Origin: a bacterium
GTDB lineage: Bacteria; Patescibacteriota; UBA1384; XYA2-FULL-43-10; JAKAMI01
Length of the DNA stretch: 42,150 bases
Direction: 5' to 3'
Assembly (NCBI GenBank): GCA_021812945.1
Contig: JAKAMI010000007.1
Location: forward strand, 1-42,150
In this document: one piece after another, positions 1 to 42,150 of the stretch
Position numbering within the stretch: position 1 is the stretch's first letter
Layout: every line of letters begins with the position of its first letter
Program-made: the position numbers and the translations under genes
Notes under the pieces: generated by a model
Database searches by the model: none
Told to the model about the DNA's origin: nothing
Seen by the model: the letters and a program-made list of their open reading frames with translations, nothing else

Positions 1-193
1 ATCGACTGGATCAATATTGATGACACCTTAAATACAACCTCAAGGATGTCAATGGTGAGTAATCCAAACTGTTTCAACCGACGTGGTATTCTGGCTTTGG
101 CCATTTTTGTGTTTCTAATCTAATATGTCTTACTTTTTATTATTAGTATCTAAATTTCATGTTATTATCCCTACCAAAGCTTATGTTTGACCC

Positions 194-229
194 GTCACAC
201 TTATGTCACGAACGTGACATAAGTGTGAC
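194..229. repeat. 36-bp palindrome downstream of hypC
   Basis: GTCACACTTATGTCACG-AA-CGTGACATAAGTGTGAC, 17-bp perfect arms. Confidence 0.97.
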
Positions 230-261
230 TGTTTATGGAGTTAGTTATAAGTCTATTGAGG

Positions 262-501
262 TCAGCAATGGTTGTGGTGGTTGAGGGCATCGTCGTAGAT
301 TTTTTCGTTCTCCTGCGCTTCTTCGGCGGTGATGGAACTGAGGGCTAGGTCGCCGTGGATCAGGACCCAGTCCCCGACTTTGGGATTTTCCAGCATAGCC
401 ACCGTCACTTTTCTGGTTTTTTCATCACTTCGAACCTCCGCCGTGGCGATGCCGGTTTCTTCATCAATCTTCACAATTTTCCCTGGAAGCGCAACACACA
501 T
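262..501 (-). CDS. hypC: HypC/HupF-type hydrogenase maturation chaperone
   Basis: 79 aa starting MCVALPGKI, the HypC N-terminal Cys motif, with the typical small beta-barrel length. Confidence 0.88.
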   Translation of the reverse strand: MCVALPGKIVKIDEETGIATAEVRSDEKTRKVTVAMLENPKVGDWVLIHGDLALSSITAEEAQENEKIYDDALNHHNHC

Positions 502-503
502 AT

Positions 504-962
504 TTATTTTTTCTTTACTTGTTTTTCTCTTTCTTTAGCCTTACCGGGTTCCGTTTTTTTGAAATATAAATAATTACCTGCATGAAAAACTACAGGGCCG
601 AATATCGCAAAGTAAGCTGGTATTGATTTCCCAATATATAAGAGACCAATCCCTCCAATAAATAGTACGATTGTCAACACTAAAGCATAGTGCATACCGA
701 GTCTCTCATTTTTCACATTAGATGTAATTACCTCAGATTCAATCCTTCGTCGATGGGATGACTGATTCTCTGCCATTTTAATAATTCGGTTAGCGGAGCC
801 CGGACATACGTCTTCGTAACCTTTCAGTATTGAGGGGTGTGGAAGTGGTCCGCAAAAGTATTCACTCTTTTCAAGAGAAACAATTTTAGGTCTTCCTTTA
901 ATCACCGAAACAGATTTAGATGGAACTAGTTTCTCTGGGTTCTGATTCTTCCTTGATTCCAT
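504..962 (-). CDS. DUF2335-like predicted membrane protein
   Basis: Motif GPLPHPSILKGYEDVCPGSANRIIKMAENQSSHRRRIE followed by two C-terminal hydrophobic segments. Confidence 0.7.
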   Translation of the reverse strand: MESRKNQNPEKLVPSKSVSVIKGRPKIVSLEKSEYFCGPLPHPSILKGYEDVCPGSANRIIKMAENQSSHRRRIESEVITSNVKNERLGMHYALVLTIVLFIGGIGLLYIGKSIPAYFAIFGPVVFHAGNYLYFKKTEPGKAKEREKQVKKK

Positions 963-1134
963 AATTAATCTCCAAACCCACTATTTTCCAGTCTCTTGCA
1001 ATAGATTCTTCATCTGCGTTTTCTTTGTAGTCGTAGAAATCTAGTTTTCCAGTTATATCAAAAATCCGTGCCGCTCCCTTTAAGCGTGAGGGATTTGATA
1101 AAAGATCTGTTGAACTGATAATTATTTCCGACAT
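916..1134 (-). CDS. Small conserved-looking protein upstream of and overlapping the DUF2335-like gene
   Basis: 72 aa, RLKGAARIFDITGKL...DWKIVGLE; overlaps the next ORF by 47 nt. Confidence 0.5.
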   Translation of the reverse strand: MSEIIISSTDLLSNPSRLKGAARIFDITGKLDFYDYKENADEESIARDWKIVGLEINYGIKEESEPRETSSI

Positions 1135-1204
1135 AGAAACACTCCTTAGAATTTAGCCACAATTTACTTGTAAGTCTTATACTAAAACTTGTCAAGTTTT
1201 GGTA

Positions 1205-2197
1205 TTATTTTCCTCCGACAAACTCCACCATATCGACCAACCGGCAGGAGTAGCCCCATTCGTTGTCGTACCAGGCGATGATCTTAACCAGATCGCCGCC
1301 GATGACTTGGGTTAGTTTGGAGTCGATGATTGAGGAGAATGTATTGGCCTTTAGATCCGTCGAGACCAATTCGTCAGTTGAGTACTGAATAATTCCTTTG
1401 TGGGTAGTTTCGGCTGCTTCTTTAAGTGCAGAGTTAATTTCCTCCACCGTGGTTTTTTGGGATAAGACGGCCGTGATGTCGGACAAAGAAACAACCGGCG
1501 AAGGCACACGGATGGAGAGACCGTCAAATTTTCCTGATAATTCCGGAATGGTTTTTGCTGTGGCGGTGGCGGCACCGGTGGTGGTCGGGACGATATTGAT
1601 GGCCGCTGATCTGGCGCGACGTAGGTCTTTGTGCGGACCGTCAACCAGCACCTGGTCGGCAGTATAGCTATGAACCGTAGTCATCAGGGATTTTTCGACT
1701 CCAAACTTGTCGGTTAGAACCTTCATCACCGGTGCAATACAGTTGGTGGTACAGGAAGCGTTGGAGATAATTTCTTCACCTGTATAGTCTTTTTCGTTAG
1801 CCCCGAAAACAAAAGTTTTAGTCGCCTCGTCTTTAGCCGGAGCGGAGACGATCACTTTTTTAGCACCGGCTTTTAGGTGCGCTTGGCATTTCTCCTGGCC
1901 CAGAAAGTGACCTGTAGACTCAATAACGACATCGATCCCCAGCTCCTCCCAGGGAAGAGCGACGGGATCTTTTTCGGCCAGCACTTTGATCTTTTTGCCG
2001 TCAATAGTGATAGAGATCTGGTCGTTCTCGACCTTTTTGTCGTAAATACCGTAAACCGAATCGTACTTAAGTAAATGCGCCAAAGTTCCGGCATCGGTCA
2101 AGTCGTTGACCGCCACCAGTTCCAGGTCATCTCGATCCAGAATAATCTTGGCTGCTGCCCGGCCTATCCGGCCAAAGCCGTTGATTGCTACTTTCAT
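1205..2197 (-). CDS. gapA: Glyceraldehyde-3-phosphate dehydrogenase, type I
   Basis: MKVAINGFGRIGR, catalytic SNASCTTNC, WYDNEWGYS. Confidence 0.97.
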   Translation of the reverse strand: MKVAINGFGRIGRAAAKIILDRDDLELVAVNDLTDAGTLAHLLKYDSVYGIYDKKVENDQISITIDGKKIKVLAEKDPVALPWEELGIDVVIESTGHFLGQEKCQAHLKAGAKKVIVSAPAKDEATKTFVFGANEKDYTGEEIISNASCTTNCIAPVMKVLTDKFGVEKSLMTTVHSYTADQVLVDGPHKDLRRARSAAINIVPTTTGAATATAKTIPELSGKFDGLSIRVPSPVVSLSDITAVLSQKTTVEEINSALKEAAETTHKGIIQYSTDELVSTDLKANTFSSIIDSKLTQVIGGDLVKIIAWYDNEWGYSCRLVDMVEFVGGK

Positions 2198-2228
2198 ATA
2201 AACCTCCGATAGTTAATAATAGCGGTCA

Positions 2229-2313
2229 TATTGAACTCGTTTCAGCATCCTAAAATATCTTGAGGATCCTGAAACGGGCCTGCCCCGTACCACGGATACG
2301 GGGTTCGGGATGA
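2229..2313. repeat. TTGAACTCGTTTCAGCATCC...GGTTCGGGATGAC repeat, copy 1
   Basis: Shares gaaacgggcctgccccgtaccac-gatacggggttcgggatgac with 6632-6723. Confidence 0.85.
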
Positions 2314-2380
2314 CTGGGATAAAAAATTATTCGTAATTTTGTACTTTTGTGCCGTTATTTGTACTTTCGCGTAGGGGGTG

Positions 2381-3514
2381 TTAGCCTACGTACCCTCTGG
2401 GCAAATCCTTCGACAAACCGGTCAGGATTTCGTGAGGATTGGTGTTTATCAGTTCGGCAATATCGTTTGCACTAATCTTATCATCGCCGGAGCGACCGAT
2501 CAAGACGACCTCATCGCCCTCTCGACATTCAATCTCGGTTACATCGATAACGGTAGCGTTCATACAGATCCGCCCGATGATTTTAGCCCGCTTGCCTTTG
2601 ACCAAAACCTCGCCGATATTTGATAGAGCCCTCGGGATTCCATCGGCATAACCGATAGGGATAACCGCAATTTGCATATCCTCTTTGGCAGTAAAAGTTC
2701 GTTTGTACGAAACAGAGTCCCCAATCGAGATGTTTTTTAGCTGGGCGATTTTGGTACTCAGGCTTAAAACCGGTTCAATTTTGATGATTTGGCTGGTCAG
2801 GCTCAGCGGCGGCTTCAAATCATCCTCGGCAGTTTTATAATCATAGTAGCCGTAAAGACCTATACCGATTCGCACCGCGTCGAACTGCGCCTCCGGGTAA
2901 CGAAGCGTTCCCTCCGTTGCCGCCAGATGGATTTCTGGAATCGTAATATTCCGGCTTCTCAGCCCAGAAATAACTTTATTCAGACTATCAATCTGCGCTT
3001 GAGTAAATTTCTTGTCCGAGGCATCGGCAAGGTGCGAATGTAGGCCGCGAATTTTAATTCGTGAAAGATTAAGAATCTGCGAGTAAGTTTTGATAAGTTC
3101 TTCGGCGCTAAACCCATATCGATTCATACCGGTATCCAGCTTGATGTCGATATGGGCGTCTTGGCCTGATTCTTCTGCAATGGATGATATTTTTTGGGCC
3201 AGTTTTAAGCTAAAAACGGTGATGATAATTTCTTTTTTGATAACTTTTTTAATATTTTCTTCGTCGATAGATCCTAACATTAATATTGATGATTTAATAC
3301 CGGCTTCGCGAAGTAGAAACGCCTCCTCCGCGGAAAAAACCGCCAGACTATCGGCGCCATTTTTTAGCGCGTGTTGGGCTATCTCGATAATCCCATGTCC
3401 GTAGGCGTTGGCTTTGACTACGGCAACAAACTCGACTCCTTCTTTGAGTCGGGATTTGATCACCTTTATGTTGTTGGCCACCGTTTTTAAGTTGATGGTG
3501 ATTTTATTGACCAT
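2381..3514 (-). CDS. alr: Alanine racemase
   Basis: PLP motif AVVKANAYGHG, KLDTGMNRYG, RICMNATVIDVT. Confidence 0.95.
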   Translation of the reverse strand: MVNKITINLKTVANNIKVIKSRLKEGVEFVAVVKANAYGHGIIEIAQHALKNGADSLAVFSAEEAFLLREAGIKSSILMLGSIDEENIKKVIKKEIIITVFSLKLAQKISSIAEESGQDAHIDIKLDTGMNRYGFSAEELIKTYSQILNLSRIKIRGLHSHLADASDKKFTQAQIDSLNKVISGLRSRNITIPEIHLAATEGTLRYPEAQFDAVRIGIGLYGYYDYKTAEDDLKPPLSLTSQIIKIEPVLSLSTKIAQLKNISIGDSVSYKRTFTAKEDMQIAVIPIGYADGIPRALSNIGEVLVKGKRAKIIGRICMNATVIDVTEIECREGDEVVLIGRSGDDKISANDIAELINTNPHEILTGLSKDLPRGYVG

Positions 3515-3541
3515 ATTCTCTGGTTGTCATTTTACGCAAGT

Positions 3542-3579
3542 GATGACAGTCTTCAAGAACATTTGCGAAGACTGTCATC
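3542..3579. repeat. TGACAGTCTTT hairpin family copy
   Basis: GATGACAGTCTTC / GAAGACTGTCATC perfect 13-bp arms. Confidence 0.9.
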
Positions 3580-3646
3580 TAAGACGATCCGGATTAGTGA
3601 CCGCTTTCAGATTTATTCTGATTTGGTTAGTCACAACAACGTATGG

Positions 3647-3750
3647 CGACCTCCACTGATCAATCCCACTGATCGGAACAGGATCCCTTCTTCTTGCTGA
3701 CGGGTAGGATTGGATTATCTGTGGAGTTGATTAGTGGAGGTTACCGTTCC
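3647..3750. repeat. Inverted-repeat element GGCGACCTCCACTGATCAA...TTGATTAGTGGAGGTTACC
   Basis: Imperfect terminal inverted repeat, related to 18097-18170. Confidence 0.75.
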
Positions 3751-3753
3751 TAA

Positions 3754-4497
3754 TTAGGCAAAACTTTTGCTCTTAACCGCATTTTCGCAAATCTTGATGA
3801 ATTCTTTGGCCTTCAGAGACGCTCCTCCGACCAAAGCGCCGTCGATCTCAGCGCGTCTGGTGAATCCGGCAATATTTTCCGCGTCAACACTGCCTCCGTA
3901 TAAAACAGGAGTTTTGAGTCCCACCACTTCTCGAATCAGGGTAATGGCCTTGGCAGCATATTCCGGCGTAGCAGCACGGCCGGTACCGATAGCCCAAACC
4001 GGTTCATAGGAGACGACCAATTTGGCATAATCTGATTTATCTACCCCCTTCAAATCTCGTTTCAGTTCCTTGGCCGCATCCTTGTAGGACTCTGCGGTTT
4101 TTTTCTTTTCTCCGACACAGATAATCGGTATTATTTTATTTCTAATGGCCGCTTTTGTTTTGTCGCTGACGTCCTCGCTATCTTCTCCAAAATACTCGCG
4201 CCTTTCCGAATGACCGATGATGGTATAACGACAAATTTTCTTGATCATCGCTCCGGAGATCTCCCCAGTGAAAGCGCCTTTATCTTCGTGATAGATATTT
4301 TGAGACCCCAGACTGATATGTTTTAGATTCTTCCCGATAATCTCCGAAAGTGGAAAAAGAAAAAGTGACGGTGGACATATAACCATTTCCAGTCCGGATA
4401 AATTGGCCACACCATTTTTTACCATAGTCGTCAAAACCTCGGCGTCGGCCAAATCTCCATTCATTTTCCAGTTTCCGGCAATGATCAATCTTCTCAT
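3754..4497 (-). CDS. tpiA: Triosephosphate isomerase
   Basis: MRRLIIAGNWKMNG, IGHSERR, SYEPVWAIGTG, YGGSV. Start placed at the internal Met, sharing ATGA with the yvcK stop. Confidence 0.96.
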   Translation of the reverse strand: MRRLIIAGNWKMNGDLADAEVLTTMVKNGVANLSGLEMVICPPSLFLFPLSEIIGKNLKHISLGSQNIYHEDKGAFTGEISGAMIKKICRYTIIGHSERREYFGEDSEDVSDKTKAAIRNKIIPIICVGEKKKTAESYKDAAKELKRDLKGVDKSDYAKLVVSYEPVWAIGTGRAATPEYAAKAITLIREVVGLKTPVLYGGSVDAENIAGFTRRAEIDGALVGGASLKAKEFIKICENAVKSKSFA

Positions 4498-5576
4498 TTT
4501 TCCTCCCTTTCCGTTTCTTGCTGGCACTTTTTGTCATAACAATTCATAATCGCTTTGGCCAGTTTTTTATTGTCGTGATAAAGCGGGTTTTTAGAATCGA
4601 TAAGATCAAAATGTCTCACCCTCATCCCGAATATTTTATCCGCCGGCAAAGTAATGTTGTTTACCTCTCCCAACTTATGGACGTTTGTGGATCGTTTAAC
4701 TATACGGTCGTTGACCAGAACCAGGTCGAGTTTCGATTCCAAGTAATCCAGCAAAATTTTAATGTGATCCTCGGCTGTTAAGTTTTCTGTCTCGCCACGT
4801 TCGGTCGAAACATTGCAGACAAAAACCTTGAGAGCCTTACCGTTATTTTTTATGGCCTCGCGAATGCCGCTTATCAGAATGTTTGGAACAATGCTGGTAA
4901 AAAGACTGCCCGGACCGATGACGATGATATTGGCTTTTTCGATGGCTAGAACAGCTTTTTCGTATGCTTTGGCACTTTTGCTTAAAGACAGTTTCTTAAC
5001 CGGTTGATTCACTTCGCTGATTTCAGATTCGCCGGTGATTTTTTTACCGTTTGCAAACTCGCAAACTAAGTCAACTTTATCTAGCGTGGACGGATAGACC
5101 TTGCCAACAATGTCCAAAAGATTACCCGATTCTTCGATGGCTTTTTCAAACGAGCCGAAGTATTGAGTCAAGGCCGCCAGCCAGATGTTACCGAAAGAGT
5201 GGCCGTTTAGGTCGCCATCGGTATTACTCTTAAAGCGATACTCAAATATCTCCCTGAGAGTCCCGTTGCGCCGTGACAAGGCCGCTAAACATTGCCTTAT
5301 ATCTCCGGGCGGTAAAATATCAAACTCTCGACGGATTCGCCCGCTGGAGGTTCCGCTGTCGGTAACGGTAACAATAGCCGTCAGATTCTGGGTGTAATAT
5401 TTTAAACCCTCCAAGAGGTTAGAAAGACCCGACCCCCCGCCTATCGCGACAATGTTTACCTGCTCGTAATACTTCGGATCGGAAGGATCATACTTTATCC
5501 CCCGCCACCATCTCTTAGCAAACTTTTTGACTTTGTTGATCATATCTTTGGCGTTATAAGTTGAGAAGCCAAACAA
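4494..5576 (-). CDS. yvcK: YvcK/CofD-family gluconeogenesis factor-like protein
   Basis: NIVAIGGGSGLSNLLEGLK, VTVTDSGTSSGRIRREF, LPPGDIRQCLAALS. Confidence 0.9.
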   Translation of the reverse strand: MFGFSTYNAKDMINKVKKFAKRWWRGIKYDPSDPKYYEQVNIVAIGGGSGLSNLLEGLKYYTQNLTAIVTVTDSGTSSGRIRREFDILPPGDIRQCLAALSRRNGTLREIFEYRFKSNTDGDLNGHSFGNIWLAALTQYFGSFEKAIEESGNLLDIVGKVYPSTLDKVDLVCEFANGKKITGESEISEVNQPVKKLSLSKSAKAYEKAVLAIEKANIIVIGPGSLFTSIVPNILISGIREAIKNNGKALKVFVCNVSTERGETENLTAEDHIKILLDYLESKLDLVLVNDRIVKRSTNVHKLGEVNNITLPADKIFGMRVRHFDLIDSKNPLYHDNKKLAKAIMNCYDKKCQQETEREEK

Positions 5577-5629
5577 TTAAATCTAGTCTGTAGCGTTTTT
5601 ATCCAAGATATGTCATCCTGAGCTAATAT

Positions 5630-5701
5630 CTGTCATCCTGAGCTTGCGAAGGATCTATTCTATAGATAGAGATTCTTCGCTTTGAGGCTTAAGAATGACA
5701 G
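5630..5701. repeat. GTCATCCTGAGC...GAATGAC hairpin family copy
   Basis: ctgtcatcctgagcttgcgaaggatct / agattcttcgctttgaggcttaagaatgacag. Confidence 0.8.
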
Positions 5702-5757
5702 AATGAAGTGTGTTTCGCTACAAACTAAGACCCTAACTCTTTTTACTTCTTAACCTT

Positions 5758-7107
5758 TCAACGTCTTAACTTCTTAACTTGTAGTACATGAAAATATCCT
5801 TGGGCAAAGCGATGAGCTTCATCTCGCAAATGCTTTATCAGCCTAACTAGATTGTCGTCCTTTTTGAGACTTTTTGCAAGTTCCGGATCCTCGTAAATAA
5901 ATTCATCTTTCTTGCGATCTCGTCCTTTGGCGATAGATAACAGCCGCGTAGGGATGTTTAATTTATATAAAATATTTTTAGCGACCCGATACTGCCCAAG
6001 TCCACCGTCAATAACGATGAGATCCGGTTTCGGCCAGTTATTTTTGAATCGTCTGGCTAATATTTCGCCGATCATCGCTACATCGTTAGCCCCAAAGACT
6101 GTTTTGATTTTGAATTTTCGATACTCGTTCTTATTTATCTCTCCGTTCTCGGCCACGACCATACTTCCGACTGACAATTGCCCGCTGATGTTGGCAATGT
6201 CGTAAGCTTCAATTCTCTTAATATTCAAGGACTCCGAATTATAATCGGAGAAAATCGCCGCGGCTTGATTTAGGTGTTTCAAAGCCTCGATCTTGTCTCG
6301 AAGATCGGCCGCTTTTTCATAATTTTGACTCTTAGCCTGACCCGCCATTTCACTTTCAAAAGTTTTGATTAACTGTTTTTTCTTGCCCCGCAGAAACATT
6401 TTCAAATATCCGATCTCTTTCAAGTAATCTTGCCTGATAAATGTGTCGGCGCAGGGGGCCTGGCAAGTTTTAATCATACCGTATAGACAAGGCTGACCCT
6501 TTTTGACATAACTTCGATATTTATTTGTGGAGCAATCGGCAAACCGGAATATTTTGCGTAAAATATTAAAAGCTTTTTTAAGCGAATAGCCGGAAGTATA
6601 CGGCCCAAAGAATTTACCTTTTACAATCTTTTTGTCATGCTGAACTTGTTTCAGCATCTCTTTTTTTTGATGGGATCCCGAAACGGGCCTGCCCCGCACC
6701 ACGATACGGGGTTCGGGATGACGACCATGAATCTCTTCCAAATAATCTTTATATCGCACAAATAAAATTTTGGGAATCTCTTCTTTGGTAATCTTGACCA
6801 TCAAAAAACTTTTATCGTCTCGAAGCTTGATATTGTACTTTGGCATTAGCTTATTAATAAGATCCGACTCCAGAATCAAGGCATCGATTTCCGATTCGGT
6901 TTCCAAAATCTCTATGCGATCAATCTGCTTTACCATCTGCCCGATCATCGGCCGTCCGTCACCGCCTTCGCGAAAGTATGATGATATACGATTTTTTAAT
7001 ACTCTGGCTTTACCCGCATAAAGCAAATCCCCCCTTTTATCAAAAAATTGATAAACTCCGGGGGTATATGGCAATTTTTTTAATTGGTTTAAACGAAATA
7101 CCATCAA
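5758..7107 (-). CDS. uvrC: Excinuclease ABC subunit C, C-terminally short
   Basis: GIY-YIG N-terminus (PYTPGVYQFFDKRGDLLYAGKA), UVR-like segment, DLIVIDGGLGQ, LRDEAHRFA; ends right after RDEAHRFA. Confidence 0.92.
   Translation of the reverse strand: MMVFRLNQLKKLPYTPGVYQFFDKRGDLLYAGKARVLKNRISSYFREGGDGRPMIGQMVKQIDRIEILETESEIDALILESDLINKLMPKYNIKLRDDKSFLMVKITKEEIPKILFVRYKDYLEEIHGRHPEPRIVVRGRPVSGSHQKKEMLKQVQHDKKIVKGKFFGPYTSGYSLKKAFNILRKIFRFADCSTNKYRSYVKKGQPCLYGMIKTCQAPCADTFIRQDYLKEIGYLKMFLRGKKKQLIKTFESEMAGQAKSQNYEKAADLRDKIEALKHLNQAAAIFSDYNSESLNIKRIEAYDIANISGQLSVGSMVVAENGEINKNEYRKFKIKTVFGANDVAMIGEILARRFKNNWPKPDLIVIDGGLGQYRVAKNILYKLNIPTRLLSIAKGRDRKKDEFIYEDPELAKSLKKDDNLVRLIKHLRDEAHRFAQGYFHVLQVKKLRR
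6632..6724. repeat. GTCATGCTGAAC...GGTTCGGGATGACGA repeat, in frame inside uvrC
   Basis: Encodes RHPEPRIVVRGRPVSGSHQKKEMLKQVQHDK within UvrC; matches copies at 2229 and 35083. Confidence 0.88.
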
Positions 7108-7160
7108 TGCCTTCGAAATATTAATACTTGAAGTATGGTATCATGGAACGATTAAAATGA

Positions 7161-8372
7161 CTAGTCGATCCGAACGAGAACTTTGTCCAGCGGGACAATG
7201 GTTGTTCGACCTTTTTGGTGGTCGATGACTTCCGCGCCGCCAGCGGAGAGAGATTTATCTGAAATGATAATTCTAACCGGAGAGCCAATCAGATCCGCTT
7301 CGGCGAATTTTTCTCCGGCGGAAATATCGTCCCTGTCGTCGTAGAGAATATTTTGCTTATCATTATATGCAGTCTCGTAAAGCTCATTTGCCTCGACATT
7401 TCGACCAAGTGAGATTAACTGAACCTTGAAAGGTGCGACCTCTTCCGGCCAGACGATTTTACCCTCGCCAGCCGTCACCTCAACAATAGTCGCCATGAGG
7501 CGGCTGATGCCAATGCCGTAACAGCCCATTTCCACCTCTTTTGTTTCCCCTTTTTGATTGGCAACCTTAAGCTCAAACGGTTTGGAATATTTGGTTCTTA
7601 ACTTGAAAATGTTGCCGACCTCAATGGCGCTTTTCTCAATTAGATCAGCGCTTTTACAGTTCGGGCAATAGTTATGCTCGTCGATTATCTCTTTATTGAC
7701 TGCAACATTGCACTTTTCACAAAGATAGATGGTGTCTTCTCCGTTTTCAGATAAAGTTTGAAACTCGTGAGAATATTTGGAAAAAGTTCCGCCTGAAGCA
7801 AAAGTTAAAATGGTTTTTTCGCCAATCCCAGCTCTAGAGAATATTTTAGCGTAAACTCTCGACATTTTCTCATAGTAATCATCCAGATCAGACTCATTGA
7901 TATGAAAGGAATACAAATCTTTCATCATAAACTCCCGGCCTCGCAGAAGTCCTGATTTAGCCCGTTTTTCATTACGAAATTTGTCCTGTATTTGATAAAG
8001 ATAAAGAGGTAGGTCATTGTATGACGAGATCATACTCTTTACTAAAGGCACAATAATTTCTTCGTGTGTCGGATTTAAGACTATTTGTTTCTCGTCAACA
8101 GTGTCCATCTTGTAAAGGATATCCAAATCTTCATATCGTCCGGATTTTTGCCAATTTTCCTTGGGCCCCAAAACCGGCAAGAATAGTTCCTGGCCCCCAA
8201 TCCCATCCATCTCTTCGCGGATAATGTCTTCCAGATTTCTCATAACCCTCAGGCCCAGCGGTAGAAAACTGTAAACCCCGGCCATCAGTTTATTGATATA
8301 ACCGCCGCGTTCTAAAAACCTGGCGTTCTTGCTGTCTGCATCTTTTGGCGCTTCTCGAAAAGTTTTGAGTGC
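7161..8372 (-). CDS. proS: Proline--tRNA ligase without the large INS domain
   Basis: Class II motifs (DKFRNEKRAKSGLLRGREFMMKDLYSF, YGIGISR), short Cys4 insertion CEKC...CPNC; start may be at MKRSQFALKTF (upstream Met at 8420). Confidence 0.92.
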   Translation of the reverse strand, partial: ALKTFREAPKDADSKNARFLERGGYINKLMAGVYSFLPLGLRVMRNLEDIIREEMDGIGGQELFLPVLGPKENWQKSGRYEDLDILYKMDTVDEKQIVLNPTHEEIIVPLVKSMISSYNDLPLYLYQIQDKFRNEKRAKSGLLRGREFMMKDLYSFHINESDLDDYYEKMSRVYAKIFSRAGIGEKTILTFASGGTFSKYSHEFQTLSENGEDTIYLCEKCNVAVNKEIIDEHNYCPNCKSADLIEKSAIEVGNIFKLRTKYSKPFELKVANQKGETKEVEMGCYGIGISRLMATIVEVTAGEGKIVWPEEVAPFKVQLISLGRNVEANELYETAYNDKQNILYDDRDDISAGEKFAEADLIGSPVRIIISDKSLSAGGAEVIDHQKGRTTIVPLDKVLVRID

Positions 8373-8449
8373 AAATTGTGATCTTTTCATTTTAAGGTCT
8401 CCCGCCATCCGGGGAGTCAAAGCCCACCCCGGAGGTGTTTATCGCATGA

Positions 8450-9532
8450 TTAAAAGAATTTGCTGATATCTTTGAACGTGATCAATACCAACAAAGCAAT
8501 AAGTAGAATAAACCCGACTAAGTGGATATAGTTTTCGATATGTTCTTTGATAAAATATCTGCCCATAATCCGACGCAAAATTATGAAGAGAATTTTTCCT
8601 CCGTCCAATGCAGGAAGGGGTAAAATATTGATGAGCGCCAGATTGACCGAAAGAATCGCCACAAACTGGAGTACCGCCATAACACCAAGTTTGACTGCGA
8701 TTCCCGTATACATATATATAGCCACCGGACCACCAACGTCCTGGCTAACCTGACCCTTAACAAATATATTCCTGAGGAGGCCGCCGATAAAGTCAAATGT
8801 CAACTTGAATATCTTACCCGTTTCGACCAGAGCTACCCATGGAGCTCGATAAACCGGTACTCGGACTATGGAATTGTCAACTGCTGCGACCCCTAAGGGC
8901 TGTGTCTGATCGGAAGACAAAACGGTGGTGGCAGTCATCTCCTGCCCCCCTCTGGTAAAACCGACAGTGATTCGCTGACCTTTATGATTGGTGGTAAAAG
9001 CAGTTAGATCAGTTCCCTGACCTATACTAACTTTTTGTCCGGTTTGATCCGCAATATAATTTATCTGGTCTTCTGCTCTAAGCCCGATCTTGGCCGCCGG
9101 AGAATCGGCTTTGACATCGGCGACTATTACCGAAGTCTTGATAACGGTTCCTCCGACCGATTGGGCGCTGGAGAGTATCGGCGCCATACCGACCGAAAAA
9201 CCGATGGCCAGAAGAAACCAAGCCAGAATCATATTCATCACCACACCTGCTACCACCACCGCGACTTTCTTTAAGGGCGGTTGGATAGAGTATGACCTTG
9301 GCTTTTCGACACTCTCATCCTCGCCCAGCATTTTGACATAGCCGCCCAGAGGCAAAGCGTTGATTTTATAAACCGTATCGCCTTTTTTCTTTTTCCAGAT
9401 GGTCGGGGGGAAACCGAAAGCAAACTCTTCCACTTTAATGCCTGAAAGTTTGGCCACAATAAAATGCCCAAACTCGTGGGCAATAATCAAGAGACCGAGT
9501 ATAAGAATAAAGACGATAATGGTTAAGATCAT
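8450..9532 (-). CDS. rseP: RIP metalloprotease RseP (site-2 protease)
   Basis: HEFGH, PDZ segment, NLALINILPLPALDGG. The longer ORF start at 9607 reads through a repeat, so the Met at 9532 is preferred. Confidence 0.93.
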   Translation of the reverse strand: MILTIIVFILILGLLIIAHEFGHFIVAKLSGIKVEEFAFGFPPTIWKKKKGDTVYKINALPLGGYVKMLGEDESVEKPRSYSIQPPLKKVAVVVAGVVMNMILAWFLLAIGFSVGMAPILSSAQSVGGTVIKTSVIVADVKADSPAAKIGLRAEDQINYIADQTGQKVSIGQGTDLTAFTTNHKGQRITVGFTRGGQEMTATTVLSSDQTQPLGVAAVDNSIVRVPVYRAPWVALVETGKIFKLTFDFIGGLLRNIFVKGQVSQDVGGPVAIYMYTGIAVKLGVMAVLQFVAILSVNLALINILPLPALDGGKILFIILRRIMGRYFIKEHIENYIHLVGFILLIALLVLITFKDISKFF

Positions 9533-9552
9533 TTTTCTGCCTGTAGATGATG

Positions 9553-9646
9553 TCATTCCGAACTTGATCCGGAATCTATATGATATATTTCTGGATCCCC
9601 GTATCAAGTACGGGGCAAGCTCTGAATCAAGTTCAGGATGATGTAT
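9553..9646. repeat. Palindromic repeat between frr and rseP
   Basis: gatgtcattccgaacttgatccgg...ccccgtatcaagtacgggg...gaatcaagttcaggatgatg. Confidence 0.75.
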
Positions 9647-9658
9647 CTATTTAGGCGC

Positions 9659-10219
9659 TCAGACTCTCATTATCTCAGCTTGTTTTTCTTTGGTTATCTG
9701 ATCAACAAGTTCATTTTTCTTGGAAATGAGATCATTTAAGTCTTTTTTGGACTGGTCACGGTCGTCCTCGGTCAACTCGGACTTTTTCTCGCCTTCCTGG
9801 ATTTTTTCCCAAGCGTCCCCCCGAATATTCCGCAGAGAAATCTTGGTTTCCTCAGCCATTTTACCTACCATTTTATTTAAATCATTACGGCGTTCTTCGG
9901 TCATGGGCGGTAAGTTAAGACGTACCGCGTTGCCGTCATTAGTCGGAGCCAAACCGAGGTCTGAATTTCGAATCGCGCTCTCAATCTCGGCCAAAGCGCC
10001 TTTGTCCCATGGTGTGATGGCAATCTGATGCGCGTCTGGCGTGGCGATAGAAGCAATCTGCTTTAGCGGAGTCGGATTCCCGTAATATTGGACTACGACT
10101 CCCTCGACTAAAAGCGAGCTGGCTCGGCCGGTATTGATAGTCTTGAGCTCATCCCTCAGATGATTGATTGCTTCGTCCATCTTCCGGCCGGTCTCCGAAA
10201 CAATTTTGCTTAGATCCAT
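9659..10219 (-). CDS. frr: Ribosome recycling factor
   Basis: LRDELKTINTGRASSLLVEGVVVQYYGNPTPLKQIASIATPDAHQI. Confidence 0.97.
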   Translation of the reverse strand: MDLSKIVSETGRKMDEAINHLRDELKTINTGRASSLLVEGVVVQYYGNPTPLKQIASIATPDAHQIAITPWDKGALAEIESAIRNSDLGLAPTNDGNAVRLNLPPMTEERRNDLNKMVGKMAEETKISLRNIRGDAWEKIQEGEKKSELTEDDRDQSKKDLNDLISKKNELVDQITKEKQAEIMRV

Positions 10220-10227
10220 AGGTCTCC

Positions 10228-10962
10228 TTAGAAAACTAAAGTTCCGATATTCTCGCCCGATATGACTTTTTTTATATTACCATGCTCCAGAAGATTGAAG
10301 ACAATAATCGGTAATTTGTGTTCCATACACATAGAAAGAGCCGTAGCATCCATAACCTTCAACCCGTCGGTCAAGGCTTGCCTGTGCGAAAGATTATCGT
10401 ATTTTGCGGCATTCTGATTAATTTTTGGGTCGCAATCATAAACGCCATCGACTATGGTTGCCTTTAAAACCGCGTTACAATTTAATTCCAGGGCGCGTAA
10501 TGCGGCAGCGGTGTCGGTTGTTTGAAACGGGCTGCCGGTTCCAGCGGCGATTATGACAATGCGGCCCTTCGCCAGCTGGTAAATAGCGCGATCGTGGGTG
10601 TAGAACTCGCAAACTTTCGGCATTTGTAGGGCGGACATCATTCTGGCTTCGATGCCTTTTTTCTGAAAAGAATCGCGAAGCGCCAGAGAGTTCATAACCG
10701 TGGCCAGCATGCCAATGTAGTCACCGGTGGCGCGATCCATGCCATGTTTTTCGGCCGGGGCGCCGCGGAATATATTGCCTCCGCCGACTACAATTGCCAG
10801 TTCGGCGCCGGTCTCCGCCACTTCACCGATCTCCGAAGTCAAGCGACTGATAAATTTGGGATCGATACCGTATTCCAATTCACCCAAAAATGCTTCCCCT
10901 GAAAGTTTAAGTAGTACTCTTTTGTATTTTGGCTTCATATCTATTGTTTCAATCCGCCACAT
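10228..10962 (-). CDS. pyrH: UMP kinase
   Basis: KRVLLKLSGEAFLG, VVGGGNIFRG, FQTTDTAAALRALEL. Confidence 0.97.
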   Translation of the reverse strand: MWRIETIDMKPKYKRVLLKLSGEAFLGELEYGIDPKFISRLTSEIGEVAETGAELAIVVGGGNIFRGAPAEKHGMDRATGDYIGMLATVMNSLALRDSFQKKGIEARMMSALQMPKVCEFYTHDRAIYQLAKGRIVIIAAGTGSPFQTTDTAAALRALELNCNAVLKATIVDGVYDCDPKINQNAAKYDNLSHRQALTDGLKVMDATALSMCMEHKLPIIVFNLLEHGNIKKVISGENIGTLVF

Positions 10963-11010
10963 CTGAGAAAAATCTGTGAATAGAATCTGTGACGGTCTCT
11001 TCCTTTGATT

Positions 11011-11607
11011 TTAGCAACCTACTGTAAATCTGGCAAATCGTTTAACGGTAATATTCTCGCCGATTTTTGCTATGTTATCGGTTAAAAGATCGGAAACTTT
11101 GCGATCCGGATCTTTGACATAGGGCTGATCTAGGAGACAAATTTCGCTATAGAGTTTTTCGACTTTACCCGCAACAATTTTTTCGATCATATTTTCCGGT
11201 TTGCCTTCAGTTTTCAATTGCTCGGCAAATATTGACTTCTCTTTATCTAATTCTGATTTCGGTACCTCGTCACGCGAGATATACTTGGGGTCGGCAGCGG
11301 CAATGTGAAGTGCTATTTCATGCACGAAGTCTTTAAAATCTTGATTTTTTGCCACAAAATCGGTCTCCGAAGTCACTTCGACCAAGACTCCGATTTTCCC
11401 TTCGCCGTGAATATAAGCATCAACAATCCCGTTATTACTTTGACGCTCGGCTTTTTTGGCAGCCTTAAGAGCTCCGGACTTTCGAAGGGCGTCCAGAGCT
11501 TTTTCATGGTCGCCGCCGGCTTCGACCAAAGCCTTTTTAACATCCATAATCCCCAAGCCGGTTGCCTCTCTCAATTTGGTAATGTCCTTGATAGTTACTT
11601 CTTGCAT
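11011..11607 (-). CDS. tsf: Elongation factor Ts
   Basis: IKDITKLREATGLGIMDVKKALVEAGGDHEKALDALR, SETDFVAKN. Confidence 0.97.
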   Translation of the reverse strand: MQEVTIKDITKLREATGLGIMDVKKALVEAGGDHEKALDALRKSGALKAAKKAERQSNNGIVDAYIHGEGKIGVLVEVTSETDFVAKNQDFKDFVHEIALHIAAADPKYISRDEVPKSELDKEKSIFAEQLKTEGKPENMIEKIVAGKVEKLYSEICLLDQPYVKDPDRKVSDLLTDNIAKIGENITVKRFARFTVGC

Positions 11608-11691
11608 TCTGTCTCCTCAACTAACACTGATCTTACCCACTAATAATTTGTGCAAAATTTGTGAATAAGATTTGTGTATGTTCATTCCTAT

Positions 11692-12390
11692 TTACTTAAC
11701 AACTTCCTTGGCCTTATTGTCTCGGACGACCCCGGCAATGTAGTTGACCAGAAGCTCTAGCGATTTGGTGGCGTCGTCGTTTGCCGGAATGGGTAGATCA
11801 ATCTGATCCGGATTGGCATTGGTGTCCACCAGACCAATCAGCGGAACGCCTACTTCTTTGGCTTCTTTAATAGCGATCTTTTGGCTCGGAGTATCGATGA
11901 GAAAAATGAGATCGGGTTTCTTCATCATTGTCGCCAAACCTCCGAATAAAGTTTCTTTTTTCTTGAGCTGGACTTTGAAAGTCGATTGTTCTTTTTTGTT
12001 CAGTTCGTTGATGGCATCGGTTTTTAGCATCTCCTGCATTTTGACCATTTTTTTAATGCTCTGAAGCACTATGTCAAAGTTGGTTAAAAGTCCGCCGGGC
12101 CAACGCTCGACAACATAGGGCATACCGCAGCTTTCGGCCGCTTTTTTAACGATGCCGACGGCCTGTTTTTTGGTCCCGACGAACAGGACCGACTTACCCT
12201 CGGAAACCGCTTTGGACAAATAATTTGTCGCTTCCTTGAGCATCTCTGCAGTCAGGTCCAGGTTGATAATGTGAATGCCGCCCTTTTCAGTGAAAATGAA
12301 TTTCTCCATCTTCGGATTCCAGCGGGCCGTGCGGTGTCCAAAATGGACACCCGCCTCAAGCATTTCCTTGAGGGTTAGAGTTGGAGTCAT
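11692..12390 (-). CDS. rpsB: 30S ribosomal protein S2
   Basis: LKEMLEAGVHFGHRTARWNPKMEKFIF, VERWPGGLLTNF. Confidence 0.98.
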   Translation of the reverse strand: MTPTLTLKEMLEAGVHFGHRTARWNPKMEKFIFTEKGGIHIINLDLTAEMLKEATNYLSKAVSEGKSVLFVGTKKQAVGIVKKAAESCGMPYVVERWPGGLLTNFDIVLQSIKKMVKMQEMLKTDAINELNKKEQSTFKVQLKKKETLFGGLATMMKKPDLIFLIDTPSQKIAIKEAKEVGVPLIGLVDTNANPDQIDLPIPANDDATKSLELLVNYIAGVVRDNKAKEVVK

Positions 12391-12448
12391 GTCAATTCCT
12401 TGTTTAATCCCCTAAATGGGGCCTCCACCTCACGCATCGCCATCATTG

Positions 12449-12537
12449 TCATTCCCGCCCCGTATCCGGGTACGGGGTAAACTACAGCAGGAATCCAGTT
12501 TCTATTTCTGGATTCCGGATCATGTCCGGAATGACAG
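12449..12537. repeat. Palindromic repeat element in the rpsB-rpmE divergent intergenic region
   Basis: GTCATTCC...GGAATGAC terminal inverted repeat with internal CCCCGTATCCGGGTACGGGG and TCCAG...CTGGA stems. Confidence 0.75.
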
Positions 12538-12753
12538 GAAAGATAAGCAACAAGTTTTTAGAGAGGTGTGTGAATTTCAACGCCGTAATAGTAATCAGTT
12601 TTCAGTTATCTGCTCTCAGGGTTTGAGTTCCTGATCTCTGACAACCGATCACTGAATACTGAATACTGATAAACAACGTTGATTGCTAATAGATTATCTA
12701 AACCATACCAGATTCTTGATTTTAGATCAAGCCTGTGATATATTTATTTTGCT

Positions 12754-13071
12754 ATGAAACAAAATATCCATCCAAAATATTACGAAAAAGCCAAAGTCAC
12801 CTGTTCTTGTGGGGCGGGTTTTGAAGTCGGTTCGACCGAACCGGAGATCAAAGTCGAGATCTGCTCGGCTTGCCATCCGTTCTTCACCGGTAAGCAAAAG
12901 TTTGTTGACACTGCCGGCCGCATTGACCGCTTCAAGGCAAAACTCGAGGCTCGAGATAAATTTGTCAAAAAGGCTGCCTCTAAGGTTGCTGAGGAAAAGA
13001 CAGCTCCGACGCTTAAAGAGGTCGGAATCCCGACTGATAACATCGAGAAGATCGAAAAAGATAATAAATAA
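12754..13071 (+). CDS. rpmE: 50S ribosomal protein L31 (C+ type)
   Basis: [28 protein letters not shown]...[24 protein letters not shown]. Confidence 0.95.
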
Positions 13072-13092
13072 CGAACTATTTCTGATATAATA

Positions 13093-13118
13093 AAACCGGT
13101 ATTAATTGCCGGTTTTTA
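13093..13118 (+). terminator. Rho-independent terminator downstream of rpmE
   Basis: AAACCGG-TATTAATTG-CCGGTTTTT. Confidence 0.75.
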
Positions 13119-13265
13119 AAAACCACTAACAATTTTTGCAAACATCGAGTTATTATGTCGTTCTAAACGATTAGCGAAGAATCTGTTAGTTTAAATTGAA
13201 AAACATAGATCCTTCGTCCCTCAGGATGACATACAAGAAATAATTTCCCGGATACGATAACTCCC

Positions 13266-13341
13266 GCTTGTCATTCTGAGCTTGCGAAGAATCTTGTATA
13301 TCAAAACCAAGAATAGATCCTTCGTTCCTCAGGATGACACA
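13266..13341. repeat. Intact copy of the GTCATTCTGAGC...GGATGAC hairpin element
   Basis: ttgtcattctgagcttgcgaagaatct...atagatccttcgttcctcaggatgacaca; imperfect terminal inverted repeat. Confidence 0.85.
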
Positions 13342-13371
13342 AACCAAGTTAAACCAGTTTTATAAATTCCC

Positions 13372-13723
13372 TTGTCATTCTAAGCCAGTCAATTGTATTA
13401 TAAGGCGAAGAATCATGGATAAAAAATACTATACCTACATCGCTTCCAATTTCACTAACACCGTTTTATACACTGGTGTTACCAACGATCTTCAGCGTAG
13501 AATGCATGAACATAAAAATAAACTCATCAAGGGCTTTACTTCTCGATACAATATAAATAAGTTATTGTATTTTCAAGAATTCAAATCAGTAAACGAAGCC
13601 ATATCCGCTGAGAAAAAAATCAAAGGATGGGTTCGAATCAGAAAAATTGAGTTAATCAAATCATCGAATCCTGATTTTAGGGACTTGCTAGCTCCATAGA
13701 TCCTTCGTTCCTCAGGATGACAA
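13372..13723 (+). mobile_element. Putative GIY-YIG-carrying repeat element (gene located between hairpin arms)
   Basis: Left arm ttgtcattctaagcc...gcgaagaatc directly precedes the ATG; right arm tagatccttcgttcctcaggatgaca begins with the stop codon. Confidence 0.6.
13418..13699 (+). CDS. Solitary GIY-YIG nuclease-family protein
   Basis: [36 protein letters not shown]...[27 protein letters not shown]. Confidence 0.93.
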
Positions 13724-13733
13724 TAATATAATT

Positions 13734-14798
13734 ATGGACAATTTGGATCCGCAATTAAATAAAATCCTCGAGCGATACGAGGAAGTTTCAAAGGAACTTT
13801 CTGGTGCCGATTTTAATGATAACCAAAAAATTACTCAGCTGTCTCGGGAAAAAGCTTCTCTGGAAACCAAAGCGGCTGACATCAAAGAATATTTTCTGGT
13901 CAAGTCTAAAATCGCCGAAAACGAGGAGCTGTTATCCAGCGGTGACGATTTGGAACTCAAAGATTTGGCCGGGGAGGAATTGGAGTTTCTGGAGCCCAGA
14001 CTTGAGGAATTATCAAATAAAATGAAACTCTATCTCCTTCCGGAGAATGAGAATGATACTAAAAATGTTATTTTAGAAATTCGTTCCGGCGCCGGTGGGG
14101 ATGAAGCGGAACTCTTTGCGTCAGAAATATATCGAATGTATAGCCGGTTTGCCGAAACCCGGAACTGGCAGGTGGAAATTATCGATGCCAACAAGACACC
14201 GCTGGGCGGAATTAAAGATTTGGTGGCCGAAATTAGCGGCACGAATGTTTATAAAATGATGAAATATGAAAGCGGGGTTCATCGCGTCCAACGAGTCCCG
14301 GAAACCGAAAAAGTAGGACGAGTTCATACTTCTACCATCACCGTAGCCATCCTCCCTGAGGCCGAGGAAGCAGATGTTGAAATACAGCCATCAGACTTAA
14401 GAATTGATGTCTTTCACGCCTCCGGTCACGGCGGCCAATCGGTCAACACCACCGACAGCGCTGTCCGGATTACTCACATCCCCTCCGGCTTGGTGGTGAC
14501 TTGCCAGGACGAAAAAAGCCAGCTGAAAAACAAGGCTAAGGCGATGAAAGTCCTAAGTTCCCGCCTGCTGGCGGCCAAGGAAGAAAAACTCGATGCTGAG
14601 CGCGGCGACGCCCGTCGGACTCAGATCGGCACCGGTGATCGCAGCGAGAAAATACGAACCTATAACTATCCTCAGGACCGCATCACCGATCATCGGATTA
14701 ACCAGTCATGGCACTCTGTCCCGCGAATTTTGGACGGCGGCTTTCTCCCTATCATCGAGGCTCTAACCACAGAAGACCAAAAACGTTTATTGGAATAA
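13734..14798 (+). CDS. prfA: Peptide chain release factor 1
   Basis: [38 protein letters not shown] (GGQ). Confidence 0.97.
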
Positions 14799-14864
14799 TA
14801 TGTCGGGACTACCATCCTGTTCAGCCTGGGGGCTCCTTTGGGGACAGGTTCTCACGAGTAACAG

Positions 14865-14902
14865 CAAAGACAGTCTTTTTTATTTTGCAAAGACTGTCTT
14901 TG
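14865..14902. repeat. TGACAGTCTTT hairpin family copy
   Basis: CAAAGACAGTCTTT / AAAGACTGTCTTTG perfect 14-bp arms. Confidence 0.88.
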
Positions 14903-14935
14903 AAATTCCAAATTGGATACCGATCAGGGTTAAAT

Positions 14936-14969
14936 AACAGTCTTTACCTGCCCTAAAAAGACTGTCATT
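14936..14969. repeat. TGACAGTCTTT hairpin family copy (degenerate)
   Basis: AACAGTCTTTacctgccctaaAAAGACTGTCAT. Confidence 0.75.
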
Positions 14970-15050
14970 ACTACTTGGTTCCTATTAATAACTTTGACAT
15001 TCTGAGGCTGCGACATATCACATTATTTATTAGAATCTAAGTAGATTAAA

Positions 15051-16016
15051 ATGAATCTCAAATCTATCTCACTTCGCACAATAAGAGAACTGGAAAAAGC
15101 CGGCTGTATATCGGCCGAACTTGACGTACATGCAATATTCAAGTTTGTGCTCCAGAAAAGCGATGATTTTTTGCTGGCTCGCTCTGAAGCACCTTTAACC
15201 AATTCGCAGTACCAAAAGTTCCGCCGCCTTATCCGCCGCCGCAAGAAAAGCGAACCGGTCGCTTGCCTTGTCGGCGAAAAAGAATTTTACGGACTGAAAT
15301 TTAAAGTTAATAAAAATGTTCTGATCCCAAGACCGGAAAGCGAGCTGGTTGTGGAAGAAACGATCAATTTTCTCAAATTACATAAAAATATTGTGTCATT
15401 CCCGCGAAGGCGGGAATCCACTGATAATAGGGTAGATTCCCGCCTTCGCGGGAATGACAGGCTAGACGATTTATCAATTATCGATGTTGGTACAGGCTCT
15501 GGCTGCATTATCATTTCATTGGCTAACCAACTTGGGGCTTCGGACTTGGGGCTTCGGACTGGATTTTATGCTACCGATATTTCCCCAACAGCCCTGCGAA
15601 TTGCTAAACGAAACGCTAAACTACTTCATATCTCCGATCAAATCAAATTCTATCAATCCAACTTACTTTCGAACCCTCGGCTTCCTAAAAACCTAGATAT
15701 TATTGTCGCCAACCTCCCTTATATTCCAAGCGGCAAAAAATACCAAGATATTAACTATACAACATTATCGTATGAACCGAAGAAAGCTCTTTTCGGTGGT
15801 CCAAAAGGCTATGAGCTGATTAAAAAACTGATGGCCCAAATTTCAAAAAGAACTTATCAACCCAAACTAATCGTCTTAGAAATTTTCGAGGACTACGCCA
15901 AAGAACTCAAATTGATCGCCAAAAAATGTCTGCCAAAATATAAATTCGAACTCAAAAAAGACTTAGCCGGCCTGAACCGTTTGGTGATTCTAACAAACTC
16001 AAGTCCATCCGATTGA
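15051..16016 (+). CDS. prmC: Release factor glutamine methyltransferase
   Basis: LVGEKEFYGLKFKVNKNVLIPRPESELVVEE, IIDVGTGSGCI, VANLPYIP; contains an in-frame repeat. Confidence 0.92.
   Translation: MNLKSISLRTIRELEKAGCISAELDVHAIFKFVLQKSDDFLLARSEAPLTNSQYQKFRRLIRRRKKSEPVACLVGEKEFYGLKFKVNKNVLIPRPESELVVEETINFLKLHKNIVSFPRRRESTDNRVDSRLRGNDRLDDLSIIDVGTGSGCIIISLANQLGASDLGLRTGFYATDISPTALRIAKRNAKLLHISDQIKFYQSNLLSNPRLPKNLDIIVANLPYIPSGKKYQDINYTTLSYEPKKALFGGPKGYELIKKLMAQISKRTYQPKLIVLEIFEDYAKELKLIAKKCLPKYKFELKKDLAGLNRLVILTNSSPSD
15394..15459. repeat. Perfect 25-bp inverted repeat element inside prmC
   Basis: TGTCATTCCCGCGAAGGCGGGAATC (15394-15418) / GATTCCCGCCTTCGCGGGAATGACA (15435-15459). Confidence 0.95.
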
Positions 16017-16063
16017 TATTTTGCCAAAACATGGTATACCTGAAGGGACGAGGCTGGAACACG

Positions 16064-16077
16064 AAAGGAGGTGATCC
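16064..16077 (+). promoter_or_regulatory. Extended Shine-Dalgarno AAAGGAGGTGATCC
   Basis: 14 nt matching the complement of the conserved bacterial 16S 3' tail (GGATCACCTCCTTT). Confidence 0.75.
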
Positions 16078-16079
16078 CC

Positions 16080-16292
16080 TTGCCCGCCATAGTAGACACC
16101 AAGTGTCCGCAACCAGGTTGCACCGCACAGGCGAGCAGGATACGTACCGCGAGTGGCACAATCACGTATTGCGATGATGGCCACGCATTCCGTCTGGATG
16201 ATAAGACAGGCTGGGTTCCAATTGAGCTCAAGAATGTATCGCCCAAGAGTGCCCAGACATCAACGGGAGGACAGAACCATGTCACCTCATGA
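16080..16292 (+). CDS. Small Cys-rich orphan protein, possible zinc-binding
   Basis: TTG start 8 nt after GGAGG; CPQPGC...YCDDGHAFRLDD; terminator downstream. Confidence 0.6.
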   Translation: MPAIVDTKCPQPGCTAQASRIRTASGTITYCDDGHAFRLDDKTGWVPIELKNVSPKSAQTSTGGQNHVTS

Positions 16293-16409
16293 ACATCTCC
16301 TCGTCGGACCGGGGGTTCGCAGCTCGCTCTATTTAAAGCGCTACACTGCGACCCCCACCCTCTTCGCAGAACAAGAAAACAATATTCAGACCTGCAAACT
16401 CAGGTACTA

Positions 16410-16436
16410 AAAAATCCCTTTCCGGGGGATTTTTTT
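16410..16436 (+). terminator. Rho-independent terminator
   Basis: AAAAAATCCC-TTTCC-GGGGGATTTTTTT. Confidence 0.75.
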
Positions 16437-16569
16437 AGGATACCAAACATCCGCCGATGACCGTCTCTTTTATTAAGACGCAAAGACCGCCATCGGTAAC
16501 AAATTGAGTCTTTAAGAGATCTTTTAGGACAAAATTATCTGCGTGATCTGGGATGTCCGCTCAGATTGA

Positions 16570-17784
16570 TTACTGCATCGCCACCAATGTTACTTTGACC
16601 TTTTTTTCCTGACCGGAGCGAAGAAGGGTAAGTTCAACTGTGTTGCCGATGTCGTAGCCTTGAAGAAGGCGGCTCAAAGAGTGGTTCTCGTCTATCTTGT
16701 CGCTCCCGACCACAGTGATGATGTCGTTTTCCACAATCCCCGCTTTGTCTGCCGGACTTCCGGGAGCCACGGCGACCTGACCCAAACCGCCGCCTCGTAA
16801 AACCCAGGCACCATTTTGCACCGGCAGATTATTCTGCTTGGCAATATCTTGTGTGATCTGAATATATCTAACCCCGAGATATGGGCGAACAATTTTTCCG
16901 GATTTTTTGATACTTTCGATGGCTGACTTGGCGGTATTGATCGGAATGGCAAAACCGATACCCTGAGCGTCGGATGCCACCGCAGTATTGATACCGATAA
17001 CCTGACCTTGCATATTTACCAGCGGCCCTCCGGAGTTGCCCGGATTGATGGCAGCGTCGGTTTGCAGTAACCCCTCCAGATTCTCGGAACTGGCCCCCGA
17101 ACTGTCTGAGGCCTGAATTTGCCGCTCCTTGGCGGAAATTACCCCGGTCGTAACCGTGTTGTTAAACTTGGCCAAAGCATTTCCAACCGCCATAACCCAT
17201 TGACCGACCTGCAACTGATCCGAGTCGCCCAATTCAACAACCGGTAAATTATTAGCCTCAATCTTTAGAACTGCCAAGTCGTTCAATGGATCGATCGACT
17301 GAATTTTGGTCGGATAACTTTTGCCATCAGAGGTGAAAACTGTGTAAGTGGCACCGGCGTTTTCGACCACATGCTTATTGGTCAAGATAAGCCCGTCGGC
17401 AGTGATGATAAAACCAGTTCCGCCGCCCCGCTGAGTCACTACTTGGCCAAAGAAATCCTGCGCATTGCTGGTGGTTGAAACGGAAACGACCGCGGGAGAA
17501 ATTTTTTTGGCGGTGTCGATAAAGGCGCTTGATTCCTCAATAATAGTCTTCTTGGTCTCAGTGGTCGGGATGGAGATTTGACCGGTCAGCCCCAAACTTT
17601 TAGCCAGATTGGAATCTTTCTGCGAAATGGCTACAATTCCCAAGACTCCTCCGACTGCCCCGACAGCCAGATTGATAATAACCAGGATCAAACCGATAAA
17701 CAACCAGCCCTTGCGCCGTCTGGGCTTTTGATCCTCCGACTGTTCCATTTCCTCAGAATCATCCGAAAACTCTAACTTCGACAT
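16570..17784 (-). CDS. htrA: HtrA/DegP-like trypsin-like serine protease with PDZ domain
   Basis: TM segment, LTNKHVV, NDLAVLKI, NPGNSGGPLVN, C-terminal PDZ. Confidence 0.93.
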   Translation of the reverse strand: MSKLEFSDDSEEMEQSEDQKPRRRKGWLFIGLILVIINLAVGAVGGVLGIVAISQKDSNLAKSLGLTGQISIPTTETKKTIIEESSAFIDTAKKISPAVVSVSTTSNAQDFFGQVVTQRGGGTGFIITADGLILTNKHVVENAGATYTVFTSDGKSYPTKIQSIDPLNDLAVLKIEANNLPVVELGDSDQLQVGQWVMAVGNALAKFNNTVTTGVISAKERQIQASDSSGASSENLEGLLQTDAAINPGNSGGPLVNMQGQVIGINTAVASDAQGIGFAIPINTAKSAIESIKKSGKIVRPYLGVRYIQITQDIAKQNNLPVQNGAWVLRGGGLGQVAVAPGSPADKAGIVENDIITVVGSDKIDENHSLSRLLQGYDIGNTVELTLLRSGQEKKVKVTLVAMQ

Positions 17785-17796
17785 TGACTGCTCCTA

Positions 17797-18075
17797 TTAT
17801 TTTTTATTTCTGTTTTCAAAATAATTCTTAATTGAATCGGACACTTTTTCGGCAATTTTTACAAAAATCCCCAGGTTGTCACTTAATTCGGAAATTTTTG
17901 TTACAGTGCGATTGACAAATTCCGTCACCTTGCCGGTGGTTTTTTTGATCTCTTCCATGGCCGAATCCAGATTGGTTAAAATCCGGAAAGCCCGCCATAA
18001 GACGAGGATTAGAAACATCACCGCAACGATCAGGACCGCTAACAAAATCATATACAGAACCTCGGCACCAGTCAT
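17797..18075 (-). CDS. Small membrane-anchored hypothetical protein
   Basis: N-terminal TM followed by amphipathic helix; conserved genomic spacing. Confidence 0.6.
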   Translation of the reverse strand: MTGAEVLYMILLAVLIVAVMFLILVLWRAFRILTNLDSAMEEIKKTTGKVTEFVNRTVTKISELSDNLGIFVKIAEKVSDSIKNYFENRNKK

Positions 18076-18096
18076 AACACCTCCAATGTTGGGTGA

Positions 18097-18170
18097 CCGC
18101 CACTGATCAACTCCACAGATATTTACTGATCAGTGGCAAATCAGTGGGATTAATCTGTAGCGGTCACGAT
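18097..18170. repeat. Inverted repeat element (GTGACCGC...GCGGTCAC)
   Basis: GTGACCGCCACTGATCAACTCCACAGAT...CTGTAGCGGTCAC; related to the element at 3647-3750. Confidence 0.75.
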
Positions 18171-18182
18171 ACAACTTTAAGT

Positions 18183-18740
18183 CTACTTCTTTCCAGTCTT
18201 ATCGTCAATCTTAGTTTCCGGGTCACGGTCAACAACCGTCCAAGCCGCTTTGTCGACCACACTGTTCGGATAAATATGAAGCTTGCCTTTATCGTCTCTG
18301 ATTCTGACTTTTCGAATGTCGACCTTGCGAATGGTTCCTTCAACTTCTCCGATCTTTACGCGGTAACCAACCTCGAAATCCGGATCTTTGGCTAGGTATA
18401 GACCGGAAGCGATATCGGCGATTACCGGCGCAAAAGCGTTGGCTAGCACCAAACCAACCACCACTGCCGAACCGGAAATGGTGATGGCCAAACTAGTCAT
18501 ACCGGCTTCTCTGGCAATCTCGGTAAACAGTAAAATCCACAGTACTACACCGATGATTCCCGAAAGAAGCGTGGTTAAAGACTTGGGCATTCTAGTCACA
18601 CGCAGCGCATGGGTTGCAACAAGTAAGATGATTTTGATCGCAATAAAACCTATCACCAAAGATACTACCAGCTCCGGCAACTTCGGGCCATAATGCTCGA
18701 CCGGATGCCAAAACATTAAAAGAACGTCTTTAACCAACAT
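18183..18740 (-). CDS. MscS-like mechanosensitive channel family protein
   Basis: Multiple TMs, GSAVVVGLVLANAFAPVIADIASGLYLAKDPDFEVGYRVKIGEVEGTIRKVDIR. Confidence 0.85.
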   Translation of the reverse strand: MLVKDVLLMFWHPVEHYGPKLPELVVSLVIGFIAIKIILLVATHALRVTRMPKSLTTLLSGIIGVVLWILLFTEIAREAGMTSLAITISGSAVVVGLVLANAFAPVIADIASGLYLAKDPDFEVGYRVKIGEVEGTIRKVDIRKVRIRDDKGKLHIYPNSVVDKAAWTVVDRDPETKIDDKTGKK

Positions 18741-20196
18741 TTTTTAGCTCCTCCCTGATTATGCGATTAATTATTTGCGGCTCAACTTGTCCCTTAAACT
18801 CTTTCATTACTTGGCCAACAAAAAAACCAAGAAGATTCTCTTTGCCGGCTTGATATTTTTTCAGAGCATCCGGATTTTCGGAGATAATTTTCTTCACTGC
18901 TTCGCTCACTTGCCCTTCATCGACCTGACTCTCGGATTCTTGGAATTGTTCACTGTTTAATATTTTCTTTTTAGCAAGGTTGGCTGAGACTTTGCCCAGA
19001 AAAATAGCTTTTGAATATTCAATAAGTAATTTTTGATCTTTTTCGATAAGCTCCGGACTGTGAACCAGGAGTTTTGCCAGACTGCCGACCCATTTTTGTT
19101 CAATATTTGTCCAGATCAATCCCGATAATTTTTTATCAGTGACAGCTTTAAGCGCTTCGTCGGACGAGAGCGAGGCAATCTCCGACAGTTTGGCAACTTT
19201 TGTCTGAATGCTCGGCTTGACCAATTTTTCGGCTTCATTTTTTAGAGCCTCGGTTTCAAACGGCGGCAAATCCGGTTCCGGGAAATAGCGGTAGTCGGCC
19301 GCTTCCTCCTTGTGTCGTTGTTCATAGGTTTCACCGGTGGTTGAGTCGAATCCTCGAGTGACTTTGCCCTTGACCCAATCAGGATATTTTTCGCGAAGTC
19401 TATTTTCCTCGTGTCTTAAAGCCTTCTCCACAAACCGGAACGAGTTGATATTCTTTATTTCAACAATTCCCGACATTCTTTTTTTTGTGCCCTTTCTGTG
19501 TATGATTTCTGTGTGTGTAATCGAGATATTCGCATCACAGCGGAGGTGTCCCTTCTCCATATCCGCATCCGAAACGCCCTGATTTATAAGCTCGGCCTGA
19601 ATAATCTTCATAAACTCCTTGGCTTCCTCTGGCGAGTGAATGTCCGGTTCCGAAACTATCTCCATCAGCGGAGTTGAAGCACGGTTCAGGTCGACAAGAG
19701 AATAATCTTTGCCGGCCGGATGATTGAGCTTCCCCGCATCTTCTTCGAGATGGATCCGATTTAATCTAATGACCCTTCTTTCTTTTTGATCTTTTGAATT
19801 TTGAATTTGGGATTTGTTTAGAATTTCGGATTTAGAGTTTAGAATTTCTATACTACCTCTTCGGCAAAACGGTTGGTCATACTGTGAAATCTGATAGCCT
19901 TTTGGTAGATCGGGGTAAAAGTAATGTTTGCGGTCAAACTTGGAAACTGGGTTGATGTTACAGTCTAACGCTAAACCGAACTGAATGGTTTTAAGTATGG
20001 CTTCACGGTTGGCAACGGGCAGGGTTCCCGGCATCCCCAAACAACGCGGACAAACCACCGAGTTTGATTCTTTGCCCTGAGCGTCATTATTGCAACCGCA
20101 AAACATCTTACGCTTAGTATTTAACTGCGCATGTATCTCTAACCCGATTGTTGTGGTGAACGTAGTTGAATCCATTGTCGTTTCAAATTCCGGCAT
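18730..20196 (-). CDS. gatB: Asp-tRNA(Asn)/Glu-tRNA(Gln) amidotransferase subunit B
   Basis: TTIGLEIHAQLNTKRKMFCGC, LPKGYQISQYDQP, LEEDAGKLNH, C-terminal GatB/YqeY. Confidence 0.95.
   Translation of the reverse strand: MPEFETTMDSTTFTTTIGLEIHAQLNTKRKMFCGCNNDAQGKESNSVVCPRCLGMPGTLPVANREAILKTIQFGLALDCNINPVSKFDRKHYFYPDLPKGYQISQYDQPFCRRGSIEILNSKSEILNKSQIQNSKDQKERRVIRLNRIHLEEDAGKLNHPAGKDYSLVDLNRASTPLMEIVSEPDIHSPEEAKEFMKIIQAELINQGVSDADMEKGHLRCDANISITHTEIIHRKGTKKRMSGIVEIKNINSFRFVEKALRHEENRLREKYPDWVKGKVTRGFDSTTGETYEQRHKEEAADYRYFPEPDLPPFETEALKNEAEKLVKPSIQTKVAKLSEIASLSSDEALKAVTDKKLSGLIWTNIEQKWVGSLAKLLVHSPELIEKDQKLLIEYSKAIFLGKVSANLAKKKILNSEQFQESESQVDEGQVSEAVKKIISENPDALKKYQAGKENLLGFFVGQVMKEFKGQVEPQIINRIIREELKNVG
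19788..19850. repeat. Half copy of the AAATCCTAAAC element in frame in gatB
   Basis: 21-nt identity (GGATTTAGAGTTTAGAATTTC at 19828-19848) to the reverse complement of 37458-37478; encodes EILNSKSEILNKSQIQNSKDQKE. Confidence 0.85.
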
Positions 20197-20545
20197 AGTT
20201 TTGTCTCAAATATCCTATTACTTCATTGGTAAATAAATCGTACGCATTTATTAACTCACGAATGTTTTTCCTCCTTGCTTGGTCGTCTTTAAAACTATGC
20301 TCCACTACCAGTAAATCATGATACTTGACTTTTAGCCTTGCAGAAAGCAGATTCTGAGCAACTAAGTCCTCAGTCCAGGCAAGAATCGTCGCCGCCCAAG
20401 CTCGCCTGGCCTTGAATCTCCCGCCGCCGGAATGGTCGATTGTTGTATCCAGATCCCATTTCAAAAGATCACTCAAAACTTCTAATGTCCGATTAATTAA
20501 TTCTTTATCAATTTTTTCTAGGTTCTGACTTACAAATTCACCCAT
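20183..20545 (-). CDS. Hypothetical helical protein
   Basis: 120 aa ORF sharing 14 nt with gatB start; downstream of the HEPN-like gene. Confidence 0.6.
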   Translation of the reverse strand: MGEFVSQNLEKIDKELINRTLEVLSDLLKWDLDTTIDHSGGGRFKARRAWAATILAWTEDLVAQNLLSARLKVKYHDLLVVEHSFKDDQARRKNIRELINAYDLFTNEVIGYLRQNYAGI

Positions 20546-20996
20546 TGATATACTCCATTAGCATTTTAGCTGCTTGACGCAAGGTGTCTTTATCTATTTT
20601 AGCAGTTTCGTGGGCAATAAGGTTACGAACCTTGTGGCCCTGCCAGATGGCGTTGTAAAACTGCGGCTCGATGTAAGGCTGGGCTGCCCGCAGCCGGTCG
20701 GAAAATGATTGGCCGGAGTAACCTTTGGCGCGCAGTACGTAGTCGATCAGTTTGTCGGCTTCGATAACCGCTTGTTTCAGCTCGTAAATGTTGTCGGACC
20801 GGAGCATTTGTTCGATCTCGGTTCTTTTGTGAAAAATATGGGTGCGGACTTGGGAATTAAAGCCGGTGGCGCGTTTTCTTTTTTTAAAGGGAAGCGTGAC
20901 CAGCCACCATAGTAGCTTGAAAAATCCGCCGACAACCACCGCCAAGACATTGGGCTGATTTCTGTACCGATTTTTTCTGTGCTGGTAATTCGGCAT
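20538..20996 (-). CDS. Hypothetical protein with HEPN-like Rx4H motif
   Basis: N-terminal hydrophobic segment; AVIEADKLIDYVLRAKGYSG...HKVRNLIAHET. Confidence 0.6.
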   Translation of the reverse strand: MPNYQHRKNRYRNQPNVLAVVVGGFFKLLWWLVTLPFKKRKRATGFNSQVRTHIFHKRTEIEQMLRSDNIYELKQAVIEADKLIDYVLRAKGYSGQSFSDRLRAAQPYIEPQFYNAIWQGHKVRNLIAHETAKIDKDTLRQAAKMLMEYING

Positions 20997-21005
20997 CTCT
21001 CCTCA

Positions 21006-21878
21006 TTAGTCATTCCGGACTTGCTGTGCCCTTCCGTAGCCTTGTGCGAAGGAGGGATCTGGAAACCAGATGATTAAATCGATCGGGTCACTTTGGACTT
21101 TGTCACGTAATATTTTCAGATTATCACCGAAAAATAAAGTCCTATTTTGTAGATTATCCATATTTGTAGTCCCGGCTAATTGACAATTAAAGTAATATTT
21201 GATACCGTCGGTATGCAGGTTGTCGCAGGGCCGCCTGTCATCAAATGCAGAATCCCGCTTAGGCGGGATTTTTGCTTTTTTAAGATCTAGCTTCAACAAC
21301 TGACTTCTAAAATCAATAATATCAAAATAATAATTAGAGGCCGGTGGTAATTCTTTAGCTACATGGCCCTTTTTAGAAAAAACTGCTGTAATCTTATTTT
21401 GCCCTCTTAAGAACTTTAAAAGATATTCGAAATCGCAATCACCGGAAAACAATACAAATGAATCATATTTTTCAAGTAAGTACACGGCATCGGCAGTAAT
21501 TTCAACATCAAAATTCGCTTTTCGGTGGGGATGATCGATTGTGTGATCTCGGTATTCCTTCAATGCTTTTGTCTTTAGCCCGTAGCCGTCATTTTTAAGT
21601 ACTGTTAGAAACTTATCGTGTCCAGTATTATCAAACCTAGCAGAGTAAAAGATTATTTTCTTTAAATCAGAGTGTTTTTCAAAAAACCTCTTCAGTTTTT
21701 TATAATCTACCCTCCAACACAACTTATTTTCCTGGTATTTTTTGAATTTATCTGAGATATCTTTGGGATTTACCCACATCGCTTGAACAGAGCGCTCAAG
21801 ATTGGCGGCATCAATAAAAACGAATGTTTTTCCTTTTACCCCTTTACAGAATTTTTCGACCATCTCATCAATTTCCAT
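21006..21878 (-). CDS. NYN-domain (LabA/DUF88-like) protein with aberrant C-terminal extension
   Basis: VFIDAANLERS...NFDVEITADAVYLL...FVLFSGDCDFEYLLKFLR; C-terminus MDNLQNRTLFFGDNLKILRDKVQSDPIDLIIWFPDP resembles a DNA methylase N-terminus. Confidence 0.8.
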   Translation of the reverse strand: MEIDEMVEKFCKGVKGKTFVFIDAANLERSVQAMWVNPKDISDKFKKYQENKLCWRVDYKKLKRFFEKHSDLKKIIFYSARFDNTGHDKFLTVLKNDGYGLKTKALKEYRDHTIDHPHRKANFDVEITADAVYLLEKYDSFVLFSGDCDFEYLLKFLRGQNKITAVFSKKGHVAKELPPASNYYFDIIDFRSQLLKLDLKKAKIPPKRDSAFDDRRPCDNLHTDGIKYYFNCQLAGTTNMDNLQNRTLFFGDNLKILRDKVQSDPIDLIIWFPDPSFAQGYGRAQQVRND

Positions 21879-21895
21879 AGAAATATTATACCAAT

Positions 21896-22549
21896 TTAAT
21901 TTTGAATTATAACATCCTCAAGATAAACCGGCGCAATCGGCTTGTCGTTTTTGTCGGTCGGCGCCTCTGAAATTTGTTTAACCACCTCCAGGCCCTCGAC
22001 CACCTGGGCAAAAACGGTATATTTCCCGTCCAGACTGGTTTGATCCTTGTTGGTCACAATGAAGAATTGGCTGCCGTTGGTGTTGGCGCCGGCGTTAGCC
22101 ATCCCGACCGCTCCGGGTATGAACTTGTGTGAATTTATCTCATCGTTGAATTGGTACCCCGGGCCGCCGGTTCCGTCACCTTTGGGATCGCCGGTTTGGA
22201 TAACAAAATCTTTGATTACCCGATGCCACAGTAGATGTTTGTAATAACCTTTGTTGGCCAATTTGGCCAGATTGTCCACCGTATTCGGCGCATCCTTTTT
22301 GAAAAGTTCCATTTTGATGTCACCGTCGGAAGTTTTTAAAATTGCATACATTTTTTTGTTATCCTGATAATTTTTATAAAATGGGAAGGCAACTGCTGCC
22401 AATATCGCTAACATCACAATTATTGATGCTGGCTTGACAAACAATGCCCAAAAATCAAAACCGGTATTTTTGCGAGTCTTTATTTCTTCCTGAAACGTCT
22501 TTGCCCTCTCTTCTCGTTTCTCTTTTCTAATTTTAGCTTTCTTTCCCAT
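21896..22549 (-). CDS. Cyclophilin-type peptidyl-prolyl isomerase, membrane-anchored
   Basis: FHRVIKDFVIQTGDPKGDGTGGPGY-like core (WHRVIKDFVIQTGDPKGDGTGGPGYQF), NGSQFFIV. Confidence 0.95.
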   Translation of the reverse strand: MGKKAKIRKEKREERAKTFQEEIKTRKNTGFDFWALFVKPASIIVMLAILAAVAFPFYKNYQDNKKMYAILKTSDGDIKMELFKKDAPNTVDNLAKLANKGYYKHLLWHRVIKDFVIQTGDPKGDGTGGPGYQFNDEINSHKFIPGAVGMANAGANTNGSQFFIVTNKDQTSLDGKYTVFAQVVEGLEVVKQISEAPTDKNDKPIAPVYLEDVIIQN

Positions 22550-22572
22550 GAGTTTTATCCGTGATTGCTCGT

Positions 22573-22609
22573 GATGACAGTCTTTACTGCATTTGCAAAG
22601 ACTGTCATC
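22573..22609. repeat. TGACAGTCTTT hairpin family copy
   Basis: GATGACAGTCTTT / AAAGACTGTCATC perfect 13-bp arms. Confidence 0.9.
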
Positions 22610-22665
22610 GCTAATTAATTTCTGGATTCTGAATCAAGTTCAGGATGGCAACCTCACGACACTAA

Positions 22666-24158
22666 TCAAAGTTTTGGCTTGATATCTGATATTTTAGCTG
22701 CCTTCTCGAAGGCACTGGCTACTTCGAATATCTTACCTTCGCCCATCATCGGACCAATAATTTGTATACCGACCGGAAGTCCGGATTCGGTAAACCCAGC
22801 CGGTACACTCATGGCTGGAATGCCTGCCGTATTTATCGGTACGGTGTCAGCATCGGCTTTGTACATTGAAAGCGGATCATCCAACTTTTCTCCAATTTTA
22901 AAAGCCGGAAATGGTGAAACCGGCGCCATTAAGACATCGACTTCGGACAATATTTTTTCGTATTCTTCTTTGATTTTGGTGCGAACTTTGGCGGCTTTCA
23001 GATAATACGCATCGAAGTAACCGGAAGAAAGGGTATAAGTGCCCATCATAATGGATCTTTTTGCTTCACTGCCAAAGCCTTCAGTTCTTGACTGTAAGTA
23101 AACATCGCTCAAACTTAGTCCCACGTCCGGAGTCCGGAGTCCTGAGTCTTTGGACTTGATGGCTGACAGCCCGTAACGAATCCCATCATAGCGTGACAAG
23201 TTCGAAGAAGCCTCGGATTTTACCAGAACATAGTAGGTCGCAATGGCATATTTTGTCATGGGTAAAGAGACATCAACGACTTCTGCTCCCAAAGATTCCA
23301 GCATGGATTTCGCATTTTCTAAGATTCTGGCAACTTCATTATTCAACCCTTCGCCAAAGAATTCTTTTGGCAGACCTATTTTCTTCCCCTTCAAATCCGA
23401 TCGTAAAAAAGTTGTGTAGTCCGGTAGTTTATCGCGCGTGGTGGTTGAATCGTCAACATCATGCCCGGCAATATGGTTCAAGACAATGGCCGCATCTTCA
23501 ACCGTTTTGGTAATCGGGCCGATGGTATCAAAACTGGAGGCGTAGCTAACTACCCCGAATCTTGAGACCAGGCCGTAGGTAACTTTCAAACCCACTGTCG
23601 AACAAAAACTTGAGGGTTGGCGGATCGATCCGCCGGTATCCGTCCCCAGCGCAAAAACACACTCGTCGGCGCTTACCGCCGCGGCGCTTCCGCCGCTGGA
23701 GCCGCCAGGGACTCGCTCTAAATTCCAAGGGTTCTTGGTTGGCCCGAAATAAGAGTTTTCGGTAGAGGAACCCATGGTGAATTCGTCGGTATTGGCTTTG
23801 CCTAAAAGAATACAACCGGCATCCATCAGTTTTTTTGTCACTGTGGCGTCAAAATCGGGGATATAATCTTTAAGAATTTTAGAAGCGGCAGTAGTTTTTA
23901 TCCCTTTAGTTGAAAAGACATCTTTAAGAGCCATCGGGATACCATCTATTTACTTAGGGCTTCCCCTCGAGCCCGTCGTTCATCACTTGCCTTAGCCTGT
24001 TTGAGCGCTAATTCACTCGTAACCGTAATAAAAGAATTTAGTTTCGGTTCCAGTTGATTTATTCGGGCTAAAAATGACTCGGTTAGCTCAACCGAAGTTA
24101 TCTCGCCCTTTTCCAAGAGATCACGGGCCTCTTTGATTGTTAGTTTGTATAATTCCAT
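22666..24158 (-). pseudogene. gatA: Asp/Glu-tRNA amidotransferase subunit A, frameshifted near 23946
   Basis: N-terminal ORF 23946-24158 (MELYKLTIKEARDLLEKGEITS...) and C-terminal ORF 22666-23934 (MALKDVFSTKGIKTTAASKIL...GGSSGGSAAAV) join by a one-base shift restoring SK-LDGIPMALKD. Confidence 0.85.
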
Positions 24159-24160
24159 GT

Positions 24161-24293
24161 ATAAATCCTAAACTCCAAATCCTAAATCCTAAATAAATTC
24201 AAAATAGAAAATTCAAAAAATGGGCAAATTTGTGATTTTGGATTTTGAGTTTGTGATTTCATTAGAATTTAGAGTTTAAAGTTTAGAATTTAT
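24161..24293. repeat. AAATCCTAAAC AT-rich inverted-repeat element between gatC and gatA
   Basis: TATAAATCCTAAACTCCAAATCCTAAATCC... / ...TTAGAATTTAGAGTTTAAAGTTTAGAATTTATTC. Confidence 0.85.
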
Positions 24294-24580
24294 TCAAATA
24301 CCGCAGGTACTTTGATGCTTCGGCCTTCTTTTTCCGGAGAATTCTCAAGAAGTGACTCGGGAGCTACCGGATTGGTGATTTCATCTGGAACAAAAACATC
24401 TTTTAGACCCGTGACTTGAGAAACCATTTCGACACCCTCGGTATCAACTTCTTTTAGCTGCTCAATATATTCCAAAACACTCGAAAGCTGACCGGCAAAT
24501 TTCTCGGTTTCTTGATCGGTTAATTTGAGTTTGGAAAGATGTGCTATATGGAGTACGTCTTCTTTTGAAAGTTTAGCCAT
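24290..24580 (-). CDS. gatC: Asp/Glu-tRNA amidotransferase subunit C
   Basis: MAKLSKEDVLHIAHLSKLKLTDQETEKFAGQLSSVLEYIEQLKEVDTEGV. Confidence 0.93.
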   Translation of the reverse strand: MAKLSKEDVLHIAHLSKLKLTDQETEKFAGQLSSVLEYIEQLKEVDTEGVEMVSQVTGLKDVFVPDEITNPVAPESLLENSPEKEGRSIKVPAVFE

Positions 24581-24680
24581 AATAGCTTCCACAAATCTTA
24601 TTCACAAATAATCACAAACATAAAACAACCGCACAGACAGGCTACTTCTGATACTAGCACTTATTCAGACTCGGTTCAAT

Positions 24681-24735
24681 AATAGTCACTATCCAACTGT
24701 CCACCCGGCGGGTGGACAGTTGGATAGTGACTATT
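24681..24735. repeat. Perfect 26-bp-arm palindrome overlapping the ligA stop codon
   Basis: AATAGTCACTATCCAACTGTCCACCC-GGC-GGGTGGACAGTTGGATAGTGACTATT. Confidence 0.97.
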
Positions 24736-26794
24736 TCAGGAGACCAAGGAACTCTTGTTCGGTGAGAATCTTTACGCCGAGAGTGCGGGCTTTGTCGTAT
24801 TTAGAACCGGGGTTTTCCCCTGCCAATACATAATCGGTTTTAGGCGAAACTGAGGAAGAAATTTGTCCACCATATTGGACTATTCGTTTATGAGCTTCGT
24901 CGCGGGTCATAGTTTCCAGTGTCCCTGTCACCACAAATGTTTTATTATCTAATTTATTAGCCGAGACAGGGGAGTGATAATTTTTAATCTTGACCCCAAA
25001 ACTTTGCAGTTTTTTAATGAATTTAATATTTTTCTCGTCCTTGAGGTATTCAATCAAACTCTCGGCGACCTTGCCGCCAATGCCATACATTCGCTCAAAA
25101 TCCCCTTCGTCTGCTTTCATCAGGTTCTCCAAACTGCCAAACTGTTTGGCTAGATCGGTGGCCATTTGTGTGCCGACATGACGGATGCCAAGTGCGTATA
25201 TAAATGAGTCCAGTTCTATACTTTTAGCATTTATAATAGCTTCTACCAAGTTCTTGGAAGATTGTTCCGCAAACCGTTCAAGCGGCTCCAAATCCCCTTC
25301 CTTTAGGTCAAATAAGTCGGCAGCGTCCTTGACCAAGCCTTCATTTACCAACTGTTCGATGATCTTAGGACCCAAACCATCGATCTCAAAGGCTCCTTTA
25401 GCTACGAAATGACTGATGCTTCTTAGTTGGCGTATGGAGCAGTTTTTGTCAGCGCAAAAATAATCGACCTCCCCCTCTCGTTTAACCACCTTCCCGCCGC
25501 AAATCGGACAGGTCTCGGGCATTTTAAAGGTTTTTTCGTCCCCGTTTCTCATTCTTTTGATAACCTCAACCACCTCCGGAATGACATCTCCGGCCTTGCG
25601 GATAATGACGGTGTCGCCTATTTTAATGTCTTTACGTTTGACCTCGTCGGCATTGTGTAGCGTGGCACGAGATACGACTGAGCCGGCAACTAGGGTCGGT
25701 TCCATCACCGCCACCGGTGTCAGTTTACCGGTTCGTCCGACTTGGACGATAATATCTTTGACTACCGATGTCGCCTCTTCGGCTGGGAATTTATATGCAA
25801 TTTGTCCCCGAGGCGCTTTGCCGACTACTCCCAGCTGCTTGAATAATTTTTCATCGTTGATCCCGACCACGATGCCATCGGTTTGGTAAGGCAGCTTCTC
25901 CCGCTCTTTGTTCCAGTGTTTAATGTAAGCAAAAACATCGTCCAGACTGCTGCATATTTTATTGTTTTGGTTGGTGCGAAAACCCAGGTCCCGAGCCAAA
26001 TCGTGTTCTTCTGAATGCTTTTTAAGTCCCGAGTCTGTCGGGATGGCATACATCATAAAATCCAGATTTCTTCCTGCGGTAATCTTCGGATCCAGCTGTC
26101 GGATAGAGCCGGCGGCGATGTTCCGCGGGTTGGCGTATAAAGGCTGTCCTTTTTTCTTCTGCTCCTGATTGAGTTTTTCAAAATCCGCCCGCGGCAAATA
26201 GGCTTCGCCGCGAATTTCTAATTCTTTTTTGAACACGTCATCCTGAACGGAGTGAAGGATCCCGTTATTTGCGACAGGATTCTTCGTCTTCGCCTCAGAA
26301 TGACGTAATGATAGTGGTATTGATTCGATGGTCTTAAGATTATTTGTGACGTCCTCCCCCACCACCCCGTCGCCGCGCGTTGCCCCCAGTTTAAATACGC
26401 CGTTTTTATAGGTCAAACTCACCGCCAATCCATCCATCTTGAGTTCGCAAAAATAACCCGATTGTTTTATTTTTTCGATTCCGACCAGCTTAGCCAATCT
26501 CTCCTGCCACTTTGCTAAGTCCTCCTCCGAAAAAGCGTCGTTTAGCGAGAGCATCGGCGATGAATGATGAACTTTGACAAACTTATCCAGCGGCTCTCCG
26601 CCGACCCTCTGTGTTGGCGAGTCCGATGTAATAAATTCAGGGTATTGTGTCTCCAGATCTGATAATTCCCGCTTCAGTGAATCGTCGACCGCATCCGAGA
26701 CCCGAGGTTCGTCCAGAACATGATAAGCGTATCGATTACCATCGATCTCTTTTTTGAGTACGCTAATACGTTTTTCGGCTTCATCTTTAGTCAT
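24731..26794 (-). CDS. ligA: NAD-dependent DNA ligase
   Basis: CELKMDGLAVSLTY, zinc finger CPICGG...CADKNC, HhH repeats, BRCT. Confidence 0.96.
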   Translation of the reverse strand: MTKDEAEKRISVLKKEIDGNRYAYHVLDEPRVSDAVDDSLKRELSDLETQYPEFITSDSPTQRVGGEPLDKFVKVHHSSPMLSLNDAFSEEDLAKWQERLAKLVGIEKIKQSGYFCELKMDGLAVSLTYKNGVFKLGATRGDGVVGEDVTNNLKTIESIPLSLRHSEAKTKNPVANNGILHSVQDDVFKKELEIRGEAYLPRADFEKLNQEQKKKGQPLYANPRNIAAGSIRQLDPKITAGRNLDFMMYAIPTDSGLKKHSEEHDLARDLGFRTNQNNKICSSLDDVFAYIKHWNKEREKLPYQTDGIVVGINDEKLFKQLGVVGKAPRGQIAYKFPAEEATSVVKDIIVQVGRTGKLTPVAVMEPTLVAGSVVSRATLHNADEVKRKDIKIGDTVIIRKAGDVIPEVVEVIKRMRNGDEKTFKMPETCPICGGKVVKREGEVDYFCADKNCSIRQLRSISHFVAKGAFEIDGLGPKIIEQLVNEGLVKDAADLFDLKEGDLEPLERFAEQSSKNLVEAIINAKSIELDSFIYALGIRHVGTQMATDLAKQFGSLENLMKADEGDFERMYGIGGKVAESLIEYLKDEKNIKFIKKLQSFGVKIKNYHSPVSANKLDNKTFVVTGTLETMTRDEAHKRIVQYGGQISSSVSPKTDYVLAGENPGSKYDKARTLGVKILTEQEFLGLLK
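26235..26306. repeat. 72-bp palindromic repeat in frame inside ligA
   Basis: ACGTCATCCTGA...TCAGAATGACGT ends; encodes RHSEAKTKNPVANNGILHSVQDDV on the minus strand. Confidence 0.9.
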
Positions 26795-26804
26795 TTATCG
26801 ATTA

Positions 26805-27710
26805 TTATTTTAGATCCATTTGGCGCAAGATTCGGATGCGTTCCTCCACGGGAGGGTGAGTGTCGAATAATGAGTTTAGGCCTTTGGAACGTTTCTGGCC
26901 GAAGGGATTTTCGATGTAAAGATGAGCTGTGGCTTTGTTAGCCTCGGCTAGCGGAATGTTTGTCCGTGAAATTTTCTCCAGTGCCGAGGCCAGCCCTTCC
27001 GGATAGCGAGTCAGGAGCGCCCCGTTAGCATCGGCTAAAAATTCCCGTTTGCGAGAGATTGCCAATTGGATTAAGGTTGCCGCCAGTGGCGCTAAAATAG
27101 CCAGAGCTATCGAGACAATGAATAAGATCAGGCCCAGTTGCCCGTCGCCGTCTCCAGATCGCCGGCGTCCTCCGCCAAACCAGGTCCAGCGAAGGAAAAA
27201 GTCCGACATCAAGGCCACTATTCCAACCAGCACCACCACTAAGGTCATCAGCCGGATATCATAGTCGCCGATATGGCTCATTTCGTGGGCGATCACCCCT
27301 TCGAGCTCGTTTTTGTTTAATACCTGCGCCAATCCTAAAGTGATGCAAACGCTGGCATGCTGCGGGTCGCGGCCGGTGGCAAACGCGTTTGGCGACTGGT
27401 CCGGGATAAAGTAGATTTTGGGCATCGGAAGTCCGGCGGTTATGGCTAAATTTTCCACCAAACGGTAAATTTCCGGATTGTCCTTCTTCTCCACCGGCTG
27501 GGCGTGGGAGATGGCTAGGGTTATCGAGTCTGAGTAATAATAACTAATCAGGGCCTGGGTGACGGCTATAACCGTGACAATAACTACGATCCAAGGATTA
27601 TTATATAGATACGAAAAAAGGTACCCCAATCCGATGAGTAAGACTAAAAATCCACCAAGAAACAAGGTGGTTCGCCTTTTATTTGCTGATATTTGAGTGT
27701 ATAAAGTCAT
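26805..27710 (-). CDS. htpX: HtpX-like M48 metalloprotease
   Basis: GVIAHEMSHIGDYD, RKREFLADANGALLTRYPEGLASALEKI, THPPVEERI. Confidence 0.95.
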   Translation of the reverse strand: MTLYTQISANKRRTTLFLGGFLVLLIGLGYLFSYLYNNPWIVVIVTVIAVTQALISYYYSDSITLAISHAQPVEKKDNPEIYRLVENLAITAGLPMPKIYFIPDQSPNAFATGRDPQHASVCITLGLAQVLNKNELEGVIAHEMSHIGDYDIRLMTLVVVLVGIVALMSDFFLRWTWFGGGRRRSGDGDGQLGLILFIVSIALAILAPLAATLIQLAISRKREFLADANGALLTRYPEGLASALEKISRTNIPLAEANKATAHLYIENPFGQKRSKGLNSLFDTHPPVEERIRILRQMDLK

Positions 27711-27809
27711 TTTTCAAGGAAGATACCTCACGGATCCCACACATGGACCGACACGGTTTTGTATCAACCGTGTTCATCCGTGTCGAAATCTGTGTAGTCT
27801 CTTCGATAT

Positions 27810-28196
27810 TTATTGCGGTAGCAACCGCAGCGTTCCTCCCAGGGCCGAGATGATCAGGTTGGCGACCATTAGAAGTAAAACGATCGGTCCGAAGACAGTG
27901 AAACCGTATTGAGGAATTAACAGAAGCAGAGTGAACAGGATGAATAGAACAATTGATTGGCGCTGATGGTAATCCAGATATTTCGAAGACTCCTTTTTGA
28001 ACAACCGGATAATCAAACCGGTGATAAAGAGATAACCGATAGCCGACAAAAATTTATCTCGGCGATTAATCTTCTCCATATGCAGTCTGCTTTTGGCAGT
28101 CGAGCCGATTTTGCCCTCAAGGCTTTTGGCTCGGCTGATCAGATCCGGACTGATTCTTAGATTCGGTCTCTTGATTTTTGGCAGTGATAGTTTCAT
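27810..28196 (-). CDS. Hypothetical membrane protein
   Basis: 128 aa with C-terminal hydrophobic helices; syntenic between htpX and lemA. Confidence 0.65.
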   Translation of the reverse strand: MKLSLPKIKRPNLRISPDLISRAKSLEGKIGSTAKSRLHMEKINRRDKFLSAIGYLFITGLIIRLFKKESSKYLDYHQRQSIVLFILFTLLLLIPQYGFTVFGPIVLLLMVANLIISALGGTLRLLPQ

Positions 28197-28211
28197 AGTA
28201 ACCTCACATTA

Positions 28212-28297
28212 ATGTCATCCTGAACGAGTCATCGAGTGAAGGATCCTGTCATCCGTGCTACAAATCGTGGGATTCTTCGCTAATCGCTTAGTATGAC
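28212..28297. repeat. GTCATCCTGAAC hairpin family copy upstream of lemA stop
   Basis: atgtcatcctgaacgagtcatcgagtgaaggatcc...gattcttcgctaatcgcttagtatgacac. Confidence 0.75.
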
Positions 28298-28333
28298 ACA
28301 TAATATTTCGACTGACCCTTCGACAAGCTCAGG

Positions 28334-28365
28334 GTGAAATTCTAAACCTAGGTTTAGAATTTCAC
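28334..28365. repeat. 32-bp perfect palindrome containing the lemA stop codon
   Basis: GTGAAATTCTAAACCT|AGGTTTAGAATTTCAC, no loop. Confidence 0.97.
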
Positions 28366-28908
28366 TTTCACCGGTTCGGATGCCTCTTTCTCCTCCAACT
28401 GGAACATTTCCCGTTTAGAGTAATGGAACATACCGGCTACGACACTGGATGGAAACGACTCGATGGCGATGTTGAAGTCGCGAACATTGCCGTTGTAAAA
28501 ACGGCGGGCGGCTTGAATCTTGTCCTCGGTATCAGTCAGCTCGTCCTGAAGCTTGGCAAAATTCTCGTTGGCTTTGAGGTTCGGATAATTCTCGGCCACG
28601 GCAAAAAGAGATTTTAGAGTCTCAGACAAGGCATTTTCCTTGGCCGATTTATCGGCAAAAGTTTTTGCCCCCATGGCTTCGGTCCGAGCTTTGGTCACGT
28701 CTTCCAAAACACTTTTCTCGTGCGTGGCATAACCCTTGACCGTTTCGATCAGGTTTGGGATCAGGTCATACCTGCGTTTCAACTGAACATCGATGTCGCT
28801 CCAAGCCTCATCGGTCTGATTTTTCAGCCGAACCAGCCGGTTGAAGATGCTGATAACCCAAAGAACCACCACAACCGCGATAAGAATAATTATCCAAGTC
28901 GCTGACAT
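28354..28908 (-). CDS. lemA: LemA-family protein
   Basis: N-terminal TM, FNRLVRLKNQTDEAWSDIDVQLKRRYDLIPNLIETVKGYATHEK. Confidence 0.96.
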   Translation of the reverse strand: MSATWIIILIAVVVVLWVISIFNRLVRLKNQTDEAWSDIDVQLKRRYDLIPNLIETVKGYATHEKSVLEDVTKARTEAMGAKTFADKSAKENALSETLKSLFAVAENYPNLKANENFAKLQDELTDTEDKIQAARRFYNGNVRDFNIAIESFPSSVVAGMFHYSKREMFQLEEKEASEPVKVKF

Positions 28909-28958
28909 ACTTTCTCCTATTCTTGGCTTACTTGCTTATTTGCTTACTAGCTGATCTA

Positions 28959-31151
28959 CTAATGTCTGATAATAAACAGATTCAACCCGCCAGTCATGGT
29001 CCCCTCGACGTCGGAATTGTTGCCAAGGACCGCTGTCAATTCATAGCTTGAACCGTCAGATTTGTACCCATAATAATACTTATCCGTCCACGGGTCAACA
29101 GGCAAAAGACTGAGGTAAGTCGGAACCAAAGTTTTCAACAAGATATTACCTTCCGTTCGGGTCTGAATCACCTTGCCGGAAGTGTTTGGATATTTACCTT
29201 TCGCCTCGAAGTAACTTCGGAGAGCTGTCTCAATGGCTCTAAGATCGGTTTTGCGCTGACTGTCTCGCGCCAAAAGTCCCGCTGACGGTCCGGTGATAGT
29301 CGGAGCCGGAGTTGGAGCCGGAGTTGTAACCGCCAGTTCGCCGCTACCCTCCGGCACAGGAATCGCTTGGACGCTGCCAAAATCTTTGAGAGCGGCTTTC
29401 AAATCGACTCTGGTCACTGAGCTTGAAACCCCGGGAGTAACAACCAACTCTAGGTAATAAATGAGTTGATCCTTTTTGCCGATGTCGATTTCTCCCTCAA
29501 TGGAGTTAATCATATCATCTTTGATCCCGATATTTTCCAAAAGCGAGCCGATTTTTATATTTACCTGATACCGATAAACCGGAACGTTATTGACTCGGCC
29601 GCTACCCAGACGCTTGCCGGTGATCGAGAAACCCGTCAAGTTAGCGGAGTTGAAAATCAGAGGCAAAATCTCGCCGGAATTCACCGGCAGATTATTTGTA
29701 GTCCATTTTTTTTCGCTCCCGGAAAAATCGACATTCGTCGACTTCACATAAAGCTTCGAATTTTGCTCCACCAAATCTAGATTGCTCTGTTTCCCCGACT
29801 CGTTATTGATCTCAATTTTGGCAAATGCGCCATCTTTTGAGAAGTAGGCATTGGCCTTGGAACTGAAATCCTTAATAAGACCAGTGTCTGGGGTTGTAGC
29901 GGAGGTCGAAGTTTGCGAATCTTGGCCATTGGTGTCGGTAACGCTTGTTGAAGTATTAGCTGTACTCTGAGACGATTGATCGGTAGAAGCGCCGCCGGAA
30001 ATACTGGAAGTGTCAGTGGTTAAACTGGTTGAATCAGTGGTTGTCGAGCTTTGCTGATTGCCGGTATCGACAACCGCCAGCATGGCTTTATCTAAAGCAA
30101 ATAAATAAATCGGTTGCCTCAAGCTCAAGAGAGGTTTGGTTACTGAAGAATCGCTGTTTTTGTTGACCGAGAACTTGATCTCGGAGTCTACGGCGAAACT
30201 CTGCTGATATTTCATTTTTTGGATCGACTGTATCATGGCCAGCTGAGGATCAGCCGGCAGTCCCCCCCAAAGCGCTTCCAGGTGAACCACACCGTAAACT
30301 TTTTCCAGACCTGTGGATAAAAACCCAGTTTCATTGAAATAGGTCAGCCCCACCAAAAGCACCAGAATAATCTCAACGATGATGATCTTCGGCTGGGTCA
30401 AAATGTTCCGGATCGGAGCTACCGGACTAGACTTGGGCCCTGGCGGTACGTTCGGAGCGGGCTTAACCAGAGGCGGCGGAGGTGGTGCTGTGTTTGGCCT
30501 GACGGGATTTATCGTCTCGGGCTGTAGCGGCGGGGCCGCGATTTTTTGACTCGAATCCGGAACAGGCGCACTGGTTGGTCCGGGCTTGACCGGACCCTTG
30601 GGAGCAGACACCACAGGAATCGACTCGACCGAAGGCGCAACTGCCGCCGCAGCGACGCTTGGCTGTTTGATACTTAGGCTTGGCGGCACTTGTTTTTGAC
30701 TCGGATGGGTTATCTTTTGGATCAGCGCTGAAACTCCCGTTCTTGGTTTTGTCGGAGCGGGCAAAGGAGTTTGGCCGGTTGATTTTTGAGGAGTCGCCGG
30801 TAGAGTCGAATTCGGTGATCCCTGGACACGATTAGAATTATCCTGAATCAATCCCGAGATTCCGGTCTTAGTCTCTCCTTGAGCTGTTGGCGGAGTTTGA
30901 ACGGTCGAAGTCGAAGTGGCTGCCGGTTCAGGAGATTTCGCGGCCGCAGAACCGTTTTTCACCGCTTGTTCGGCAGTGATCTTTGAACCGACTCCATCCG
31001 GCAACTGGTCGGGAACTTTTAGCTGTGCCGGTGGGCTAGCTTGCGGTTTGGCAGAGTCGTCAAGCGAACCGAAGACTTTCGGCTTGTTATCGGTCTCTTC
31101 TTCTAGGACCTCTTCCCAAGGACTTTTATTGCTGTCGTCCTTATCCGCCAT
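28959..31151 (-). CDS. Large Pro/Ser-rich membrane-anchored protein with C-terminal pseudopilin-like segment
   Basis: ATG at 31151 preceded by GGAGGGG; Pro-rich N-terminus, central TM (IIIVEIILVLLVGLTYF), C-terminal DSQRKTDLRAIETALRSYFEAKGKYPN...PVDPWTDKYYYGY. Confidence 0.8.
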   Translation of the reverse strand: MADKDDSNKSPWEEVLEEETDNKPKVFGSLDDSAKPQASPPAQLKVPDQLPDGVGSKITAEQAVKNGSAAAKSPEPAATSTSTVQTPPTAQGETKTGISGLIQDNSNRVQGSPNSTLPATPQKSTGQTPLPAPTKPRTGVSALIQKITHPSQKQVPPSLSIKQPSVAAAAVAPSVESIPVVSAPKGPVKPGPTSAPVPDSSQKIAAPPLQPETINPVRPNTAPPPPPLVKPAPNVPPGPKSSPVAPIRNILTQPKIIIVEIILVLLVGLTYFNETGFLSTGLEKVYGVVHLEALWGGLPADPQLAMIQSIQKMKYQQSFAVDSEIKFSVNKNSDSSVTKPLLSLRQPIYLFALDKAMLAVVDTGNQQSSTTTDSTSLTTDTSSISGGASTDQSSQSTANTSTSVTDTNGQDSQTSTSATTPDTGLIKDFSSKANAYFSKDGAFAKIEINNESGKQSNLDLVEQNSKLYVKSTNVDFSGSEKKWTTNNLPVNSGEILPLIFNSANLTGFSITGKRLGSGRVNNVPVYRYQVNIKIGSLLENIGIKDDMINSIEGEIDIGKKDQLIYYLELVVTPGVSSSVTRVDLKAALKDFGSVQAIPVPEGSGELAVTTPAPTPAPTITGPSAGLLARDSQRKTDLRAIETALRSYFEAKGKYPNTSGKVIQTRTEGNILLKTLVPTYLSLLPVDPWTDKYYYGYKSDGSSYELTAVLGNNSDVEGTMTGGLNLFIIRH

Positions 31152-31260
31152 TCCCCTCCTCAGACCAATGACACTCGAACGCAAATCTTTTACACAAATT
31201 ATCACAAATTGGCTCAACCCTGGAAATTATTTGTGCATATTTGTGTTGTGGATTTGTGTA

Positions 31261-31710
31261 TTAATTTCCTTTTTCTTGGGAAACAACTACCGTCACGAAC
31301 AAGCTTAAACCGTGTTTCAGATGAATTTCAACCGACCTCTCGCCTGCTTCTTTGATCGGTTCCTCAAGTTCGACTTTGACTACTTCGAGTTTGGTCTTTT
31401 TGGTAAATTCACCGGCAATATCCGAGTCTTTAACCGCCGAAAACAGCTTCCCCTTTTCGGTCACTTTCTTTTTAAACTGCAGTTTAAGATCTTGCAATTC
31501 CTCGAGTTTTAGTTTTAATTCTTCAGTCTCTGACTCTATTTTTGCTCTCTCGGCTTCAACCTGACCGATAATCTGCTTACCCTGTGGATCGTTTAAAAGC
31601 ACCGCAAAGCCTTTCGGCAGAAGATAATTTCTAACATAACCCGGTTTTGCTTCTTTGACCTCGCCTTTCTTGCCCTGTCCCTCCAGATCTTTCGTAAAGA
31701 CTACTTTCAT
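31261..31710 (-). CDS. rplI: 50S ribosomal protein L9
   Basis: MKVVFTKDLEGQGKKGEVKEAKPGYVRNYLLPKGFAVL. Confidence 0.97.
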   Translation of the reverse strand: MKVVFTKDLEGQGKKGEVKEAKPGYVRNYLLPKGFAVLLNDPQGKQIIGQVEAERAKIESETEELKLKLEELQDLKLQFKKKVTEKGKLFSAVKDSDIAGEFTKKTKLEVVKVELEEPIKEAGERSVEIHLKHGLSLFVTVVVSQEKGN

Positions 31711-31756
31711 GATTGTACCTACTTATTTATTATACCATTTGTATAAAATAACGGGA

Positions 31757-31881
31757 AAGTAATTTAAAATTTTTTAAATTTTTAATTTTCAATCAATTTC
31801 CAAAATATAATTTTAAATTTTTAAACATTAGAATTTTAAACATTCATTAAAAATTGTAAAATTCTAAATTAAAAATTACTT
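31757..31881. repeat. AT-rich inverted-repeat element between rplI and the S41 protease gene
   Basis: AAGTAATTTAAAATTTTTTAAATTTTTAA... / ...AAAATTCTAAATTAAAAATTACTT; one terminus contains the protease stop codon. Confidence 0.8.
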
Positions 31882-33099
31882 GGTGATTTCTTGTAAAGCT
31901 CGGTCTAGTTGTGGGTCTTTTCCGGCGTTGATGTCGTCCTCGGTCATCTTGACTTCAATCTGCGGAGTAATGCCGACCCCGTCGATCGCCGAGTCGTTAG
32001 GCGTCAGCCATTTGGCAACAGTAACTTTCAGAGCCGACCCTCCCGCCAAGTCCTCGACGCTTTGCACGCTACCCTTGCCGAAAGATTTCTCGCCCAAAAG
32101 CGTCCCGGCCTTGTGGTCTGAAATTGCTCCGGCTAAGATTTCCGCAGCGGAGGCACTGCCGTTATTGATCAAAACTATGACCGGAATCCCTGCCAGTTTT
32201 GCCGGCTGGGTCACGTTTGATACCTTCCGATTACCGGCCTTATCCACCTCTTTGACTATCGCTCCGTCTTTGATAAACAGACTACCGACGTCGATGGCGC
32301 TGTCCAAGTATCCGCCGGGGTTGTTGCGCAGATCCAGAACAATTTTCTGACATTTATTTTTAAGGCAATCGTCGGCAAACTGATTCATCAGATCGGCGGT
32401 ATCGTTGCTAAACTGGCTAATTTTGACTATGGCAACTTTCTGACCGGAAACGGTTTGGTATTTATATGTCACGCTTTTCACGTTGATGGTGTCGCGGGTG
32501 ATAATGTAGTCTTTCTGATTTCCGGCTCTGACTATGGATAATGTTACTTTAGTGCCTTTCTGGCCGCGAATCAAATTGACTGCCTGATCGGTCGTAAACC
32601 CATCGGTTTTCTTACCATCGATGGCCGCGATCTGGTCTCCGGCTAGAAGTCCGGCTTTGGCCGCCGGGGAACCGTCGATCGGCGCAACGATAATGAGAAT
32701 GCCGTTTTTGGTTGAAAGTTCCGCTCCGATGCCGTCAAAAATTCCCGTAACTTCCTCGCTGAACCGCTTATTATCTTCGGGATTTAGAAAAATAGTGTAG
32801 GGATCGTTCAGCGCCGAGAGAGATCCCTGAATTGCGCTATAAACCATATTTTGGTCGTTTTCGTTCCCGACAAATTCGGTATGAGTCTTGTTCCAGACAT
32901 CCCAAAAAAGCGAAAAGTCGATGTTGGCCGGTTGGTTGACATCCTTGTTAGTTAATATCCCGGGCACGATTTTGACATTGATGCCGCGCTTGGCAAAAAA
33001 GTAGCCGGCGGAAAAAACCAGATAAAGAACTACCAAAGAGCTCAAAAAAACAACCACACCGCGACCCTTTCGGGTTCGGTTTTTCGCTTTGTTCAACAT
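31876..33099 (-). CDS. ctpA: CtpA-like S41 C-terminal processing protease
   Basis: PDZ, LDLRNNPGGYLDSAIDV, NNGSASAAEILAGAISDHKAGTLLGEKSFGKGSVQ. Confidence 0.95.
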   Translation of the reverse strand: MLNKAKNRTRKGRGVVVFLSSLVVLYLVFSAGYFFAKRGINVKIVPGILTNKDVNQPANIDFSLFWDVWNKTHTEFVGNENDQNMVYSAIQGSLSALNDPYTIFLNPEDNKRFSEEVTGIFDGIGAELSTKNGILIIVAPIDGSPAAKAGLLAGDQIAAIDGKKTDGFTTDQAVNLIRGQKGTKVTLSIVRAGNQKDYIITRDTINVKSVTYKYQTVSGQKVAIVKISQFSNDTADLMNQFADDCLKNKCQKIVLDLRNNPGGYLDSAIDVGSLFIKDGAIVKEVDKAGNRKVSNVTQPAKLAGIPVIVLINNGSASAAEILAGAISDHKAGTLLGEKSFGKGSVQSVEDLAGGSALKVTVAKWLTPNDSAIDGVGITPQIEVKMTEDDINAGKDPQLDRALQEITK

Positions 33100-33113
33100 A
33101 AGCCTATCTTAGC

Positions 33114-33135
33114 TAAAAAAGCCCTCGCGGGCAAG
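33114..33135 (-). terminator. Terminator downstream of the HicA-like gene
   Basis: Minus strand GCCC-GCGA-GGGC followed by TTTTTT. Confidence 0.65.
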
Positions 33136-33138
33136 GGG

Positions 33139-33390
33139 TTATATTAGATCATTAAATTCTTTCTTACTACAAACCTTGTTTTTTCCGAGCCACCTGACAA
33201 AGTCTTTGATAATATGAACATTGACTTCTTTGTGACTACAAGCAATCGGATACGATTCGTTTGTCTCAATGCTCGTTACCTTTAAATTATGTCTGCCACC
33301 CTGGCTGATCTCAATTCCATAATGATTTTGGAGTTTCCTAAGTACCGCTATAAAAATTTTGCTTTTGGAGATATTACTGTATTCTGGCAC
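33139..33390 (-). CDS. HicA-like mRNA interferase candidate
   Basis: IEISQGGRHNLKVTSIETNESYPIACSHKEVNVHIIKDFVRWLG, i.e. dsRBD-like HicA layout; 83 aa. Confidence 0.6.
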   Translation of the reverse strand: MPEYSNISKSKIFIAVLRKLQNHYGIEISQGGRHNLKVTSIETNESYPIACSHKEVNVHIIKDFVRWLGKNKVCSKKEFNDLI

Positions 33391-33397
33391 ATTCCCC

Positions 33398-33778
33398 CTA
33401 GGCTGTTACCAGCTCCTTTTCGGCTATTTTATTAATACCAAACTTAGATCTCTTAACATCCAAATTCTCAAGCTTCTCACGCTCTCGATGATTCGGCAGA
33501 AATCTGATGGAGCGCGAGATTACTTCGCAATATTCCTTTGGAATATCGTATATTGTCATTAATGCATCATTAACCATAAAGATAAAATCGTCGGCATTTC
33601 TTCCTTGAGTCATAAATCTTTTTTTACCATCGCTAACTTCGCCAACGATCATTTTACCATCCCTAAACCAACTAACCTGGATTCTTTTAGGCAGTCTGTG
33701 ATAATATGCCGAGAATGCTTCAATAGAAAGCTTTCTTTCGGGTAAAAAATTAAATAAACCCATTTTCCTCTTGTTCAA
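33398..33778 (-). CDS. HicB-like antitoxin candidate
   Basis: VSWFRDGKMIVGEVSDGKKRFMTQGRNADDFIFMVNDALMTIYDIP, HicB-like partial RNase H fold; 7-nt gap to the HicA-like gene. Confidence 0.55.
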   Translation of the reverse strand: MNKRKMGLFNFLPERKLSIEAFSAYYHRLPKRIQVSWFRDGKMIVGEVSDGKKRFMTQGRNADDFIFMVNDALMTIYDIPKEYCEVISRSIRFLPNHREREKLENLDVKRSKFGINKIAEKELVTA

Positions 33779-33800
33779 AGTTTACCAAATAATGATAAAA

Positions 33801-35051
33801 TTACAACGCTCTAACCAGTTTCATCGAACGGACTTGGTTTAGGTTGTAGCCGCGTTGGCCCGCCACCGGGTCGTGCATAAAATATTTCTCGCCGTCGTGG
33901 CCTTTTATGACGATAAAATGAGACGAACCGTCGCTGTTTATCGCCCCAACCGAAGGCAGGTATATGCTGACGATGACCGGACGTCCTTGATCAATCTCGC
34001 TGTTGACGACCGACCAGTTGACCGATTGGCTCCCGCCAACCACAATGTTGGAGACCGGATAAGGTGTCGAGACTTGCAAATAACCTTCGTTATCGAAATT
34101 GCCGTCATTGTTGGCAATGTCAGAAGGTGTGACATGTTGACCGTAATAGGTCGCGACCATAGCGATGGAAGTTATTAAACAACCGTATTGAGCTACGGTA
34201 TAAGGACTACCTCCAAGGTTTGTGTAGTTGCCTGACTGCGTATAGTACCAAGAACCGTCGTTTGAGGAAACAATCTGCGTGCCCCAAGCGGCGGTAGCGG
34301 ATAAGGCGTCGATTTGCGCCTGAACTGAGGCGATTTTTTTCTGTAAGGATGATTGCTCCGTTTGCAACTCCGAAATCATATTAGTAGTGTCGTTGAGTAG
34401 GCGATACTGCACCCACTGGCTGTTTTGCAACGACTTCTTCTGGTTGCTTTGGTCGCTCTGCAAACTATATAAATCCGCAAGTTGCTTATCTTGTGCCGCT
34501 TTATCACTTTCCAGCTGAGCCTTGAGGGCTTTGATACTGGCGATACTGGTGGCAATCTGGTCTTTGACCGAAGAATAATATTGGTTCATGGTAATAACCC
34601 CGGAAAGACTGGTGGCGGAGATAATCTGCATCGCCAATCCCTGGTCGCCGCCTTTCATATACCACTCCGAAATCAAGCCGGACAGGTTCGCTTTTTCCTT
34701 GGTGATCTTAGATTCCTGAGTCGTGATCTGAGTTTTTAGATCATCTATTTTCGCTTGAGTTGAGTTTATCGTCGATTGAGTTTGGTTGATGGCCTTTTGG
34801 GTGTCGGAGATCTGGGCGTTAATTTTCTGAGTCTGCGTCTGAATATAAACTTTCTGCTGTTCGGCTGCTGCGGCTTTAGCTTTTGAGGCTTGGAGTTGCT
34901 GATTTAAGGTATCCTTCTGCTGGTTGAGTGAACTGCTACTGGTCAGAGCCGACACGTTTATAATCTGGGAAAACGGCCACAAAAAAAGCACCAGAGCCAC
35001 TAAAGTGACCGCCGCTTTTTTGATCTTAATGTTGACCGACCTCACTCTCAT
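33801..35051 (-). CDS. Secreted coiled-coil protein with C-terminal C39-like peptidase domain
   Basis: Signal peptide, long Gln-rich coiled coil, YTVAQYGCLITSIAMVATYYG...GRPVIVSIYLP...SHFIVIKGHDGEKYFMHDPV; upstream ORF start reads a repeat. Confidence 0.85.
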   Translation of the reverse strand: MRVRSVNIKIKKAAVTLVALVLFLWPFSQIINVSALTSSSSLNQQKDTLNQQLQASKAKAAAAEQQKVYIQTQTQKINAQISDTQKAINQTQSTINSTQAKIDDLKTQITTQESKITKEKANLSGLISEWYMKGGDQGLAMQIISATSLSGVITMNQYYSSVKDQIATSIASIKALKAQLESDKAAQDKQLADLYSLQSDQSNQKKSLQNSQWVQYRLLNDTTNMISELQTEQSSLQKKIASVQAQIDALSATAAWGTQIVSSNDGSWYYTQSGNYTNLGGSPYTVAQYGCLITSIAMVATYYGQHVTPSDIANNDGNFDNEGYLQVSTPYPVSNIVVGGSQSVNWSVVNSEIDQGRPVIVSIYLPSVGAINSDGSSHFIVIKGHDGEKYFMHDPVAGQRGYNLNQVRSMKLVRAL

Positions 35052-35082
35052 CCCGCTCCTTGAAATCATAATCTTCTTTTTT

Positions 35083-35158
35083 ACGTCATGCTGAACTTGT
35101 TTCAACATCCCAATGTTTATAAGAGAGTCCCGAAACGGGCCTGTCCCGTATGTAATCC
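35083..35158. repeat. GTCATGCTGAACTTGTTTCA...CGAAACGGGCCTGTCCCGTA repeat, partial copy
   Basis: Matches the left two thirds of the uvrC copy; read as MLKQVQHD at the extended start of the C39-like ORF. Confidence 0.8.
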
Positions 35159-35285
35159 GTATTCTACTCCCTTAGGATCATTTGTAAAGATCGCTTGGTT
35201 AAAGGACTCCCGCCCAAAACGGAAATGACGAGTGGAAAATCTTGGGTCACACAAAAATACTGGTTCACTTTATAACTTTGCAACT

Positions 35286-36197
35286 TTAGTGCACATATCT
35301 TCTGGTTGCTAGATACGAACAGCCGGCGCCGAGAGCCAGGCCGACCAGAAGCTGGCCGATGATGATAAGCGGCAGGTTGCCGCCGATGAAACTCGAGAGA
35401 CCGATATCGATGCCGGAGAGATAATTGTTAAGAAGCGGAGAGACTATTAGGTAGCCGAAATAGACTAAAATGCTGGCGACGATGGTGGCAAAAAATCCAT
35501 AAAGCATCCCTTCAACAATGAAAGGGAATTTGACAAAAATATCGGTCGCCCCCACCAGACGCATTATCTCGATCTCGTCCTTGCGGCTGAAAATAGCCAG
35601 TTTTATGGTATTAAAGATGATCAATATCGAGATAATGATGAAAACCGTGGACATTATCAAACCGGTTTTGGTGAAAAAAGTGGTCAGCTTGAGTAGACGG
35701 TCGATGACTGATTTGTTCTCTTCGTAACTGATTTTTTTAATCAAGGGAGAAAATGAAGGGTCTTTGAGATAATTAAATAATTTTTCGGTTGTCTCCGCCT
35801 GGACCGGCTTTATCTCCAGGCTTCTGGGTAAAGGATTTTCGGTGCCGGTAAATATTGTCGAAAGCTCCAAGTTCAGATGATTCATATCGTCGAATCTCTG
35901 CTTGGCCGCCTCCTTCGAAACATAAGTTACCTCTTTGACATCGGGTCGGGATTTTAAGAGTTGCTCGATCTCCGAAACCTGATCCGCTGAAGCTTCATCT
36001 TTGAAATAGACAATCACATCAATCTTATCCTTTAGCAAGGTTGCAGTGCGGTTAACGGTGATCGAGAGGATGAAGAAAAAGGATATGATAACCAGGGTGA
36101 TGGTCATCACCAAAGTACCGGTCAAGCTCAACCAGTTATTTCGCCAGAAACCGGTCAAGCTCATCTTTAGGACGCGACGCAAAGTTACGAAAGTCAT
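35286..36197 (-). CDS. ftsX: Cell-division protein FtsX
   Basis: FWRNNWLSLTGTLVMTITL, VIVYFKDEASADQVSEIEQLLKSRPDVKEVTYVSKEAA, four TMs. Confidence 0.94.
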   Translation of the reverse strand: MTFVTLRRVLKMSLTGFWRNNWLSLTGTLVMTITLVIISFFFILSITVNRTATLLKDKIDVIVYFKDEASADQVSEIEQLLKSRPDVKEVTYVSKEAAKQRFDDMNHLNLELSTIFTGTENPLPRSLEIKPVQAETTEKLFNYLKDPSFSPLIKKISYEENKSVIDRLLKLTTFFTKTGLIMSTVFIIISILIIFNTIKLAIFSRKDEIEIMRLVGATDIFVKFPFIVEGMLYGFFATIVASILVYFGYLIVSPLLNNYLSGIDIGLSSFIGGNLPLIIIGQLLVGLALGAGCSYLATRRYVH

Positions 36198-36726
36198 AAT
36201 TCAAAAGTTAAAAGTCAAAATTGCAATTCAAAATCTTCTAATTTTTCTTTAATTTCATAACCCCAGCAGCTAGCATCTTACACAACTCATCATTTTCACA
36301 AATTAGCCCTTCCGTTTCCTCCGGGCTAGTAATTTTTGTATCTCTTAATAAGTTTAGCCAATATTTAGACTCATTTGCACTCTTCAGAGCAATCTCGTAA
36401 TATTTTTTAAACTCAAGACGCGAACTAGCGGCTTTACCTTCGGTGATGTTTGCACCAATAGAGGTGGCAGATCTTATTAATTGATCTGATATTACCCAGA
36501 CACTTCTTTTATTGGGTAATTTGTCAGTTAAAGAAATTATCGAAAGACTAAACTGATAACATCTCAATAACAAATCACTTTTAAACTTTGACTGGAAATT
36601 TTGCATAAAATATTTTTACTTAGATTCGAAATCTTATTTTATTGCATTGGTTTAAGTTCTGAGCTTTGAAATTATTAACTTATTACTTGAACTTTTGACT
36701 TTTAATTTTTGACTTTTGAATTATTA
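36196..36726. mobile_element. Putative four-helix-bundle-gene element bracketed by inverted repeats
   Basis: ATAATTCAAAAGT (36196-36208) / ACTTTTGAATTAT (36712-36724) plus internal TAAAAGTCAAAA / TTTTGACTTTTA. Confidence 0.6.
36238..36606 (-). CDS. Four helix bundle protein (S23 / 23S rRNA intervening-sequence family)
   Basis: SDQLIRSATSIGANITEGKAASSRLEFKKYYEIALKSANESKYWLNLL. Confidence 0.93.
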   Translation of the reverse strand: MQNFQSKFKSDLLLRCYQFSLSIISLTDKLPNKRSVWVISDQLIRSATSIGANITEGKAASSRLEFKKYYEIALKSANESKYWLNLLRDTKITSPEETEGLICENDELCKMLAAGVMKLKKN

Positions 36727-37443
36727 AAGAATGTATTTCCCCTTTTCCTGATCCGAGACTATCTCACCCGCCCGCATGGTGATAACGCGCTTTTTTAGGG
36801 CGTCGACCACCTCTCGGTCATGAGTGGCCAAAAGAACTATAGTCCCTTGCTTGTTAATTTTAAATAATAACTCGATAATTTCCCAGGTCGCCACCGGATC
36901 CAGGTTGCCGGTCGGCTCGTCGGCGATGAGTAATTTCGGATTGTGAATAAGCGATCTGGCGATGGAAACTCTCTGCTTCTCTCCGCCGGACAACTCTTCC
37001 GACAAAGCATCGACCCTAGAGGTTAGACCCACCAACTCAATCATTTCCTCTACTCTGGGCCGGATCTCTTTATCTGAAACCCCTGCGACCTGTAGAGCAA
37101 AAGCCACATTTTCATAAACAGTTTTCTTGGGTAGAAGTTTATAGTCTTGAAATATCACCCCGACGCGGCGGCGAAAATACGGCAGTTCCCTCGGTTTTAA
37201 CTGGGTGATGTCCCTTCCGGCGATCAAGATGCGGCCGCTTGAAGGTTTTTCCTCGCAGATTAATAGTCTAATAAGCGTGGACTTGCCGGCGCCGGAAGGT
37301 CCGACCAAGGTGACAAATTCGCTATCGGCGATAGAAAAATCCACACCCTTAACCGCGGCAATGTCCTTGCCGTAAATTTTTGACACTTTATCAAAAATTA
37401 TCACCTTCTCCAGACAAACTCCTTGCCTAAACATTATAGCCAA
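36724..37443 (-). CDS. ftsE: Cell-division ATP-binding protein FtsE
   Basis: LVGPSGAGKSTLIRLL, GVIFQDYKLLPKKTVYENVAFAL, LSGGEKQRVSIARSL, ADEPTGNLD. Confidence 0.96.
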   Translation of the reverse strand: MAIMFRQGVCLEKVIIFDKVSKIYGKDIAAVKGVDFSIADSEFVTLVGPSGAGKSTLIRLLICEEKPSSGRILIAGRDITQLKPRELPYFRRRVGVIFQDYKLLPKKTVYENVAFALQVAGVSDKEIRPRVEEMIELVGLTSRVDALSEELSGGEKQRVSIARSLIHNPKLLIADEPTGNLDPVATWEIIELLFKINKQGTIVLLATHDREVVDALKKRVITMRAGEIVSDQEKGKYIL

Positions 37444-37457
37444 AATATTCTATTTTG

Positions 37458-37586
37458 GAAATTCTAAACTCTAAATCCTAAATCCTAAACAAATATAAAA
37501 TTACAAATTATAAATTCTAAACTTTACCTTCTGGATTTATGATTTTGATCTTTTATTAGGGTTTAGAGTTTAGGATTTAGAATTTC
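37458..37586. repeat. AAATCCTAAAC AT-rich inverted-repeat element
   Basis: GAAATTCTAAACTCTAAATCCTAAATCC... / ...GTTTAGAGTTTAGGATTTAGAATTTC. Confidence 0.85.
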
Positions 37587-37595
37587 GATAGTCAT

Positions 37596-39176
37596 CTATC
37601 GTGTGAGGCTTCCCATCAAACTCTCTCCGGACATTTCATCGGGTTGCCTTAACCCCAGAAGCTCCACGATGGTCGGAGCTATATCGGCCAAAATCCCTTG
37701 GGTTGGCTGAGCGCTATACTCCAGAAGCTGCTCTTTACCGAATCTCTCTGCTGATCTTTGAAACGGATGGTCTCGTAAATTCAAGTAGCAAAATGGCACT
37801 GGCGAAGTAGTGTGTTCGGTAAAAGGATCTCCGGTCACCGGATTGATCATCATCTCGCAGTTGCCGTGGTCTGCCGTCAAAAGAACCTGATTGCCCAGAA
37901 CCGATCCGACTTCTAAAATTTGCCCGACGCAACGGTCCACAGACCCGCAAGCTTTTATCGCCGCCTCCAATTTGCCAGTGTGCCCGACCATATCGCCGTT
38001 AGCAAAGTTCACTACCGTAAAATCGTACTCGGCGTTTAGCGCCTCGACGACTTTGGCCGTGACAGCCTCGGCGGACATTTCCGGCCTAAGATCATACGTC
38101 GCCACCTTGGGTGAAGGCACCACTATTTGCTTTTCAAAATTGTGAACTTTGTGGCTGCCGCCGTTAAAAAAGTAGGTTACGTGCGCGTACTTTTCAGTCT
38201 CGGCGGTGTGATATTGCCGCAGATTTGCCGACTCGATGGTATCCGCTAGGACATTCATCAGGTTATTCGGTTCGAAAATTATTTTTGATTTTTCCTCGTC
38301 GTAATACTTTGTCATACTGGCCAGAAATAGATTGTCCAACTTTTGGCGCTTAAATCCCGAAAAATGTTCGGCTTCAAATGCTTGCAAAAGCTGTCGGGAG
38401 CGATCCTCGCGAAAGTCGAAGAAAATAACCGCATCTCCAGACCTTATAATACCGTCCTTATCAATAATTGATGGCGCGATATATTCGTCCCCTTTACCTT
38501 TTTGGTAATTTGCCTCGATCCCTGAGGCTGCGCTCGGGTACGCATCGCCTCGCCCGGAAGCAAACAAATCGTAGGCTGTTTTGACTCGATCCCAGTTGTT
38601 GTCCCGGTCCATAGCGAAATACCGCCCGACGACACTGGCGATTTTACCAAGTTTAGCGCTCTTTAGCTTAGCTTCCGCTTTTGAGATAAAACTTAAGCCG
38701 TCGCGGGTGCCAGTATCGCGGCCGTCGGTGAAGAGGTGCAGATAAAGAGATTTGATGTTTTCACCCACCGCAAAATCAATCAAAGAAAATAAATGGTTGA
38801 TATGGGAGTGAACTCCACCGGAAGAACACAAACCAACCAATTGGAGCCGCCCGCCGGTTTTTTTAATGAAGTCGGCGGCTTCCCGAAGAGTTTTATTTTC
38901 GAAAAACTGGCCGTTTTTGATACTTTGATCAATCTTTGGCAACATCTCCCAAACCACCCGGCCCGAGCCGATGTTTAGGTGCCCAACTTCGGAGTTGCCC
39001 ATCTCCCCGGAGTTTAAGCCGACCTCAAGTCCTGAAGCGGCCAGCGAAAGCTTAGGATAATTGGCGTAGATATTGTCGAGGACGGGGGTGTCAGCCAAAA
39101 AGGTGGCGTTGCCCTCCTTGATTGGCGAGAGTCCCCACCCGTCCAAAATGATGAGTAAAGTTTTGTTTTGCCCCAT
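37596..39176 (-). CDS. gpmI: 2,3-bisphosphoglycerate-independent phosphoglycerate mutase
   Basis: LLIILDGWGL, MGNSEVGHLNIGSGR, DGRDTGTRDGLSF, LTADHGNCEMM. Confidence 0.97.
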   Translation of the reverse strand: MGQNKTLLIILDGWGLSPIKEGNATFLADTPVLDNIYANYPKLSLAASGLEVGLNSGEMGNSEVGHLNIGSGRVVWEMLPKIDQSIKNGQFFENKTLREAADFIKKTGGRLQLVGLCSSGGVHSHINHLFSLIDFAVGENIKSLYLHLFTDGRDTGTRDGLSFISKAEAKLKSAKLGKIASVVGRYFAMDRDNNWDRVKTAYDLFASGRGDAYPSAASGIEANYQKGKGDEYIAPSIIDKDGIIRSGDAVIFFDFREDRSRQLLQAFEAEHFSGFKRQKLDNLFLASMTKYYDEEKSKIIFEPNNLMNVLADTIESANLRQYHTAETEKYAHVTYFFNGGSHKVHNFEKQIVVPSPKVATYDLRPEMSAEAVTAKVVEALNAEYDFTVVNFANGDMVGHTGKLEAAIKACGSVDRCVGQILEVGSVLGNQVLLTADHGNCEMMINPVTGDPFTEHTTSPVPFCYLNLRDHPFQRSAERFGKEQLLEYSAQPTQGILADIAPTIVELLGLRQPDEMSGESLMGSLTR

Positions 39177-39231
39177 AACCCCATTTTAACCGAAATCATC
39201 ATCTAGGTAAAATCAATATCGATGCTATTAA

Positions 39232-39292
39232 TAGTCTGAAGGTGTGAAGCTATTACACATCGGATGTGTAATAGCTTCACACCTTCAGACTA
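39232..39292. repeat. 61-bp near-perfect palindrome (30-bp arms, 1-nt centre)
   Basis: TAGTCTGAAGGTGTGAAGCTATTACACATC-G-GATGTGTAATAGCTTCACACCTTCAGACTA. Confidence 0.98.
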
Positions 39293-39313
39293 ACGACAAT
39301 TCTAGGCGTGGAT

Positions 39314-39733
39314 TTAGAGCTCTTTGGTTATTTGATCGAGGATTTTGGTGGTCGAATTATCTCTTGGTTTTTTGGCGAACCAGACGACTTTCAGATTTGG
39401 CAAGACTTTTTTGTACTCGATTTCTTTTTCGGATTTGTTGAATGATTTTTTGGGAGCGATCACGAAAACGTTTGGTCGGTATTTCTTTAATATAGACTGA
39501 TAATTCTTCTCGCCGTCATCGACAAAGACTTGGTCGACGATTTTCAAGTTATTAATCAGCCGCAAGCGGTCATTTTCGCTGTTCACCGGCCGACCCTTGC
39601 CCTTGTGCCTTCTGACCGCCTCATCTGACTCGACATGGACTATCAAAAAATCGCCCAAACTTTTGGCGTATTCCAGATAATCCAAATGCCCGGTGTGCAA
39701 AATGTCAAAAACCCCGGTTGCTAATATTTTCAT
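39314..39733 (-). CDS. Cytidylyltransferase-like nucleotidyltransferase (RfaE2/TagD-like)
   Basis: ATGVFDILHTGHLDYLEYAKSLGDFLIV (HxGH). Confidence 0.9.
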   Translation of the reverse strand: MKILATGVFDILHTGHLDYLEYAKSLGDFLIVHVESDEAVRRHKGKGRPVNSENDRLRLINNLKIVDQVFVDDGEKNYQSILKKYRPNVFVIAPKKSFNKSEKEIEYKKVLPNLKVVWFAKKPRDNSTTKILDQITKEL

Positions 39734-39854
39734 GGCGCTCCACTCTTAAAAATCGCGAGACTTAGTAAGGCATGGAGAGACGTAGAGAGAAATTGTCTTA
39801 CAATGTCTAGCTATGTCTAACTATGTCTCTCAATTTCTAACAGATATCCCACGG

Positions 39855-40286
39855 CTATGAGATTCTCCGGTACTCTTTCTTATCAACTAACCCCAAAACC
39901 CGTTCCATATACTCTGACAGCTCGACCTCTTTGACGCCCTTGCCCTTGGCGATTTCATTAACTACCATCAGGGTTTTTTGATAGTCGTTTTTGAACTTTT
40001 CGTTGATCTCTTTCCAGGGAATGCCGGTAATAGCTTGTCCGACCTTATCATCGCGCGGTAATTCTTCCAAGACCATCAAAACGGCGATGGCCGGATAGCC
40101 CAGGCGCCCCTGCCAGCGGGCTGAATTGTCGTTTGAAGTGATAGCGTTGTGCTTTAGATCGTATTTTATAGTATACTGCTTCGATAAATCTGAGGATTTG
40201 CAAGTGGCAGTCTGATTTTTTTCGTCAACTTCAACCCGCCCGTCAGCCACCGCTCCGAGTGCTTCTAAAACCTTTATCTTGTCCGG
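39855..40286 (-). CDS. Conserved hypothetical protein
   Basis: Soluble ORF MPDKIKVLEALGAVADGRVEV...; exact start (40286 or 40304) uncertain. Confidence 0.7.
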   Translation of the reverse strand, partial: PDKIKVLEALGAVADGRVEVDEKNQTATCKSSDLSKQYTIKYDLKHNAITSNDNSARWQGRLGYPAIAVLMVLEELPRDDKVGQAITGIPWKEINEKFKNDYQKTLMVVNEIAKGKGVKEVELSEYMERVLGLVDKKEYRRIS

Positions 40287-40341
40287 CATTTTCCAAGATT
40301 CCATTCTGCTTTGTCCAATGAGTCCAATTGGTCAAACGAGA

Positions 40342-41358
40342 CTAATCTAAAATAATTCCCCAACTTCCTTCAAAAACTTCCCCGGGCCGTAACACCTTAA
40401 GTCCCATATTCGGTACGTTGAAGGCAAATCCGGTGCAGGTCTGCGGTTCTACCGCAAAACCACGTCGAGCATGAACTTCGCCGATAGTATCGGCCGAATA
40501 AACCTGAAGGTAGGGGAAACTTTCGTCCTGCCAGACGACGACCTTGTCTCCCGAGTCGTTGGAGAGTGTGGTTTGGTGAATTTGGAAAGAATCTCGCCCA
40601 CCTCGCGGGAGTCCGGGCCCATCCCTGAGGAGATCGAGATTCTGATTATCTGGTCCTGTTGTGTCGAGAACTCCCTCAGGGTGGGCGAGATGGAGATTCG
40701 TAAAGCAATTATCGATGATTCTTCGGCCAATCTTGGCCGGTTCACTAAAGTCAACTTCAGATCCCGAAACCGGGAGTAATTTTCCGGTCGGTTTTAAATT
40801 TTTATCGGATTCGACTAGTTTTTCAGCATCAATTTTGACTAACATATCATCGATGGTTTCTGTCCCGACAGTAAAGTATGGGTGAAAACCAAGACCAAAA
40901 GGCGTCGACTTCAAACCAATATTTTCGACTATCGCCCGACAAGTGAGTCCTTTGCTATCCAATTCGTAAACGAGGCTTAGTTTGACCGAAAAAGGATAGC
41001 CTTTTTTAGCGTACTCCGCTTCCTTGATGGTAAAACTTAGTTTGACCTGAGACTCGGTCTGCCCCTCCACCTGCCACTCCGCCATCTTGGCAAAGCCGTG
41101 GATGGCGTGGCCGTCCTTAACTCGAACGCCGGATAATTTGTATTTCTGACCTTCGAAACTGTATTTGGATTTCTCAACCCGGCCAGGAAAGGGAAACAAA
41201 ACGTCTCCCATCGATCCTACTTTATCATTAATAATATCATAACCATAAATAATGTCTCTACGGTGGCCATTGATAAGCCTGTAGTACTCCATAATCCCCC
41301 CGCCCAGCGGGTTGATTGTCGAGGTCTGGTCTTGATATTTGAGAGTAATCATTTCCAT
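40342..41358 (-). CDS. Aldose 1-epimerase-family protein with internal insertion
   Basis: GHAIHGFAKMAEW, FGLGFHPYFTV, VVVWQDESFPYLQVYSAD, FAVEPQTCTGFAFN. Confidence 0.87.
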   Translation of the reverse strand: MEMITLKYQDQTSTINPLGGGIMEYYRLINGHRRDIIYGYDIINDKVGSMGDVLFPFPGRVEKSKYSFEGQKYKLSGVRVKDGHAIHGFAKMAEWQVEGQTESQVKLSFTIKEAEYAKKGYPFSVKLSLVYELDSKGLTCRAIVENIGLKSTPFGLGFHPYFTVGTETIDDMLVKIDAEKLVESDKNLKPTGKLLPVSGSEVDFSEPAKIGRRIIDNCFTNLHLAHPEGVLDTTGPDNQNLDLLRDGPGLPRGGRDSFQIHQTTLSNDSGDKVVVWQDESFPYLQVYSADTIGEVHARRGFAVEPQTCTGFAFNVPNMGLKVLRPGEVFEGSWGIILD

Positions 41359-41378
41359 AGTACCATTCCTATTACTAT

Positions 41379-41500
41379 GTCATTCTTTGGCCCGCTTTGG
41401 GGCGAAGAATCCTTCGGCAAGCTCAGGACAAGATCCAGCGAAGCGAACTACTAATTCTAGAGCCTAGATCCTTCACTTCAATGACTCGCTCAGGATGACG
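41379..41500. repeat. GTCATTCTTTGGC...TCAGGATGACG hairpin-family composite copy
   Basis: gtcattctttggcccgctttggggcgaagaatcc...agatccttcacttcaatgactcgctcaggatgacg. Confidence 0.75.
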
Positions 41501-41506
41501 AGAGCG

Positions 41507-42082
41507 TTAATGTTGTTTGCCTTCTTCTGGACTTTCGGACCCTGGGACTTTCGACTGTCCCATTTGGTAAAACGCGTAAGCGGTAAGGGTTGGTCCATCC
41601 GTGATCTCGCCGGACTTGATGAGTTTGGGGAAGTCGTCTATATCTACCAACTCCACTTCCATCTCCGATTCCAGATAGTCGCGGTTTTGGTGGCCGACTT
41701 CTTTGAGATTTCTGGCCAAGTAGACCTCAAACATCTGCGAACTGTGCCCGGGAGCCGCAAACGCCCGTCCTAAGTACGTTAAATCCTCGGTGTCGTAGCC
41801 GCTTTCTTCGATCATCTCTCTTCTGGCGCAATCTTTTAGAGATTCTCCGAGATTGGCGCCGCCCATCGGGAACTCAAGCGAAATCTCCTTGACGGCATAG
41901 CGGTACTGACAAACCATCACAAACTTGCCGTCAATGACCGGAACCACTGCGGCAAAGTTCCTTCTTTTAAGAACGTAATAGTCCGCCGAAAGCCCACCCG
42001 AGGTCTTGATCTTGTCTTTTACAACTTTAAAATAGGGATTCTTGTATTCTTCTTTTGAACTTAAAGTTTGCCACTTCTTCAT
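41507..42082 (-). CDS. NUDIX hydrolase (ADP-ribose pyrophosphatase-like)
   Basis: Nudix box GGANLGESLKDCARREMIEESGY. Confidence 0.93.
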   Translation of the reverse strand: MKKWQTLSSKEEYKNPYFKVVKDKIKTSGGLSADYYVLKRRNFAAVVPVIDGKFVMVCQYRYAVKEISLEFPMGGANLGESLKDCARREMIEESGYDTEDLTYLGRAFAAPGHSSQMFEVYLARNLKEVGHQNRDYLESEMEVELVDIDDFPKLIKSGEITDGPTLTAYAFYQMGQSKVPGSESPEEGKQH

Positions 42083-42101
42083 TCCGTCTCCGTTATCTTA
42101 A

Positions 42102-42140
42102 TAATGACAGTCTTTTTTTGTTTTGCAAAGACTGTCATTA
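42102..42140. repeat. TGACAGTCTTT hairpin family copy
   Basis: TAATGACAGTCTTT / AAAGACTGTCATTA perfect 14-bp arms. Confidence 0.92.
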
Positions 42141-42150
42141 ATCTAAAAAT

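Follow-up and report, generated by a model that had tools for sequence, protein, structure and literature searches.

A candidate cassette of an NYN-fold ribonuclease gene and a convergent small structured RNA in Patescibacteria

In strict type III toxin-antitoxin systems, the antitoxin RNA is encoded upstream of the toxin gene and in the same direction, often as tandem repeats. RNA motifs associated with DUF3800 were reportedly described by Weinberg et al. in 2017. DUF3800 itself has an RNase H fold (PMC10910872), and reports cited in PMC10910872 describe DUF3800 proteins as associating with noncoding RNAs. Small RNAs that partner nucleases serve as the antitoxins of type III systems, and Cas13 probably arose from them by way of AbiF (PMC12737573).

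Here, we analyzed a 42,150-nucleotide stretch of a Patescibacteria genome (hereafter, the window), which belongs to a 0.91-Mb draft in 42 contigs that is 95.9% complete. The best explanation overall, to which we give a probability of roughly 0.6, is that the window carries a two-gene cassette, in which an NYN-fold ribonuclease gene on the - strand is met by a convergent RNA of ~70 nt acting as the partner of the NYN protein. Like the type III systems, including AbiF-AbiFr (PMC12737573), this locus combines an RNase with a dedicated small structured RNA, and the structured RNA gene does lie next to the RNase gene. It differs from them in that the RNA is not upstream, co-directional or tandemly repeated but downstream, convergent, in single copy and equipped with its own promoter; in addition, the type III toxins are ToxN or HEPN (AbiF) proteins, whereas the protein here is an NYN, for which neutralization is hypothetical. 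DUF3800-RNA modules resemble the NYN loci in placing a nuclease-fold protein gene beside a small structured RNA and in having several unrelated RNA families per protein family, and a DUF3800-like gene fills the same chromosomal slot in a relative (G006). They differ in that the window protein is NYN/PIN-like by Pfam and its RNAs are different, with no gathering-level match in Rfam 15. An NYN-RNA module was not found in the literature searched, the coverage of which was incomplete.

If the proposal is true, the list of RNA-partnered nucleases would gain another fold, that of NYN RNases which throughout a phylum have covarying RNAs dedicated to them; the RNA biology of this phylum is almost unexplored. 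Such modules are also directly testable, since the RNAs are ~42-75 nt and the proteins ~200 aa long. The features of the locus, in window coordinates, are as follows.

21264-21878, - strand: NYN-domain RNase-like gene, conserved part of 205 aa (Pfam, ortholog alignment, fold match)
21006-21263, - strand: putative C-terminal readthrough of the ORF, residues ~206-290 (orthologs end here)
21180-21208, + strand: candidate small-RNA promoter, TTGACA (21180-21185), 17 nt, then TACCGT (21203-21208; weak -10) (TTGACA in 5/5 orthologous loci)
21209-21278, + strand: predicted small structured RNA (~70 nt), convergent with the NYN gene (covariance model R1, covariation)
21217-21236, + strand: RNA helix 1, AGGTTGTC-GCAG-GGCCGCCT, with one U-C mismatch in the window copy (alignment, pair counts)
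21237-21250, + strand: conserved single-stranded RNA linker, consensus AUCAACUGCAG (alignment)
21251-21280, + strand: predicted intrinsic terminator, stem 21251-21258/21263-21270, then a T-rich tail (pair counts, terminator reading)
21072-21161, - strand: probable methylase relic, in which ~30 initial codons of an N6_N4_Mtase/Mrr_cat-type gene survive (homology, shuffle test)
21009-21071, no strand assigned: dispersed intergenic palindromic repeat, CCCTTCCGTAGCCTTGTGCGAAGGAGGG unit plus TCATTCCGGACTTG unit, which ends the ORF (repeat searches)

The NYN gene and its 3' end

A single ORF of 290 aa spans 21006-21878 on the - strand, with the sequence quoted in the initial annotation, and its residues 1 to ~203 are an intact NYN RNase-fold protein. 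The NYN nuclease assigned earlier to the N-terminal part was borne out by a Pfam profile search, in which PF01936 (NYN) covers residues 17-186 (E = 3.1e-22; 80.1 bits vs the curated cutoff of 24.2). The acidic residues D23, D124, E126, D147, and D149 are invariant in the five-ortholog alignment, and D23, D124, D147, and D149 would be those expected for an NYN active site. The protein matched the bacterial NYN protein VPA0982 (PDB 2qip) both by sequence profile (E = 3.6e-7) and, as an AlphaFold model with a mean pLDDT of 73, in a Foldseek search (E = 6.5e-9); this model also matched the MARF1 NYN domain, the fold being common to the window protein and these two. To our knowledge, no RNA partner has been described for 2qip. 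The PADLOC match to the NYN protein was weak.

Four orthologs are 57-60% identical to the window protein (L033, from Magasanikbacteria, and those in G102, G275, and G384). The initial annotation had raised the question of whether NYN orthologs end before the hairpin at 21251-21270; when aligned, the four terminate just before, within, or just after it. In G275, the stop triplet sits in the hairpin loop, and L094 and L095, both orthologs, have stops that fall in or at the hairpin. The window loop holds a stop triplet as well, but out of frame. Because NYN orthologs end at or near the hairpin, the C-terminal extension appears to be readthrough past the normal NYN end, rather than a designed fusion or a chimera under selection. 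It runs through the antisense of the RNA gene, the antisense of the RNA promoter, the methylase relic, and finally the repeat. We postulate that the reading frame was lost where the terminator loop carries its stop triplet, whether by a genuine indel or by an error in the sequence, and that readthrough resulted. An annotated "fusion protein" can in this manner be readthrough across an unannotated RNA gene.

Compatible with our preferred explanation is the reading that the long ORF stems from a mistake made in sequencing or assembling the draft, the native NYN protein stopping in the hairpin as its orthologs do, and we rate this as a serious possibility that falls just short of probable. The out-of-frame stop triplet in the loop, the ends of L094 and L095, and a frameshift in the essential gene gatA, ~2 kb away, all speak for an error, whereas genuine indels occur too and the adjoining methylase stub shows real decay.

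The gatA gene itself (window 22666-24158, - strand) is split between ...GEALSK and IDGIPMALKD, while in relatives the frame is continuous; this is likely a sequence error or else a real lesion in an essential gene.

The predicted small RNA and the recurrence of such RNAs at NYN genes

Covariance model R1 scores the window RNA at 80 bits, the window copy being part of the model. The perfect 8-bp hairpin reported earlier at 21251-21270 is present, but its interpretation as a repeat or repeat-mediated junction did not hold up: the stem pattern ATCCCGC-N2..8-GCGGGAT has a single occurrence in the 912-kb genome, and the hairpin is part of the conserved 3' end of NYN orthologs. Judging from the sequence, we read it as the intrinsic terminator of the small RNA, neither repeat nor scar; on the + strand, this terminator reads AGAATCCCGCTTAGGCGGGATTTT TGCTTTTTTA, and it overlaps the NYN gene at its 3' end. 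Given its weak -10 box (TACCGT) and the single mismatch in helix 1, the window RNA copy may be decaying.

The layout recurs at all five orthologous loci of this NYN type (NYN-D), where the RNA, on the corresponding strand, directly follows a promoter made of TTGACA and a -10 box that are 17-18 nt apart. The RNAs (group D) are 70-77 nt long and consist of an 8-bp hairpin with a GCAG/GUAG tetraloop, the AUCAACUGCAG linker, and the terminator. Across the five sequences, 97.5% of the cells are paired and 8 of the 16 pairs show changes on both sides, and neither the pairing nor the both-side changes were matched by any of 500 shuffles; sliding the partners by 1-3 columns left about 36-45% paired. 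In addition, a model built from four loci recovered the fifth, G102, at 75.5 bits (E = 3e-15), with the next-best non-family match in 376 kb at 20.8 bits. A weak match of the RNA model inside the NYN gene of L018 was ignored. The linker CUGC could pair with the GCAG loop in a pseudoknot (95% paired); this pairing is consistent but shows no covariation, and we do not claim it.

Similar arrangements were found elsewhere in the phylum, where we examined the 3' ends of 102 distinct NYN genes. A strict signature, defined as an opposite-strand sigma70-like promoter (at least 10/12) lying 40-170 nt before an intrinsic terminator, was found antisense to the gene at 23 of 103 ends, vs 2 of 103 in the sense orientation and 1 of 515 mononucleotide shuffles. 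The promoter-terminator pair accompanied 20 of 94 NYN genes but 3 of 275 other genes (Fisher p = 2e-10), an imperfect control, since the non-NYN set contains some viral and mechanical ORFs. With all criteria taken together, a convergent RNA signature marked 39 of the 102 distinct 3' ends, and ~60% of the ends had no recognized RNA.

At least three structured RNA families, supported by covariation, follow NYN subfamilies. The group A RNA is 48 nt long with a T tail, has compensatory changes at 7 of 11 pairs, and in all eight cases (8/8) has its 3' end between -7 and +4 nt relative to the NYN stop codon. The group B RNA carries the motif AUCACSAUGA and an outer stem paired in 60 of 60 cells, with four pair types at one position, and its model recovers held-out members; in L159 (relative G134), three NYN-like genes stand in a row with a convergent group B match at each 3' end. 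Groups C and E are further small groups, the window RNA being group D, and several convergent RNA families beyond the three are likely to exist. No gathering-level match in Rfam 15 was obtained anywhere in the window or for the NYN-associated RNAs, the best permissive matches lying far below the cutoff.

In viral contigs, the group B RNA had no exact match and NYN-D a single relative, which was weak and partial; phages yielded no NYN-D relatives. Plasmids held only NYNs that were <30% identical, among the matches listed, and the convergent RNA signature was absent at the two plasmid NYN loci inspected. On a Bradyrhizobium plasmid (L172; NZ_CP064702), the NYN gene at 1516-2133 is followed by an antisense sigma54-like box, TGGCACGACTTATGCT, and a terminator hairpin, both identified by eye; this sequence is possibly a convergent RNA outside the phylum. 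In L005 (2238-2356; relative G086), an NYN gene with a convergent RNA signature is followed, on the far side of this signature, by the LOOT RNA (RF03000).

Chromosomal slot and proposed role of the RNA

The gene order gatCA-PPIase-HEPN-gatB is conserved within the taxonomic order, and the NYN cassette sits between the PPIase gene and the HEPN-like gene of this gat cluster, beside the methylase stub and the repeat. In six members of the order, the cassette is absent and the PPIase-HEPN gap measures 4-139 bp. The same gap holds the NYN cassette and methylase stub in the window genome (G000), another NYN, of 24% identity and accompanied by a convergent promoter, in G008, and a frame-broken DUF3800-like gene in G006 (L085 3040-4060; Pfam matches weak and below the cutoff). 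Behind the latter gene, a promoter-like sequence was seen by eye on the opposite strand, with no Rfam match. Within its own class, no NYN-D ortholog exceeds ~31% identity, but orthologs that are 58-60% identical occur in distant families, and horizontal spread is likely to account for this.

The HEPN-like small protein next to the cassette (window 20538-20996, - strand) has an RNLIAHE motif and a weak Abi_2 match. Of the 55 class genomes, 50 contain homologs, which lie immediately ahead of gatB where examined.

The arrangement suggests that the NYN nuclease has an RNA of its own, with which it cooperates or by which it is restrained. We propose that the small RNA would be transcribed from its own promoter and would bind the NYN nuclease via the hairpin and the conserved linker, that the RNase would stay inactive as long as the RNA is neither lost nor titrated, and that the pair would behave as a mobile defense or addiction module. 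This antitoxin version, in which loss of the RNA frees the nuclease, is offered tentatively, as a little less probable than not; alternatively, the RNA could be a cofactor or guide for the nuclease. Opinion could fall evenly to either side on the broader proposition that Patescibacteria hold widespread mobile NYN cassettes, each with a convergent small RNA as partner or antitoxin, which are absent from Rfam and from the literature searched.

A cis-antisense regulator, in which converging transcription and 3'-end pairing limit NYN expression in a type I-like manner and no specific RNA-protein complex forms, would fit the 15-50 nt by which the convergent 3' ends overlap in three group D loci. 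In G102, however, a palindromic MITE-like insertion (L169 3039-3220) has placed the RNA and the NYN stop 168 nt apart, and the promoter and RNA are kept despite this separation, which argues that the group D RNA matters as RNA and not as the antisense of the NYN gene end. The group A RNA, moreover, ends so few nucleotides from the stop codon that almost no coding overlap remains, and conservation lies in the pairing of the helices, where compensatory changes occur; we therefore consider such regulation rather unlikely. Still less probable is a conventional sRNA whose trans mRNA targets have no relation to NYN, the hairpin being its terminator only. The 3' helix is indeed a good intrinsic terminator, but each of the different NYN subfamilies is accompanied at this position by an RNA family particular to it, and strong RNA-model matches were found solely beside NYN genes among the loci examined.

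The methylase relic and the dispersed repeat

The methylase-like N terminus noted in the ORF tail is genuine from M240 onward. M240-I269 matches the N termini of fused N6_N4_Mtase and Mrr_cat methylases (L034 and L035), whose first ~30 residues are like the window tail; the tail is 58% identical to a G039 MTase (E = 4.6e-8), and the part before the repeat scored 40.8 bits vs a maximum of 25.0 among 1,969 scored shuffles. Pfam found no domain in the tail alone. The proposed cut at motif IV is not what we see: "IWFPDPSF" is not motif IV, the homology stops at "DLI", and the remaining residues are read from the repeat. Unlike L034 and L035, the window copy is an N-terminal stub that lacks the PF01555 catalytic motif IV (DPPY/F), including the DPPF form, and the full MTase domain beyond it. 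The rest of the methylase was not found elsewhere in the genome, and the other MTase-like match, on contig C37, covers query residues 247-309 only. Because the remainder is absent from the genome and the homology stops at DLI, the methylase piece is best read as a restriction-modification relic adjoining the NYN-RNA cassette and not part of it; its start lies ~19 bp beyond the -35 box of the RNA, in the opposite orientation. The suspected restriction-modification relic is thus supported for these ~90 bp, although scarring by a hairpin repeat is not.

The stretch taken as a linker in the supposed fusion corresponds to the antisense strand of the small RNA and its promoter. As methylase 5' DNA common to other methylases, it was rejected: apart from the repeat part, none of the 55 class genomes matched it at the DNA level, nor did any of 380 phylum genomes, and nothing convincing was found upstream of L034/L035. 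That the ORF is a nascent NYN-methylase chimera, or else a restriction-modification relic bearing repeat scars, is therefore very improbable even with a genuine ~30-codon methylase N terminus in frame and a stub ended by a dispersed repeat, given that the orthologs end at a hairpin unique in the genome, that the linker runs antisense to an RNA gene that is conserved, that the remainder of the methylase is missing from the genome, and that an open in-frame linker of ~27 codons arises by chance about 1 time in 10 (1/3 for the frame x ~0.27 for no stop; our own estimate).

Repeat-like DNA at the 3' end of the ORF was confirmed: the TCATTCCGGACTTG family has 16 sites vs 4.7 expected, and the dispersed palindromic repeat that follows "DLI" occurs in relatives too. 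Many intergenic palindromes of the TCATTCCGGACTTGATCCGGAAT type are present in the window (e.g., 9547-9585, 12504-12536, and 21010-21023), several of them directly upstream of gene starts. Long perfect inverted repeats at 39232-39292 (30-bp arms) and 24681-24735 (27-bp arms, at the ligA 3' end) form strong hairpins.
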